Positions 1 through 64,000 of a stretch of DNA of 64,000 nt are shown piece after piece. The translations under genes were made by a program, and so were the position numbers. Below the pieces are notes generated by a model that saw only the letters and a program-made list of their open reading frames with translations, was not told the DNA's origin and ran no database searches. The first letter of the stretch is position 1. Every line of letters begins with the position of its first letter. Location of the stretch: contig JAHBXV010000001.1 of NCBI GenBank assembly GCA_019636285.1, forward strand, positions 62,001-126,000. The letters run 5' to 3'. Source of the stretch: Planctomycetaceae bacterium (GTDB lineage Bacteria; Planctomycetota; Planctomycetia; Planctomycetales; Planctomycetaceae).

Positions 1-359
1 GACTGCCCGTAGACGCTGCTGCTTGAGATGTAGACAAACGTGTCGCACCGCCCTTTGAGGATTTCGCAGACGTTGGCGAGGCCGTCAACGTAAACCGCTT
101 CCTGGGAATGTGTCGCGGCACGATCAAAACCGACAGCCCAAAGCACGCACCGTGCGCTAGGCAGCGATTCGAGAGACTCCCTGACGCACACGTCGCCAAT
201 GACGGCATTCCAACCGCGGCCTTGGAATTCATCCGCCCGTGCGGCTGACCGAGTTAAGACAGAGACGGTCTGCCCGCGCTCCTGCGAGCGATGGGCGACG
301 CGCTCGCCGAGATAGCCGCAGCCAATGACCAGGAGATCGCAGTCGCGGGTCGCGCTCAA
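1..359 (-). CDS. NAD-dependent epimerase/dehydratase-like protein, partial (C-terminus off the left edge)
   Basis: About 119 N-terminal residues are visible before the gene runs off the window. Near the start it reads DLLVIGCGYLGERVA, the glycine-rich Rossmann loop of extended or atypical short-chain dehydrogenases (sugar-nucleotide epimerases, YeeZ-like proteins). Near the visible end it reads FVYISSSSVYGQ, the strand with the Ser-rich segment that leads to the active site in this family. The frame is closed upstream by a TAA at 399-401. The first usable start is TTG at 357-359, as there is no ATG or GTG in between. It lies 71 bases downstream of the shell-protein gene on the same strand and could be co-transcribed with it. 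Substrate unknown; the catalytic Tyr-Lys would lie outside the window. Confidence 0.8.
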   Translation of the reverse strand, partial: MSATRDCDLLVIGCGYLGERVAHRSQERGQTVSVLTRSAARADEFQGRGWNAVIGDVCVRESLESLPSARCVLWAVGFDRAATHSQEAVYVDGLANVCEILKGRCDTFVYISSSSVYGQ

Positions 360-430
360 AACCGCGTCATCCTCGACGAATTGTTGTCGCGCGTGCCCTT
401 ACGACGTCTTCGGAGCGTCACAATCGCTGA

Positions 431-1042
431 CTACGGAAGCAGTTTGGCGAGGTCGGCGTGCGGCCGCGGAATCACGTCGGCCAGAATGAGCTTTCCGCCG
501 AGGCGTTCGACCGTCTGGCGGCCCACTTCGATCGCGGTCTGCACGGCCGCGACGTCGCCGCGAACCATGATGGTCACATAGGCAGCGCCGATTTTCTCTT
601 TGCCAGCCAGCACGACGTTCGACGACTTGAGCATGTCGTCGGTCGCATGCAAAGCCGCAACCAGTCCCTGAGTTTCCAACAGGCCCAACGCGTTCGTGGC
701 GCTCATGGTCGATTCTTCTCTCGGAATGCGATTGTCGTAACTGCCCAACAGCGGGCTCAGGACAGGTTTCGGGTTGGCCAGTTCCCAGGTGACATCCAGC
801 GGAGCGGGCAGAATCGAAACGAGGCCGTCGCTTCCCATGCGACGCGCCAGCTCAATTCCCTGTTCGGCCGCCGCCGCCACGGCGCTGACCGTGCCAACGA
901 GCTTGATGCACTGCGCCGCGCTGTCGGCGCTTTCGATTCCCAGAATCCGCACATCCGCCGTCTTCGCGCAACGATCCGCCACCACGAACGATGGGGCCAG
1001 ATTATTGATTTCCAGCAGTGCCAGGCTGAAACGATCGGGCAT
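431..1042 (-). CDS. Tandem BMC-domain microcompartment shell protein (BMC-T-like)
   Basis: This 203-residue protein has two bacterial-microcompartment shell domains. Residues about 5-90 (FSLALLEINNLAPSFVVADR onward) are a divergent BMC fold. Residues 112-203 start MSATNALGLLETQGLVAAL and end in IPRPHADLAKLLP, which closely matches a whole single-domain BMC-H shell protein of the PduA/CcmK type. Tandem BMC proteins form pseudohexameric trimers in the facets of protein organelles, often with gated pores. No enzymes or vertex proteins of a microcompartment operon are nearby, so this is an orphan shell gene; planctomycetes usually keep a separate microcompartment operon for fucose/rhamnose breakdown. 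The second domain has its own ATG (707-709) with GAGAGAAG eight bases upstream, so it might also be made alone. Confidence 0.85.
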   Translation of the reverse strand: MPDRFSLALLEINNLAPSFVVADRCAKTADVRILGIESADSAAQCIKLVGTVSAVAAAAEQGIELARRMGSDGLVSILPAPLDVTWELANPKPVLSPLLGSYDNRIPREESTMSATNALGLLETQGLVAALHATDDMLKSSNVVLAGKEKIGAAYVTIMVRGDVAAVQTAIEVGRQTVERLGGKLILADVIPRPHADLAKLLP

Positions 1043-1371
1043 GAGCGACTCTGTGTTTGCACCACGTCGACGGACAGCGGAATTTCAAACTTCCGCCGAG
1101 TTCAGGCGCTGGAAACTTGTGACGAATCCCGCGGTTAAGACCCGCGCGACCTATCGCTTTTCGGCCCCCAACGGCGCAACTTTGGCAGACTCTGCGGATT
1201 TCGGCAACTGTGCGGCCAGTCGCGAGCGACCGGAAACACCAACGCCTGGTGTTCCTATCGAACGCCGACGGCGTTTCGGACGACTCGGCGTCGCATTCGT
1301 TCTCCAACGACGTTTGGGTAAGCTGTGCCGCGTGTTTCTTTTCCGAAACCATTCTGGCAGCGAAATGATCC
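1043..1371. other. Intergenic region between divergent genes
   Basis: This stretch separates the leftward shell-protein gene from the rightward methyltransferase gene, so it must hold promoters for both. I see no convincing -35/-10 pair, no RNA gene and no credible small coding frame. The frames that cross it lack ribosome-binding sites and read as arginine-rich antisense of nothing recognisable. Confidence 0.5.
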
Positions 1372-2373
1372 ATGTCTGACGAACGACAGGCCCTGGCCGC
1401 CATGATTTCCGGCTACTGGATCTCACAGGCCATTCATGTCGCCGCGAAACTGGGGATCGCCGATCACCTGGTCGACGGCCCCACCTCGGCGGAGAAGCTC
1501 TCGCAAGAACTAGGCTGCCTCCCCGAACCGCTTCATCGCTTGCTGCGGGCGCTTTCCAGCATCGGAATCTTTGCCGCCGCCGACGATGGCCGCTATTCGC
1601 TCACACCCCGCGCCGAATTTCTCCGCAGCGATCATCCGGCCACCGTTCGCCCGATGGCGATCATGCTGGGCGGCGTGCAGTACGCCAGTTGGGGAGAACT
1701 GGAGTATTCCCTGGCAACGGGGAAGACAGGTTTCTCGAAGTTGCATGGCCAGGGACTGTTCGACTATCTCGGCGAACATCCCGAAGAGGCCGCCGTCTTT
1801 GATGCGGCGATGACGGCGATCCACGGAACCGAAACGCAAGCCGTTCTCGAAGCCTATCCGCTCGAGAGTGCGAAGAAGCTGGTCGACGTCGGCGGCGGAA
1901 ACGGTTCGCAGTTGATCGAGATGCTCGAACACGCTCCCCATCTCGAAGGAATTTTGTTCGATCTTCCGCATGTCGCCAGTCGAGCCGAACCCGTGCTTCA
2001 GAGTCGCTTGCCCGGCCGGTGCGAGGCGATTGGCGGTAATTTCTTCGAATCGGTGCCAGCCGGCGGAGACATCTATCTGCTTCGCCATATTCTGCACGAC
2101 TGGTACGACGAAGACTGTCTGCGCATTCTGCGACCCATCGAGGCGGTTCTGCCGGCAACGGGTCGCCTGCTCGTTATCGAGAGCGTGATTCGCCCCGGCA
2201 ACGAATTCGACTTTGGCAAATGGCTCGATCTGACGATGCTGGTCGCTCCCGGTGGAAAGGAGCGCACCGAAGAAGAATTCGCCGCGCTGTTCGGCGCCGC
2301 GAAGTTAAAGCTTGTGCGGGTTGTCCCCACCAATTCTCCGGTCAGCGTGCTGGAGGTTGTCCGGGCGAAGTGA
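1372..2373 (+). CDS. SAM-dependent O-methyltransferase (COMT/hydroxyneurosporene type)
   Basis: This 333-residue class I methyltransferase has the plant-COMT-like two-part layout. An N-terminal winged-helix dimerisation domain (about 1-100, with AKLGIADHLVDGPTSAEKLS) is followed by a Rossmann domain with the SAM loop VDVGGGNG at 171-178. The motif LRHILHDWYDEDC (237-249) carries the histidine (about H242) that is the catalytic base in caffeate and isoflavone O-methyltransferases. It probably methylates a hydroxyl on a small secondary metabolite or a carotenoid/quinone-like molecule; the substrate cannot be read from sequence. It stands alone between a divergent shell gene and treY. The start is the ATG at 1372. 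Confidence 0.85.
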   Translation: MSDERQALAAMISGYWISQAIHVAAKLGIADHLVDGPTSAEKLSQELGCLPEPLHRLLRALSSIGIFAAADDGRYSLTPRAEFLRSDHPATVRPMAIMLGGVQYASWGELEYSLATGKTGFSKLHGQGLFDYLGEHPEEAAVFDAAMTAIHGTETQAVLEAYPLESAKKLVDVGGGNGSQLIEMLEHAPHLEGILFDLPHVASRAEPVLQSRLPGRCEAIGGNFFESVPAGGDIYLLRHILHDWYDEDCLRILRPIEAVLPATGRLLVIESVIRPGNEFDFGKWLDLTMLVAPGGKERTEEEFAALFGAAKLKLVRVVPTNSPVSVLEVVRAK

Positions 2374-2656
2374 CGCGGCGGGACTGAACCGCGAATCACC
2401 TTTGAGCGGTAGGCCAAGCCTCGGTCATGTGGTACAACACATCTGAACTCGTGGAGCGGGAGCGCGCTGCGTCCGTCTCTTCACCTCATGACGTCGCCAC
2501 GCCCCCGGCCCGCGAGCATGACCGAAACCATATCGGTTGAACTCGTTCGCCGGCTGACGAGTTTCGCGAATTCGCCCCTGCATCTGCTGGTGCATCGGTC
2601 ATCGTCGATGGCCGACTTCGCGCGACTTTTCAAGATACTGGAAGGTGCAATCATTG

Positions 2657-5600
2657 ATGACCGAGAACTCCAGCCTCGTGGATCGCGTGCTTGATCGCTT
2701 GCGCGAGCAGCGGCAGGACTGGATTGCGACGTATCGTCGGCAGGTTTCAGTCAAGCTCCCATTCGAAGCAGCTTCGGCCGATGCGGCCTACCTGGCGGAC
2801 CTGGGCATTTCCCATGTCTACGCCTCGCCGATCTTCAAGGCCCGTCCTGGCAGCGAACACGGGTACGACGTTTGCGATCACTCACAAATTAACCCCGAAT
2901 TGGGATCAACCGAAGACTTTGACGCATATTGCGAGGAACTTCATCAACACGGATTGGGTCTGATTATCGACCTTGTGCCAAACCACATGGCCGCGACGCC
3001 CGAGAATCCCTGGTGGAACGATGTTCTCGAAAACGGCCCCAATTCCCCCTACGCGGGCTACTTCGATATCGACTGGCACCCCGTCAAGGACGAACTCGCG
3101 AATAAGGTCATGCTGCCCAAGTTGGGCGACCCGTACGGTGCCGTCCTCGAGCGGGGTGAACTGCAAATCGAATTCGACGAGGGTGCCTTCTACGTCCGTT
3201 ATTTCGAAACGCGATTTCCGCTGGGCCCCAAATCGATTCTTCCCCTGCTGCTGTTTCGCCTCGACAAAATCGAAGCCGAACTCGGAGCCGACTCGCCGGC
3301 TCTCCTCGAGTACCAGAGCATTCTGACTTCGCTGGAGTATCTCCCCGCGCAGACGGATATCTCGCTGCGTGACACCATTGAACGGCAGAGGGAAAAGGAA
3401 GTCATCAAGCGCAGACTGCGGGATCTCTCCGCCGCCAGCCCCGAGGTCGCCGCTCATATCGCGAGCAACCTGTCAAGTTTCAATGGAGAGCCTGGCAATC
3501 CGGCGTCATTCGATCGTCTCGACGCCATCTTGAACGCTCAAGCCTATCGGTTGGCCAACTGGCGCGCGGCGTCGGACGAAATCAACTATCGCCGCTTCTT
3601 CGATGTCAACGACCTCGCCGCGCTCAGCATGGAACAACCCGCGGTTTTTCACGCCGCGCATGCCCTTGTGGGTCGACTCCTCGCGCTGGGCCAGGTGAAC
3701 GGTTTGCGAATCGACCATATTGACGGACTGTTTTCGCCAAAAGAGTATCTCGAACGTCTGCAATGGCTCTATCTCGCCGAAACCGCCAGACTTCTGTGCG
3801 AAGCCGATGGCCCCGATGCGCTGGCCAACTGGCCCGCGATCGCCAGTGAGACTCTCCGCGAGTGTTGCCGCCGTCTGGAACTTCGATCCCCATCACGAGC
3901 CGATCTGGTGGCGATTCTGGGCGCCAGTGTCGGAACGGAATATCGAGACGAGTCGCCGACGACGGAGTCGCGCTCCGCGGAGTACCCGCTGTATGTCGTG
4001 GTCGAGAAAATTCTCGGACCAGATGAACCGCTTCCAGACGACTGGCCCACGGAAGGAACGAGCGGTTATGACTTTCTGAACGCTCTCAATGGTGCGTTTA
4101 TCGACGCGCGCGGCCTCGCTGACCTTCGACGGCAGTTTGCCCGCGTTACCGGCGACCGTCGGGAATTCGAACTGACTGCCGAAGACGGAAAATCCCTCGT
4201 CCTGCGGGTCGCCATGGCGAGCGAGTTGCAAATGCTCGCACACCGCCTCAATCGAATCTCCGAGCAGCATCGTCGGACGCGCGACCTGACGCTGAACTCG
4301 CTGCGGTTCGCGCTCCGCGAGATTCTCATCTGCTTTCCGGTCTATCGAACATACCCCCGCCCCGGCGGCGTTTCCGACCGCGATCGCCGCGTGATCCACC
4401 GTGCGATTCGGCAAGCGAGGCGCAGAAACCCCGCCGTTGATCCCCACGTCTTCGACTTCATTCAACAGGTTCTCCTCTTGCAGCATCCTGCCGGGCTCTC
4501 TGAGGCAGAGATTCGCGATCGCGAGTTCTTCGCCGGTCGGTTCCAGCAAGTCACCAGTCCGGTGATGGCCAAAGGCGTGGAAGACACGGCGTTTTATGTC
4601 TATCTCCCGCTAGCCTCCGCGAATGAAGTTGGCAGCTACCCCAGCGACGCGGCGTTCTCGGTGGCGGACTTTCACGACGAAAACATGACTCGGCGGCAGC
4701 GAATGCCGCGAGCCATGTCGTGCACGAGCACCCATGACACCAAACGCAGCGAGGATGTCCGCGCCCGAATCAATGTCCTCACCGAAGTGCCTCGCCTGTG
4801 GCGCGATGCCGTGTCGCGATGGCTCGCGAAGAATCGCAAACTTCGGCGGAAGATCGACGAGGGCGTCAGCCCCAGCCGTACCGACGAATGGCTGCTTTAT
4901 CAGACGCTGATTGGAACCTGGCCGCTCGAGTCCCTCGACGGTCCTCTGCCCGACGATTATGTCGAACGGCTGATCGCGTATTGCACGAAGGCCGCGCGCG
5001 AATCCAAACAGCAGACGAGCTGGATCCATCCACACGCCGACTACGAAGACGGACTGCAGCAGTTCGTCCGGTCGCTGCTCGATCCCGGGGTTTCGGCCGG
5101 GTTTCTGGCCGACATCCGACAGATTCTGAAAACAATCATTCGCCCCGGTCTCGCGACGGCGGCAGCGCAGGTCGTGTTGAAGACACTCTCGCCCGGCGTC
5201 CCCGATTTTTATCAGGGTCAGGAGTTGTGGGACTTCAGTCTCGTGGACCCGGACAATCGGCGCCGCGTCGACATGACGCACCGGGCGCGGCTCCTCGACG
5301 AAACCCGTAACCAGTACGCCGCGGCCCCGGCCGAATTCGTCGAACGGCTCTTTCAAGAACCCGCGAGTCCCGAGCTGAAACTTTTCATGACGTTTCGTTC
5401 GCTGGAAATTCGACGCGAGTACGCAGACCTGTTGCAAACCGGAAGATACCAACCTCTGGCAGTTGCTGGCCCCGCCGCCGATCATGTGATCGCTTTTGTC
5501 TGGCTGCCCACCGATCGAACGGCCTCGCCAGACGACGTGCTGGTGGTCGTGGCCGGTCGGTTGTGGCTCAAACTTTGGCAAACCCGTGGCGATGCGGCAG

Positions 5601-5791
5601 AGTCGGGACAATGGCCCCCGCGTGGAGTCTGGCACGAGACATCCCTGGTCGTGGATGGATTGCCGACCGCGCGACCGCTCGTCAACCTGCTGACTCGCGA
5701 GTCGCTGGAAGGGTCCGGTCAGACGCTGCCCGTGGAGTTGCTGCTGGGCAACTGTCCGGTCGCCGTCCTCGGCAACGCACATGCTGATTGA
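2657..5791 (+). CDS. treY: Malto-oligosyltrehalose synthase (maltooligosyl trehalose synthase)
   Basis: TreY isomerises the reducing-end alpha-1,4 bond of maltodextrins to an alpha-1,1 bond, the first step of the TreY-TreZ trehalose route from glycogen. The 1044-residue protein has the GH13 motifs in order: DLVPNHM (region I, about 105), GLRIDHIDGL with nucleophile Asp at about 353, VVVEKIL with the acid/base Glu at about 450, and CTSTHDTKRSED with the His-Asp of region IV at about 693. It is longer than most TreY proteins (about 700-950). The ATG at 2657 is preferred because GAAGG lies 11 bases upstream; GTG at 2645 is the longer alternative. The hydrolase TreZ, normally adjacent, is not in the window. 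Confidence 0.93.
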   Translation: MTENSSLVDRVLDRLREQRQDWIATYRRQVSVKLPFEAASADAAYLADLGISHVYASPIFKARPGSEHGYDVCDHSQINPELGSTEDFDAYCEELHQHGLGLIIDLVPNHMAATPENPWWNDVLENGPNSPYAGYFDIDWHPVKDELANKVMLPKLGDPYGAVLERGELQIEFDEGAFYVRYFETRFPLGPKSILPLLLFRLDKIEAELGADSPALLEYQSILTSLEYLPAQTDISLRDTIERQREKEVIKRRLRDLSAASPEVAAHIASNLSSFNGEPGNPASFDRLDAILNAQAYRLANWRAASDEINYRRFFDVNDLAALSMEQPAVFHAAHALVGRLLALGQVNGLRIDHIDGLFSPKEYLERLQWLYLAETARLLCEADGPDALANWPAIASETLRECCRRLELRSPSRADLVAILGASVGTEYRDESPTTESRSAEYPLYVVVEKILGPDEPLPDDWPTEGTSGYDFLNALNGAFIDARGLADLRRQFARVTGDRREFELTAEDGKSLVLRVAMASELQMLAHRLNRISEQHRRTRDLTLNSLRFALREILICFPVYRTYPRPGGVSDRDRRVIHRAIRQARRRNPAVDPHVFDFIQQVLLLQHPAGLSEAEIRDREFFAGRFQQVTSPVMAKGVEDTAFYVYLPLASANEVGSYPSDAAFSVADFHDENMTRRQRMPRAMSCTSTHDTKRSEDVRARINVLTEVPRLWRDAVSRWLAKNRKLRRKIDEGVSPSRTDEWLLYQTLIGTWPLESLDGPLPDDYVERLIAYCTKAARESKQQTSWIHPHADYEDGLQQFVRSLLDPGVSAGFLADIRQILKTIIRPGLATAAAQVVLKTLSPGVPDFYQGQELWDFSLVDPDNRRRVDMTHRARLLDETRNQYAAAPAEFVERLFQEPASPELKLFMTFRSLEIRREYADLLQTGRYQPLAVAGPAADHVIAFVWLPTDRTASPDDVLVVVAGRLWLKLWQTRGDAAESGQWPPRGVWHETSLVVDGLPTARPLVNLLTRESLEGSGQTLPVELLLGNCPVAVLGNAHAD

Positions 5792-5921
5792 CCCTCAAAC
5801 GGCGGGAGTCGCATCCACCGGCCTCTTCGACCATTCGGCTGTTTTCAGACCGCATCCAATGCGATAGGCTTACAGCGTGGCAGCAGAATCTCGTCATGCC
5901 CCGCTGATCGGCAGGTGGCCC

Positions 5922-7277
5922 ATGCGATGTCCCAATAGTCTTGCATCCCAGCGCGAGCCGGTTCGCGACTCGTGTCGACACTCATGGTCTGGCCCTTGCC
6001 TCGTGGGGATCCTGGCATGGGGTTACATCGCGGGCTGTGGCAGCGGGCGAACCCCGCTGCCGCAAAATCCAGTCAACAACACGGCGTCCGCGCCTCAACC
6101 AGCACCCGGTCCCGCTCCGTCCGCGCCGGCCTCTGGAAATGCTGTTGCCAAGGCGAACACCGCTCCAGCCGGCAAATCAGCCCCGAAATCAAACCCCAAG
6201 CCGGCGAATCCACACCTTGGCAATGCCCGTCCGGACCAGATCTTTGAGTTCTCCGAACCGGAGAAAGTCGGGTTGCTCGCTCGTGACGAAAGCCTTCCGG
6301 GAAATCAGTTCGCCGTCGTCGACCGCCCGCGTTCAACAAGCGATCGTTTTATCCTCGCGGCGACGGAGAATCCCGGCGCTGACCCACGGCGACCGATCGG
6401 AGCGTCCGGAGTGGGCGGGGCCGGGGTTGCCACGAATGCGGCCACGAGTCCTCCCGGAAATAATACTGCCAGCGGGACGAACACGACGGCCGCGCTCCCA
6501 GCCGGTTTTACTGCCGCAGCCGGTGCCGGAACTGATGAAAGCGGACTGCCGACGCGCGTTCGTTGCGACGTCCTGGGCGCCGAACTGGTTCTGATTCCGG
6601 CCACCGTGGGGATTTTCGGCTCGGAGACCGGTCCTGCGGAGACGCGCCCGCAGGTCCGTCTGTTTCAGGACGCGTTTTACATCACGCAAACGGAATTGAC
6701 CGTGGGGCAGTATGCCATCTTTCAGCGGGATCGTGACGAGAAAAAGATCCGCGTTCCGGCGGCCTCCAACGCGAGCGACAATCCCAAACATCCCGTGCTG
6801 GGCCTCTCCTGGGGTCAGGCACAGGTCTTTGTACGGTGGGCGGGGATGGAACTGCCAACGGAGGTCGAGTGGGAGCTGGCGGCTCGCGGCCCTAGCGGGT
6901 TCCGCTGCCCCTGGGGCGACGGCCGGGCCCTGTGGCCCGATCGCCGGACTCCGTCGACAATTTCGCCGGTAGGACGCTACCGCGGCGACATCAGCCCGTA
7001 TGGCGTGTACGATCTGGCCGGCAATGCGAAAGAATGGTGCGCGGACTGGTACAGCCCCACCTCGTGGGCCAGTTCTCGGAGCGAATCCACGAATCAGGGA
7101 CGCAACTGGAGCGGTCCCCGAAAGGCCGAACCCGCCAACCACCGCGTTGTCAAAGGAAATGCCCCCGACTGGAGTTGTTGGGCTCGCGAAGGACGGGAAA
7201 TGAGTAAGGGTTATCCAGACGTCGGGGTGCGCGGCGTGCTGCGGTTGCCGTCAGCCACGCCCCGCTCAGGGACGTGA
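5922..7277 (+). CDS. Lipoprotein with formylglycine-generating-enzyme (SUMF1) fold
   Basis: This 451-residue exported protein starts with a signal peptide ending in GYIAGCGSG, a lipobox whose Cys would be lipidated, so it is predicted to be membrane-anchored. A low-complexity Pro/Ala/Asn-rich linker follows (to about residue 190). The C-terminal half is an FGE-sulfatase/SUMF1 domain: VGIFGSE, YITQTELTVGQYAIFQ, LPTEVEWELAARG, YGVYDLAGNAKEWCADWY. Such domains include true formylglycine enzymes and many non-catalytic, ligand-binding relatives. I do not see the paired active-site cysteines of the true enzyme, so a structural or binding role is more likely. ATG 5922 is preceded by GGCAGGTGG; a GTG at 5877 would add 15 residues before the signal peptide. 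Confidence 0.8.
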   Translation: MRCPNSLASQREPVRDSCRHSWSGPCLVGILAWGYIAGCGSGRTPLPQNPVNNTASAPQPAPGPAPSAPASGNAVAKANTAPAGKSAPKSNPKPANPHLGNARPDQIFEFSEPEKVGLLARDESLPGNQFAVVDRPRSTSDRFILAATENPGADPRRPIGASGVGGAGVATNAATSPPGNNTASGTNTTAALPAGFTAAAGAGTDESGLPTRVRCDVLGAELVLIPATVGIFGSETGPAETRPQVRLFQDAFYITQTELTVGQYAIFQRDRDEKKIRVPAASNASDNPKHPVLGLSWGQAQVFVRWAGMELPTEVEWELAARGPSGFRCPWGDGRALWPDRRTPSTISPVGRYRGDISPYGVYDLAGNAKEWCADWYSPTSWASSRSESTNQGRNWSGPRKAEPANHRVVKGNAPDWSCWAREGREMSKGYPDVGVRGVLRLPSATPRSGT

Positions 7278-7315
7278 TGGATTCCCGCGCCGACACCGAG
7301 ACTTCGGCGTAACTT

Positions 7316-7885
7316 ATGGAGGACGAAGAGATTAGCGGAGCAGTGACGCACCCGGGTTTGCCGCGGGGCATGACCATCCCGACGGAAAGTGGTGGTTCAC
7401 CGGGGATTCCCCTGGAGGACTTTTATCCCTCCATCGCGGCGACAACGCTGGGAGGCGGACTGGGAAGCCTGTTTGACTCGCTACCCATCTGTTTCGGGAA
7501 TGTCCGCTGGTCACATCTGCTGTTTGTCCTCCCGGCGGCTCCCTTGGCGGCCCTCATCTATCTCGTGCAACGCGTCGCCGGAGTCCACTACCGTTTGACG
7601 AGCGAGGCCATTGAGCGGTTTTCCGGCCTGTCAATCCGCCCGGAACAGCGTTTGGCGCTCGATCTTGTCGAAGACGTCCAGATCCCGCCGTCATCTCGGC
7701 ACGAGTTTCTGCGCACCGGGGACATTCATATTCTCGATTCCGCCGGAAACATGCTCGCCATCTGGCCGGGAATGCCTTATCCGGACCGCATTCGCACGCT
7801 GCTGCTCGAAACCTGCCAGACCAGACGGCAAATCGGCAAAGCTCTCGGCCAGATTCAGAGCCGTTCCGCCGCCTCCAGCCAATAA
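7316..7885 (+). CDS. Membrane protein with bacterial PH-like domain
   Basis: This 189-residue protein has one clear hydrophobic segment (about 64-83, [18 protein letters not shown]). It is followed by [14 protein letters not shown] and [20 protein letters not shown], the pattern of the bPH2/DUF304 (YdbS-like) domain, a beta-rich fold found next to membrane helices. The domain runs to about residue 165 with [11 protein letters not shown]. Function in this family is largely unknown. It follows the SUMF1 lipoprotein by 38 bases on the same strand, so co-transcription is plausible, and it precedes apt by 55 bases. Confidence 0.65.
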
Positions 7886-7940
7886 CGTAACCACGAGCCG
7901 CCTACCGAGCCTCTCTCACCTTTCGACGGACCATCGCTTC

Positions 7941-8465
7941 ATGGACCTGAAGAACTACATTCGTAATGTTCCCGACTTTCCGAAACCGGGCATCTTGTTT
8001 CGCGACATCACGCCACTGCTCTCCGAACCGCGTGCGTTTCGGTACGCGATCGACCGTTTTGCGGAGCATTTTCGCGGTTCCGAGCCAACCGCGATTCTCG
8101 CCGCCGAATCGCGCGGCTTTATCTTCGCCGCGCCGCTCGCGATGGCTCTCAACGCCGCGTTCATTCCGGTTCGTAAGCCCGGAAAACTGCCGGGCCGCAC
8201 CCGCCAGTTCAAGTACGACCTCGAGTACGGCACCGACTCGCTGGAAATCCACATCGATGCCATCAATGCCGACAGCCGCGTGCTGCTGATCGATGACCTG
8301 TTGGCCACCGGCGGAACCATCGAAGCGTGCGTGAAGCTCGCCGAACAGAGCGGCGCCACGGTGCTTGGCTGCGGCTTTCTGGTCGAACTGACGTTCCTGA
8401 ACGGCCGCGAGCGGCTGCGAGATTACGACGTGATGAGCCTCATCAGCTACGATGGCGAGGACTGA
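7941..8465 (+). CDS. apt: Adenine phosphoribosyltransferase
   Basis: Apt makes AMP from adenine and PRPP in purine salvage, in the cytosol. The 174-residue length is typical. It starts [18 protein letters not shown], the standard Apt N-terminus, so ATG 7941 is chosen although the frame is open further upstream. It contains AAESRGFIF (purine-binding loop), RKPGKLPG (flexible loop) and the PRPP motif [13 protein letters not shown]. Its last 19 bases overlap the 3' end of the convergent trmB gene. Confidence 0.96.
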
Positions 8466-9097
8466 GCTTCCAACAGGCTGGCCGCTTCGACGATGCGAGG
8501 CCGGCGTCGCCAGTGGCCGCGATAGATGGTGCAACCGGCTTCCGCGCGTCGCTTGTGGAAGCTGGTGCGGTAATCATCGGGAGCGTACTCAGGGACGTCC
8601 TGGGCGATGTAATCCGGGTGAGAGTCCATGATGGCCCGAATCTCGTCGAAGTAATCTTCGACGTCGGTCCACGAGTGGAGATCCCCGTTGTCGACAATGA
8701 GTGCCGACAACCGGGTCGCGAACTCCTCGGTAAAAATTCGCCGACGGCGATGCCGCCGCTTCCACCACGGGTCGGGAAAATAGACGTGTGCCGCGTCGAT
8801 GCTCGCCGCGCGGACCCGCTCGTTGAGAAACCGCCTGGCGTCGCCGCCGACAACCCGCACATGATGGAAATGTCGTTTCGCAAGGCGTTTCGCCCCCCGG
8901 CGGCCCTCCTTGTAGTCGAGTTCCAGGCCAACCAGGTTCACGTCGGGACGGCGCAGCCCCGACTCCACGAGGAACCGGCCGCGGCCACAGCCAATATCGA
9001 GCTCTACGGGGTTCTTATTGCCAAAGAATTCCCGCCAGTCGATAACTCCCGGCACATCGTCCAGAGTGCGGAAGTAGGGAAAGAGTTCGTAGGCCAC
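8447..9097 (-). CDS. trmB: tRNA (guanine-N7-)-methyltransferase
   Basis: TrmB methylates N7 of G46 in the variable loop of tRNAs using SAM. The 216-residue protein has the SAM motif [14 protein letters not shown] (about 32-45), LVGLELDYK, and the family hallmark [16 protein letters not shown] near residue 105, where the Asp and basic residues contact tRNA. The C-terminal [15 protein letters not shown] matches the family's YxTxFE-like tail, with F-H in place of F-E. Convergent with apt with a 19-base overlap of coding ends. Confidence 0.93.
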
Positions 9098-9264
9098 GTT
9101 TCAAAACCTGGAAGGCAAATCGACAGCGTCAGACTTCGCAGCGCGCTTTTCGCGTACCGCCGTACCAATTCATGATTGAGGAGGCCGCCGACCTCTGTCC
9201 GCCGCCGAAATGAATCAGCCGACAATCGCAACCACCCGACAGTGACTTGTCGGGAAAAGCAGGC

Positions 9265-9774
9265 TTAATCGCCCAGTTCGGCTGCCGCGCGCTCTTTGTG
9301 AATCGGGACGCCAATCAGGTGGCCGTTGAAGACCAACTTTCCGTTCACATAGCCCTGGAAATCGAATTCCGACCGCCGGGGCTTCAACCGGGTACACAAG
9401 CACAGGATCAACAGGCGATCGCCCGGATAAATCGGTCCGCGGAACCGGACCTCCTCCATCCCGCCAAAACCCAGGAAGTCGCCATCGAGCAGATCGAATT
9501 TCCGGGCGTAGAAGCCCGCGAGCTGCGCGGCACATTCACACATCACCACGCCGGGCATCAGGGCAAACCCCGGCATGTGGCCCCGCACCCAGAACTCGTT
9601 CTCGGTAATGTCCTTGTACCCGACCACGCCATTCCGCTCGCGGTCCACATAGAGAACCGCGGTCAACTGCTCCATTTCAAAACGCTGCGGGTTGACCTCG
9701 CGTATTTCTTCGAGAGTGAAAAGCGGCTTGTCGAAGTCGAACATCTCCAGAGGGTACAAAGGAGGTGGGGCCAT
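9265..9774 (-). CDS. FabZ-like (3R)-hydroxyacyl-ACP dehydratase
   Basis: This 169-residue hot-dog-fold protein carries GHMPGFALMPGVVMCECAAQ (about 65-84), the FabZ active-site region with the catalytic His (GHxPG) and the later acidic residue on the central helix. FGGMEEVRFRGPIYPGDRL matches the second conserved strand block. It would dehydrate 3-hydroxyacyl-ACP in type II fatty acid synthesis. It is somewhat longer at the N-terminus than canonical FabZ (about 150) and may be a paralogue, so no symbol is given. It is separated from secDF upstream by a 329-base gap. Confidence 0.8.
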   Translation of the reverse strand: MAPPPLYPLEMFDFDKPLFTLEEIREVNPQRFEMEQLTAVLYVDRERNGVVGYKDITENEFWVRGHMPGFALMPGVVMCECAAQLAGFYARKFDLLDGDFLGFGGMEEVRFRGPIYPGDRLLILCLCTRLKPRRSEFDFQGYVNGKLVFNGHLIGVPIHKERAAAELGD

Positions 9775-10103
9775 CTTCGGGATTCCGACTCAAGAACCAG
9801 ACAGAAAAAAAGCGGTAACCACCCCGGGATCCAGGCTGGCGCGACAGAGCCACCGACAGCCGGTGCGAAAGCCGGATCGAAGGCTCGCAAGCCGTTCGAC
9901 CGCAATTGGAATTCCCAACCGCCAGTGGTTTTTCGACAGGCTGCCAGGCCCCGATCGCTCCATCCGCCCGAGCGGCCGAAACTTGCGTCGAAGTTTATCG
10001 ATGATCGCCCGTCCGGACAACACCGATCGCGGCCCCTTCGCTCGGCAACCAGCCCCACGCCCCGAAGATTCTGCCAGGCCGACCGCTGGTGCGTTCGCCT
10101 CAC
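9775..10103. other. Intergenic region between secDF and the FabZ-like gene
   Basis: Both neighbours are leftward, so this holds the secDF 3' end and the leader of the FabZ-like gene. On the minus strand a run of seven T at about 9805-9811 follows a G/C-rich stretch and may be part of a terminator, but I cannot pair a clean stem. No coding frame here looks real. Confidence 0.4.
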
Positions 10104-13100
10104 TCAGGCCGCCGCCTTCATCGAAACTTTCGGCTTCCGGGTCACCAGCCATAGCAACACGGGATTCGCGATGTAAACGGTGCTGTAGGCTCCGGTCACG
10201 GTCCCGATAATCATCGAGAAGGCGAACCCGTGGATCCCGTCGCCTCCCAATGCGTACAGGATCACGACCACGATCAGCACGGTGAGCGCGGTTAGAATCG
10301 TTCGCGACAACGTCTGGTTCACGCTGAGGTTAATCATATCGTACGTGATATTGGGGTTCTTTCCCTTGATTTCACGAATACGGTCGAAGATGACGATCGT
10401 GTCGTTGAGCGAGTAACCGACGATCGTCAGCAGCGAAGCGATCAGCCCCATGTTGATCTTAAAGTCGTCGAATCCCAGAATTGCCCCGATGGGCGTATGA
10501 CTGAGATAGGCGGCCACGGCAATCGCGCCGAGCGTGACCAGGACGTCGTGAGCCAGCGCGACCACCGCCGCGTAACCAAAGTAGACCTTCTCGAACCGGA
10601 ACCAGATGTAAACGACCGTGGCCAGCAGGCTGAGAATAATGGCGATCGCCGCGTCGCGCTGGGTCTCGAAGCCAACCGACGTGTCGAACGAATTCACTTC
10701 TTCGAACAGCGGCGCGTCGGCGAAGTTCTTCTCCACGGTCGCCAGGGCGGTCGCGAAATCTTCGGCCGTCACCTCCCGCGTGACGCTCACCGTCGCGGAC
10801 TTCACACCCGAGGCGGCATCTCCTCCCTGGCCGTCGCCCTTCACCGCGACCAGCGTGTTGGCGAACTGGTAGCGAGGAGCGTCTCCCGTGCCCGGAATGG
10901 CTTCGAGCGCGGAAATGACATACTCGCTGATCGTCCCCTCGCGGACCGGTCCACTGAACGACAGACCCGCGCGGTGCCCACCCGCGAAGCGGCGTTCCGC
11001 ATCGGAAATCGTGGCATCGTCGGCAGCGACCGGAATGGCTTCCACCTCGCCAGCAGTCGCGGTCACCCGCCGCAGCGCGAACTCGGGTTCGGACAGGGCC
11101 TCGTTAATCCTGGCGACGACGTCGGGCTGAGAAGCCTCGGTGGTACGCATGCGGAATCGCGTGGCGCCGGCGCTTGAAGACTGATCGTCGGAGGTTGTCA
11201 ATTGCTCCAGGCTGATCGTCGGGCCGAATTTTTCTTGCAGTTGATTCCGCACCGCTGCCGTCTGCTGGGGAGCCTCGAACTCGAACGTCACCATCGTCCC
11301 GCCGGTGAAGTCGATGTCCATGTTGGACGATCCGCGGACGATCAGCGCCCCCATTCCGATCCCAATCACCACGGCGGATGCCAGGAACGCGAGCCTCCGC
11401 GTCGCCAGAAAGTCGAAATTCGTCGCGCCGATCAGTCGCATCATCGTGAGGGTTTTCACCAGCCGCTTGCGCTCGATGATTTCAAACGCCAATCGACCGA
11501 AGTACAGCGCCGTGAACAAACTCATCACGAGACCGATAAACAGCGATACCGCGAAGCCGCGAATCTGGTCCGAACCGATCAGGTACAGGATCACGGCCGT
11601 GATCAGACTCGTCAGGTTGCTGTCGATGATCGTCGAGAACGCCTTGTCGAAGCCGTTCTGAATAGCCATGCGCAGGCTTCCGCCGCGTTCCAGTTCTTCA
11701 CGCATGCGTTCGTAAATCAGAATGTTGGCGTCGACCGCCATCCCGATCGTCAGCACCAGGCCCGCGAGGCCCGGCAGCGTGAAGGTCGCCGAGATGAACG
11801 ACATGGCCCCCACGACGAGGATCAGGTTCAGGAGCAGGCACAGGCAGGCGACAACACCGGCCACCCGGTAGTAGACCAGCATGAACAGGAACGTGAAGAC
11901 CGCCGAAATGGCGATCGCGGTGATCCCGCTGGTCTGAACGTCGACTCCCAACAGCGGACTGATGGAAAATTCCGTGACGGGTTGCGGCTTGAGCGGAACT
12001 TCCAGCGCCCCCGCATTCAGGACGTTCACCAGTTCGTCGACTTCAGCCTTGGTGAACTGCCCCTGAATAATCCCGCTGTCGCGAATCGGCTCATTGATGC
12101 TCGGGGCCGACTCGATCTTGTTGTCCAGCAGAATCGCCAACTGGCGGTGAAAACCATCGGTCCGATCCGGCTGGTATCGCGTCGTCAGATTGCCGAACAG
12201 GTTTCCGCCCGTCGCGTTAAACCGGAAAGAAACGGCAAGCTGCCCCGTCTGGTCGGTCGTGGGCGCGGCTTGAATCAGATAGCGACCGGTAATCTGTCGT
12301 TTCGGGTCGATCACCACCAGAAACTGCTGAACCTCTTGAGTCTTTCCATCTTCATCAACACGAGAAACAGTGCGAGTCGCCGTTCGGTCGCCGCCCACTC
12401 GCGCATCGTCCGCGACATCCTTCCACGCCGCCGCGACTTGCAGGTTCCCCTGCTCGTCTTTGCGGCGAACCTCGTTCTGATCGGGCCGCAAAGCTCGACC
12501 TTCCGCGATAATTTGCGGATGGTCCTTGTCGTTCGCCAGCATGGCGAACTCAAGGCTTCCCAACCGGGTAATGAGCCCCTTCTTCTGGGCAATCACTTCC
12601 CGATCGGCGCCGGGAATGATGACTTCGATGCGGTTGTTTCCCACGCGGCGGACGGTGATTTCCTCGGCACCGCTGGGGTTGAGTCGCTTCTGAATCGCCG
12701 CGACCATCTTGTCGAGCGAATCTTTGGTCAGTTGCTCATTCTCGCCGATTTTGCCCGACTTCACGGCCTCGCCGTAGTCGACTTCGTAGACCAGGTTTGT
12801 GCCCCCGGCGAGGTCGATCCCCAGGCGAATCGCTTTCCGCCAGTCTTCACCGCGGGCAATTCGCCACCCGAACGGCGCCAGCGCGAAGAACACCGCCATC
12901 AGGACGATGCTGATTCGCATCGCCACGTCCTTCATCCGCAGGGCATTCGCGATGAGCGGCCCGAGAATCAGCGGAATGCCAAATACCACGGCCACGACAA
13001 TCACGAGCTGAAGCGGGGTGATGGCGGGTTGGGTCGTCGTTGTTTCGGCGGCTTTGGCGACATCGACAGCCGCTTGGGCGAGGGTCAGGAACGAATGCAA

Positions 13101-13109
13101 TCCGGGCAT
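10104..13109 (-). CDS. secDF: Fused SecD-SecF protein-export subunit
   Basis: SecDF uses the proton gradient to pull translocating proteins through SecYEG. This 1001-residue protein fuses SecD (N-terminal half) and SecF (C-terminal half). The SecD part has a first membrane helix region, LGIDLAGGTNLVYEV (the SecD D1 motif), a large periplasmic P1 region, and a block of helices around AGLVLTIGMAVDANILIYERM. The SecF part starts around residue 560 with NFDFLATRRLAFLAS and has MDIDFTGGTMVTFEF (the D5 motif) and GYSLNDTIVIFDRIRE (D6). ATG 13109 (MPGLHSFLTLAQ) is preferred over a GTG 78 bases upstream. It follows yajC and tgt on the same strand, the classical order. Confidence 0.95.
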   Translation of the reverse strand: MPGLHSFLTLAQAAVDVAKAAETTTTQPAITPLQLVIVVAVVFGIPLILGPLIANALRMKDVAMRISIVLMAVFFALAPFGWRIARGEDWRKAIRLGIDLAGGTNLVYEVDYGEAVKSGKIGENEQLTKDSLDKMVAAIQKRLNPSGAEEITVRRVGNNRIEVIIPGADREVIAQKKGLITRLGSLEFAMLANDKDHPQIIAEGRALRPDQNEVRRKDEQGNLQVAAAWKDVADDARVGGDRTATRTVSRVDEDGKTQEVQQFLVVIDPKRQITGRYLIQAAPTTDQTGQLAVSFRFNATGGNLFGNLTTRYQPDRTDGFHRQLAILLDNKIESAPSINEPIRDSGIIQGQFTKAEVDELVNVLNAGALEVPLKPQPVTEFSISPLLGVDVQTSGITAIAISAVFTFLFMLVYYRVAGVVACLCLLLNLILVVGAMSFISATFTLPGLAGLVLTIGMAVDANILIYERMREELERGGSLRMAIQNGFDKAFSTIIDSNLTSLITAVILYLIGSDQIRGFAVSLFIGLVMSLFTALYFGRLAFEIIERKRLVKTLTMMRLIGATNFDFLATRRLAFLASAVVIGIGMGALIVRGSSNMDIDFTGGTMVTFEFEAPQQTAAVRNQLQEKFGPTISLEQLTTSDDQSSSAGATRFRMRTTEASQPDVVARINEALSEPEFALRRVTATAGEVEAIPVAADDATISDAERRFAGGHRAGLSFSGPVREGTISEYVISALEAIPGTGDAPRYQFANTLVAVKGDGQGGDAASGVKSATVSVTREVTAEDFATALATVEKNFADAPLFEEVNSFDTSVGFETQRDAAIAIILSLLATVVYIWFRFEKVYFGYAAVVALAHDVLVTLGAIAVAAYLSHTPIGAILGFDDFKINMGLIASLLTIVGYSLNDTIVIFDRIREIKGKNPNITYDMINLSVNQTLSRTILTALTVLIVVVILYALGGDGIHGFAFSMIIGTVTGAYSTVYIANPVLLWLVTRKPKVSMKAAA

Positions 13110-13264
13110 GCGTAGGTCCACACAGGCAGTCTGACGTCGGGACTTGGGAAAATTCGAGTTTTTTGAACCGTTACAAATGAGCAACACCAGAACGCGTTGC
13201 TCTTATCTGAGACCGAACCGATTCGCCAGACGTGCTGACAGGCTGTCGGTCCCTTGAAGGGCAA

Positions 13265-13612
13265 TCAGCCCGTTTTGGCATCCGATTCGGCATCGGGTTC
13301 GAGAACGCGGGCAATACTTTCCCGCAGAAAGCGAATTCGCGTGTTGTCGTCGACCCGCAACGTGACTTCCTTTCCGTCCGGCGAGAGATTGGCCACCGTG
13401 CCAATGATGCCGCCGATCGTGACCACGCGATCATTTTTCTTCATGGCCGACAGCATGTTGCGGCGTTTCTTCTGCTCTTTCTGTTGAGGCAGAATCATCA
13501 TGAAGAAGAACAGGGCCACGATGGCGATCATGGGCGCGAAGCTTAGCCACATCGGAGCTTGTGGCTTGGCCTCGGCTTGCGCCAGGACGCCGAAAAGTTC
13601 AACCATCTCCAT
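13265..13612 (-). CDS. yajC: Preprotein translocase accessory subunit YajC
   Basis: YajC is a small inner-membrane partner of SecDF. This copy (115 residues from the ATG at 13612) has one membrane helix, APMIAIVALFFFMMILPQ, followed by the family sequence QKKRRNMLSAMKKNDRVVTI and GGIIGTV, then a short charged tail. TTG 13624 and ATG 13606 are other possible starts; 13612 has GGAA at suitable spacing. It lies between tgt and secDF as in many bacteria. Confidence 0.93.
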   Translation of the reverse strand: MEMVELFGVLAQAEAKPQAPMWLSFAPMIAIVALFFFMMILPQQKEQKKRRNMLSAMKKNDRVVTIGGIIGTVANLSPDGKEVTLRVDDNTRIRFLRESIARVLEPDAESDAKTG

Positions 13613-13717
13613 CGCACATTCCAAACGAAAAGAGTCCGGATCGCCGCAAAGGGGGAGACCCCTGACAGCTTCCAGACAGCTCGCAGGCCAGTGCGGCCCG
13701 CTGACGAAGCGGGCATC

Positions 13718-14836
13718 TTAGACGGATTGATTCCAACGGGCAAGCTGAGCAGACCGGAACGCCGCCGATGTGCCCGCGCGGATCGCCGCCCGCAGTTCCC
13801 GCAGCAACTGTTGGTAGAAAAACAAGTTGTGCCACGATGCCAAAATGGGGCCCAGCATTTCTTTGGCGATGAACAAATGCCGCAGGTAGGCACGACTGTA
13901 TTGCGTGCAGACCGGGCACGAACACTCTTCGTCCAAGGGGCGCGGATCCTCGCGATGGCTGGCGTTCCGCAACTTGACCACGCCCCGGCTGGTGAAGACC
14001 GTCGCGTTGCGGCCGTTACGCGTCGGCATCACGCAGTCAAACAGATCGATCCCCCGCAGTACGGCCTCGATCAGGTCGATCGGTGTTCCCACGCCCATTA
14101 AGTAACGGGGACGATCCGTTGGCAGGCGTGGGGTCGTCACGTCCAACGTCGCATACATGTCGGCCGGGGCCTCGCCAACACTTAGTCCGCCCACGGCATA
14201 GGCCGGAAAATCAATTGGCAAAAGACCTTCTATCGATTTTTCGCGAAGCCCGGGATCGGTTCCGCCCTGAACGATGCCGAAGAGGGCCTGATCGGTGCGT
14301 CGGTGTGCCTCGCGGCAGCGGGCCGCCCATCGCGTGGTCCTTTCGACCGCTTTCTCGATCGTGGCGCGGGGCGCTTCGTGGGCCGGGCATTCATCGAGGC
14401 ACATGATGCAATCGGCCCCGAGTTGCTCCTGAATGTGCATCGCCGTCTCGGGCGACAACTCGAGCTTGCTGCCGTCGATGTGCGAGCGGAAAACGACCTT
14501 CTCGTCGTTGATCTTCATCTGGCTGGCCAGGCTGAAGACCTGAAACCCGCCGCTGTCGGTGAGGATCGGGCCATCCCAGTTCATGAACCGGTGGAGCCCC
14601 CCCAACCGCTCGACGACATCGGCTCCTGGTCGCAGGGCCAGATGATAGGTGTTCGCCAGCACCATCTGGGCACCGGTCTGGCGAATCATGTCGGGGGTCA
14701 GTCCCTTCACGCTCGCCAGCGTCCCCACGGGCATGAAGGCCGGAGTTTCGACGACACCATGCGGGGTCACCCAACGCCCCAGGCGGGCCATGGTGGTGGG
14801 ATCGGTCGCGTCGAGGTGGAACTGAAAGGAAGACAC
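13718..14836 (-). CDS. tgt: tRNA-guanine transglycosylase
   Basis: Tgt exchanges guanine 34 for preQ1 in tRNAs reading NAY codons, the committed tRNA step of queuosine synthesis. The 372-residue length is typical. Visible motifs are [25 protein letters not shown] (with the general-base Asp), ALFGIVQGG, the nucleophile region [20 protein letters not shown], and the zinc site [19 protein letters not shown] (three Cys and a His). It is the first gene of tgt-yajC-secDF. Confidence 0.96.
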
Positions 14837-14897
14837 GATGGCTGGAATTCCAGGGGTGAGAGCGAGATGGCGATCCGACGGGGTATGTCCGGGACGT

Positions 14898-16232
14898 CTA
14901 GGTTCCCGGCGTCGAACTCGTTTTCCGCGAAGTGAGTTCGCCCGCGTCGTGGCGCTGCCAGAATTCGTCGGGAGACCAGCGCTGAGGCTCGCGAAACTCG
15001 ATGTCCAGCTCAGTCAGGCTTGGCATCTTCCGAATGGCGTCCAATCCCGCCGTGATCTTCTCGGGAGAAAAAATCAGCCGCTGGAGTCGCAGATTCGCGA
15101 GCGGTGTCAGGTCCTGAACCGGCGTCTCCGCGATGTGCAGCCGTTGTAGCGTTCCCATCGCGGCCAACGGCGACAGGTCTTCCACGGCTGATCGATGGAG
15201 CGTCAGACTGACGAGCTTCAGCGATCGTAGCGGGCTAATGTCGCTGACCGGCGTATCGTTGAGCCACAGGGAATCGAGGGGCAGTTTCGCCAGGGGTGTC
15301 AGGTTTTCGACCTTGGTTCCCAAAAGATTGAGGTAGGAAATTCCGCTCTCCGCGATCGGGCCGAGGTCGGCCACGGGACTTTCGTTCAACCAGAGCGTTC
15401 TAAGAGGCATGCCGGCCAGTGCCGAAAGATCGGTCACCTTTGTCCCCTCGAGGTAAAGTTCCTGAATCGGCATGCCACGCAGCGGAGCGAGATCGTTTAC
15501 CGGGCAGCCACGGAGTCCCAAATATTCCAACTTCAGTCCTGCCAGTGGCGCGAGCGACGTCACGCTGGGGTCGGTGAACTCGGCTGCCGTCACAACGCCT
15601 TCCCGAACCAGAAACTGGCCGTTCGAGCTGTCGTAACCAGGATTCGCGGCTTCCATCGCCTGCTGCAATTCCGCCGAGATTTCATCGCCCGACTTGGGTA
15701 ATGGTGCGGCGCTGGGGGCAGCGGGTGGTTCACCCGATGCGGCTCGTGGGGAGAGATCGCGAGGGTCGGGCGCGGACACTTTTGGCAGTGCTTCCAGCTC
15801 CTCGCGACTCAGGACGAACGACTTTTCAATCGTCGGGGATTCGGGAATGACGCCAATGAGGTGCAGTTCGAAAACCTCGTAGTCGTCGACGTTGACCTTT
15901 TCTCGGGCCAGGGTGAAGACGCGATTCTTGAACAGTTCGGTGCGGGCCGGTTCGGCATCGGGATCAAAACGGGCCGTTACCGCGATTCGCAGCGTGGGTG
16001 GGCCCTCTTTGGGGGTTCCCCCCTCGACCTGGGGACGCGAGCCTCGCAACTCATAGGCGATCGCGTCGCGCAGGGGACGAAAAGGCCGTGAATGCTCGTT
16101 CCAGTAGACATAGATGCCCCCTGTCGCCAGAGCGCCGAACAGCAACAGGCCAATGACGACCCAACGACCGGGAATCCCCGGTCCGTGATGGGGGGACGGC
16201 GTCGCCTGGGTCGGGTTCGTATCAGCGGACAT
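14898..16232 (-). CDS. Membrane-anchored leucine-rich-repeat protein
   Basis: This 444-residue protein has a short cytoplasmic N-terminus, one membrane helix (about 23-42, [20 protein letters not shown]) and an exported remainder. Residues about 80-160 form an uncharacterised domain ([20 protein letters not shown]). Residues about 210-410 are at least eight short leucine-rich repeats of the form DLSPLAxMxLxxLxLxxTxV (for example [20 protein letters not shown]). Such LRR proteins are numerous in planctomycetes and probably bind proteins, but no partner is known. It is divergent from ygfZ, with 134 bases between them. Confidence 0.75.
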
Positions 16233-16354
16233 GGACCAACATCCTCAACGGCCACGCAGTCGATTGCTTCAGTTCGGCGACATTCTAGCGGCAAGCGGCG
16301 ATTAAGACGCCCTCCGGCAATCCGGCCAATCTGGGAAACGGGAATACCCGCCTC

Positions 16355-16360
16355 TATAAT
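16355..16360 (+). promoter_or_regulatory. Candidate -10 element for ygfZ, suggesting a leaderless transcript
   Basis: A perfect TATAAT lies six bases before the ygfZ ATG. Transcription from it would start at or next to the A of the ATG, giving a leaderless mRNA. The expected -35 position (about 16332-16337) has only a weak match, so this is tentative. Confidence 0.35.
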
Positions 16361-16366
16361 CGCCGC

Positions 16367-17281
16367 ATGCCCACCACGGTGTTTGAACTGACGGACTGGA
16401 CCTGCCTGACGCTGACCGGAGCGGACCGGGCGGCGTTCCTGCACAACTTCTGCACGAACGATATCAAGGGATTGGCTCCCGGACATTGGCGGGAGGCCCT
16501 GTTCTGCAATGTGAAGGGCCGCATCCTCGGTCATGGTCTGGTCTTGGCCGGAACGGATTCGCACACGATTGTCGGCTTTCCGGGACAGGGTGAGCGGCTC
16601 GTCGCGCATCTCGATCGTTACATCCTCCGCGAAGACGTCGCGGTGCGTGATGACTCGGCCGAGAAACGATGCTGGTTCCTTTCCGGCCCCGACGCGGTCG
16701 AGACCGTACTGCAATCCGGGATGTTGCAGGGCGAACCGGTTCCCGGAATTGGCTGTCTGGCGAGTGGCCCGGGAAGAGTGTTCGCGCGTCTCGACTGGTT
16801 CTCGGAACCGGGATTTCTCGCGCTGGAGGAGACGACCGAACCGAAATCGGAGGCGAAGTTCGACGGCGAGCGCGGGACACCCGAGGAATTCGAGTTTCGT
16901 CGCATCGTTGCCGGAATACCGCGGATGGGGGACGATTTGACAGAGGACAATCTGGCCCAGGAGTCAGCCCGAACCGCCACGGCGATCTCTTTCATGAAAG
17001 GCTGCTATCTGGGCCAGGAACCAATCGCCCGGCTCGATGCGCTGGGACACACCAATCGCGAATTGCGGCGGCTGCGCATCGATCCGGCTGAGCCGTCGGC
17101 CTTGAGTGGCAGCGAACTGGTGACCGCGGAAGGACTGGCAGCCGGCCATCTGACATCGACCGCCCCGGCGCCCGACAAAACCCTGTCGGCCGGGCTGGGG
17201 ATGATCCGTACGAAATTTCAGACACCGGGAACCCGCCTCGTCGTCGCCACGACGGGCCAGACCGCCGTTATTCAGGAATAG
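16367..17281 (+). CDS. ygfZ: Folate-binding GcvT-fold protein YgfZ
   Basis: YgfZ proteins bind tetrahydrofolate and help build or repair certain Fe-S cluster enzymes. This 304-residue protein resembles GcvT and carries the family signature KGCYLGQEPIARLDALGH at about 209-226, with the conserved Cys of KGCYxGQE. The N-terminal GADRAAFLHNFCTNDIKGL is also typical. There is no ribosome-binding site before ATG 16367, which fits a leaderless message. It is followed after 69 bases by hisC on the same strand. Confidence 0.88.
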   Translation: MPTTVFELTDWTCLTLTGADRAAFLHNFCTNDIKGLAPGHWREALFCNVKGRILGHGLVLAGTDSHTIVGFPGQGERLVAHLDRYILREDVAVRDDSAEKRCWFLSGPDAVETVLQSGMLQGEPVPGIGCLASGPGRVFARLDWFSEPGFLALEETTEPKSEAKFDGERGTPEEFEFRRIVAGIPRMGDDLTEDNLAQESARTATAISFMKGCYLGQEPIARLDALGHTNRELRRLRIDPAEPSALSGSELVTAEGLAAGHLTSTAPAPDKTLSAGLGMIRTKFQTPGTRLVVATTGQTAVIQE

Positions 17282-17350
17282 TCAATCCGCATTCAGCGAG
17301 TCTTCAACACGAGGGGCCGGCCAGGCGCGCCCCGGAGAACTGGAAACGCA

Positions 17351-18436
17351 ATGAGTTTGTTTCGTCCCGCCATCGAGCGGATGGCTGGTTACACCCCTGG
17401 CGAGCAGCCGCAGGATTCCGGGTGGATCAAGCTGAACACCAATGAGAATCCGTATCCGCCATCTCCCGCAGTCCTGAAGGCCCTGCACGCGACGGTCGAT
17501 TCCGGGCGATTGCACCTGTATCCCGACCCGCTCGCGAAGGCCTTTCGACAGGCGGCCGCCGAGGTATTTCAGGTCGATCCGGACTGGATTCTGCCCGGCA
17601 ACGGCAGCGATGAGGTGCTGACCATCCTCACGCGGACCTTCGTCGATCCTGGCCAATCGACGGTCTATCCGTACCCCAGCTACATCCTTTACGAAACGCT
17701 GGCCGACATTCAGGACGCCGGCAGCACGCGTTGGCTATTGAATCCGGACTGGTCGTTCAACTGGTCGACTGCCGGAAACGTGCTGGAATCGGCAAAACTG
17801 GTCTTCATCCCAAATCCGAATTCTCCGTCGGGAAACCGCTGGAGCGATAGCGACATCCTGCGGGCCATTCCGCCGTCGGGCATGCTGGTTCTGGACGAAG
17901 CCTACGGAGACTTTGCCGATTCACCTCATCGCGGGGAACTGCTGCGGCAGCCGAGGGGCGAGCGGATCGTCATCACGCGGACGTTCAGCAAGAGCTACAG
18001 TCTCGCTGGGATTCGGTTTGGCTTCGCGATTGCTCATCCGGATGTCATCGCGGGGATGCAAAAGGCGAAGGACAGTTACAACTGCGATGCCTTGTCCCTC
18101 GCCGCCGCCACGGCTGCCATGCGCGACCAGAACTGGATGCAGGCGAACGTCGCCAAAATCCGGGCCACGCGCGCGCGACTGGCCGAGAGTCTCACTCAAC
18201 TGGGATTCGCAGTCACGCCAAGCCAGACCAACTTTATCTGGTGCACCTACCCCGGCCGTCCGCATCGAGACTTGTACGATGCGCTCAAGAGCCGGAAGAT
18301 TCTCGTCCGGTACATGAAGTTTCCGGGCGTTGACTGGGCACCCGATGGAATCCTTGATGGACTGCGGATCTCCATCGGCACCGACGACGAAATCAACGGT
18401 CTGCTGACGGCCCTGCGTCACATACTCTCCCAGTGA
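17351..18436 (+). CDS. hisC: Histidinol-phosphate aminotransferase
   Basis: HisC transfers an amino group from glutamate to imidazole-acetol phosphate in histidine synthesis. The 361-residue fold-type I PLP enzyme shows LNTNENPYPPSP (the HisC N-terminal arm), PGNGSDEVL (cofactor phosphate region), FIPNPNSPSG, LDEAYGDF (PLP-ring Asp and Tyr) and TRTFSKSYSLAGIRFG with the Schiff-base Lys. A downstream hisB gene 53 bases away supports the pathway. Confidence 0.95.
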   Translation: MSLFRPAIERMAGYTPGEQPQDSGWIKLNTNENPYPPSPAVLKALHATVDSGRLHLYPDPLAKAFRQAAAEVFQVDPDWILPGNGSDEVLTILTRTFVDPGQSTVYPYPSYILYETLADIQDAGSTRWLLNPDWSFNWSTAGNVLESAKLVFIPNPNSPSGNRWSDSDILRAIPPSGMLVLDEAYGDFADSPHRGELLRQPRGERIVITRTFSKSYSLAGIRFGFAIAHPDVIAGMQKAKDSYNCDALSLAAATAAMRDQNWMQANVAKIRATRARLAESLTQLGFAVTPSQTNFIWCTYPGRPHRDLYDALKSRKILVRYMKFPGVDWAPDGILDGLRISIGTDDEINGLLTALRHILSQ

Positions 18437-18489
18437 AGCATCTCCAGCCTAGCTCGACTTTTACTCTTTGCACGCAGGTTTGACACGCC

Positions 18490-19080
18490 ATGACCGAGCG
18501 CACCGCGTCGATTTTCCGCAAGACCGGGGAAACCGAGATCTCCCTGAAGCTGAACCTCGACGGCAGCGGAAAGACCAGCATCCGAACCGGCGTCGGATTT
18601 TTGGATCACATGCTGACGCTCTTCGGACGGCACGCCCTCATTGATCTAGAGATCGATGCCAAGGGCGATCTGGAGGTCGACGCGCACCACACCGCCGAAG
18701 ACATTGGCATCTGCCTGGGCAAGGCGATCGCGGAAGCCGTCGGCGACAAGCGGGGAATTTTCCGCTATGGCTCGATGGTCCTTCCCATGGAAGAAACTCT
18801 CGTCACTGTCGCGCTCGACCTCAGCGGTCGGATGAAGTTCGTCTGGAACGTCAAATTCCCAACCGAGAAAGTGGGGACGTTCGACACCGAACTGTTCGAG
18901 GAGTTCTGGCAGGCGGTTTCCTCCAATGCCCTGATGAACCTCCACGTCCTGCTTCACTACGGAACAAATAGCCACCACATCGCGGAAGCCATCTTCAAGG
19001 GGTCGGCTCGGGCGCTCCGGCAGGCGGTGACCGCCGATCCCCGGCAGACGGGGGTGCCAAGTACGAAGGGAGTGCTTTGA
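18490..19080 (+). CDS. hisB: Imidazoleglycerol-phosphate dehydratase
   Basis: This manganese enzyme dehydrates imidazoleglycerol phosphate in histidine synthesis. The 196-residue single-function form shows [43 protein letters not shown] and [17 protein letters not shown], the two His-rich metal-binding signatures. It pairs with hisC upstream; the rest of the his pathway is elsewhere. Confidence 0.96.
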
Positions 19081-19082
19081 GG

Positions 19083-19116
19083 AAGTGGTTGGTAGTTGGT
19101 GATTAGTGGTTGGAGA
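19083..19116. repeat. G/T-rich imperfect short repeat downstream of hisB
   Basis: Three imperfect copies of a GTGGTTGG/GTTGGTG-like unit start two bases after the hisB stop. The reverse complement closely resembles the ACCAACC tandem array at 62125-62152, so the two probably belong to one dispersed family. Confidence 0.5.
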
Positions 19117-19253
19117 AAGGCAGAAGAAACACGAAGCACACGCGCCGGGGTTAATTTAGGTGACCTGCGCGGATTTTTCTGATTTCGCTGAAGTTTCCAC
19201 CTCTAGTGGTCGATTCTCAAGAAACGGTGACGTTTCGAAAGGAGTCGGCGGCG

Positions 19254-20018
19254 ATGCTGTATGGTTTGTACCTATCCGCGCAAGGGGCCGAAGCCCAGGC
19301 GATGCGGCAGACCATCGTCGCGAATAACCTGGCTAACGCCGGAACCACGTCGTTCAAGCGCGATCTGGCCGTTTTTCGAGCCCATCAGCCGCATGACCGT
19401 TTGAATGGCGAACGAGCCGAGCCACCCCCGACCATCAACGATCAAACCGGCGGCGTGACGCTGGACTCGACGCTCATCGATTACAGCCAGGGATCGCTCC
19501 GCGAAACCGGCGGCCGCTTCGACCTGGCCCTTCTGGGGCCTGGGCTCCTGGAAGTGACCGACGGTACGACTACCTCGTGGACGCGGGATGGTCGACTGAC
19601 GCGCACCGCGGACGGCGAACTGGTGACCGCTAACGGTGGCCTGAAAGTCCTCGGCGAAGATGGAAACTCGATCGAATTGCCGCTGGAAGCAACGGATCTG
19701 GAGATCGGCGCCGATGGCCGTGTCTACGCGATCGACGCCCTCTCTCAGCGGTTGGAGGTTGGACAGTTGCGCCTGCGGGAACCGGTTGATCCCGTGCAGC
19801 TCATCAAGCTGGGTGACAACCGCTACTCGTCGATCGGCGACATGATACCCGCCGAATCGACGGTCGTGCGTCAGGGCTCTGTCGAAGAATCGGGGACGCG
19901 ACCGCTGCTTGAGACACTGGAGCTCATCGAGTCGTCGCGCAACTTCGAGATGAACATGAACCTCATCAAAATGCAGGACGAGATGCTGGGACAACTCTTG
20001 CAGGCCGCTCCGCTGTAG
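19254..20018 (+). CDS. flgF: Flagellar proximal rod protein FlgF
   Basis: This 254-residue rod protein starts MLYGLYLSAQGAEAQAMRQT and has the flagellar rod/hook N-terminal motif IVANNLANAGTTSFKRD. The C-terminus LLETLELIESSRNFEMNMNL is the matching coiled segment that packs against it. The middle is the FlgE/F/G-like beta domain (GRFDLALLGPGLLEV). ATG 19254 has AAAGGAG nine bases upstream. It is the first gene of the flagellar block and is followed by flgG after 69 bases. FlgF is distinguished from FlgG by the shorter, more divergent middle. Confidence 0.88.
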   Translation: MLYGLYLSAQGAEAQAMRQTIVANNLANAGTTSFKRDLAVFRAHQPHDRLNGERAEPPPTINDQTGGVTLDSTLIDYSQGSLRETGGRFDLALLGPGLLEVTDGTTTSWTRDGRLTRTADGELVTANGGLKVLGEDGNSIELPLEATDLEIGADGRVYAIDALSQRLEVGQLRLREPVDPVQLIKLGDNRYSSIGDMIPAESTVVRQGSVEESGTRPLLETLELIESSRNFEMNMNLIKMQDEMLGQLLQAAPL

Positions 20019-20087
20019 TCGGCCGAAGCGATGCTTTATTCAGGGAAGACCAGCGACACCTCGCGGTAACTCGACGAAGACCGATCC

Positions 20088-20888
20088 ATGCTGTATCGCT
20101 CACTCCACACAGCCGCATCCGGAATGGATGCCTCGATCTTCAACCTGGACGTGATCGCCAACAACCTGGCGAACGCCGGGACGACGTCGTACAAGCGCTC
20201 GCGCAGCAATTTTCAGGACATTTTCTACCAGTACTACAAGTTGCCGGGGCAGCAGGACAGTTTAGGGAACCGGACCGGCGTCGGCATGGCGTCTGGCCTG
20301 GGAACGCGCGTCGTGGCGACCCAGATGAATTTCGAGCAGGGCTCGCTTCTCGATACTGGTCGTCGGCTCGACATCGCGATCGTCGGCGATGGATTCTTGC
20401 AGCTCCAGGATGCCAATCAGCCACTCTACACGCGCAACGGCACGTTCACCGTCAACGAAAATGGCGACCTGGTCGTTGCGTCGGCAGATATGGGGCGTCG
20501 GCTCGATCCGCCGATCACCATTCCAAACGACACCATCGAGATGTCGATTTCGCCGGAAGGGATCGTCTCGGTCTTGCAGCCGGGTTCCCCCAATCTGACA
20601 CAGGTGGGTCAGATTCAACTGGTGCGATTCATCAATCCCGAGGGCCTGATGCAGAAGGGGGACACGCTTTACGCTCAGAGCGATGCGTCCGGCACTCCCA
20701 TCCAAGCCAATCCCGGTCAGCAAGGACTGGGGACCATTCGGCAGGGCTACCTGGAAATGTCCAACTCGGAGCCGGTCGAGGAACTGGTGGAACTGATTAA
20801 GACCCAGCGAAACGTCGAACTCAACAGCCAGGTCGTGCAGGCCGCTGACCAGTTGCTGCAGTTGGTCGCCAACCTGCGCCGGTACTGA
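20088..20888 (+). CDS. flgG: Flagellar distal rod protein FlgG
   Basis: FlgG builds the distal rod that crosses the periplasm. The 266-residue protein is close to the family length (260). It reads MLYRSLHTAASGMDA, VIANNLANAGTTSYKRSR, FQDIFYQYYKLPGQQ (the FlgG-specific stretch), GRRLDIAIVGDGFLQL and the C-terminal GYLEMSNSEPVEELVELIKT with NVELNSQVVQAADQ. It is followed by a palindromic repeat and then flgA. Confidence 0.96.
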   Translation: MLYRSLHTAASGMDASIFNLDVIANNLANAGTTSYKRSRSNFQDIFYQYYKLPGQQDSLGNRTGVGMASGLGTRVVATQMNFEQGSLLDTGRRLDIAIVGDGFLQLQDANQPLYTRNGTFTVNENGDLVVASADMGRRLDPPITIPNDTIEMSISPEGIVSVLQPGSPNLTQVGQIQLVRFINPEGLMQKGDTLYAQSDASGTPIQANPGQQGLGTIRQGYLEMSNSEPVEELVELIKTQRNVELNSQVVQAADQLLQLVANLRRY

Positions 20889-20935
20889 TCAAGGCAAAGA
20901 CTGAACGGTTCCACTGAAAGGCGCCCAGCAAGAGA

Positions 20936-20992
20936 TAACCCGAAGCGTCAGCGAGGGAGAGAACGGAAGACCCTCGCTGACGCTTCGGGTTA
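20936..20992. repeat. Dispersed perfect inverted repeat (22-base arms), family A
   Basis: The left arm 20936-20957 (TAACCCGAAGCGTCAGCGAG plus GG) and right arm 20971-20992 are perfect reverse complements around a 13-base loop. It lies 47 bases after the flgG stop. A diverged copy is at 27036-27090. Elements with this core are familiar as dispersed repeats in planctomycete genomes, where they produce spurious frames. It could act as an mRNA 3'-end hairpin; there is no following T-run, so it is not a standard terminator. Confidence 0.85.
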
Positions 20993-21040
20993 CAAGATGG
21001 ATACTTGGCCGTCCGGAAAACTGAAGGATCACCAGCGGGA

Positions 21041-22159
21041 ATGGAAGCCCACCTGCGATCGCAACGAGACATTCTGCCACGAACCATTGGTCTTCTGGCA
21101 GTGGCGATTTGCTGCGCTGCGACTAGCCTTCAGGCAAATGGCGCGGAAATCGTCCTCAAGCCGACGGCGGTCGTCGAGGGCGAACTCATTCAACTCAAGC
21201 ACATTGCCGACATCCGCGATCCCGATCCCGAGATTGTGGAGCACCTGGGCGCCGTGGTGATTTCGCCCGCCCCGGCAGCCGGCCGCGATCACCAGATTGG
21301 GTACGACGCCGTTCGGACTCGGCTGCTCGCCCTCGGCTTTAATCTCGGCAGTCTGGAATTCACGGGAAGCCACAGCGTGGTGGTCGGTCGCGGCTCCGCG
21401 CCTCGGCAGACGGCCGTGCCCGCTCCCAAGCCATCGGAGTCCCCATCGCCTGCTGCGATCGAAGAACGTCTCCGCTCGCTGATCGAAGCCCATTACCTGC
21501 CCCTCCGTACGGACCAGCCCTCGCTGCGAGTCAAAGTTCAAGTCCATTCGAGTGATCTTCCGCGACTGAGCGCCGTGCCGAACGATCGCCTGAAATTCGC
21601 CGAAATGGGGCTTCGGCTGGGTGGTCCACAACCGGTGACGGTTCACTGGAACGATGCAGCCGGTCAGCCCCAGTCGACGCGCGTGGCGGTCTGGCTGACT
21701 TCGGCGCCACGCGTGCTGGCGATTCGCGGCTCGCTGCCGCGCGGCTCGATCATTCAGGCCGCCGACTTGCAGTGGAACGAATCCGAGAGCGAGCGAGGTC
21801 TGAAAACGCTGGAAGCGGCGATTGGCCGTGAGACCACCCGCAATCTGCGCGATGGTGAAATTCTTCAACTGGAGGATCTCCGGGCCGTTCCGCTGGTTCG
21901 AACGGGGGACATCGTCACCGTCCGTATCCGGACAGGAGCCCTGCTAGCCAGCCGTCAGTTCAAGTCGCTGGGGACGGCCGGGCTCGATGAAACAGTCACG
22001 CTCGCGGCGCTCGACAATCCGCGCGACCGGGTACAGGCCGTCGTCACGGGTTACCACGAAGCCGCCATGTCGCTGGCCGGAACCATCGCCGGGAACACCG
22101 TGCAGGATGCCACGGGGGTGATCCGGTTTGAACAATCGTCGAACGGGGGTGGACGATGA
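21041..22159 (+). CDS. flgA: Flagellar P-ring assembly protein FlgA
   Basis: FlgA is the periplasmic chaperone for P-ring formation around the rod. The 372-residue protein has a signal peptide (TIGLLAVAICCAATSLQANG), a long N-terminal region, and a C-terminal SAF-like domain with RGSLPRGSIIQAADLQW, GRETTRNLRDGEIL and VRTGDIVTVRIRTGALL. The ATG at 21041 puts the signal peptide near the start; a TTG at 21005 lies in frame upstream. It overlaps flgH by four bases (ATGA). Confidence 0.88.
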   Translation: MEAHLRSQRDILPRTIGLLAVAICCAATSLQANGAEIVLKPTAVVEGELIQLKHIADIRDPDPEIVEHLGAVVISPAPAAGRDHQIGYDAVRTRLLALGFNLGSLEFTGSHSVVVGRGSAPRQTAVPAPKPSESPSPAAIEERLRSLIEAHYLPLRTDQPSLRVKVQVHSSDLPRLSAVPNDRLKFAEMGLRLGGPQPVTVHWNDAAGQPQSTRVAVWLTSAPRVLAIRGSLPRGSIIQAADLQWNESESERGLKTLEAAIGRETTRNLRDGEILQLEDLRAVPLVRTGDIVTVRIRTGALLASRQFKSLGTAGLDETVTLAALDNPRDRVQAVVTGYHEAAMSLAGTIAGNTVQDATGVIRFEQSSNGGGR

Positions 22160-22833
22160 CACTCTGGCCTCGCAGCATCGCGAGTCTGGTCGTTCTGGGA
22201 GTCATCGCTCAGGCGTTCATCGCGCCGACGGACGGTTTGGCCCAAGGTCCGCCGCTGATCGACCTGCGAAACGCGGGGACGATCGAAGACTATTCGTTCG
22301 TGGCCATTCCCACGCCGCCGCCTCCGCCCGAAATCAAGGTCCACGACATCCTCACGATCGAAGTGGATGAGAAAGCCGAAGTCATCGTCAATTCGCGGTT
22401 CAATCGCCAGCGAAACGGTGCTTATCAACTGACGCTGTCTGAATTCATCCGGCTGCGCACGAACGATCTGCGTCTGGAGCGAACCAACGCGACAGAGCCG
22501 GGGATCGAAGGTGAACTCCAGAATCGTCTGCAAACCATCGGCACGTCAACGGACCAGGAAGGAATCACCTATAAGATCGCTGCGACCGTAGTCGACGTCC
22601 TGCCGAATGGTTCGATCGTCCTCGAGGCCCGCAAGTCGATTCGTACTAACCAGGACTTTTTCGAGTATCGCCTGACCGGGCGAATTGACCAATTGAAGAT
22701 TACCGCCGCGAGAACGGCTCGGACTGAAGACATCGCGGAGTTGCAAATTGAACGCCGCCAGCGCGGCAAGGTCTTTGACAGTACGAAGGTGAACTGGATG
22801 ACGGGGCTGATGGACCGCTACTTTCCATTCTGA
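22156..22833 (+). CDS. flgH: Flagellar L-ring protein FlgH
   Basis: FlgH forms the outer-membrane ring of the flagellar bushing. The 225-residue protein shows VHDILTIEVDEKAEVIVNSR, GSIVLEARKSIRTNQDFFEY and RTEDIAELQIERRQRGKVFD, in the FlgH core order, and ends in the usual aromatic tail YFPF. In most Gram-negatives FlgH is a lipoprotein; here the signal peptide (LVVLGVIAQAFIAPTDGLAQ) has no cysteine. Its start overlaps the flgA stop (ATGA), implying coupled translation. Confidence 0.9.
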   Translation: MTLWPRSIASLVVLGVIAQAFIAPTDGLAQGPPLIDLRNAGTIEDYSFVAIPTPPPPPEIKVHDILTIEVDEKAEVIVNSRFNRQRNGAYQLTLSEFIRLRTNDLRLERTNATEPGIEGELQNRLQTIGTSTDQEGITYKIAATVVDVLPNGSIVLEARKSIRTNQDFFEYRLTGRIDQLKITAARTARTEDIAELQIERRQRGKVFDSTKVNWMTGLMDRYFPF

Positions 22834-22881
22834 TCGAGCATCCCGAGTGACCGGAAACGACTTCGGGAAGGAAACGAAACT

Positions 22882-24078
22882 GTGGCAGGTGTAGCAACGA
22901 TTCACGCTGTCGTTCGAACGGTATGGCGGCACTCCCTGAGCCTTCGAAGGGCGTGCCGAATGAACAACTCCCACGCCCTGCCGCAAAGCCTTCAGGGCGT
23001 GCCACCCCTGCGCATCGTGACGGCCGCGGTGATGCTGCTCGCCTTCGCGGCGTTGCCAGACGCGGCCCAGGCACGGGTACGGCTCGAACACATCTGCACG
23101 ATTCAGGGACAGCAGGAAGTCCGGCTGACCGGTATGGGGCTGGTGGTAGGTTTGCCCGGAACCGGCGACGGGGCCAAGAACGCTTCGACGGTACGGGCTC
23201 TCGCCGCCGCCATGACCAGGCTGCAACACCCGATCACCGAGCAGGAGATCCGCAACGCCGACAACGTCGCGGTGGTGCTGGTGGAAGCCACGATTCCGCG
23301 AACGGGACTGCGTCGCGGCCAGAAGATCGACGGTTTCGTGAGCGCGATCCTGGGAGCGAAGAGCCTCAAAGGGGGTCGGCTGCTGTCGACTCCACTCACC
23401 ACCAACGTGGTCGGCAGTAACGTCGCCGTCGCATTGGCAGGCGGCGCGGTACACGTCGAAGATGCCGCGCGTCCCACCAGCGCGAAAGTGGTCCAGGGTG
23501 TCGATCTGCAGACTGACGTCACGAGCCTGTTCGTCAATCAGCTCAAGGGTGACATCATCACGCTGATGATCGACCCGACGCATGCGAGCTTTTGGACGGC
23601 CAGTGAAGTCGCGCGCGTCATCAACACCGAGTTCTCGTTCGAGTCGGGCGGCAAAGACCTCGCCCGCGCGGTCAGCCCTGCCGCCGTCGAACTGACGCTG
23701 CTGGGCGAGTACCGCGATCGTCCTGTCGAGTTTCTCGCCGAGGTGCTCGAAGTCGGGATCGACATTCCCCAGACCGCGGCGCGGGTTGTTCTCAATAGCC
23801 GAACCGGGACCGTCATCGTGACGGGTGAAGTCGAAATCAGCCCGGTCGTCATCAACCACAAGAGTTTCAGCATTGAAGTGACAGGTGAACCGGTGTCACC
23901 CACGGTCGGCGGCCCCTTTGTCCCGGTGACCGAGGGGGATGGCCGACAGTCTCCCCAGAAATTGCAGCAACTCGTCACCGCGCTCAATCAATTGCGCGTT
24001 CCCACGACCGACATCATCGAGATCATTCGCGAACTGCATGTGAGCGGGAAGCTGCATGCGGAACTGGTGGATCGTTAA
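22882..24078 (+). CDS. flgI: Flagellar P-ring protein FlgI
   Basis: FlgI forms the peptidoglycan-level ring of the rod bushing. The mature part is typical: GMGLVVGLPGTGDGAKN, NVAVVLVEATIP, VNTEFSF, RVVLNSRTGTVIVTGEVEIS and the C-terminal LVTALNQLRVPTTDIIEIIR. GTG 22882 has GGGAAGGAAAC before it; ATG 22960 is the alternative. From the GTG the protein is 398 residues with an unusually long signal region. Codons about 15-43 of that region are supplied by two palindromic repeat units (22926-23010), in frame. The hydrophobic core VTAAVMLLAFAALPDAAQA follows them. Confidence 0.92.
   Translation: MAGVATIHAVVRTVWRHSLSLRRACRMNNSHALPQSLQGVPPLRIVTAAVMLLAFAALPDAAQARVRLEHICTIQGQQEVRLTGMGLVVGLPGTGDGAKNASTVRALAAAMTRLQHPITEQEIRNADNVAVVLVEATIPRTGLRRGQKIDGFVSAILGAKSLKGGRLLSTPLTTNVVGSNVAVALAGGAVHVEDAARPTSAKVVQGVDLQTDVTSLFVNQLKGDIITLMIDPTHASFWTASEVARVINTEFSFESGGKDLARAVSPAAVELTLLGEYRDRPVEFLAEVLEVGIDIPQTAARVVLNSRTGTVIVTGEVEISPVVINHKSFSIEVTGEPVSPTVGGPFVPVTEGDGRQSPQKLQQLVTALNQLRVPTTDIIEIIRELHVSGKLHAELVDR
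22926..23010. repeat. Pair of palindromic repeat units inside the flgI 5' coding region, family B
   Basis: The unit at 22926-22961 (GGCACTCCCTGAGCCTTCGA, then AGGGCGTGCCGAA) nearly matches 36075-36110. A second unit at 22970-23008 carries CCACGCCCTGCCGCAAAGCC and TTCAGGGCGTGCC, again with GGGCGTGCC/GGCACGCCC-type arms. Both can fold into hairpins. They lie wholly within the flgI frame without breaking it. Confidence 0.75.
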
Positions 24079-24082
24079 AGAA

Positions 24083-24105
24083 GCGCTCCGCGTTGCGTCG
24101 CGGCT
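24083..24105. repeat. Dispersed 23-base repeat, family C, copy 1
   Basis: GCGCTCCGCGTTGCGTCGCG followed by GCT, four bases after the flgI stop. It differs at two positions from the identical copies at 49765-49787 and 51682-51704. Confidence 0.7.
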
Positions 24106-24122
24106 AAATTGGGTTCTCACGG

Positions 24123-24569
24123 ATGTCCCTTTCAGCACTTACCAGCACTGCGGCCAATCCGAACAGTTCGCCGGACTCGTTCCAGCGGACGTTTCAGGAG
24201 TCCGTCGGCGGGCTGATTTTTGGCGAGATGCTGAAATCAATGTGGTCGACCGTCGGCGAACCGGCCTATATCCATGGCGGCCAGGCCGAAAAGATGTTTC
24301 GGGCCGAACTCAATCGCGAATTGTCGACGCAGTTCGCGTCGAATCACGGCGGCGAGATGGTGCGCGAGCTCTTCGATCGGTTCGCGGCCGGTGTCAAAGC
24401 CCGGCAGAATCCGCCGGAAGGAATAAGCGGGGGCGCACAAACGTCGCCACTTGTTGGATCAATAGAATCGTTAGAGTCCACCCGACTGCTACAACAGGCA
24501 GAAGCGTCTCAACAAGTTTATCCGGCAGGCATCCCGTCAGAAGTCATGCCCCCACTTTTCCGAAAATGA
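24123..24569 (+). CDS. flgJ: FlgJ-type rod-binding protein, rod domain only
   Basis: The N-terminal domain of FlgJ caps the growing rod. This 148-residue protein has the core FQESVGGLIFGEMLKSMW and GGQAEKMFRAELNRELSTQ (about 22-68) typical of that domain. The muramidase domain found in enterobacterial FlgJ is absent, as in many phyla where the lytic enzyme is separate. The position between flgI and a FlgN-like gene supports the call. The last 45 residues are low-complexity and not recognisable. Confidence 0.8.
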   Translation: MSLSALTSTAANPNSSPDSFQRTFQESVGGLIFGEMLKSMWSTVGEPAYIHGGQAEKMFRAELNRELSTQFASNHGGEMVRELFDRFAAGVKARQNPPEGISGGAQTSPLVGSIESLESTRLLQQAEASQQVYPAGIPSEVMPPLFRK

Positions 24570-24715
24570 CTTCAGGAGATGTCCGAAGACCGTCCGCGTC
24601 GTGCCAGGTGCGCGGCAAATGACGGAATCGGGATAGGCTCTCGCGGCAACGACTTTTGTTGTTCGCGAACCAGTCCATCCGCCAACCAGTGGCGGACTGC
24701 TCGGGGGGGCAGGCC

Positions 24716-25198
24716 ATGGATCAGAAGTGGTGCGAGGAAACGCTGCGTTTCCTGGTCAGTCTGGAAAGCGCGCACGCGGCGCTGGCCGAGGCGATGGACG
24801 CCCAGCGGGTCGCCATTCTCGCGCATGAACCGGACCAGTTGACTCGAGCCATCGAGTCGACTCAGGCATCGGCCGATCAGTTACACGGCCTCAAGCACTG
24901 GCGGTCGCGACTTCTGCTTGCCGCCGGAAGCCCGGTCCCCCAATCGCTGAAGGAGGCGCTCGAAAAGCTGCCGGACGTCGTCCGACGGCGCTTCGACGGT
25001 CCGATTGCCGCGGCGGAACGCCAGATCCACGAATCGCGGCTGTCGGCCTGGGTGGTGTGGATTCTGGGAAACCGCGGCCAGGCGTACTGCGGCGAATACC
25101 TCGATCTTCTAGCCGCGGGCGGCAAACTCGACCCCGGTTATTCGGAACGTCCGCGGCCAATCGGCTCGGGCGGCCTGCTGCTGGATGCCTCGGTCTGA
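24716..25198 (+). CDS. flgN: FlgN-like flagellar export chaperone
   Basis: FlgN proteins are helical cytosolic chaperones that deliver FlgK and FlgL to the export gate. This 160-residue protein is largely helical (CEETLRFLVSLESAHAALAE, IESTQASADQLHGLKHWRSR) and sits directly upstream of flgK and flgL, where FlgN is expected. Sequence similarity by eye is modest, so position carries much of the call. ATG 24716 follows a G-rich stretch (GGGGGGGCAGG); an upstream ATG at 24656 is the longer alternative. Confidence 0.65.
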   Translation: MDQKWCEETLRFLVSLESAHAALAEAMDAQRVAILAHEPDQLTRAIESTQASADQLHGLKHWRSRLLLAAGSPVPQSLKEALEKLPDVVRRRFDGPIAAAERQIHESRLSAWVVWILGNRGQAYCGEYLDLLAAGGKLDPGYSERPRPIGSGGLLLDASV

Positions 25199-25284
25199 GT
25201 TGCGTGGGGATCTGTCACGTTGCCTGATGGCGTCGTGACCAGGGAGCCCCGTCGCCCCCATCGTGTCGCCAAGGATGCGCGATC

Positions 25285-26982
25285 GTGTCACTGAATTCGG
25301 CGCTCGCAACCTCTTCGCACGCTCTTGGGCTGTTCTCGCTGGGCATCCAGGTTGCCGGGCAGAACATCAACAATGCGTCGACGCCGGGCTACGTTCGTGA
25401 CGAGCTGACGGTCGAAGCGGCGGCCCCGTACCGCGTTGGCGGCGTGATTGTCGGCGGAGGAGCGAGAGCCGTCGGCATTCGACAGGTTCTCGACCGGTTC
25501 CTGGAAACCCGAATTCATCAGGCGAACACCGACGCGGCCGGCGGGCAGGCGCGAACGGCGGCGTTCGAGCAACTGGAACTGTCGCTGCAGGAATTCAGCG
25601 ACAGCGACCTGTCGAGCTCCCTCAACCGCTTTCTGAACGAGCTTCAGTCCATCGTCAATCAGCCGGACGACGCGGCGCTCAGGTCTTCCGTCATTCAATC
25701 GGGCGTGCGATTCGCGAGCGATATCCAATCGCTCAGAAGCCGACTGGGCGAGGTGCAACTGTCCTTCAACGAGCAGTTGACCTCGGTGGTTGGTGAAGCG
25801 AATTCCCTGATCTCGCAAATTGAGAAACTCAACCAGCAGATCAATCAGTTGGAAGCTGGCGGGCTGAATAATAGCGATGCCGGCGGCTTGCGCGTGCAAC
25901 GGCTCAGCGCCATCGATCGGCTGTCGCAGATCATGCCGATTCGCGCGATCGAACAGTCATCCGGAATGGTCGATATCTACTCGGGGTCCGAATATCTGGT
26001 CCTCAACGGCGTCTCGCAGCGACTCGAAACATTCACGACCTCGAACGGTGACGGGACCGCGAATGTCCAGGTCCGCTTCAGCCGCACTCAGTCCACGTTC
26101 ACGGGCCTCAACGGTCAACTCGGCGGATTGATCGACGGTCGCGACCAGATTCTGGGTGGATTCCTCAAACAGCTCGACACGCTGACTCAGGGCGTGATCT
26201 CGGCAGTTAATCAGGTCCACGCGAGCGGTGAAGGGACGGCGGGCTTCACGACGGTGACCGGAACGCAATATGTCGCGGACACATCCGCGGCCTTGAACTC
26301 CGCGGGAATTCCATTCTCGATCAAGCATGGCGGCTTCGACGTCAAAGTCGTCAACCTGACGACTGGCCTGACGACGACGACGCGCGTCGCCATCGATCTC
26401 GATGGGATCGGAACCGACACCTCGTTGACGAGCCTCGCCGCGGCGATCGACGGGATCGACAATCTGTCGGCGTCCATCACTCCGGATGGTCGCCTGCAAA
26501 TCAAGACCGCGGACGGTCATGAAGTTCGATTCGCGGACGACTCGAGCGGAGCCCTGGCCGCGCTGGGAATCAACACTTTCTTCAAGGGGACGTCTTCGCT
26601 GGACATCGCGGTGAATGACCGATTGCTGGCGGATCAACGGCTGCTCGCCACTGGCCAGGGGGGTGGACCGACCGACAACCGCAACGCCGTCGCGCTCGCG
26701 AAGAGTCTCGAATCGGGAAATTCCGCCCTGAACGGGCTTTCGGCGACACGGTTTTATGAGCAGATGGTGGGCACGGTGGCGGCGACGGCGGCGACCGAAC
26801 GGGCAGTCACGAACGGATTCACCAGCTTTCGCGACACGCTGAAAACACAGCGGGAACAGACTTCGGGGGTCAGTCTCGACGAAGAAGCCATTCGCGTGAT
26901 GAACCTGCAACGGAATTACCAGGCCGCGGCCCGGATCATTTCCGTCGTCGACGAACTGTTGAACACTCTCATCAATATTTGA
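25285..26982 (+). CDS. flgK: Flagellar hook-filament junction protein FlgK
   Basis: FlgK (HAP1) is the first junction protein between hook and filament. The 565-residue protein starts at GTG 25285 with SHALGLFSLGIQVAGQNINN and ASTPGYVRDE, the FlgK N-terminal motif. A helical region (about 80-200) follows, then a beta-rich middle with a flagellin-IN-like stretch (TRVAIDLDGIGTDTSLTSL, about 370-440). It ends in VSLDEEAIRVMNLQRNYQAA and ARIISVVDELLNTLINI, the matching D0 helix. FlgN-like chaperone upstream, flgL downstream. Confidence 0.95.
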   Translation: MSLNSALATSSHALGLFSLGIQVAGQNINNASTPGYVRDELTVEAAAPYRVGGVIVGGGARAVGIRQVLDRFLETRIHQANTDAAGGQARTAAFEQLELSLQEFSDSDLSSSLNRFLNELQSIVNQPDDAALRSSVIQSGVRFASDIQSLRSRLGEVQLSFNEQLTSVVGEANSLISQIEKLNQQINQLEAGGLNNSDAGGLRVQRLSAIDRLSQIMPIRAIEQSSGMVDIYSGSEYLVLNGVSQRLETFTTSNGDGTANVQVRFSRTQSTFTGLNGQLGGLIDGRDQILGGFLKQLDTLTQGVISAVNQVHASGEGTAGFTTVTGTQYVADTSAALNSAGIPFSIKHGGFDVKVVNLTTGLTTTTRVAIDLDGIGTDTSLTSLAAAIDGIDNLSASITPDGRLQIKTADGHEVRFADDSSGALAALGINTFFKGTSSLDIAVNDRLLADQRLLATGQGGGPTDNRNAVALAKSLESGNSALNGLSATRFYEQMVGTVAATAATERAVTNGFTSFRDTLKTQREQTSGVSLDEEAIRVMNLQRNYQAAARIISVVDELLNTLINI

Positions 26983-27035
26983 GGCGGGCGCGCTCACCCT
27001 GATGGTTCACGGACGTGAAAACACTCTGCAAAAAG

Positions 27036-27090
27036 TAACGCGAAGCGTCGGCGAGGGAGAGAGAACGTCCCTCGCTCACGCTTCGGGTTA
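27036..27090. repeat. Dispersed inverted repeat, family A, diverged copy
   Basis: Arms 27036-27058 and 27068-27090 pair with three mismatches in 23 bases around a nine-base loop. The right arm matches the family A element at 20971-20992 except for one base. It lies 53 bases downstream of the flgK stop. Confidence 0.8.
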
Positions 27091-27168
27091 CAAAAGACAA
27101 ACCCGTAATCGGCCGACGATTGAACGCACCCACGTGAAGGCACGGTCTCTTTTGACGGCAAGACGAGC

Positions 27169-29091
27169 ATGGCACTGACACCACTCACCGCTGGACGAGT
27201 TCCCAACAGCCTCATGGGCCAGCGGCTGACCACCGGCTCGCAGCAGGCGCAGATCAGCATTCAACTGCTGCAGGACCAGTTGAGCAGCGGGCAGAAATTT
27301 CGACTCCCCTCGCAGTCGCCGACGGCGGCGGTTCAAACGGTCTCGCTCCAGCGGCTGATCGAGCGTCGCGAGGCTCTCAAGACTAGCCAGACAATCAACG
27401 ACGGTTTCCTGACGGCGGCAGATCAGTCGCTCACCGCCGTTGTCGACGCCCTGAACAGAGCGAACGCCATTGTCACGGCGGGGATTGGCGCCAATGCGAC
27501 GCCGGAAGAGCGGACCGCGCTGGCGAACGAAGTCGCCGGGCTGCGTCAGGGGATCATGAACGCAGCGAACTCGGAGTACAACGGCCGATTCCTGTTCAGC
27601 GGCAGCCAGGGCCAAACCGCCCCATTCGAATTCGCGTCGGATGGCTCGGTGCGCTATCGGGGCGATGGGCAAAACTTGCAGACGTTTGCCGATTTCAACC
27701 TGATGATGGCCTCCAGCGTCGATGGAGCCACGGCGTTTCGCCCCGAGTCGGCCCCCGTCAACCAGCCTCTTCGTCCGAATCTGACGCTTTCGACACGACT
27801 CGGGCAGCTCAACGACGGCGCGGGCGTTCGCGATGGATTCATCGAAGTGACGGTCGACGATGGCACCGACACCATCAAACGGACGGTCGATTTGCGCGGC
27901 GCTCAAACTTTGGACGACGTGAAGCTGCGGATCGAGTCGACGTTCGCGGCCGAAGCCATCACGGTGACGGTCGATCTCGACCCCGCGAGTAACAAGGCCC
28001 TGCGACTGACGCCGTCTTCCGGAACGATCGCGATCGCTGACACCACCGGCGGAACGACGGCGAAAGACCTGGGGATCGCTTCGACGGCGGTCGGGCAGGT
28101 CATCGGGGCGGCTCGCCCCCCCGAATTGACGTTGCGGACAACGCTCGCTTCGCTCAACGACGGAGCGGGAATCGGAACGACGGCCGGTACCGGCTTGCGA
28201 ATCGTGAATGGCGGTAAAGTTTCGGTCGTCGATCTCGATGGCGCGACCACTGTCGAGGATCTGTTCAACCGCATCAAACTGGCCGATCCCGACGTGGTCA
28301 CGCGCATTTCCGCGGATGGCGAGCGGCTGGAAATCGTGACACGGCTCAGCGGGGCGGAATTCTCGATCGGCGAGAATGGCGGAACGAACGCCGCCGGTCT
28401 CGGAATCCGCACGATGGATGGCTCGACACGTTTGAGCGAATTGAATCGCGGCTTTGGCGTTCAATTTGACAACGACGGTCGCCTGAGCGTCACGCGGCGC
28501 GACGGAACCAGCGTGGAGATTGATCTCACCGGCAGCCAGACAATTCAGGATGTTCTCGACCGTGTCAATGCGGTTGATCCTGGAGTCCTGGTGGCCAGTC
28601 TGAATTCCGTGGGAAATGGAATCTCGCTGACAGACGGTTCGGGAACGGGGCCGTTGACGGTCGAGGCGACTGTTCTGGCGAACGACCTGAAGATCGCTGG
28701 CAGCGACGACGGCGGTACGGCCGGCGTCCTGAGCGGCGGGGATCCCAATCCTCGGCAATCGGGCGGCGTATTTTCGCTGCTCCAGCAACTGGAAAATGCC
28801 TTGCGCACGGGAGACAACCGGGAACTGGCGCGGCTGGGGCCGCAAATCGGGGCGGAAACCGGACGGATCACGCTGCTTCGCGGAGAAATTGGAGCGCGGC
28901 AGCAGATTCTCGCGGACGTTTCCAACCGGATGCAAGAATCGGACATCGAGACGAAAGCCACTTTGTCGAAAATTTTCGACGCCGACCTGACTGAGGTCAT
29001 CACGCAGATGCTTTACCAGCAACAACTTCTGCAAGGTTCGCTGCAGGTGGCGGCGCAGTCGCTGCAGCTTTCGGTCCTGAATTACCTGTAA
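27169..29091 (+). CDS. flgL: Flagellar hook-filament junction protein FlgL with three inserted repeat modules
   Basis: FlgL (HAP3) joins FlgK to the filament. The 640-residue protein is about twice the enterobacterial length. Its ends are a normal FlgL: N-terminal QISIQLLQDQLSSGQKFRLP and NSEYNGRFLFSGSQGQ, C-terminal VITQMLYQQQLLQGSLQVAA. Between them lie three modules of roughly 100 residues (about 205-307, 317-415 and 420-512). They begin LGQLNDGAGV, LASLNDGAGI and LSELNRGFGV and contain the flagellin-IN-like pattern (VDLDGATTVEDLFNRIK). Last gene of the flagellar block. Confidence 0.93.
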   Translation: MALTPLTAGRVPNSLMGQRLTTGSQQAQISIQLLQDQLSSGQKFRLPSQSPTAAVQTVSLQRLIERREALKTSQTINDGFLTAADQSLTAVVDALNRANAIVTAGIGANATPEERTALANEVAGLRQGIMNAANSEYNGRFLFSGSQGQTAPFEFASDGSVRYRGDGQNLQTFADFNLMMASSVDGATAFRPESAPVNQPLRPNLTLSTRLGQLNDGAGVRDGFIEVTVDDGTDTIKRTVDLRGAQTLDDVKLRIESTFAAEAITVTVDLDPASNKALRLTPSSGTIAIADTTGGTTAKDLGIASTAVGQVIGAARPPELTLRTTLASLNDGAGIGTTAGTGLRIVNGGKVSVVDLDGATTVEDLFNRIKLADPDVVTRISADGERLEIVTRLSGAEFSIGENGGTNAAGLGIRTMDGSTRLSELNRGFGVQFDNDGRLSVTRRDGTSVEIDLTGSQTIQDVLDRVNAVDPGVLVASLNSVGNGISLTDGSGTGPLTVEATVLANDLKIAGSDDGGTAGVLSGGDPNPRQSGGVFSLLQQLENALRTGDNRELARLGPQIGAETGRITLLRGEIGARQQILADVSNRMQESDIETKATLSKIFDADLTEVITQMLYQQQLLQGSLQVAAQSLQLSVLNYL

Positions 29092-29369
29092 GCTCGCGCG
29101 AAGCCCCGGGACGGATCGCGTGTTACAGGTGGAACGGAACGGTGATGAACCCGGGCCGTCCTTCGGATCGGAATTCACCTTCGCGTGCAATTCCCGCCGT
29201 CGGCGTGTTTAATCGCGGGCTCGCAAGCATTTTTCGCGTCGGCGGACCGGCGCGCGGCGATCTCCGGACCGATTCTGGTCGACTCGATCGAATCGCCCGG
29301 TTGCCGCGGCGCGCATGTCGCGAGTTGCCGGATGGCATCTGAGACTTTTCGCATCAAGGATTTTCCTCC

Positions 29370-31328
<1,959 letters not shown>

Positions 31329-31431
31329 GCCTCCCTCATGCAACCGGTTGTGACTGCCGGAAATGTACCGAAAACCAGGCAAACGACTGGTTGCACGGAG
31401 GTTGTGTAGAATCTCTCAACACACGGAGACT

Positions 31432-31459
31432 GCCAGGCTCGGCCCACACCGAGCCTGGC
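31432..31459. repeat. Perfect hairpin between acs and the bestrophin gene
   Basis: GCCAGGCTCGG (31432-31442) and CCGAGCCTGGC (31449-31459) pair perfectly around a six-base loop. It lies 103 bases after acs and 30 bases before the bestrophin ATG. There is no T-run, so terminator function is not supported. It may be another dispersed element or a leader structure. Confidence 0.6.
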
Positions 31460-31489
31460 GGAAAGGCTCGAGGCGATACACCGCACAAA

Positions 31490-32437
31490 ATGATCGAATA
31501 CAACCGCTACAGTTGGTGGAAGACCGCGCTCTCTTTTCGAGGAACGGCACTCCCCCGTGCATCGGGGCGAATTCTGGCCTTCACGATTTATGCGACCCTC
31601 GTTCAGGTTGTCTATGAACTCGGGCTCGATCGCGGCTGGATCGATCAGCAGCATTTTCTGGGTCTCGATCCCGTCGGGCACGCGGTCGTCGGTTCGCTGC
31701 TGGGGTTCCTCATCACCTTTCGGATGAACGCATCCAATTCGCGGTACTGGGAAGGGCGCTCGCATTGGGGGGCGATGATTAATGCGAGCCGCAACCTGGT
31801 CCGCTACGGCTGCCAGGCTTCGACCGGAGGACGCGAACTGGCGGCCCTGGTCGCCGGGTACATTTATTCGCTACGCCAGTCGCTCCAGGGAAAACGAGAC
31901 TTCGGCGAAGCGATCCTGTACCTCAGCCCGGAGCAGTGCCGTATCGCGGAGAAATTCGGCAATCGTCCGACGGCAATTTCGGGATTCCTTTCTGAGTGGA
32001 TCATCGCTCGCCAGCGGAACACAGAGATTGACACCGTCCAGTCACGAATGCTGGAAGAGCAGCTCGGTAAACTGGTCGACGCGCAGGGTGGCTGCGAGAA
32101 GATTCAGAAAACGCCGCTCCCGTTTGCCTATGTGGCGATGATCAAGCAGCTCATTCTGGTTTACCTGGTCACTTTGCCGCTGGTGCTGTGCGAACGCTGC
32201 GGCTGGTGGTCGCCGCTGCTGATGGCGATCATCGCCCTCGGCCTGTTTGGCATGGAAGAGGCCAGCGTCGAAACAGAAGACCCCTTCGGCTCGGACGACA
32301 ACTGCCTCGATCTCGAAGCGTACAGCCTGACAATCGCACGCGACACGGGACAACTGGCCGCCAATTTTCCAATTCGCATCGACGCGAATCGCCGTCATCG
32401 CGACACGACGTCCGAAACAGCATCGGCGGGCGAATAG
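31490..32437 (+). CDS. Bestrophin-family channel protein
   Basis: Bacterial bestrophins are pentameric ion channels; eukaryotic and algal relatives pass chloride or bicarbonate. The 315-residue protein has the family N-terminus [20 protein letters not shown], an early membrane helix, [20 protein letters not shown] (a bestrophin hallmark), and later helices around [20 protein letters not shown] and [16 protein letters not shown], then ETEDPFG, the acidic C-terminal signature. Selectivity cannot be read. It is followed after 64 bases by a beta-carbonic anhydrase, which suggests bicarbonate as a relevant ion. ATG 31490 gives the usual N-terminus. Confidence 0.85.
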
Positions 32438-32501
32438 CTTCGCGGATCCGCATCTTTCCAATCCAGACAACCTCATTTCCTTCCGCAGGACGAACACGAC
32501 C

Positions 32502-33389
32502 ATGGACGTGATCTACCGATATGATCCGTACGCGCCGATCGAAGCTCGTGGCGTTCCGAACGCAGCCGCCGCGAAACAGCGTCTGATTGAAGGCAACGAG
32601 CGGTTTGTCGACCTGGTCTCACGGATGCAGCAGCGAACCCTGGGCGAATCGGCCTCTGAACCGATCGTGGTTCCAGTCAGCCCGCTGACGATGGGCCTCC
32701 CCCTGTTCCCGGGAGGAACCCCGACGCAGGCCCCGTTTGCCGCCGTCGTTGGATGTGCCGACGCGCGGGTTCCCACGGAGTCGGTCTTCGATCAGGCCTT
32801 CAACGATCTGTTCGTGCTGCGCGTGGCCGGAAACGTGCTTGGTTCCGAGGGTCTTGGCAGCCTGCATTACGCGCTGAAGTCGTTTACCGAAAGCCTGAAA
32901 ATGGTGGTCGTGCTGGGACACGCCAAGTGCGGAGCCGTGACGACCGCCTGCGATGCCTACCGGTGTCCGGAAACGTATGCCGACGTCGCCGTCACGCATG
33001 AGCTGCGCAGCATTATCGACCAGTTGCAGATCGCGGCACGGGCGGCCTCGTTGGCGCTCGAGGCGAAGGGTGACGTGGCCGAGACGACGCTCGATGAGCG
33101 TTCGAAGCTGACAAGTGTCGCCGTCTATGTGAACGCGGCAGTCACGGCGCTCGCGCTCGGACGTGAAATCCGGATGTTCGGGGCACACAGCCCGGCCGTC
33201 GCGTTTGGTGTTTACGATTTCGACTCCATGCGCGTCCAGGAACTTCCTGGGTCGACCGTCTCGGGATTACGGTCAGCTCCCGAGTCGGCAAAGGAACTGA
33301 CGGCCTATGCGCGGGAGGTTGCGGAATCTCTGCTCACTATGGACGGCGAAACCCAAGCACGATCCTGCCAAATGACCATGCAGTGGTGA
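32502..33389 (+). CDS. Beta-class carbonic anhydrase
   Basis: This enzyme interconverts CO2 and bicarbonate. The 295-residue protein has the beta-class zinc ligands: CADAR (Cys85, with the Asp87-Arg89 dyad) and [12 protein letters not shown] (His140, Cys143). An insertion before the first motif (about 45-78) and a C-terminal extension beyond residue 240 make it longer than most (200-230). There is no signal peptide, so it is probably cytosolic. It sits directly after the bestrophin gene. Confidence 0.92.
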
Positions 33390-33583
33390 GCAGCAATTAA
33401 GCACGGCCTCATATCGCCCTGTTTTTATGAAGCCGTTTTCTCCGAAGATCACGACGATATCTCCGGTCGTACCGTTCAGGATCGGTGCGATGGCACGGGA
33501 AGTGCTATTTTTTTGGGCTGCACATGGCTCCCTTGTGCAACTCTCGACCTCCCCTCATTGACTGTCAACCGTGCCGCGCTCCC

Positions 33584-34081
33584 ATGACCAGACCGTTTCT
33601 CCTTCTTCAACTGCTCGATAGCGGCGGAACCCGTTCGCAGCAGGAATGGATCTTCCGAGATCAGACGCAAGTCACCATTGGCCGTTCCGCGGAACAGCAC
33701 GTGGTCCTTGCCGACCCCTACGTTTCGCGCGCTCATGCTGAGTTACTTTGGCAGGACGGTCACTGGACAGTTCTCGCCACTGGCCGCCACGGCGTGCAAC
33801 TGAGGGGACGACCTCCGAATGATGAGCCGCTCGTAGAAGGGGATATCCTGCAGCTAGGCCCCAGCGGGCCGCGGCTTCGCGTGTCTTTCACCCCGCCATC
33901 TTCGAGCGACGTCAACGGCACTCTGAGTTTTGATGAACAGGAGATGGTGATTCTGCGACTGGATCGCGGACAGCTTGAGGAGGAAACCAGCGTGATCATC
34001 GATTCCGACTTCTTTCAGAAGCTGCAACGGATCAAACGGGACCGAGAAACTCGGCCCGACGGTCGCTCGGGAACGGGCTGA
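33584..34081 (+). CDS. FHA-domain protein
   Basis: This 165-residue cytosolic protein is mostly one forkhead-associated domain, a phosphothreonine-binding module. Visible are VTIGRSAEQHVVLADPYVSR and AHAELLWQDGHW (about 30-60), holding the conserved Gly-Arg and the Ser-Arg-x-His core. The C-terminal 50 residues are charged and unrecognised. It precedes a MinD/ParA-like ATPase by 59 bases, so an FHA-ATPase functional link is likely. ATG 33584 was chosen; the frame is open upstream but without a better start. Confidence 0.85.
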   Translation: MTRPFLLLQLLDSGGTRSQQEWIFRDQTQVTIGRSAEQHVVLADPYVSRAHAELLWQDGHWTVLATGRHGVQLRGRPPNDEPLVEGDILQLGPSGPRLRVSFTPPSSSDVNGTLSFDEQEMVILRLDRGQLEEETSVIIDSDFFQKLQRIKRDRETRPDGRSGTG

Positions 34082-34140
34082 ACAAAGCCCTCGGAGGACA
34101 TCGCTCAGCCGCCGAACCCTACCCTCTCCAAGGCCTCACC

Positions 34141-34914
34141 GTGCCCAAGATCATCTCCACCCATTCCTTTCGTGGTGGCACAGGGAAGTCGAACACCACC
34201 GCGAACCTGGCAGTCCTCACCGCGAAGCGCGGACTGCGTGTCGGCGTCATTGATACCGACATCCAGTCGCCCGGCATCCATGTCATTTTCGGCTTCGATC
34301 CGAAGTCGGCCAAGAGCTCATTGAACGATTACCTTTGGGGCCGCTGCCGGATCGAGGAAGCCGCGTACGACATGACCGAGGGCTGCATCGGGCAGGTCCA
34401 CACGGGGGACGAGCGCCCGCGTTTGTTCCTGATTCCTTCGAGCCTGCGGACGGGTGAAATCGCGCGGGTGCTTCGCGAAGGGTACGACGTCGCGAAGCTC
34501 AATGACGGCATTCACGAACTCGTCGAGGGCCTTAATCTCGACGTGCTGTTTATCGATACGCACCCAGGCGTGAACGAGGAAACGCTGCTGTCAATCGCCA
34601 TTTCTGATGCCCTTGTCCTGACATTGCGGCCCGACCAGCAGGACTTTCAGGGGACCGCCGTGACCGTGGAACTCGCCCGGCGGCTGGAAGTGCCGCGCAT
34701 GTTCGTCGTGGTGAACAAGGTGCCCGAAGGAATCGACCAGGACCTGTTGCGCGAGCAGGTGGAAGCCGCCTATCAATGCCAGGTCGCTGCTTTGCTCCCG
34801 CTGTCCAATGAGATGGTCAAGCTGGGCTCCGGGGGACTCTTTGCCAATCGGTATCCCGATCATCCGCTGAGTGTTTCACTCAAACGTCTTTCTGACGAAC
34901 TGATGACCAGCTAA
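34141..34914 (+). CDS. MinD/ParA-like ATPase
   Basis: This 257-residue P-loop ATPase belongs to the SIMIBI class. It starts at GTG 34141 with ISTHSFRGGTGKSNTTANLA (deviant Walker A, here RGGTGKS) and continues VGVIDTDIQSPGIHVIFGFD (Walker A') and VLFIDTHPGVNEETLL (Walker B). The C-terminus has no obvious amphipathic membrane-targeting helix. The usual signature lysine of KGGxGK is an arginine here. Family members position cell structures or regulate by ATP-dependent dimerisation. The FHA protein upstream and glutaminase downstream suggest an unstudied regulatory role rather than chromosome segregation. Confidence 0.82.
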   Translation: MPKIISTHSFRGGTGKSNTTANLAVLTAKRGLRVGVIDTDIQSPGIHVIFGFDPKSAKSSLNDYLWGRCRIEEAAYDMTEGCIGQVHTGDERPRLFLIPSSLRTGEIARVLREGYDVAKLNDGIHELVEGLNLDVLFIDTHPGVNEETLLSIAISDALVLTLRPDQQDFQGTAVTVELARRLEVPRMFVVVNKVPEGIDQDLLREQVEAAYQCQVAALLPLSNEMVKLGSGGLFANRYPDHPLSVSLKRLSDELMTS

Positions 34915-35015
34915 CAGGACCGCATTGACGTCCATTCGTCCCCGACAGTCCGAACTTTCGGCGTCGTGAATCCATCGGCCGTTTCTCGTCCACGTTCTCC
35001 GCGAAGGTTCCAGGG

Positions 35016-36053
35016 ATGTCCACCAACCAACCGGCTCCCCCGATCGACGAAGTTGGCGCGCTCCTGGGCCGGATGCGTTCGGCAGCGTCTCCGGTTCGGG
35101 ATGTTTTGCGGGAACTCCATGAAAGGCTATCGAAAGACGATTCCGGTGAGGTCGCGACGTATATCCCGGAACTCGCGAAGGCGAATCCCGGCTGGTTCGG
35201 GCTGTCAATCTGTACCGTTGACGGAAACACGATCGAGTTCGGAGACGTGTCGCAGCCTTTCACGATTCAGTCGATTTCGAAGGCGTTTGTCTACGGAATG
35301 GCTTTGGAAGATCGTGGGCTGGAGAACGTGCTCGCCAAGGTGGGTGTCGAACCGACCGGCGATGCCTTCAACTCCATCGTTCTCGACGAGATTTCGAATC
35401 GACCGTTCAACCCGATGGTGAATGCCGGGGCGATCGCGACGTGCGATCTCATCAACGGGGCGGACCATCCTGAGCGCGTTGCCCGCATGCTTAACATGAT
35501 TCGGACTTATTGCGGCCGTGAGATTCACATCGATCACTCGGTGTTTCTCTCCGAGCGGATGACCGGCCATCGCAATCGGGCCATGGCCCATCTGATGCGC
35601 AACTTTGGAATGATGGGCGAGAAGTTCGAGGAGTCGCTCGAACTCTACTTTCAGCAGTGCAGCATCCTGGTGACAGCCAGCGACCTCGCGGTCATGGGGG
35701 CCACTCTGGCAAACGCGGGGGTGAATCCGAAGACGGGCGAGCGTGCAATCTCGGCTGACAACGTGAAGTATGTGCTCAGCCTGATGTTGACCTGTGGCAT
35801 GTACGACTATGCCGGGGAATGGGCTTTTCGCGTGGGACTGCCCGCCAAGAGCGGCGTGGCGGGCGGCATTGTAGCTGTCATTCCGGGCGTCGGCGGGATC
35901 GGCGTCTTTTCGCCGCCACTCGACGCCAAGGGCAACAGCGTGCGCGGCGTGCGTGCCTGCACGGAACTCTCGCAGCGGTTTGGCTTGCATTGTCTGGCAA
36001 CCGGGTCGGGAGGCAACGCGCTGCTTGAAGCCCTTACAGCGAGACGGCGTTGA
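35016..36053 (+). CDS. glsA: Glutaminase
   Basis: GlsA hydrolyses glutamine to glutamate and ammonia. The 345-residue serine-dependent enzyme shows PFTIQSISKAF with the catalytic Ser-x-x-Lys, NPMVNAGAIA, and LPAKSGVAGGIVAVIPG and GIGVFSPPLDAKGNS near the C-terminus. It is about 35 residues longer than E. coli GlsA, mainly at the N-terminus. It follows the ATPase gene by 101 bases; ammonia release could serve acid resistance or nitrogen supply. Confidence 0.94.
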   Translation: MSTNQPAPPIDEVGALLGRMRSAASPVRDVLRELHERLSKDDSGEVATYIPELAKANPGWFGLSICTVDGNTIEFGDVSQPFTIQSISKAFVYGMALEDRGLENVLAKVGVEPTGDAFNSIVLDEISNRPFNPMVNAGAIATCDLINGADHPERVARMLNMIRTYCGREIHIDHSVFLSERMTGHRNRAMAHLMRNFGMMGEKFEESLELYFQQCSILVTASDLAVMGATLANAGVNPKTGERAISADNVKYVLSLMLTCGMYDYAGEWAFRVGLPAKSGVAGGIVAVIPGVGGIGVFSPPLDAKGNSVRGVRACTELSQRFGLHCLATGSGGNALLEALTARRR

Positions 36054-36073
36054 CGAGGCTTTCGGAATCGCGG

Positions 36074-36168
36074 GGTGGCACGCCCCTGAGTCTTCGAAGG
36101 GCGTGGCGAACCTGTGTCCGATGACGAAATCCTCTCAGCATTCTGTGAGGTTCACGCCCTTCTGAGAG
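36074..36168. repeat. Dispersed palindromic element, family B, downstream of glsA
   Basis: The left part 36074-36112 (GGTGGCACGCCCCTGAGTCT, then TCGAAGGGCGTGGCGAACC) is nearly identical to the unit inside flgI at 22926-22961. The right part 36149-36168 (GGTTCACGCCCTTCTGAGAG) is an inverted, shortened copy. It starts 21 bases after the glsA stop and fills most of the gap to the next gene. Confidence 0.7.
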
Positions 36169-36257
36169 AGACGATTGCTCAATCGGCTGGCCCGTGAACC
36201 CACGTTTCGCAGCAACTTGCCGTTGAAAGCCTTGCCTCATCAACGCACACTGATGGG

Positions 36258-39080
36258 ATGTTTGATCGTGTTCTGACATCCTCGTTTGCATCAACCCCCG
36301 TCGCAGGGGTTTTGTTCCTTTTGACTCTCCTGCCAGGAGTGTTATGGGGAGCCGAGGCGAAGGTCGACTTTGTCCGCGACATTCGTCCGCTGCTGCAGAA
36401 GCACTGTTACTCGTGCCATGGGGCGGAACGCCAAAAGAGCCGGCTGCGGCTCGATATCAAATCGGAAGCGCTCCGGGGCGGCGAAATCTACGGGCCAGCG
36501 ATCGACACAGCCACACCTCTCGAAAGTCCGCTCCTGCTCCTGGTACGCGGCCACGACGGCTTGACGATGCCTCCCGAGGGAGATGATCTTTCATCGGGTG
36601 AGAAAGATCTGCTCACGCGGTGGTTCAAAGAGGGAGCCATCTGGCCCGACGGCGTCGATCTGGCGAAACTCGAAGATCGCCGCGATCACTGGTCGTTCAA
36701 GCCGGTGACGGCTCCGGAGCCGCCGGAGGTCAGCGATGCGGACTGGTACAAGAATCCCATTGATCGATTCGTGTTCGCGAAGCTGCGCGAGGAAGGACTT
36801 GTCCCCGCGCCGGAAGCCAATCCGCGCCACTGGCTGCGGCGGGTCACGTTCGATCTCACCGGGCTGCCGCCCACACCCGAAGACCTCGCCACGTTCCTCA
36901 GTGAGATCGAATCTCGCGGCATGGAGACGGCCTATGAGAGTGTCGTCGAGCGGTTGCTGAAGTCACCGCGGCATGGCGAACGCTGGGCGCAGCATTGGCT
37001 CGACATCGTGCGGTACGCCGATACGCATGGCTTCGAGGTCAACACCGAGCGGCCGAATGCCTGGCCCTATCGCGACTATGTGATCGACGCCTTCAATCGC
37101 GGGACGCCCTATGATCAGTTCATCCGGGAACAGATCGCGGGTGATCTCGGGGACGCGGGGGCCGCGACGGGTTTCCTGGTGACGGCTTCGGTGCTCCTGC
37201 CGGGACAGATCGGCAAGGATGAGCCGTCCATCCGGCTGGCACGGCAGGACTCGCTTGACGAGATTGTCGTCAACATCGGGCAGACGTTTCTGGGACTTAG
37301 CATCGGCTGCGCGCGGTGTCACGACCATAAGTTCGATCCCGTGACGCAACGGGAGTATTACTCCATGCAGGCGTTCGTCGCGGGCGTGGAATACGCCGAT
37401 CGTGAGCTCCAGACGCCCGATGCGATCCAGAAGCGAGCGAAAATCGCTGCATGGCGCGAGCGCCTGGCGGCGATCGATCAGGAACTCGCGGGGCTGACGC
37501 CGCTGGCCCGATCCGGCGCGATGCGAACAGCCGTTAATGCGCGAATGAATGTCGATCGTTTCGCCCCCGTCGAGACCCGCCGCGTGCGGTTCACCATCGA
37601 AGCGACCAACTCGCTGGAGCCGTGCATCGATGAGCTGGAGGTCTTCGATACTGAGGGGACCAACGTCGCGTTGGCAAAGGCCGGAGCCACGGTCACTTCG
37701 TCCGGAGATATTGTTGTCGCCAATCGCCACGAACTGCGGCAAATCAACGATGGCGAGTACGGCAACTCGCGAAGCTGGATGTCCAACGAAATGGGCCGCG
37801 GCTGGGTGATCGTCGAGTTCCCCGAGCCGAAAACCGTGACGCGAGTTGTGTGGGGACGTGATCGGCAAGAACAGTACAAGGACCGACTGCCGACGAGCTA
37901 TCGGATCGAGGCGGAGGTTACGGACGGCACCTGGCAACTCGTGGCCGACGCGACCGATCGCCAGCCGTTCCAGCCCGAACAGGCCGTGACAACTACGTTT
38001 AGCCCAGCCGGGTTGTCGCCCGCGGAAGCACAACAGGGCGAAGCGCTGATCGCCGAGCGAAAACAGATTGAAGCCGACATTCGCGCGGCGGAAGTGGGCC
38101 TGACGGCATTTGCGGGGACGTTTCGTACGCCGGATGACATTCGCCTGCTAACCCGCGGCGACCCCGAACAGCCGAAAGACCCGGTCTTACCAGCCGTTCC
38201 GGAGGCGATTGGTTCGTTGACGCTGCCGGTGGACGCACCGGAAGAAACCAGGCGGCGGGAACTGGCGGCTTGGATCACGGATCCTGCCCATCCGCTGACC
38301 GCGCGCGTGATGGTCAATCGCGTCTGGCAGTGGCATTTCGGCACGGGGCTGGTCGATACAGCGAGCGACTTCGGCCGGACCGGGTCGGTCCCATCGCACC
38401 CGGAACTGCTCGACTGGCTGTCGACGGAGTTTGTGCGTTCGGGCTGGTCGCTCAAGCATTTGCACCGGTTGATTGTGCTCTCGGCTACTTATCGGCAATC
38501 GCAGCGATTCGACGCAGCGGCTGCTGCCAAGGATGTCGATGTTCGCCTTCTGTGGCGATTTCCGTCGCGTCGGTTGGATGCCGAGGAAATTCGCGATGCG
38601 ATGCTGGCCGTCAGCGGACGACTGAACTTGAAAATGGGCGGCCCGGGCTTCGACCTGTTCGATAAGCGCGGCGGTTTGAGCGGCTTCACCCCGGTCGAGT
38701 CATTTTCGGGGGATGGCCTCAGGCGGATGATTTACGCGCACAAGGTACGGCGTGAACGAGACGCCGTTTTCGGTGCCTTCGACTGCCCTGATGCCGGACA
38801 GAGTACGGCTCGCCGTCGCGAATCGACGACTCCGATTCAAGCTCTCAACCTGCTCAACAGTACGTTCACTCTGGAACAGTCCGAAGCGCTGGCGAAGCGT
38901 GTTCAACAGGAAGCGGGCGACGACCTCGCGAAGCAGATCGATCACCTGTATATGCTGGTACTCGGACGAACAGCCAATGACGAGGAACGGCTCGCTGTCG
39001 AACCGGTGGCGCGTGAGCATGGGCTGGCGACTGTCGCGCGAGCGCTTTTCAACAGCAACGAATTTCTCTTCGTGCCGTGA
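36258..39080 (+). CDS. PSD1-type planctomycete haem protein (DUF1549/DUF1553 with discoidin-like domain)
   Basis: This 940-residue secreted protein has a signal peptide ([17 protein letters not shown]) and a PSCyt1 cytochrome-like domain with HCYSCHG (CxxCH, Cys50/Cys53/His54). DUF1549 follows (about 160-370), with [12 protein letters not shown] and a second CxxCH in [11 protein letters not shown] at 351-355. An inserted F5/8-type-C-like segment (about 440-570, [20 protein letters not shown]) may bind a carbohydrate or protein. DUF1553 fills about 660-915 ([25 protein letters not shown]). Such proteins are abundant in planctomycetes and are nearly always paired with a DUF1501 gene, as here. 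They are suspected to act in polymer breakdown; no reaction is established. Confidence 0.9.
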
Positions 39081-39091
39081 CAGACTTAGAT

Positions 39092-40558
39092 ATGAACCAT
39101 CGCCTCTATACTCCCTTTGTCCGGCAACATCCCCTGCTCGATCGCCGGAGTTTTCTGGCTGATTCGGGGACGGCGTTGGCTGGGGTGGCGCTGACCAATC
39201 TGCTGGCCGGGGATCGGCTGCTGGCGTCGTCGCCGGAGATTAATCCCGGTCGTCCGTTCGCGCCCCGGCAGGCGCATTTCGCGCCGAAGGCGAAGAACGT
39301 CATCGTCATTTTCTGCGCCGGGGCCGTCAGTCAGTTGGAGACGTGGGACTATAAACCCGAACTCATCAAGCACGACGGCCAGCCGCTCGCAGGGGGACCG
39401 GCGGTCACGTTTCAGGGACCGGCCGGCAATCTTGCCCGGCCGCAATACGAGTTTCGACCGCGCGGCGAGACCGGGAAGATGGTCTCGGACATGATCCCGC
39501 ATCTCGCGGAGCTGACCGACGACATTGCCTTTGTGCATTCACTGACCAGCAAAAGCAACACGCACGGACCGGCCGAGAATTTTCTCTCGACGGGTTTCGT
39601 GCTGGATGGCTTCCCCAGCCTGGGTTCGTGGGTGACCTATGCCCTGGGGAGCGAGAACCAGAATCTTCCCGCGTATGTCTCGATCCCCGATCCGCGCGGC
39701 GTCCCGCAGAACGGGTCGAACAATTGGGGGCCGGGTTTTCTGCCGGCCGCGTTTCAGGGGACGCCGCTCAGCGCCAAGGAGCCAATTCGCCATCTCGTGC
39801 CGCTGGGTGTTGGTCCCGCGGCCGATGCCGCCGCGCGCGACCTGCTGGGTCGGATGAATCAGCGGCACCTCGAAGAACATCCCGGCGACAGCAAGCTCGC
39901 GGCCCGCATCGCCAGCTACGAACTCGCGGCCCGCATGCAGCTCAGCGTGCCGGAGATCACCGACCTCAGTCGCGAGCCCGCTCATGTCTGGAAGCTGTAC
40001 GGAGCCGACGACGAATCGAACCCGACGAAGGCGGCTTTCGCGCGAAATTGCCTTCTGGCCCGGCGATTGGTCGAATCGGGCGTGCGGTTCGTGCAGGTCT
40101 TTAATGGGGCCTATGCCAGCGGCGGCGAGCTGAACTGGGACGGGCACAACAAGCTGAAGGAACAATACGACCGCCATGCGGCTATTCTCGATCAACCGGT
40201 CGCCGGGCTGATACGCGACCTGAAAGCCCGCGGCATGCTCGCCGACACGCTGGTTGTCTGGTGTACCGAATTCGGCCGCATGCCCATGTTCCAGAAGGGA
40301 GCGCAAGGCCGCGACCACAACCCGGCCGGCTTCACCTGCTGGCTGACCGGCGCGGGTGTGAAGCCCGGCGTCAGCCACGGCGTGACCGACGACCTGGGAC
40401 AAAAGGCGGTCGCGGACATCCATCCCCTCTACGACTTCAACGCCACGATCCTGCACCTGTTAGGCCTCGACCACGAACGCCTGACCTTCGAACACAACGG
40501 CATCCAGCGCCGTTTGACGAATGTGGAAGGGCATGTCATCCGGGAAGTGCTGGCGTAG
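39092..40558 (+). CDS. DUF1501 family secreted protein
   Basis: This 488-residue protein begins with a Tat-type signal ([18 protein letters not shown]) and then shows the DUF1501 pattern: [50 protein letters not shown] and [17 protein letters not shown]. The family is related to alkaline-phosphatase/sulfatase folds, with Asp/His metal-binding positions plausible in GRDHNP. It is the standard partner of the preceding PSD1 gene. A GTG at 39077 overlaps the upstream stop (GTGA) and would be translationally coupled; ATG 39092 is the shorter choice. Confidence 0.88.
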
Positions 40559-40612
40559 GTGAGCGGGTCCACGGCACACGGACAGGGGCGCGGAATCGCG
40601 GAAATGCTCGAT

Positions 40613-41506
<894 letters not shown>

Positions 41507-41713
41507 GTTGCGCCTCCTAACCGCCATGTGCGCCTCACCGGCGGCTTACCGCTCGCGATTACACGCTGCATCATACGCCAGATTTCTCGTAAAAAGGCGA
41601 TCGCGTTCTTCGCCGTCCAAACTTGAATCTATATGCATCCGATGCTGAACGCATCGACGATGGTAGCCTTGGGCGCACAGCGCACGGAATTGAGCGAATC
41701 ACAAATTTCGTAT

Positions 41714-41760
41714 CGACCCCGGTACGGGGTCGCAGAGACGGTTCATTCGCTCTGCGACCC
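41714..41760. other. Two overlapping, mutually exclusive hairpins
   Basis: CGACCCC (41714-41720) can pair with GGGGTCG (41726-41732). Alternatively GGGTCGCAGAG (41727-41737) pairs perfectly with CTCTGCGACCC (41750-41760). Both cannot form at once. They lie in the gap between the small leftward gene ending at 41803 and the DUF1559-like gene starting at 41506. A role in termination or leader control is possible; a dispersed repeat is the simpler explanation. Confidence 0.45.
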
Positions 41761-41802
41761 AGCAAGCCAACGGTACTTACGGGGGGTAACGATCTTCTAC
41801 GC

Positions 41803-42009
41803 TCAGTTTGCCGGCACTCTGATTACCGTCCTCGAGGGATCGTCGTTCAGCAGAAAAGACGTGATCTTATTGCACAGGAACACAACGGCGATCATGGCCG
41901 CCGAGCTGACGCTCCTGCCAGCCAATGGAGCGATTGCCAGACAGCATAGCGCGAAAAGAGGCGTGACGCAGCAAAGAATACTAAGCCAAAGCGGCATTCT
42001 AGCCCTCAT
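41803..42009 (-). CDS. Small hydrophobic protein of unknown function
   Basis: This 68-residue protein has two likely membrane helices (LSILCCVTPLFALCCLAIAP and AAMIAVVFLCNKITSFLL). Its ATG overlaps the stop of the upstream gene (ATGA at 42006-42009), which supports coupled translation and reality as a gene. No family is recognised. The surrounding 1 kb is visibly richer in A/T than its neighbours, which may point to recent acquisition. Confidence 0.5.
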   Translation of the reverse strand: MRARMPLWLSILCCVTPLFALCCLAIAPLAGRSVSSAAMIAVVFLCNKITSFLLNDDPSRTVIRVPAN

Positions 42010-42416
42010 TTCCGCACCTCCCGCTTACTCGTGCGGGAGATGAATTGCTTCGTCTGCTTTGCGGCATTCTCAAAGAGTGAGGGAACAAAATTCAGCAAGT
42101 TGAGACGATGTTCGGCACTCCACTCCTCATACGGCACGACATCTTTGGTCTCTTCGCCCCGAGAAGAGTCGAGCACGTACGAAACGATACACAGTCGCCA
42201 AGACCCCTTCCATTTTCGCCACTCGAGGCATTCGGTCCAAAATCCACCGTACTCATCTTGATCAAAGACGGTAGACACAGAACATGGAATAGGGAGCTTC
42301 TTGAGAGCTGACGACACTTCGTTCCACCGTTCGTCGAGGCGTTTGTACGCCTCGTTAACGTCCGAACGAAGGGCCTCGATTGGCGCAGAGAGCGCGCCAA
42401 GATCAAAGTCGACCAT
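42006..42416 (-). CDS. Hypothetical protein, 136 residues
   Basis: I do not recognise this protein. It starts with a helical, possibly coiled segment (IEALRSDVNEAYKRLDERWN), has a Trp-rich middle (GGFWTECLEWRKWKGSW) and a basic C-terminus (QFISRTSKREVRK). It has no membrane segment or signal peptide. The ATG is preceded by AGGAGA at good spacing, which argues for a real gene. It is coupled to the small membrane-protein gene downstream by a four-base overlap; the two may form a soluble-plus-membrane pair. Confidence 0.6.
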   Translation of the reverse strand: MVDFDLGALSAPIEALRSDVNEAYKRLDERWNEVSSALKKLPIPCSVSTVFDQDEYGGFWTECLEWRKWKGSWRLCIVSYVLDSSRGEETKDVVPYEEWSAEHRLNLLNFVPSLFENAAKQTKQFISRTSKREVRK

Positions 42417-42581
42417 TTCGGTCTCCTATTGCCCCAGTCAGGGGCGGGTTAAAAAACTGCTGCCACCGGTTAGGCGACATTAAGTGCTACTCGCACTCTT
42501 TCGGATGCTACGTTGACGGTTTTATTCTGGCAAGGGAAATCTTGGCCGGCTGTCTCGATATTTTACCTCGAAATGGCCCTA

Positions 42582-45500
42582 TCACTCCCTCCCCGGCACC
42601 TTCTTCAGCGTATACGCCGCCGTTGCTGGGTACAGCGCGGTTTCCGCGATTTCGCCGCAGGTGAGTTCGTAGACGTGGCCGGGTTTGAGGCCGTCGACGG
42701 TGAGGTGGACGCGGGTTGTCGTGGCGTCGACGGCGGCCGTGGTGATGGTGGGTGTATGGCGGCCGGAGTCCGGGGTAGCGTAGGAACCCTGCCAGACTCG
42801 CGTGTAGCCGGCCAATTGATAATTCGCCGCGTCACCGCCGCGCTGGCGATCGATGGGTTTCAGGAACTCGATCTCGAAACCTTCTGGGGTGGCGCGGACT
42901 TCGCGAATGCCGTTGGGGAGGTCGCCCTTGCGACGCAGGCGGGTGATGTCCCCTGTATTGAGGCCCCCCTGCCAGCCGGAATCGTAGATGTTGCCGACAT
43001 AGAGATCGCCCTCCGGCGAAATGGCCACGCTGAGCGGGCCAGTCAGGTGTTCGGTCAGGCTGGGTTGGCCGGGCGGACACAACGGATAGACCGCCCCCTG
43101 CAACACGCCGTCCACGACTTGCGTGCTGAAGCGGACGAGGAATCGCGTGTCGTACTCGGCTCCGATGATCTGGCCGCCGAAATCGCGGCTGAGGGGCCAG
43201 TCGCGATCGCGCGGCACGTAACAGATGCCATTCACGCTGCGCGTCCACGGATGCGGAATCTCGACAGCCGCTGACTCGGCTGGCTGATCGGTCTTTTCAT
43301 CCAGTTGAGCGGGAACGCCGTAAGCGCGGCCGGGACGGATGACGTTCAGTTCGTTGAAACAATTCTGCACCCCCTGCTGATCGGTGGTGAAGACATTATC
43401 GTGCTCATCGATCGCCAGGCCGGTCGCGTAACGCAATCCGGAGGCGATGGATTCGATCTGTCCGTTGGGTTCGATCCGCAGCACGCGTCCGCGCCAGCGG
43501 GATTGCGACTTTGGACGATTCTTGTGGGCGTAGTCGCTGCCCAGCGAAATATAATAGCTCCCGGCCCGGTCGCGAACGATGCCGCAGGTCCAGTCGTGAT
43601 AGTCCTCGGTATACCCCCAGCCGCTGGCGAAGACTTCGCGCTTCCGGATGGTGTTCGAGGTTGCCGCGCCGACCAGCCGCAAGACTTCGGGCTTATGAGC
43701 AATTAGAAGATCGTCGCCATCGACCGCGATGCCGAACGGAGCCGCGAGGCCGGTCTCTAAAGGTTCGGCGAGATCGCCGACGCCGTCCTGGTTGGTATCG
43801 CGAACGCGGAAGATCGTCCCTTGCAGCGAAGTGAAAAGAAGTTCTCCGCTCGCGTTCCACGTCATCGCTGTCGGCATGATCTTGGGCGAAAGGGGAAAGC
43901 GAACCCCTTCGAAGCCGGGCACCTGCGTGACGGCGTTCTGCGGAACAGGATCAAACTCCGGCCGCATGAGGGGCGCACGCTGCGGCGTGAGATCGATTGC
44001 ATAGGTGATCGTGAGCGGCTTGTTTGCATCGGCCGGAAAACCATAGAAGCCATCGGCCCCCAACGCCATTGCATCGACCTGAATTCGCGCTGTCGGCAAT
44101 TTGGGTTTCAGCGTCTCACCGAAGAACCATCGGAACAGCACCGTCACGCCGGGGGAGGCATCAATGACCGAAACGCGACGCACGACTTGACCGTTCCGGG
44201 CTTCATCGGTCCAGACTTCGTGAATCGTCGCGCTGGTTTCTTCTTCCTCCGTATTCAGACGGTAAGTCAGTTCGACGGCGTCCGCCGTGATCTGATAGCT
44301 GATGAGTTGACCGCTTGCGACTTCCACTCGCTGCCCGAATAACTGATTGGCGCCCTGCACGTTCAGGACGAATTCGGACGTTGCATCGGGGGCGATCATC
44401 GCGGGAACGCCGGCCATGTCCCAGAACCAGCTCTTGCCGGCCGTACGCTGGCGGGCGAAATCGCCGATCGTCCACGCTCGCACGCCGGGGTGCTCCAAGT
44501 CGAACAGCAGACTCAGGCCATTGCCGAAACCAGCGGCGAATGCATGCGGAATCGTCGAGACCGAGATGCCCTTGGGAGCAGAAAAGACATCGCGCACCAC
44601 GCGCGGCGGCTGTCCGGGCGCGACTGAGACAAACTGCTCGACCACAGCGGGATTAGTCGGCGGCGGGAGATTCGGATCATGCAGGGCATCCCAGATGGCG
44701 GCGAGTTGCCGGGCAAGTTCACCATTCAAAAACGTCGGATGCGGCCGCTGGTATGACGGCATCTCCACGCCGGGCATCACTCGTAACGGAGAGCGCGTCC
44801 AGCGGAAGTAGTACTCGGGCCGCATTCGCGCCCCGAGCAGGAACAAGTCCGAACCGCGTGTTCCCAAAGCCACCTTCTGCGGCTGATACTCTTTGAGTGC
44901 ATGGCAGGCGATGCAACTGAAGCCGGTTCCGCCCAGGAGTTCTCGGCCCGCAAGCTTGACCTGGGGATCGGTCGAGTCGATGGGGTACTTCGGCGTGTCG
45001 GGAGCCTCGGCCGGAATTTGGTCGTGCCCCTGCAACAGTCGAACGAGGGCGGTTTCGTCGTCCGGGGAGTGCTTGTATTTCGGCATGCGAACCCGCAGCC
45101 AGTTCATGCGGGGTTTCTCCGACGCGCCGGCCAGGGCTGTTTTGAGGGCAGAGTCGAGCATGCGATCGCCGACGGCAGTCAGAGCGGGAGGAATCAACTG
45201 CTGAGTCAGTCCTTGCAGCTCCGGTTGCACCTTGGCAATCGTCGCGGCATAGCGGGAGATCCCGCGCTCTCCATCCCGGTCATGGCAGTCCGCACACCCC
45301 TTGCGTTCGAGCAACTGCGTTCCATGAAATTCGGGTGTTTGCACGAGGCGATCGGTCGTCCAGGTCTTGAGGTATGCCGCGATGGCCGCCGCATTCACTT
45401 GAGGAAAGCCCGGTCGACCGGTCTTGGCGTCGGCCCTGGGAGCCAGGCATCCCGACTCCGACGTCAGCCGAGCACGAACGAGCGGGACTGGCTTGTGCGA

Positions 45501-46757
45501 CGATTTCTCAGCGTCGCCCACGCGGTGGCACGCCGTGCAGCGGAAGCGTTCGGCCAGTTGAGCGCCGCGACCTGAATCTCCCCCCGAGCCCGGTTTCCAG
45601 GACGCTTCCTGTGTGTCACCCGTCAGCGCCGCGACGACATCAATGACTTCGGCCTTGGAAAGCGTCATCTGCGGCATGCGGTGCATCGGGTCGAGCGATG
45701 CGGGATCGAGGAGCCAGCTTAATAGCCAGTCAGCGGAGCGCCGCGATCCAATTTCGTTGAGCGAACCTCCCGCATAGGGGCCCGTTTCGCCGACTTCACC
45801 ATGCTGATGGCAGGCGAGGCAGCCGAGTGTCTGAATGAGCAGCAACCCGCTCTCGCGGGACTTGGCGACATCCTTCGCGGGTTTCCAGTCCTGGAGTTTC
45901 GGCGGCTTGGCCGGCTTGTTCCGATCCCGCAGCCAGGCGAGCAGATCGTCCGCGTCGCTGGCAGAAAGTCCGAAGACCGGCATCCGTGAGTCGCCAACTG
46001 TCTCGGCCGTGCGCGTCAGATGGCTTCGCAGCCAGTCGGGATTGGTGCCGAGTCCCACCGCTTGCAGCGAACGCGAGGGGAGCGGTGTCGTGCCATCGTT
46101 GTGACAGGCGGCACAGCGGAAGGCGTCCCATTGCTGTCGACCACGGGCGACGTCGAGTTCCGTTTCGCTGGGATCGCGGAGCAAATGGTGAACGGGGAGC
46201 GGTTCCAGCGGAAACAGATCGGCTGACCAGTAGAGGTGGAACTCGGCCGGTCCACCTGAAGATTCGTAGGAGATTTCGAGGTCGCGCATGCCGAATGAAA
46301 GTGGCGTCGATGGGCCGCTAACCCAGCCGACTGCGTTGCGATCAGCCGAAAGTAACTCCTGGTCTCCCAGACGAACGGTGGCTTTTCCCTTGAGAAACGC
46401 ATGGAAGCGATATGTTCCGGCCTCCTTGAGCAGCAGCCGTCCCGTCCAGCTTGCCTGAAACGGACCAGCCGGGAGCCGGGGGTCGGGCGTGCCGGCTGAC
46501 CAGACAAACGACAAATCAGCGTCGGGTCGTTCGACCGTTCTGGTTTCGCTCGTGTAGACCGCGTTCAACCCGGGCTGCTCTTCGTCGAGAAACGCGTCAT
46601 CGTCCTCTGCCGCGCGGACAGGGTGCGCAAACAGCAGTAACACAAGCGCGAGACAGCGAACTCCCTGACTGTGGAGTGCGTCCACCAGATTGTGAAGATT
46701 ATTTGGGGACAGGCGAAAAAGCGTCTTGGTCAATCGATGGCGGGCAGGCCAGAGCAT
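42582..46757 (-). CDS. Five-haem PA14/beta-propeller secreted protein
   Basis: This 1391-residue secreted protein has a signal sequence (VRCLALVLLLFAHPVRA) and a PA14-like domain at about 60-190 (FQASWTGRLLLKEAGTYRFH), likely for carbohydrate binding. Five c-type haem sites follow: CAACH 215, CLACH 313, CTACH 407, CADCH 488 and CIACH 615. The C-terminal half (about 900-1290) is a sorbosone/glucose-dehydrogenase-like propeller (KIMPTAMTWNASGELLFTSL, LRYATGLAIDEHDNVFTTD). The last 80 residues resemble a fibronectin-like module. Related planctomycete proteins are thought to oxidise sugars and pass electrons to haem, but no member is well characterised. Single large gene, divergent from the NfeD-type protease. 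Confidence 0.85.
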   Translation of the reverse strand: MLWPARHRLTKTLFRLSPNNLHNLVDALHSQGVRCLALVLLLFAHPVRAAEDDDAFLDEEQPGLNAVYTSETRTVERPDADLSFVWSAGTPDPRLPAGPFQASWTGRLLLKEAGTYRFHAFLKGKATVRLGDQELLSADRNAVGWVSGPSTPLSFGMRDLEISYESSGGPAEFHLYWSADLFPLEPLPVHHLLRDPSETELDVARGRQQWDAFRCAACHNDGTTPLPSRSLQAVGLGTNPDWLRSHLTRTAETVGDSRMPVFGLSASDADDLLAWLRDRNKPAKPPKLQDWKPAKDVAKSRESGLLLIQTLGCLACHQHGEVGETGPYAGGSLNEIGSRRSADWLLSWLLDPASLDPMHRMPQMTLSKAEVIDVVAALTGDTQEASWKPGSGGDSGRGAQLAERFRCTACHRVGDAEKSSHKPVPLVRARLTSESGCLAPRADAKTGRPGFPQVNAAAIAAYLKTWTTDRLVQTPEFHGTQLLERKGCADCHDRDGERGISRYAATIAKVQPELQGLTQQLIPPALTAVGDRMLDSALKTALAGASEKPRMNWLRVRMPKYKHSPDDETALVRLLQGHDQIPAEAPDTPKYPIDSTDPQVKLAGRELLGGTGFSCIACHALKEYQPQKVALGTRGSDLFLLGARMRPEYYFRWTRSPLRVMPGVEMPSYQRPHPTFLNGELARQLAAIWDALHDPNLPPPTNPAVVEQFVSVAPGQPPRVVRDVFSAPKGISVSTIPHAFAAGFGNGLSLLFDLEHPGVRAWTIGDFARQRTAGKSWFWDMAGVPAMIAPDATSEFVLNVQGANQLFGQRVEVASGQLISYQITADAVELTYRLNTEEEETSATIHEVWTDEARNGQVVRRVSVIDASPGVTVLFRWFFGETLKPKLPTARIQVDAMALGADGFYGFPADANKPLTITYAIDLTPQRAPLMRPEFDPVPQNAVTQVPGFEGVRFPLSPKIMPTAMTWNASGELLFTSLQGTIFRVRDTNQDGVGDLAEPLETGLAAPFGIAVDGDDLLIAHKPEVLRLVGAATSNTIRKREVFASGWGYTEDYHDWTCGIVRDRAGSYYISLGSDYAHKNRPKSQSRWRGRVLRIEPNGQIESIASGLRYATGLAIDEHDNVFTTDQQGVQNCFNELNVIRPGRAYGVPAQLDEKTDQPAESAAVEIPHPWTRSVNGICYVPRDRDWPLSRDFGGQIIGAEYDTRFLVRFSTQVVDGVLQGAVYPLCPPGQPSLTEHLTGPLSVAISPEGDLYVGNIYDSGWQGGLNTGDITRLRRKGDLPNGIREVRATPEGFEIEFLKPIDRQRGGDAANYQLAGYTRVWQGSYATPDSGRHTPTITTAAVDATTTRVHLTVDGLKPGHVYELTCGEIAETALYPATAAYTLKKVPGRE

Positions 46758-46941
46758 CGATCCTCCGGGGTTGTCACTTCGGTGCGGACGAGGAATTGCC
46801 AGTTTTTCGAGCCTTCAAATTACCATCTCAACCCATGAAGCGACATCGATTCGTTGCAGCCTGTCTTGAAGAGACGTTGCTGTCGACAGGTCTACGCGAA
46901 GCCGCAACCTTCGCCGACGCCGCCGGTAAATCACCCGCGAA

Positions 46942-46971
46942 TTGACCCTCAAAATTCCGGCGGCGTATAAT
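46942..46971 (+). promoter_or_regulatory. Sigma-70-type promoter for the NfeD-type protease gene
   Basis: TTGACC at 46942-46947 and a perfect TATAAT at 46966-46971 are separated by 18 bases. Transcription would start near 46978, leaving a leader of about 57 bases with AAGGAG before the ATG at 47035. This is the best promoter match I found in the window. Confidence 0.75.
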
Positions 46972-47034
46972 CCAAGGGACCGTGCCCCGCGTTTCCCTTC
47001 GGCCGTTCCCGTCACCGTGAAGGAGTGTTCGCTG

Positions 47035-49293
47035 ATGCGTGACCGAGGAAGTTCGGCCGTTTGTTCGATTTCGTCCAGTATTCCGGCGTGGCTCGTCGCT
47101 CTTACGATCGGCTACGCCGGATCGTGCTCGGCGTTCGCGCAAGATGAGGCGCCTCCCGCGAATGCCCCGGCTCCGGAAGCGCGTCAGCGGTTGATCGGTC
47201 AGTTCATTACCCTTCGCGCCCCGATTGACGACGGTGTCTATGCGCGCGTCGCCAATACGCTCCTCGACCTGCGGACGCGCGCGACCCAGGAAAAGCGCGA
47301 GGCATACCTGGTTCTTTCGATCACTCCCGGTGTCAGCCCCGTCCACCAGGTTCATGGATTGGCGCGGCTGCTTTCGTCGCCCGATAGCCAGGGCGTGAAG
47401 ACGATCGCGTGGGTGCCCGAATCGCTGACGGGTCCGCATGCACTGATCGCGCTGGCTTGCAACGAGATTGTCATGCGTCCGGAAGCGGAGTTGGGCGACT
47501 TGGGCCGCGGCGCGCCGCTGGAGCCGGAAGACGTTCAGTTCGCGCTGGGATTGGCGCAGAAGCGGCACAATCCTCGTTTGAATACGGCCGTGGTTCGGGC
47601 GCTTTTCGACCGCGATACTCAGCTTTGGAGAATTCGCACCAAGGATCAGCGTGACACGGCGGGACAGTTGCGAATCGTCGCGCGCGACGAACTCGATGCG
47701 CTGCGGCAAACAAATGTCGCCATCGAAGCCGCTGAAGTCGTTCGCGAGCGGGGGACGTCGCCGGTCTTCCGCGGCGAAACCGCTCGCAGCCTGGATATCC
47801 TGGTCGCTCATACGGCCGACTCCAAGGGCGATCTGGCCGAAATCTACGGGCTGCCCAGTGAAGCCATGAAAGAGTCGTTCGGCGATCTGGATGGTCGCCG
47901 CGTTCGCCTCATCAAGGTCCAGGGCCCCATCGACACCGTGCTGGAGAACTTCCTGCAGCGACAGATGGATCGCGCGGTCGCCGAAGGCGCGCAGATTCTG
48001 ATTTTCGAGATCGATTCGCCGGGCGGGCTGCTCGTCCAGAGCATGAATCTCGCCCAGGCGATCGCGGCGCTTGACCCCACGCGGGTGCGAACTGTTGCTT
48101 ATGTCCCTTCGATGGCCCTCAGCGGGGCGGCGATTGTCGCGCTCGGATGCGACGAAATCTATCTGCATCCGGACGCGAAGTTCGGCGATGCGGGGGCAAT
48201 CTTCGCGGCCGGTGCCGAGGGGAAGTTCGAACGAGTTCCGGAAAAGCTCCTCAGCCCGATTCGCGTGGGCCTGCAAGGACTGGCGGAAAAGAAGAACCGG
48301 CCCGTCGCCGTGGTCGAAGCGATGGCCGATCGCAAGCTCATCGTCTACCAGGTGACGCATCGCGACAATGGCAACACCTGGTACATGAGCGAAGCCGAAA
48401 TTCATGCCTCCAACGGCGAGTGGATCCAGGGGCCGCAGGTCCGCGAGACCAATGGCGAACTGCTGCTGACGGTCGATGGCCGGCGGGCTCATGAACTGAA
48501 GATTGCTCAGTCGCCCGTCCAGGATGCGGATCAACTGAAGACACGTCTTGGAGTTCCCGAAGCCGTGCGAATTGTCCCCGTCAAACAGACGTGGGTCGAC
48601 GCCATGGTTTTCATCCTCAACTCGCCGGCGGTAACGGTGCTGCTGCTCGTCCTGGGCGTGGCGCTCATTTATCTCGAGCTCCACTTCATGACGGGCCTCT
48701 TGGGCATCGGCGCGGCGCTCTGCTTTTCGCTGTTTTTCTGGAGTCGGTTTCTCGGAGGAACGGCTGGCTGGCTGGAAGTGGTGCTGTTTCTGTTGGGTGT
48801 CGGCTGCCTGGTCCTGGAATTCACCGTCATCCCCGGTTTCGGCGTGTTCGGTATTTCGGGAATCCTGCTGATCCTGGCCTCGCTGGTGATGGCGATTCAG
48901 ACCATCGGAAATCTCGAGCCGTCGTACGACATGCGGCAACTGGCAACGGCACTGATGATGGTGATCGGCGCCCTGCTTGGCGTGATGATCTTCGGACTTA
49001 GCATGAATCAGTTTCTGCCAAGAATGCCGTTCTACAACCTCCTGGTTCTCTCTCCCCCGGAGGCGATGGTCCCCGAAATGTCCGGTGCGAGCGTCCGCGC
49101 GGTCATCGCGGGTGACGATCGCTTGGTGGGACGGCGCGGCAAGACGCTGACTGTGTTGCGCCCCTCGGGAAAACTGGATCTCGATGGCGACGTACTGGAC
49201 GTGCTCTCAGACAGTGGCTACATCGCCGCAGGAGAGGTGGTCGAAGTGATTTCGGCGAAGGGGAATCGCATCGTCGTTCGGCAGACAAGCTGA
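47035..49293 (+). CDS. Membrane NfeD/ClpP-class serine protease with duplicated protease fold
   Basis: This 752-residue protein has a signal peptide (AWLVALTIGYAGSCSAFA) and two ClpP-like domains. The second (about 285-400) is normal: IFEIDSPGG and YVPSMALSGAAIVALGCDEI, with the nucleophile Ser in LSGAA. The first (about 55-165) is a degenerate copy: WVPESLTGPHALIALACNEI, with Thr-Gly where Ser-Gly is expected. Four or five membrane helices follow (AVTVLLLVLGVALIYLEL, VVLFLLGVGCLVLEFTVIPG), then a C-terminal NfeD OB-fold (GRRGKTLTVLRPSGKLDLDG). Family members cleave membrane proteins such as stomatin partners. AAGGAG precedes ATG 47035. Confidence 0.88.
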   Translation: MRDRGSSAVCSISSSIPAWLVALTIGYAGSCSAFAQDEAPPANAPAPEARQRLIGQFITLRAPIDDGVYARVANTLLDLRTRATQEKREAYLVLSITPGVSPVHQVHGLARLLSSPDSQGVKTIAWVPESLTGPHALIALACNEIVMRPEAELGDLGRGAPLEPEDVQFALGLAQKRHNPRLNTAVVRALFDRDTQLWRIRTKDQRDTAGQLRIVARDELDALRQTNVAIEAAEVVRERGTSPVFRGETARSLDILVAHTADSKGDLAEIYGLPSEAMKESFGDLDGRRVRLIKVQGPIDTVLENFLQRQMDRAVAEGAQILIFEIDSPGGLLVQSMNLAQAIAALDPTRVRTVAYVPSMALSGAAIVALGCDEIYLHPDAKFGDAGAIFAAGAEGKFERVPEKLLSPIRVGLQGLAEKKNRPVAVVEAMADRKLIVYQVTHRDNGNTWYMSEAEIHASNGEWIQGPQVRETNGELLLTVDGRRAHELKIAQSPVQDADQLKTRLGVPEAVRIVPVKQTWVDAMVFILNSPAVTVLLLVLGVALIYLELHFMTGLLGIGAALCFSLFFWSRFLGGTAGWLEVVLFLLGVGCLVLEFTVIPGFGVFGISGILLILASLVMAIQTIGNLEPSYDMRQLATALMMVIGALLGVMIFGLSMNQFLPRMPFYNLLVLSPPEAMVPEMSGASVRAVIAGDDRLVGRRGKTLTVLRPSGKLDLDGDVLDVLSDSGYIAAGEVVEVISAKGNRIVVRQTS

Positions 49294-49341
49294 AATCGAT
49301 CTCGCCTCTGGCCGAGTTCGGAGGCCGCGGGTACAACTACA

Positions 49342-49728
<387 letters not shown>

Positions 49729-49731
49729 TTT

Positions 49732-49759
49732 TCGATCCCAGGCGGGCGCCTGGGATCGA
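49732..49759. repeat. Strong palindrome just after rnpB
   Basis: TCGATCCCAGGCG (49732-49744) and CGCCTGGGATCGA (49747-49759) are perfect reverse complements with only two bases between them. It starts four bases after the rnpB 3' end. No T-run follows, so it may be a processing or stability structure, or another dispersed element. Confidence 0.6.
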
Positions 49760-49764
49760 GTGCA

Positions 49765-49787
49765 GCGCTCCCCGTTGGGTCGCGGCT
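49765..49787. repeat. Dispersed 23-base repeat, family C, copy 2
   Basis: GCGCTCCCCGTTGGGTCGCG followed by GCT. It is identical to 51682-51704 and differs at two positions from 24083-24105. It lies between rnpB and the 3' end of fdxA. Confidence 0.75.
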
Positions 49788-49810
49788 ATTTTCACATGGT
49801 GGGTTTGGAA

Positions 49811-50095
49811 TCAGCCCTGACCTCCGCACAACGGCTCTTTCCTCGCCGTGATTTGAGGGCACTGGGGGGCCATCTCGCGATTGAGTTCAATGTAACCGTG
49901 CCACTTGTCGGGAACGTCACACTCATAGTAGATCGCCTCGACGGGGCACTCAGGAATGCACGCTCCGCAGTCGATGCACTCGTCCGGGTGAATGAACAAC
50001 ATGGATTCGCCCTCGTAGAAGCATTCCGCGGGGCAAACCTCCACGCAGTTCGTATACTTGCAGCCGAAGCAAGGTTCGGTCACCACCATCGCCAT
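49811..50095 (-). CDS. fdxA: 7Fe ferredoxin (FdxA type)
   Basis: This 94-residue electron carrier has the 3Fe-4S/4Fe-4S layout of FdxA. The first cluster region is [18 protein letters not shown] and the second is [17 protein letters not shown]. The flanking [18 protein letters not shown] is typical of the azotobacter-type ferredoxins. It is cytosolic, and partners are not evident from neighbours. Convergent with rnpB. Confidence 0.92.
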
Positions 50096-50199
50096 TTCAC
50101 TCTCCTCTGTTCAATCCGGGCGTCTCTCCCACGTAGGGTGAATGAGGAAGTACGGCTGTCACCGGACACGACTTTTCCCATTTCTTCAAAGTCCATTCC

Positions 50200-50670
50200 G
50201 TGCTTGAAGATGCATCGAATCAGGAGCTTCTCGCTGCCTGGAAGGAGGGGAACCAGCAAGCCGCGCGAGTGCTCGTGCGACGCTACATGGTGCGTTTGAC
50301 GGCGCTTGCGCGAAGTCGCCTGTCGCGCAGGCTCGCCCGCCGGATCGATCCCGAAGATGTCGTGATGTCAGCCTGGCGCAGCTTCTTCGTCGGGACCAAT
50401 CTTGGGCGTCTCGCGATCGCGAATGACGACAACCCGTGGCCACTTCTGGTCACGATCACGCTACGCAAGCTTGCCAGACAGGCGGAACGGCACTCAGCGG
50501 AACGCCGAAATGCTGGTCAGGATGTCTCGCTTGAAGAAAACGTCGATTGGCAAATGGCGGTCTCGCGCGACCCCTCTCCCGAAGAGGCAGCCATGCTCGT
50601 CGATGAAGTCGAAACTCTGATGGGGCAGTTGGATGATTTCAATCGCGAAGTGCTGACGCGACGGCTCTAG
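50200..50670 (+). CDS. ECF-type sigma factor, truncated by TAG within region 4
   Basis: The 156 residues comprise sigma-70 region 2 (about 8-95: ELLAAWKEGNQQAARVLVRR, RIDPEDVVMSAWRSFFVGT) and the first helix of region 4 (LMGQLDDFNREVLTRRL). The frame then hits TAG at 50668-50670. Beyond the TAG the same frame continues GEEHTAIASAMNCSERTVRR and SIQRIRSTLA, which is the rest of the region 4 helix-turn-helix. In homologous sigma factors the position is usually Gln (RLQG), so a CAG-to-TAG change is likely. As it stands the product lacks the -35-binding helix and should be inactive. The start could be ATG 50287, but this GTG/TTG-type frame start gives a full region 2. The kinase gene continues in the same frame. 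Confidence 0.8.
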   Translation: MLEDASNQELLAAWKEGNQQAARVLVRRYMVRLTALARSRLSRRLARRIDPEDVVMSAWRSFFVGTNLGRLAIANDDNPWPLLVTITLRKLARQAERHSAERRNAGQDVSLEENVDWQMAVSRDPSPEEAAMLVDEVETLMGQLDDFNREVLTRRL

Positions 50671-50700
50671 GGAGAGGAACACACGGCGATCGCGTCGGCC

Positions 50701-51678
50701 ATGAACTGTTCGGAGCGGACCGTCAGACGTTCGATCCAACGGATCCGATCGACTCTCGCCGATCGCGACGTTGACGGCTCGCAAGAGATGAGCCAGCAAC
50801 AGGTTGGGCGAGACAATTCAGGACCGGGAACCCCCGTCACCGCTCCGCGATTGGACCTCCAGCCAAGTTATTCCTATCGCGAGATCACGCTGCAAAAGCT
50901 GATTGGCGAGGGAGGTTTTGGAAAGGTCTACCGCTCCGTCCGCCACTCAGACGGAGCAACGGTTGCGGTCAAGTTTCTCAGAAAACCATTCTGGAAGAAT
51001 CAACGAGCAAGAGACCAGTTGCTGCGTGAAACTCATCTGGTATCAAGTTTGACCCATCCCAACATCGTTCAGCATCGCGGTTGGGGCACCACGCCATTCG
51101 GTGCGTTGTTCGTTGTGATGGACTGGGTCGACGGCCAGACGGCTGGAGCCTGGTTTCAATCAAGCCGCGGTTCCATTCGGGAGATCATTCGCTGTGGAAT
51201 CGCGATGGCGGACGCCCTCAACGCGGCCCACGTGGCCGGGTTGGTCCACGGCGATCTCACGCCAAACAACGTGCTCCGGAGAACGGACGGCACCTTCCTG
51301 CTCACCGACTTCGGATTCGTGAGACTGGTCGGAGACAGCACTACAGAGATGCGGGGCGGCACACCCGGCTACTTGGCCCCCGAACAGCTTTCCGATCTCT
51401 TTGGCCCGATCGGCATTCACACGGATGTCTATGGCCTCGGAGGACTGATCTATTCCCTAGTGACGGGATGCGCGCCAATGACAGGACGCGACGTCCCCGA
51501 GATTCTTGCCAACGTGCTCTCATCCCGGTCGCCGCCGCGCGCCAGCGAACTTTTAGAAGGGGTACCTCAACCGCTGGACGAACTTCTGGCTCGCTGCCTG
51601 CGCAAAGAGCCAGGCGAGCGGCCACAGTCCGTCACGGAAGTCGGTTCCGCGCTATTGGAAATCAATTCGCGAATGTAG
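50701..51678 (+). CDS. Ser/Thr protein kinase, in frame with the preceding sigma factor
   Basis: This Hanks-type kinase has all core motifs: IGEGGFGKVYRS (glycine loop), VAVKFLRK (ATP Lys), HGDLTPNNVL (catalytic loop, HGD instead of HRD), LTDFGFVRL (DFG) and GGTPGYLAPEQ (activation end). The kinase domain spans about residues 65-320 and the protein ends there, with no membrane helix or sensor domain, so it is cytosolic. The first 25 residues from ATG 50701 are the end of sigma region 4; the ATG at 50788 (MSQQQVGRDNSG) would give a clean kinase of 296 residues. The frame is continuous with the sigma factor apart from one TAG. In planctomycetes such kinases are known to be encoded beside ECF sigma factors. 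Confidence 0.88.
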   Translation: MNCSERTVRRSIQRIRSTLADRDVDGSQEMSQQQVGRDNSGPGTPVTAPRLDLQPSYSYREITLQKLIGEGGFGKVYRSVRHSDGATVAVKFLRKPFWKNQRARDQLLRETHLVSSLTHPNIVQHRGWGTTPFGALFVVMDWVDGQTAGAWFQSSRGSIREIIRCGIAMADALNAAHVAGLVHGDLTPNNVLRRTDGTFLLTDFGFVRLVGDSTTEMRGGTPGYLAPEQLSDLFGPIGIHTDVYGLGGLIYSLVTGCAPMTGRDVPEILANVLSSRSPPRASELLEGVPQPLDELLARCLRKEPGERPQSVTEVGSALLEINSRM

Positions 51679-51681
51679 GCC

Positions 51682-51704
51682 GCGCTCCCCGTTGGGTCGC
51701 GGCT
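51682..51704. repeat. Dispersed 23-base repeat, family C, copy 3
   Basis: Identical to 49765-49787. It begins three bases after the kinase stop, in the gap between two convergent genes. Confidence 0.75.
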
Positions 51705-51729
51705 GAGCGAGAGGCGATTTTCGTTGCCG

Positions 51730-52920
51730 TTAGGCGACTTCGACTTCGCGGACCAGGTCCAGACCGTTGAAGGTCGAGGCACTGGCGTTGGTGTAGCTCC
51801 CCATCGTCGGGACGATCAGCAGCTCGCCGATGGCGAGGTCGGGCAGTTCCTGGTCGCGGCAGACGACATCGGTGGAGTCGCAAGTCGGACCGGCGACCAC
51901 GCACGGATACCCGGCCCGGGCATGATGATCTTCGGCCAGGAGCGGAAAGTCCGTGTGGTCGTAAATCTTGCCCGAGAACGAGCCGTAGATTCCGTCGTCG
52001 ATGATGTACTGCGTCGAACCGTTCGGGCGAACCGACTTGCCAATCACCGACGTGATCAGCGTCGCGGTCGTCGCAGACATGACGCGGCCCGGTTCCGCGA
52101 TAATGCGAACCGGCAGATCGCCGAAGTGCTGCTCGAGGGCCTGACGAACCACGTAGCAGTAGACGTCGAGCGACATGACGGCTTCGCGGTACGGAGCCGG
52201 CATCCCGCCGCCGATGTCCAGGACATCCAGCGAGATTCCACAGGCCGCCGCTTCGTCGAAGATGCTGCGAATGGTTCGCAGGGCCGCTTCGTAGTCTTCC
52301 GGAACCAGCGTCTGCGAGCCAACGTGGAACGAAATCCCGTTGACATTCATGCCGAGGTCGCGGGCTTCGCACAGGAGGTCGACCGCTTCGCTGGCGGCAC
52401 AACCGAACTTGGCCGACAGGTTGATCAGGCTGCTCGCCGAGGTGATCGCGACTCGCAGCAGCAGAGTCGCATCGGGAGCGTGTTCCTTCATCTTCTGAAG
52501 TTCGTTCCGGTTGTCGACCACGAACCAGCGGCAACCCGCGTCGTAGCAGGTCTTCAGGTTGGCCATGGTCTTGCACGGATGCGTGTGCAGCATCTGCTCG
52601 GGCTGGAAGCCGGCATCGAGCGCGGCCCGCAGCTCGCCCACCGAGCAGATATCGATCGAACCGCCCAGGTCCCGCAGCGTTCGCAGGATCGTCGGGCTGG
52701 GGTTCGACTTCGCGGCGTAGAACAATTCCACGCCCGGCAGGCCTTCGCGCAGCGCCTCGTAATTGGCGGCGACGGCGGACCGGGAGACGCACATCAGCGG
52801 AGAACCGTACTCAGCCGTCAATTCCCGGGCCTGGTCAAACGAAATGACCGGCTTCGCGGTCCGGTAGGACCAGGCGGGGGTGGAAACGGCTTCGCAACGC
52901 TCGGAAAGAATGGTCGCCAT
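51730..52920 (-). CDS. Fold-type III PLP decarboxylase (ornithine/lysine/diaminopimelate type)
   Basis: This 396-residue alanine-racemase-fold enzyme shows FYAAKSNPSP with the PLP Lys (about 71), HVGSQ (about 199), DIGGGMPAPY, EPGR (276-279, phosphate site) and AGPTCDSTDVV with the catalytic Cys (about 347). The pattern matches eukaryote-like ornithine and lysine/ornithine decarboxylases used in polyamine synthesis more than LysA, which has different substrate motifs. Exact substrate uncertain, so no symbol is assigned. It is convergent with the kinase gene and has a long upstream region. Confidence 0.85.
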   Translation of the reverse strand: MATILSERCEAVSTPAWSYRTAKPVISFDQARELTAEYGSPLMCVSRSAVAANYEALREGLPGVELFYAAKSNPSPTILRTLRDLGGSIDICSVGELRAALDAGFQPEQMLHTHPCKTMANLKTCYDAGCRWFVVDNRNELQKMKEHAPDATLLLRVAITSASSLINLSAKFGCAASEAVDLLCEARDLGMNVNGISFHVGSQTLVPEDYEAALRTIRSIFDEAAACGISLDVLDIGGGMPAPYREAVMSLDVYCYVVRQALEQHFGDLPVRIIAEPGRVMSATTATLITSVIGKSVRPNGSTQYIIDDGIYGSFSGKIYDHTDFPLLAEDHHARAGYPCVVAGPTCDSTDVVCRDQELPDLAIGELLIVPTMGSYTNASASTFNGLDLVREVEVA

Positions 52921-53658
52921 GGATACACGGTCTCCGCAAAAATCCGCAAATTCGCGGACTGAGACTGTGGAAAGAGAGGGGGCGGAATCCGACCGCCGGA
53001 AGACCCTCGGAAATAGACTGCTCTGGACCGTTACTCAGCAACGGACCGGGACGCTCGCCCGCCGGTCGCAGGCTGCGGTATCAACGCTTGAGCAGGTGGC
53101 AGGCTCGCGTTTTCAGGCTACCGAACGACGGGGACAGCGGATTCGCGTATCCCTGATCGAGCAGGCCGAAAGAACGAACAGTCAACCACGATTGACCAGC
53201 CGAGGCCATCCAGCCGAAGCGAGACCCCAACCGTGACCAGACAGCCGCGAGCACCCGACTCCAAGATTTCGCTGCAACCCACGAACCAGTCCACACGTCC
53301 GGGATCCTTCCGGGTGCGACCCTGTTGCCAGGGAGTTCGGTGGAGAGCGAAAGAGTCCGGTTAGCCATCGCGACGCATGATACCTTCCAAGGCTTCTTAA
53401 AGGTCTGGGATCATCCAGACCACGTTATTCGCCCCGTCGAGGGGCATCGGCGAAGATTTTATTCACAGTGTCCGGTGAGGTGAAGAGATAACCGCTAAAA
53501 ATTTCCAGATCTCTCACACCGCGATTTCCTTCGCCAATTCATCGACGGCCAAGGCATTCCCGCTTGAGCCCCTTCGACCGCTCACTCGCCCGGATTTTCC
53601 GCCTCGCCCAAGCCAGGTTCGGCAGAATCGGCCGGTGTGCTCTGGAAAACGGGCTGGC
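52921..53658. other. Long intergenic region upstream of the PLP decarboxylase
   Basis: About 740 bases lie between two leftward genes. Short frames cross it, but none has a ribosome-binding site or a recognisable sequence. Two small hairpins occur close together: GGTCTGG/CCAGACC (53402-53421) and GCCCC/GGGGC (53431-53445). The length and position would suit a structured leader or an unrecognised small RNA, but I cannot match a known one. Confidence 0.45.
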
Positions 53659-54735
53659 TCAGCGTTGAGTGAGCTCACGCTGAAAGCGTTCGACCTCGAC
53701 TTCCAGCAGGTCCAGCCGCGAGCTGATTCGATTGCTGAAAAGGTCTAAACGCTCAGCCGAGGTCGGCGGATCACGAAAAGAGCCGATTTTAGACAGGTCA
53801 CCGAGATATTTCCGGTAGTCGATCGGCCGACGTTCCAACAGGTAAAACGTGACAGCCCACGCCTGCGCGTACGCATCGAGTGGCCGCGACTGGAAGCCGG
53901 AATCGCTCTCCAGCATCCGTTTCAGCCAACCAGCCTGCCGGGGTGCTTCCAGAAACCAGCGGTGTCGACTCGGATTTAGCCGGTCCCGAGCCCCGTCGAC
54001 GGTTGCTCCGTTTCTGGCATCCGGCGATTCCAGCGAAGTCGCCAGACCCTCGCTCACCCACGTCGGAACGTCGGCGAGTCGTTCGTGCAGTCCGCAATTG
54101 AACGCCGTCTGATGCACCAGCTCGTGCGTCAACGTGCCGACGAAGTCATCTTCCCGCTCGTACATCAGAATGCGGTTCGACAGCCGCGAGTAGTAGCCGC
54201 GCATCAGGGAGGTGTTCGTCACACCGTCTTCCCGGCTGATCCGGACGAATTCGTCCCTGTCGCGGCACACCTGGACGACCAGCGGGTACAGCGGGGATGA
54301 CAACGGCATGCCCCGCACGCGGAAGTACGACACGAGCTCCGCATACGCCGATTTCAGATCCCGCGCGAGTGATCGGCTGCGTCCTCGATCGGCGACAACG
54401 ACAAACGGACCATCGACCGCCACTTCCCAGTCTCGGCCCTGCTGCCGTTTCAGGGTTTCCGCCAGTGTGGTGGGCGACTCGGGACGAAATCCGCCTGAAA
54501 GCGGCCTAAACGAGGTGACCTCAGTCATGACGACCAGGTCGTACCGGCCGTCGGTGCGGGCAAACCAGCACCGCTTACCATCCTGGGCCAGAATTCCGCC
54601 CGTCCAGCGTTCGCCATTCAGGTCGATTTCCACGAAGTGCGAGGGCGTTTGCCCGCGCACTTCGGGCGCGACGAGGCAGGAACCGACTGCAGCGATCCAG
54701 GCCGCGAGCGGTACGACAACTCTCCTGCCCTGCAT
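53659..54735 (-). CDS. DUF1570-type secreted zinc peptidase-like protein
   Basis: This 358-residue protein has a signal peptide (VVPLAAWIAAVGSCLVAPE) and a C-terminal gluzincin-like domain. The zinc motif HELVH is at about residue 203, in DDFVGTLTHELVHQTAFNCG, with a downstream WVSEGLATSLES providing the expected third ligand Glu. DYRKYLGDL near the end is also typical. DUF1570 is common in planctomycetes; activity is inferred, not shown. Its start is 92 bases from the divergent secreted gene. Confidence 0.78.
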   Translation of the reverse strand: MQGRRVVVPLAAWIAAVGSCLVAPEVRGQTPSHFVEIDLNGERWTGGILAQDGKRCWFARTDGRYDLVVMTEVTSFRPLSGGFRPESPTTLAETLKRQQGRDWEVAVDGPFVVVADRGRSRSLARDLKSAYAELVSYFRVRGMPLSSPLYPLVVQVCRDRDEFVRISREDGVTNTSLMRGYYSRLSNRILMYEREDDFVGTLTHELVHQTAFNCGLHERLADVPTWVSEGLATSLESPDARNGATVDGARDRLNPSRHRWFLEAPRQAGWLKRMLESDSGFQSRPLDAYAQAWAVTFYLLERRPIDYRKYLGDLSKIGSFRDPPTSAERLDLFSNRISSRLDLLEVEVERFQRELTQR

Positions 54736-54827
54736 CCCGGCGCTCCGACCGCGTTACAATCAAACTGTTCCCGCGATCGTGGCCGTGGCGGGGTGATCGC
54801 TGAAGGTGATGAAAACCTAGCCCGTGA

Positions 54828-56201
54828 GTGCGTCCGATGTGGCAGGAAATTCTTATACCGACGCGGAATGAACGGGGGACACTGCCGAAAGGAGCGTTCG
54901 CGGCAGTGCGCAGGGCCGTTCCGAACTTGGTCGTATCGGTCCTGCTGTTCGTGACGACGGCCGGTTCCGGCGTTCTGATGGCGGCTGATGCCGAGCCCGC
55001 CGACGCGGAGATCACCATTCTCCTTCAACGACTCGACTCGAGCGGTCTGGAAGAACGAGTACAAGCCGAGTCGGAGCTGCTCGATCTTGGCCCCGCGATT
55101 CTGGATCGACTGCCCACGAGCGACGCGAAACTCTCTCGATCCGTCGCGGACGCATTACGACGGATTCGGTTGCGACTCGAACAGGACCAGCAACGTCTGG
55201 CCTTGGAACCGACGACTATTCAGATTCGTCTGGACGAATCGCTGACAGAGGCCCGCGCCCGCTGGGAACGGGAAACGGGCAATCGCCTCCTGGTCGCGGA
55301 CCGCGGTGAACCGGTGTTCCCGAAGCCAGCATCCGGAGGGTTCTGGTCCATCGTCGTCGGCATCGCGGAGTCCCAAGGGCTGGAACTGAATTACGACCGC
55401 GACAGCCGGGCCATGAGGTTTGAACCGCGCTCGGCCGAATCCCCTTGGCGATGGGCGTATCAAGGAGCAGCGGCCTGCCGGCTGCGGGAACTAAGTCGGA
55501 AGCCGTCCGGAGCGGGCCGGGACCGGCTGACTCTCGAATTTGAATTGCTTTACGAACCAAGGCTGCGACCGCTGTACAGCCTGTTGCGGGTGAAGGACGT
55601 TGCCGTGTCCGGGCCGACGCCCAATTCCGTCGAATGCTGGAATCCCAACGCCAGCTATGAAATCCTGCCCCCACCCGATGGCAGCCCACTCACCGGCCGC
55701 CTCGAACTGGTCGTCGATGAAGTGGTCGAGTTTCGTCAATTGGCAGTGCGGCTTCCGATTGAGACGACGGTCGTCACCTTCGGTCGCGAGTTGTCGATTC
55801 GTTCCGGAGAGCTGAAGCCCGGCGCGCGAGTCGACTACCCAGGAGTCTCGCTGCGAATTCTTTCCATCGAGCCCAGCAGCAACGGTCAGGACATCGAAAT
55901 CGAAGCCACCGTCGCCTGGGATGCCAGCGGCCCGGCTTTTGAGTCGCACCGCACGTGGATTCTTCATAACCGCATCCTGACCCGTCGTGGCACAATGGAC
56001 GAGGTGACCATTGAAACACTGGAAATCGACCGCCCCGCTTTACGCGTCATTCGATTTCGAGCACGGCTCGACGCCCAGCGGATGGAGCATCCTGACGCGG
56101 AACTCATTTATGAAGCTCCGGTGGTGCTCACGCCTAATCGTCTGGAATTCGCCTTTCCGGCCGCCTCTTCGAAGTCGTCCGACCGCGACGCCCTTGAGTG
56201 A
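54828..56201 (+). CDS. Secreted protein of unknown function, 457 residues
   Basis: I do not recognise a named family. There is a hydrophobic segment (LVVSVLLFVTTAGSGVLMA, about 35-53) ending in a plausible signal-peptidase site. A helical stretch follows (about 60-125, ILLQRLDSSGLEERVQAESE). The remainder is beta-rich (DRLTLEFELLYEPRLRPLYS, GRLELVVDEVVEFRQLAVRL). There are no catalytic motifs. The start is GTG 54828 or ATG 54837, neither with a strong ribosome-binding site. It is probably exported and may be restricted to planctomycetes. Confidence 0.6.
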   Translation: MRPMWQEILIPTRNERGTLPKGAFAAVRRAVPNLVVSVLLFVTTAGSGVLMAADAEPADAEITILLQRLDSSGLEERVQAESELLDLGPAILDRLPTSDAKLSRSVADALRRIRLRLEQDQQRLALEPTTIQIRLDESLTEARARWERETGNRLLVADRGEPVFPKPASGGFWSIVVGIAESQGLELNYDRDSRAMRFEPRSAESPWRWAYQGAAACRLRELSRKPSGAGRDRLTLEFELLYEPRLRPLYSLLRVKDVAVSGPTPNSVECWNPNASYEILPPPDGSPLTGRLELVVDEVVEFRQLAVRLPIETTVVTFGRELSIRSGELKPGARVDYPGVSLRILSIEPSSNGQDIEIEATVAWDASGPAFESHRTWILHNRILTRRGTMDEVTIETLEIDRPALRVIRFRARLDAQRMEHPDAELIYEAPVVLTPNRLEFAFPAASSKSSDRDALE

Positions 56202-56366
56202 CCAATCGCCAGATTGGCCGACGAATCGTCCCGACAAAGAATTCCGGCTCGCGGGCTTGCCCCACTTCCCGGGAATGGAGTGAGATCAGCAACGATCTCA
56301 CGACAGCCAACGTCCGGCCGCCTCAATTCGCCCAACCGAATGTTTCCTTCAACAGGAACCGACAGC

Positions 56367-58418
56367 ATGCCCACGCCCGCCACCATTCAGTGGACTCGCC
56401 GCCTGGTTTTGCAGGCAGCCATGGCTTCCGCGATCAGTCCGGCGATGGCGCGACGTCTTCTGGCCCAGACGGAACCGACGACCCTCAACCGGTTTCCACG
56501 GATGCTGCACGAGTTCTATGTCGACCAGTTGCGAGCGGCTGAAGAAGCCGGTCGCAAACGACGGGCTTTGGTCACGTCTCCCGAATCGGCGCGCGAGTAT
56601 GTCGCGTTCGTGCGGGGGAAAATCCAGGAGTCCTTCGGACCATTCCCGGAAAGAACGCCGCTTAAGCCGCGCGTGACAGGTTCGATCGATCGACCAGATT
56701 ACCGCATTGAAAAGGTGATCTTTGAAAGCCGACCGAATTTCCCGGTCACCGCCAACCTGTATCTTCCGACGCGGCGCGAGTTCCCCGTGCCTGGCGTCGT
56801 TGGAAGTTGCGGACACTCGGCCAACGGCAAGGCGATTGAAGCCTATCAGTCGTTCTGCCAAGGTCTGGCACGGCTGGGATACGCCTGCCTGATCTTTGAC
56901 CCGATCGGCCAAGGCGAACGAAGCCAGTACCCCGACGAGCACGGCGACCACTCGCGCATCGGCATCGGCGTGCTTGAACACCTCTATGCGGGAAATCAGC
57001 AGTTTCTGGTCGATGAGTTCTTCGGATCTTGGCGCGCCTGGGATGGCATCCGCGCCCTCGACTATCTGCTGACGCGCCCGGAGGTTGATCCCAACCATAT
57101 CGGCATTACCGGAAACTCTGGTGGGGGAACCATGACAACCTGGCTGTGCGGCCTTGAATCGCGCTGGACGATGGCCGCGCCCAGTTGCTTTGTGACCACG
57201 TTCCGTCGCAATCTCGAAAACGAACTGCCCGCCGATACCGAACAGTGCCCACCCGGCATCATCGCAGCCGGTCTGGATCATGTCGACTTTCTGGCCGCCA
57301 TGGCCCCCAAACCCGTCATCATGCTCGCGCAGGAGCGGGATTTCTTCGACGTTCGCGGCACCCTGGAGGCCTTCGACGAGCTCAAGCGAGTCTATCGGGC
57401 GCTCGGAGCCGAAGACAAAGTCCGTCTGTTCATTGGCCCTGGCCCGCACGGCTACGCGCGAGATGCTCGCGAAGCCATGTATTCCTTCTTTAACGAACAG
57501 ACCAAAGTGGGCGAAGCTGTCACTGAACCGGAGATCACGGTCGAGACCGACGCCGAGCTGCAATGCACGAAAACTGGGCAGGTCACCGAACTCTCCCCGC
57601 GCACCGTCTTTTCGTTCACGCAGGAGCGCTCGCGCGAGTTCGCAGCGTCACGCAAATCAAAGACAGGAGCCGAGTTCGCATCGGCGCTACAAGAGTCTCT
57701 GGCTCTCCCGGCAGAGTCGAAGCACCTCGATTACCGTATCCTGCGCCCGCTGCCGGGCCGGGATTTTACCACGTATGCCGTCGAAACCGAGCCGGACATG
57801 CATGCGATCGTCTATCGCCTCGGCTCACGGTCGCATGTCTCCCGCCCAGTGGGAAATGGCCAGCCGTGCATCCTGTATCTGCCGCATTATTCTAGCGATG
57901 ACGACCTGAAGAATGAGCCTTTGGTCGCCGAGCTGCGGAAAGAATTCGCCGACGCTCCGTTCTACCTGTGCGATGTCCGAGGAATCGGCGAATCGCGACC
58001 GAACACTTGCGGTCAGGATTCCTACCTGACGCCATACGGCAGCGACTATTTCTACGCGGTGCATGGAATCATGCTCGACCGGCCGCTTCCCGGACAGCGG
58101 ACGCATGATGTGCTCGCCGTCATCGACTGGCTGATTTCCTGTGGTCACTCCGAAATTCACCTGGTCGCGCGGGGTTGGTCATCTTTGCCGGGGGCATTCG
58201 CCGCCGTGTTGTCCGACCGGGTCACGCACGTGACTTTGAAAAACGCCCTCGTCTCGTATGCCGCGCTGGCTGAGAATGAGACGTATGCGTGGCCACTTTC
58301 GTCGTTTGTTCCCGGCGTGCTGCGCGACTGGGATCTGCCGGACGTCTATGCCGCTCTGGAGTCAAAGAACCTTGCTCGGATCGACGTCTGGAACGAACAA
58401 CAGCAGACCTCCGGCTGA
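56367..58418 (+). CDS. Tandem alpha/beta-hydrolase (acetyl-xylan-esterase-like) with twin-arginine-like signal
   Basis: This 683-residue protein starts with WTRRLVLQAAMASAIS, a Tat-like signal. The first hydrolase module (about 90-400) has GVVGSCGHSANGKAIEAYQS (oxyanion side), IGITGNSGGGTMTTWL (nucleophile elbow, Ser) and the C-terminal GPGPHGYARDAREAM (catalytic His). A second module (about 470-670) repeats the core order (CILYLPHYSSDDD, FYLCDVRGIGESRP), but its elbow reads ARGWSSLPG and is degenerate. Similar planctomycete proteins are esterases predicted to act on polysaccharides. AGGAA precedes ATG 56367. Confidence 0.82.
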   Translation: MPTPATIQWTRRLVLQAAMASAISPAMARRLLAQTEPTTLNRFPRMLHEFYVDQLRAAEEAGRKRRALVTSPESAREYVAFVRGKIQESFGPFPERTPLKPRVTGSIDRPDYRIEKVIFESRPNFPVTANLYLPTRREFPVPGVVGSCGHSANGKAIEAYQSFCQGLARLGYACLIFDPIGQGERSQYPDEHGDHSRIGIGVLEHLYAGNQQFLVDEFFGSWRAWDGIRALDYLLTRPEVDPNHIGITGNSGGGTMTTWLCGLESRWTMAAPSCFVTTFRRNLENELPADTEQCPPGIIAAGLDHVDFLAAMAPKPVIMLAQERDFFDVRGTLEAFDELKRVYRALGAEDKVRLFIGPGPHGYARDAREAMYSFFNEQTKVGEAVTEPEITVETDAELQCTKTGQVTELSPRTVFSFTQERSREFAASRKSKTGAEFASALQESLALPAESKHLDYRILRPLPGRDFTTYAVETEPDMHAIVYRLGSRSHVSRPVGNGQPCILYLPHYSSDDDLKNEPLVAELRKEFADAPFYLCDVRGIGESRPNTCGQDSYLTPYGSDYFYAVHGIMLDRPLPGQRTHDVLAVIDWLISCGHSEIHLVARGWSSLPGAFAAVLSDRVTHVTLKNALVSYAALAENETYAWPLSSFVPGVLRDWDLPDVYAALESKNLARIDVWNEQQQTSG

Positions 58419-58434
58419 TTTGAAGCGGGAGCGA

Positions 58435-59352
58435 TCACGCGTTTGGCGGCTGCTTCTCGCCCCGCTTCCCCTGCTGATAGAGATCCTCCATCTCGACGAG
58501 GGAAGCGGCCCCCAGCTCGCGTCCCTGCTCCTTGAGCGCGCGTTCGATGAACCGTACCCGGCGTTCGAACTTACGGTTCGACCCGCGGAGCGCTTCCTCG
58601 GGATTCACGTGCCAGCGCCGCGCAATATTGGCAACGACGAACAGGATGTCGCCGATCTCGCCGGCAATCCGCTCCTGCCGTTGTTCGTCCAGCTTCGACT
58701 GCGGCCCTTCATGCGGCACGTCAACGGCCGCCGGCGTATCGGGAATGCGACCATCCTCGAACAACTCGGCGGCGAGTTCGTCGATTTCCTCGCGCAGTTT
58801 GTCGAACAGCATTGTCCGCAGGGGAAAATCGTAGCCTTTGCGAGCGGCTTTATCGGCGATGCGGGCCGCCCGCGCCAGGGCCGGCAGGTCCGCGGGTAAC
58901 CCATCGAAAATCGAGTCTCGCTGCTTTTCGTTCTGCTTGATGCGATCCCAATTCTTCGTCACTTCTGCCGCGGAGGAGACCTCCACCTCGCCAAAAACGT
59001 GGGGATGCCGTTCGATCAGCTTGCCCGTCAATCCACCAACCACATCGGTCAGGTCGAATCGGCCCTCATCCGCGCCAATCTGGCAGTCGAGGACTACCTG
59101 TAAAAGGACGTCGCCCAGTTCCTCGACAATCGCGTTGTCATCCCCCGAATCGATGGCCTCCAGCAGTTCGTAGGTTTCCTCCAAAGTATGCGGCTTGATC
59201 GTTTCGAGCGTCTGTTCGCGATCCCACGGGCAACCGGTCGGCGAGCGCAGGCGAGCGATGACGGTGCACAATTCGCGCATCGCAGGCAACAAGCGGTCGA
59301 AGTCTGGAGGAAGCCCGGGTTCCGGAACCGGGGCGTCTGGTTTCTCGGTCAT
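58435..59352 (-). CDS. mazG: Nucleoside triphosphate pyrophosphohydrolase MazG
   Basis: MazG hydrolyses NTPs and dNTPs to monophosphates and can lower ppGpp. The 305-residue protein has two MazG domains. The first contains [20 protein letters not shown] and [16 protein letters not shown]; the second contains [17 protein letters not shown] and [15 protein letters not shown], each with the EExxE..ExxD metal-binding pattern. [17 protein letters not shown] is the usual linker. There is an insertion of about 30 residues in the second domain. It converges with the hydrolase gene with 16 bases between stops. Confidence 0.94.
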
Positions 59353-59546
59353 TGCAAGCTCTTGATGACGGTCTGACCCGGGGCCGACGGGCCGATCACG
59401 GTTGGAATCGTCTGGCCAACAGAGTCACAGTTGCGATTCTTGGCGTGAACTGGTTTAACGAACCGCGTGGACTTCGTCGAATCCGCCGATCGGGATTGGG
59501 TCTCGAACGGCGAGTTCGCAGGACTCTTTTTGCCGGGGAAGCTGCC

Positions 59547-59999
59547 ATGCGATGGACAATTGTCGGTGCTGTTTTCGGTCTTCTGTCCGGCGCGGCCATC
59601 GCGGCAGAACCGCAATCGCGAGCGGAACAGGAGAAAGAATTCGCTGCCCGTCTCACCGACGCCGTTTTGGTGGGGTCGTACTCGATTGATGGACGCGAAG
59701 GCAACAAGTCGGACCGTTACGAGATCGCGAAAGCGGAGAAACTGGACGGAGACAACTGGGAAATTACGGCCCGTGTCAAATTCGGCGACAACGACCTGAT
59801 GATTCCCATCGTTCTGAAAGTCTTCTGGGCCGATGATACGCCGGTCATGTCGCTGACGAACCTGACGATTCCCGGTCTGGGTGAAGGCTTCAGCACGCGT
59901 CTGATGTTTTACGGCGACCGCTACGCAGGAACCTGGGATCACGGCAAAGTTGGCGGCGCGATGTGGGGCCGCATCGAGAAAAAGAAGCCCGCGGAATAA
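59547..59999 (+). CDS. Small secreted protein of unknown function
   Basis: This 150-residue protein has a signal peptide (WTIVGAVFGLLSGAAIAAE). The mature part reads VGSYSIDGREGNKSDRYEIA, ITARVKFGDNDLMIPI and GDRYAGTWDHGKVGGAMWG, a small beta-barrel-like pattern seen in many planctomycete hypothetical proteins. No enzyme motif is visible. ATG 59547 with GGGGAAG upstream is preferred; the frame is open for 195 bases before it. Confidence 0.7.
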   Translation: MRWTIVGAVFGLLSGAAIAAEPQSRAEQEKEFAARLTDAVLVGSYSIDGREGNKSDRYEIAKAEKLDGDNWEITARVKFGDNDLMIPIVLKVFWADDTPVMSLTNLTIPGLGEGFSTRLMFYGDRYAGTWDHGKVGGAMWGRIEKKKPAE

Positions 60000-60044
60000 T
60001 TCTCGTCGAGAAACATCGCCCGGACGATTGTCACTGGATCCGTC

Positions 60045-60461
60045 ATGCTCATTCGCGAGTATCAATTGTCCGACGAGGCGTCTCTCATCGCTCTCTGGGA
60101 GCGATGCCAGTTGACCCGACCGTGGAACGATCCGCGCAAAGACATTGCTCGCAAACTGAATGGCCAGCCGGACTGGCTGCTAGTGGGATTGGTCGATGAC
60201 AAAGTCGTCGCGTCGGTGATGGCAGGCTACGACGGTCATCGCGGCTGGATCAATTATCTCGCCGTCGATCCCGCCTGCCGCCGGCAGGGCCTGGGCCGCC
60301 TTTTGATGGAGGACGTCGAACGACGTCTTCTGGCGATGGGCTGTCCGAAAATCAATCTGCAAGTCCGCGTCGACAATCCCCAGGCGATCGGCTTCTACGA
60401 GTCGATCGGCTACGCCCAGGACGCCGTCGTCAGCTTCGGGAAGCGGCTGATTCCGGATTGA
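60045..60461 (+). CDS. ypeA: GNAT acetyltransferase, YpeA type
   Basis: This 138-residue N-acetyltransferase shows the acetyl-CoA motif AVDPACRRQGLGRLLMEDVE (about 74-93) and the later VRVDNPQAIGFYESIGY. LWERCQLTRPWNDPRKDI near the N-terminus is characteristic of the YpeA subgroup. The substrate is unknown. It follows the small secreted gene by 45 bases on the same strand. Confidence 0.85.
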   Translation: MLIREYQLSDEASLIALWERCQLTRPWNDPRKDIARKLNGQPDWLLVGLVDDKVVASVMAGYDGHRGWINYLAVDPACRRQGLGRLLMEDVERRLLAMGCPKINLQVRVDNPQAIGFYESIGYAQDAVVSFGKRLIPD

Positions 60462-60586
60462 TTTCGGTTTCCAGAGTCCAAGAGTCCAACACCACCCATT
60501 GTCGAATCGCGAACCCCATCGCGGCGGGTGCCCGCTCTCGCTACGATCACAGTGACCATTCATTGCGACTCATCGGCGAGAGATTC

Positions 60587-61981
60587 ATGCGAATTACGTT
60601 TCTGGGAGCGGCCGGAGAGGTTACCGGCAGCCAGCATCTGCTGGAAATCGGCGAACGACGCATTCTGCTCGATTGCGGCCTCTTTCAGGGGCATCGCGCG
60701 GAGTCCCGCGCGAAGAACGAGAAGCTCTTCTGCGATCCGAAGACGCTCGACGCGGTCATTCTTTCGCACGCCCATATGGATCACTGCGGGCGACTTCCCT
60801 GTCTGGTGCGGGCGGGCTATCGCGGCCCGATCTTCTGCACGCCGGCCTCCGCCGACGTGGCTGCCATCATGCTGGAAGACGGCGCGAAGATTCAGAGGGA
60901 AGATGCCAAGTACCTGAGCCGGCATCTGAACCCCGGACACCCGCGGATCGAACCGCTCTACGACGACGAGGACGTGGCCCGGACGCGCAAGTTGTTCGAG
61001 GAACTCAACTACGCCGAATGGCACGACCTTGCCAACGACGTGCGACTGCGGTTTCAGGACGCGGGACACATACTTGGTTCGGCGATTGTCGAACTCGAAG
61101 TGCACGAAGAGGGTGTCTCCAAACGGGTGATTTTCTCTGGCGACCTGGGACACCGTGGGGTTCCCTTGTTGCGCGATCCAATCCGCGTGGACGGGGGCGA
61201 CGTTCTCATCTGCGAATCGACCTATGGTGACAGGATCCACCCGCCGCGCGACGACATGCAGCAGCGGCTGATCGATGTCATTCGTCACACGGCGTCGCGC
61301 GGCGGCCGGGTAATCATCCCCGCGTTCAGTCTTGGTCGGACTCAGAACGTCGTTTTCATGCTCAACAACCTCGCCAATGCCGGCGAACTTCCCGCGGTAC
61401 AGGTCTTTGTCGACAGCCCGCTGTCGAACCGCATCACGCAGGTTTATCGACGGCATCTGCATCTGCTGGATGCCGAGTTGCAACGGGTGCTGCGGACCGA
61501 TCGCGATCCGTTCTCGTTTCCCGGGCTGACCTATATTCAGACGCCACAGGAGAGCCAGGCGCTCAACCGCCGAAAAGATCCGTTCGTCGTCATCGCGGCG
61601 AGCGGGATGTGCGAATCGGGGCGAGTCGTCCACCACATCAAGCACGCGGCGGCCGATGAGCGCAACACCATCTGTCTCATCGGATTTCAGGCCGAAGGAA
61701 CGCTGGGCCGACGAATTCAGGACGGCGCGGCCGAACTGCGAATTTACGATCGGCTGGTTCCGCTGCGTGCCGACGTCGAATCGATCACCGGCTTTTCCGG
61801 ACACGCCGACGCCCAGGACTTCCGCTGGTGGTTCGAGCGTCTGGCAGCCACCGGTGGCGTCGGCCACACCTTCCTGGTCCACGGCGAACGCGGCGGCCCA
61901 CGCGCCCTCGCCGAAATGCTGAGCGACATCTCCAACGAACCCCCCATCATCCCGCAGGCGGGAGACTCGTTTGAGGTGTGA
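60587..61981 (+). CDS. Beta-CASP metallo-beta-lactamase RNA nuclease-like protein
   Basis: This 464-residue protein has the metallo-beta-lactamase core HAHMDHCG (HxHxDH, about 62-67), FQDAGHILGSA and SGDLGHRG, then a beta-CASP region with IPAFSLGRTQ and VIAASGMCESGRV, and the C-terminal GHADAQD and LVHGE. This layout matches the YSH1/CPSF73-like bacterial proteins, predicted to be endoribonucleases or 5' exonucleases. ATG 60587 follows GGCGAGAGA and gives the usual N-terminus MRITFLGAAGEVTGS. Confidence 0.9.
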   Translation: MRITFLGAAGEVTGSQHLLEIGERRILLDCGLFQGHRAESRAKNEKLFCDPKTLDAVILSHAHMDHCGRLPCLVRAGYRGPIFCTPASADVAAIMLEDGAKIQREDAKYLSRHLNPGHPRIEPLYDDEDVARTRKLFEELNYAEWHDLANDVRLRFQDAGHILGSAIVELEVHEEGVSKRVIFSGDLGHRGVPLLRDPIRVDGGDVLICESTYGDRIHPPRDDMQQRLIDVIRHTASRGGRVIIPAFSLGRTQNVVFMLNNLANAGELPAVQVFVDSPLSNRITQVYRRHLHLLDAELQRVLRTDRDPFSFPGLTYIQTPQESQALNRRKDPFVVIAASGMCESGRVVHHIKHAAADERNTICLIGFQAEGTLGRRIQDGAAELRIYDRLVPLRADVESITGFSGHADAQDFRWWFERLAATGGVGHTFLVHGERGGPRALAEMLSDISNEPPIIPQAGDSFEV

Positions 61982-62124
61982 CGACGGAGGGATCAGCGGT
62001 CAGGGATCAGCAATCAGTGAAGTGCGATCGGCCAATATCCTGGTTGTTAACGCCAACGACTTTTCGAATTTCGGATTTCGATTTTCGAATTTAGAATTTC
62101 TGATTTCCCCACTTTCCACTAACT

Positions 62125-62152
62125 ACCAACCACCAACCACCAACCACCAACC
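62125..62152. repeat. Tandem array of four perfect 7-base repeats
   Basis: ACCAACC is repeated four times without error, with degenerate copies on both sides. Upstream, 61989-62017 holds imperfect repeats of GGATCAG and 62061-62106 holds imperfect repeats of TTTCGAATTT. The reverse complement of the array resembles 19083-19116. The whole gap between the nuclease gene and fabI is therefore low-complexity. Confidence 0.75.
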
Positions 62153-62258
62153 ACTTTCCTCCCCCCATTGCCCCAAACGCCAGTGACGAGTAACCTAACG
62201 ACTCGATGAAAACAGCGGAGAATTTCCGCAAATGGGTATTGGAAAAGGGGATTTGGCC

Positions 62259-63071
62259 ATGGGTCTGATGGACGGCAAGAAGGGTCTGGTGTTCGGCATT
62301 GCGAATGACCACTCGATTGCCTGGGCGATAACCGAGCGATTGCACCAGGAGGGAGCGGTCATGGGGTTCACCCACCTCCCCGATCGCGACCCGGCCAGCC
62401 CGAAGATGGAGCGTCGTGTTCGCAAACTGGTCGATCCGATCGGCGCGAAGTTCGTGAAACCGTGCAACGTGCAGGTCGACGAGGATCTCGACCGGATCTT
62501 CGAAGCCGCGAAAGAAACCTTCGGCGAACTCGACTTCGTCGTCCACTCGATCGCCTATGCTCCCATTGATGACCTCAAGGGGCCGGTCCACAAGTGCAGC
62601 CGTGCCGGTTTCCTGCAGTCGATGGAGATTAGCGTCTACAGCCTGCTCGGCGTCTGCACCCGCGCCCAGGCGCTCATGCCCAACGGCGGAAGCATCATCA
62701 CCCTGTCGTACCTGGGGGGCGAAAAGGTCATTCCGGGCTACAACGTAATGGGTCTGTGCAAGTCGGCCCTGGAGTCGGCGACCGAGTATGTCGCTCATGA
62801 ACTGGGGCGACAGCAGGTCCGAGTTAACGCGTTGAGCGCCGGCCCGATCCGTACGCTCAGTTCGTCTGCCGTCAAAGATTTTGACAGCATGCTCAAGATT
62901 TACGACGCGATGGCCCCGCTCCGGCGAAATGTCACGATGGAGGAAGTCGCCAAGTCGGCCCTCTATCTGCTCAGCGATCTGTCGACCGGCGTGACGGGCG
63001 AGACGCTCCACGTTGATTCGGGTTACCACATCATGGGGGCGCCCCCGGCCGATGCCAAGCTCGATGAGTAG
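62259..63071 (+). CDS. fabI: Enoyl-ACP reductase (NADH)
   Basis: FabI carries out the last step of each fatty-acid elongation cycle. The 270-residue SDR-like protein shows the FabI start [48 protein letters not shown] with the catalytic Tyr and LCKSALE with the Lys (Y-x6-K), and [15 protein letters not shown] (substrate loop). ATG 62259 has AAAAGGGG about 11 bases upstream and matches the family start; ATG 62232 would add nine residues. The last eight bases overlap the NUDIX gene. Confidence 0.95.
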
Positions 63072-63486
63072 CGGAGCCGGCCAGACGGCGACGCTGGTGG
63101 GGGTCGCTGTCGTCCTGCGCGATGAATATTGCCTGGTGGGGGTGCGCTCCGCCGGGCAAGTTCTCGCGGGTCGCGCGGAATTCCCCGGCGGCAAATGCGA
63201 ACTCGGTGAATCGTTTGCCGAGTGCGCGGCTCGCGAGACCCTGGAAGAGACCGGGTTGGAAGTGGTGCCGCGGCGCTGCCTGCGGCGGGTCGATCATACC
63301 TACGACCATGGAACGGTCCGCATTGAGTTCTGGCAGTGCGATGTGTCAAACCGGGCGGTCGACCGCGCTCCCACGCCGCCGTTTAACTGGGTGCCAATCG
63401 AGATGTTGGCTTCGCTGCCATTTCCCGAGGCGAATCGCGAGATCATCCGGGAACTGGTCTCGCAGGGCGGCGGCAATCGCGCCTAA
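63064..63486 (+). CDS. NUDIX hydrolase (MutT-like)
   Basis: This 140-residue protein has a complete Nudix box, [20 protein letters not shown] followed by TGLEV (about 43-67), matching G-x5-E-x7-RE-U-xEE-x-G-U. The preceding [18 protein letters not shown] and short length are like MutT and DNA-repair relatives. ATG 63064 overlaps the fabI stop, implying coupling. Its TAA shares bases with the stop of the convergent SDR gene (CTAA at 63483-63486). Confidence 0.87.
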
Positions 63487-64000
63487 CCGGGAGCGGTAAG
63501 CGACTGACCGTTGTGACGCGGCCCCAGGCCCAGAAAATACGAAGCCGCCGACTGGCTCCATGTCTCGGCATCGGGAAATCGACTCGCACCGTCGGCCCAG
63601 CATGTGCGCAGCATGTCGGTATCGATGATGCCGGGATTCATGGCGATCACGGCAAACCCCGCCGGGACTTCCTGCGCCATGGCAAGACTCATGCCTTCCA
63701 CGGCGTACTTCGTCGCGCAGTAAGGGCCAACGTCCGGCGACGTCGATCGGCCCCAGCCGGAACTCAAGTTGATAACGACTCCGCTCCCGCGCGACAGCAT
63801 GCGTGGAAAGACATGGCGGAGGACGTTCACGACGCCGACGATGTTCACGTTGACAATGCGCTGAAATTCGTCGGCCGGGGCCTCCCACAACGGTCCGACT
63901 GGGGTGATGATCGCTGCGTTGTTGATGAGCAGGTCCGGTACGAACCCATCTCGCGCGAGTCCCTCTGCCCAGTTCGAGACAGCGGCATCGTCCGACACGT
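63483..64000 (-). CDS. Short-chain dehydrogenase/reductase, partial (N-terminus off the right edge)
   Basis: The visible 172 residues lack the N-terminal cofactor loop, which lies beyond the window. They contain LLINNAAIITPVGPLWE (the NNAG-like motif), NVNIVGVVNVLRHVFPRM, INLSSGWGRSTSP with the catalytic Ser, and YCATKYAVEG with Tyr-x3-Lys, then AMNPGIIDTDM. This is a classical SDR; the substrate is unknown. The C-terminal tail [16 protein letters not shown] is typical of SDRs that end shortly after the last helix. Confidence 0.85.
   Translation of the reverse strand, partial: VSDDAAVSNWAEGLARDGFVPDLLINNAAIITPVGPLWEAPADEFQRIVNVNIVGVVNVLRHVFPRMLSRGSGVVINLSSGWGRSTSPDVGPYCATKYAVEGMSLAMAQEVPAGFAVIAMNPGIIDTDMLRTCWADGASRFPDAETWSQSAASYFLGLGPRHNGQSLTAPG

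Follow-up and report, generated by a model that had tools for sequence, protein, structure and literature searches.

A planctomycete sigma factor-kinase fusion gene with a single in-frame amber codon and a divergent ferredoxin neighbor

What does a single amber codon mean in a reading frame that would otherwise join an ECF sigma factor to a Ser/Thr kinase in one polypeptide? The question is raised by a stretch of 64,000 nucleotides from a Planctomycetaceae bacterium (GenBank assembly GCA_019636285.1, contig JAHBXV010000001.1, positions 62,001 to 126,000 of the forward strand), hereafter the window. An earlier note on this DNA proposed that the frame descends from a covalent sigma-kinase fusion and offered three readings of its TAG: a recent loss, an assembly error or a read-through switch. 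We consider it probable, on comparative sequence grounds, that the sigma-kinase is dedicated to an adjoining ferredoxin promoter and controlled by its kinase through phosphorylation, and that the copy in the window was recently broken or was mis-sequenced.

Translation of frame 1 from 50200 to 51678 on the forward strand bears out the presence of one internal stop, a TAG at codon 157, ahead of the terminal TAG at 51676-51678. With the internal codon read as Gln, the Pfam model PF07638 (Sigma70_ECF) matches residues 9-187 with 60.3 bits (cut-off 21.1) and PF00069 (Pkinase) matches residues 231-476 with 133.8 bits (cut-off 31.7), both in the one frame that spans the TAG. On that reading, the upstream part belongs to Sigma70_ECF by the Pfam cut-off and has regions 2 and 4. 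The same stretch was recovered in the genome-wide ECF search with one TAG inside. Scores for the NCBIfam models TIGR02937 (34.7 bits, cut-off 42.9) and TIGR02984 (39 bits, cut-off 183.75) fall below the curated cut-offs, and the sigma part is thus a divergent ECF factor rather than a member of the named planctomycete subfamily 1. The downstream part is a Hanks-type Ser/Thr kinase by the Pkinase cut-off and by its catalytic Lys, HxD, Asn and DFG Asp. Its nearest solved structure is PknB of M. tuberculosis (sequence E 2.1e-26; fold match 5u94).

An AlphaFold2 model of the read-through product (mean pLDDT 87.5, pTM 0.63) is confident in the sigma 2, sigma 4 and kinase parts, with disordered linkers at residues 103-125 and 193-209 and an uncertain orientation of the domains. 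The linker zone at residues 189-228 is also the part with only 18% identity to the sister sequence. One helix (146-156) stops right before the TAG, and two more (161-167 and 172-193) come after it. Because the TAG directly follows helix 146-156, the upstream product is predicted to end short of helices two and three of the region 4 helix-turn-helix. The Pfam matches and the model agree with the earlier claim that the codon falls after the first region 4 helix, with the remaining helix-turn-helix and a kinase beyond it. The features are collected in Table 1. Flanking genes encode an NfeD-type membrane protein (46942-49293, forward strand) and a pyridoxal-phosphate-dependent decarboxylase of the ornithine/arginine type (51730-52920, reverse strand). 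A 1391-aa protein at 42582-46757 (reverse strand) has several CxxCH heme-binding motifs, seen by eye in the translation.

Table 1. Layout of the sigma-kinase gene and its divergent neighbor, in window positions
Feature	Coordinates	Strand	Remarks
ECF sigma region 2, linker and first helix of the region 4 helix-turn-helix	50200..50667	+	Residues 1-156, GTG start; model helix 146-156
Internal amber TAG	50668..50670	+	Column is Gln in 44/75 fused sequences
Remaining sigma region 4: second helix and recognition helix	50671..50769	+	Residues 158-190; 4/4 columns at least 90% conserved are kept
First in-frame ATG past the TAG	50701..50703	+	Possible internal start, giving a 325-aa kinase-only product
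Variable linker from sigma part to kinase	50770..50883	+	Residues 191-228; pLDDT <50 at residues 193-209
Hanks-type Ser/Thr kinase domain	50884..51657	+	Pfam; Lys258, His350/Asp352/Asn357 and Asp370-Phe-Gly invariant in 75/75 fused and 12/12 two-gene members
Divergent ferredoxin gene, 94 aa	49811..50095	-	Pfam Fer4/Fer4_10 over cut-off; DUF3470 just under cut-off
Promoter-like bipartite motif TGTCCGGTG-N13-CTCATTCAC	50138..50168	-	Points toward the ferredoxin gene, whose ATG is 42 nt further on

Continuous relatives of the frame are common. The closest homologue, in genome G005, has 62% identity and aligns over residues 3-489 with no stop, which argues that the continuity of the window frame across the TAG is more than chance. 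In a search of 59 related genomes, the top matches from genomes other than that of the window have at most 62% identity, are near full length and are free of stops. The continuous homologues of about 490 residues that the earlier note had suggested looking for are therefore the usual state in the closest relatives. In the window's own family, 52 of 170 genomes match the sigma-kinase at E<=1e-60, and a class-wide search of 397 genomes returned many further sigma-kinases among the matches listed. The contig scan covered, among the matches listed, at least 80 loci, including a fused one in Roseimaritima sediminicola (L021; Planctomycetia) and a two-gene pair with no ferredoxin (L075). Six of 294 genomes drawn from the phylum match at E<=1e-85, all six belonging to the window's family, and at this threshold the 294 genomes yielded no sigma-kinase fusion outside the class.

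The fused set was fixed at 75 sequences; L204, a fused locus found later, was left out. Set aside were L203 (at a contig edge), L179, L180 and L182 (kinase-only matches), and L169 and L170, which have a kinase without the sigma part. In L169 (G269) and L170 (G182) the kinase gene immediately abuts the divergent ferredoxin gene, of which L169 has only a truncated form; the sigma part may have been lost through either natural deletion or misassembly. Sigma regions 2 and 4 and the kinase stand in one open frame in 72 of the 75 fused sequences, and the exceptions are the window copy and those of G064 and G079. The window copy would join the 72 only if its TAG were read as a residue. Gln is the majority state at the TAG column (CAG 32, CAA 12). 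Otherwise the column holds Ala in 10 sequences, Glu in 8, Arg in 7, residues seen once each in five more and the TAG in the window copy, and the earlier description of the position as normally Gln holds for a majority only. In G064 (L136, G064:C13:364729-370102), codon 207 of the match, which lies at the kinase start, has independently become an in-frame TAG; the four genus-mates of G064 encode Gln there (CAG or CAA). G079 (L158, G079:C1:1077573-1082889) has a frameshift in sigma region 2 near bases 1990-2010, which puts residues up to about 44 of the model in another frame. With two kinds of change, these three broken copies among 75 look like ordinary loss or error.

An old pseudogene would be expected to have decayed, and we rejected this explanation on branch lengths and conserved columns. 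In trees of 13 sequences, the window branch measured 0.19 against 0.31 for the sister sequence (L002) before the TAG and 0.40 against 0.49 after it, and in a kinase-only tree 0.28 against 0.35. Highly conserved columns are kept in the window copy at 18/18, 2/2, 4/4 and 31/32 in successive regions, the last count referring to the kinase and being the same in the sister. The 37 kinase matches of the window genome are all free of stops within the kinase domain, and the sigma-kinase is the only one of its 16 ECF matches with an internal stop; similarly, only the sigma-kinase is interrupted among the 39 kinase matches of G064. Two other candidates for in-frame stops in the window (16289-18436 and 24044-25198) were dismissed after translation, as they seem to be neighboring genes or chance frames.

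The absence of rate acceleration after the TAG, the failure to find an amber-suppressor tRNA and the use of TAG to close other frames make a recent mutation or an assembly error the most likely origin of the codon. Among the readings offered earlier, recent loss and assembly error thus fit best. The real gene may also be intact, with the stop arising from a sequencing or assembly error or from a minority variant of the assembled population. A one-base difference from the common codon would suffice, no decay is seen anywhere in the gene, and the ferredoxin promoter motif is kept. The assembly is nevertheless good judging by its figures (113 contigs, 99.77% complete, 0.77% contaminated), and all 37 kinase matches and the other 15 ECF matches are free of internal stops. 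We regard an intact gene as a serious but somewhat unlikely explanation.

A divergent ferredoxin gene accompanies the sigma-kinase at most loci. Of the 75 fused loci, 71 have a divergent homologue upstream, 91-264 nt away from where the aligned coding region begins, and such a homologue also stands upstream at 10 of the 12 loci with separate sigma and kinase genes. The other four fused loci have no ferredoxin in the sequence examined; the two remaining two-gene loci are L171, with only about 220 nt covered upstream, and L178, which has a weak sigma match. The ferredoxin at the locus is a second copy in the window genome, the other being at G000:C28:41095-41358. At least one ferredoxin match occurs in 162 of 170 genomes. 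The 52 genomes with a sigma-kinase include 50 that have two or more matches, versus 17 of the 118 without; the Fisher value for this comparison overstates independence, since the 170 genomes are related. Six of these 17 genomes have a sigma-kinase member under the cut-off, leaving 11 without a known sigma-kinase.

The shared intergenic region holds a candidate promoter. We analyzed 82 intergenic regions (72 fused and 10 two-gene, some near-identical). The commonest pair of spaced words occurred in 21 regions versus at most 5 in shuffles. The fitted matrix, in the direction of the ferredoxin gene, reads TGTCCGGTC-N13-(C/T)GCATTCAC; it was seeded by eye from the same 82 regions. With training and testing on the same regions, 55 of 82 exceeded the 1% shuffled threshold, 49 of them at N13. 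Five-fold cross-validation with fixed spacing passed 53 of the 82 held-out regions when the ferredoxin strand was scored and one of the 82 for the opposite strand, leaving 29 regions where the motif is weak or missing. A model trained on the 72 fused regions passed 9 of the 10 two-gene regions. The window copy has both the ferredoxin neighbor and the motif (TGTCCG-N16-GCATT), which is intact save one base of the -10-like part. We suggest that TGTCCG-N16-GCATT is probably the promoter recognized by the sigma factor, with TGTCCG as the -35 and GCATT as the -10 element.

The motif is specific to the ferredoxin copy that adjoins the sigma-kinase. Among 42 ferredoxin copies elsewhere, four passed at other spacings and none at N13, in contrast to 14 of 17 sigma-kinase-linked copies, 12 at N13, all of which were in the training set. 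A strict pattern found 15 sites in eight genomes, one at the locus in each of the eight and seven elsewhere, against one site for the reversed pattern. The linkage might still be mere conserved gene order, with the motif serving another regulator and the sigma-kinase acting elsewhere. Such an explanation would sit well with lineages that keep both genes and have a weak or absent motif, as in members of genus g49 that retain the ferredoxin and have no clear motif (L012, L132, L136, L142 and L147), and the strict pattern may miss targets of the sigma factor. However, the motif is laid out like a sigma promoter, is directed at the ferredoxin gene and occurs with both fused and two-gene partners. 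It is absent at this spacing above the 42 other copies, and the second ferredoxin copy tracks the sigma-kinase over the 170 genomes. We therefore judge conserved gene order by itself to be an unlikely account and retain the ferredoxin promoter as the probable target.

Twelve loci encode the sigma factor and the kinase as separate genes in a row. Three were examined over their full length; in each, the sigma gene encodes a whole sigma factor ahead of its stop, and the stand-alone kinases of L013 and L014 have a long N-terminal stretch without a Pfam match that is lacking in fused forms. A FastTree phylogeny built from the 75 fused and the 12 two-gene members has both states interleaved, with six parsimony changes under midpoint rooting, some of which rest on weakly supported nodes. 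The fused L115 and the two-gene L183, both of genus g24, are sisters with a support of 0.999. From such interleaving, joining and separation of sigma factor and kinase seem to have happened repeatedly. The earlier idea of an ancestral covalent fusion stands insofar as the continuous polypeptide is usual in the closest relatives, and close relatives are not always split into two frames with a complete sigma factor. The 12 interleaved loci do not fit simply one old fusion, though.

The interleaved history also invites the idea that the window gene is in the act of splitting, with the TAG yielding two working proteins as in the two-gene relatives. A whole kinase domain does lie past the TAG and has an ATG at its disposal. 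Yet the two-gene relatives have a complete sigma factor, whereas the stop in the window falls inside the helix-turn-helix and removes the second and recognition helices, and no well-spaced ribosome-binding site was seen by eye before that ATG. A two-protein split at the TAG was rejected on these grounds as highly improbable.

Under read-through, the TAG would be recoded (to Gln, for instance), part of the product would be full length and the stop would tune the output. The substitution pattern is that of protein-coding sequence on both sides of the TAG in the window genome as well as in G064, whose independent TAG also replaces a Gln of its genus-mates, and other stops are missing from the 37 Pkinase and 15 other ECF matches of the window genome and the other 38 Pkinase matches of G064. 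No tRNA with a CTA anticodon was found by ARAGORN among 56 tRNA matches of the window genome, though (the tRNAs of G064 were read in part; the first tRNA look scored 150 of 158 candidates). TAG is also an ordinary stop here: of the 48 long frames in the window it ends eight, and two of these eight belong to the sigma-kinase gene. The two TAGs stand at different places, in sigma region 4 and at the kinase start, and G079 is broken by a frameshift instead. Two cases in 75, set against none in about 90 other genes, are no notable excess. Suppressor tRNAs, TAG usage and in-frame stops in kinase and ECF genes all fail to provide positive support for the read-through switch. The codon can be accounted for without it, and we rejected it as very unlikely. 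The tRNA survey also revealed dense tRNA arrays with 14 genes in 3.1 kb (L288, G000:C78:1-3100) and 18 genes in 7.3 kb (L299, G064:C6:653300-660600); many of these have weak tRNA scores, and the arrays are perhaps mobile elements.

With a recent loss or an error as the preferred reading of the TAG, a mechanism can be proposed for the intact family. The planctomycete sigma-kinase would consist of an ECF sigma factor, a flexible linker and a soluble Hanks-type Ser/Thr kinase, produced as one polypeptide in most members found and from two adjacent genes in others. The sigma part would recognize the motif in the shared intergenic region and transcribe the ferredoxin gene. The tethered kinase may phosphorylate the sigma part in cis and thereby control its activity, with the redox or iron state perhaps as the input signal. 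In the window genome, the fusion would have been broken by a recent CAG/CAA-to-TAG change, or only appears so through a sequencing or assembly error. A truncated sigma product would lack the recognition helix, and a protein with the kinase alone could come only from weak internal initiation.

The residues of the sigma part constrain how phosphorylation could act. The acidic region 2.2 motif is kept as DPED in the window copy, and among the 75 fused members Asp50 is present in 67, Glu or Asp52 in 72 and Asp53 in 70. With DPED in place there is no missing charge for the kinase to supply, in contrast to EcfP of Vibrio, and activation of the EcfP type was rejected. The family likewise falls outside ECF43 (the EcfP/PknT type), in which DAED is lost and replaced by a phosphorylated Thr. 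One turn beyond DPED, Ser57 is Ser in 75/75 fused and 12/12 two-gene members. Of 12 further ECF factors of the window genome that were aligned, two have this Ser as well, which makes Ser57 a candidate phosphosite that is invariant in the sigma-kinase family without being unique to it. Of the 15 other ECF matches in the window genome, eight have a kinase match no more than 3 kb away, judged by coordinates. Pairing of sigma factors with kinases is thus common there, and the fusion is the special feature.

More tentatively, as an idea somewhat less likely than not, we picture the intact relatives as a self-contained soluble device in which a sensor kinase, its phosphorylation target and promoter recognition act in cis on essentially one inherited ferredoxin promoter. 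Its halves would have been repeatedly joined and separated, and the window copy would be a natural nonsense mutant. Kinase-controlled ECF factors have been described chiefly as two-protein systems, and few examples have been worked out. The fused form, together with a single adjoining candidate promoter, makes the mechanism directly testable with one protein, one promoter and a kinase-dead mutant. The output appears to be an iron-sulfur electron carrier and hence provides a lead on the signal read by planctomycete kinases. The amber codon, for its part, is unlikely to matter in general.

Neither a sigma-kinase fusion nor its ferredoxin partner is described in the literature searched; supplements and the main ECF classification lay outside that search, so both may have been published, and domain databases may already list the architecture. 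With this caution, ECF factors beside kinases and ECF factors with C-terminal extensions are known, and the fused kinase and the ferredoxin partner appear to be new. The occurrence of ECF factors next to Ser/Thr kinases in planctomycetes, which the earlier note had mentioned, is established (PMC8999054). Table 2 of that paper places ECF59, ECF61, ECF62 and ECF217 of planctomycetes next to Ser/Thr kinases, with regulation by phosphorylation proposed. These groups share with the window's family the phylum, the kinase partner and the lack of an anti-sigma factor. As described there, they differ in having sigma factor and kinase as neighboring genes, whereas those of the window's family are fused. 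Planctomycete ECF domains combined with repeat domains, as well as 307 kinase architectures, are mentioned in PMC11032199.

The ECF43 kinase pairs are a close precedent, and like the window's family they genetically pair an ECF sigma factor with a Hanks-type Ser/Thr kinase. In section 3.4 of PMC8999054, phosphorylation is the activating step of EcfP/PknT in Vibrio parahaemolyticus, and EcfP is missing the acidic DAED motif; EcfK/PknS of Xanthomonas citri is another phosphorylation-activated pair (PMC13147305). The Vibrio precedent invoked earlier is therefore real, but its phosphorylation mechanism does not transfer to a family that retains DPED. As these sources present them, ECF43 pairs are separate proteins, with PknS described as transmembrane and the sigma factor without DAED, whereas the window's family forms one polypeptide with DPED kept in most members. 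PknB of M. tuberculosis, the nearest kinase structure, matches through chains that are kinase domains only, with no sigma factor. ECF factors with a regulator fused at the C-terminus, including the anti-sigma-like ECF52/53, are treated in section 3.5 of PMC8999054 and resemble the window's family in this respect. The extensions described in that section are binding, interaction or membrane domains, whereas the extension of the window's family is an intact protein kinase domain.
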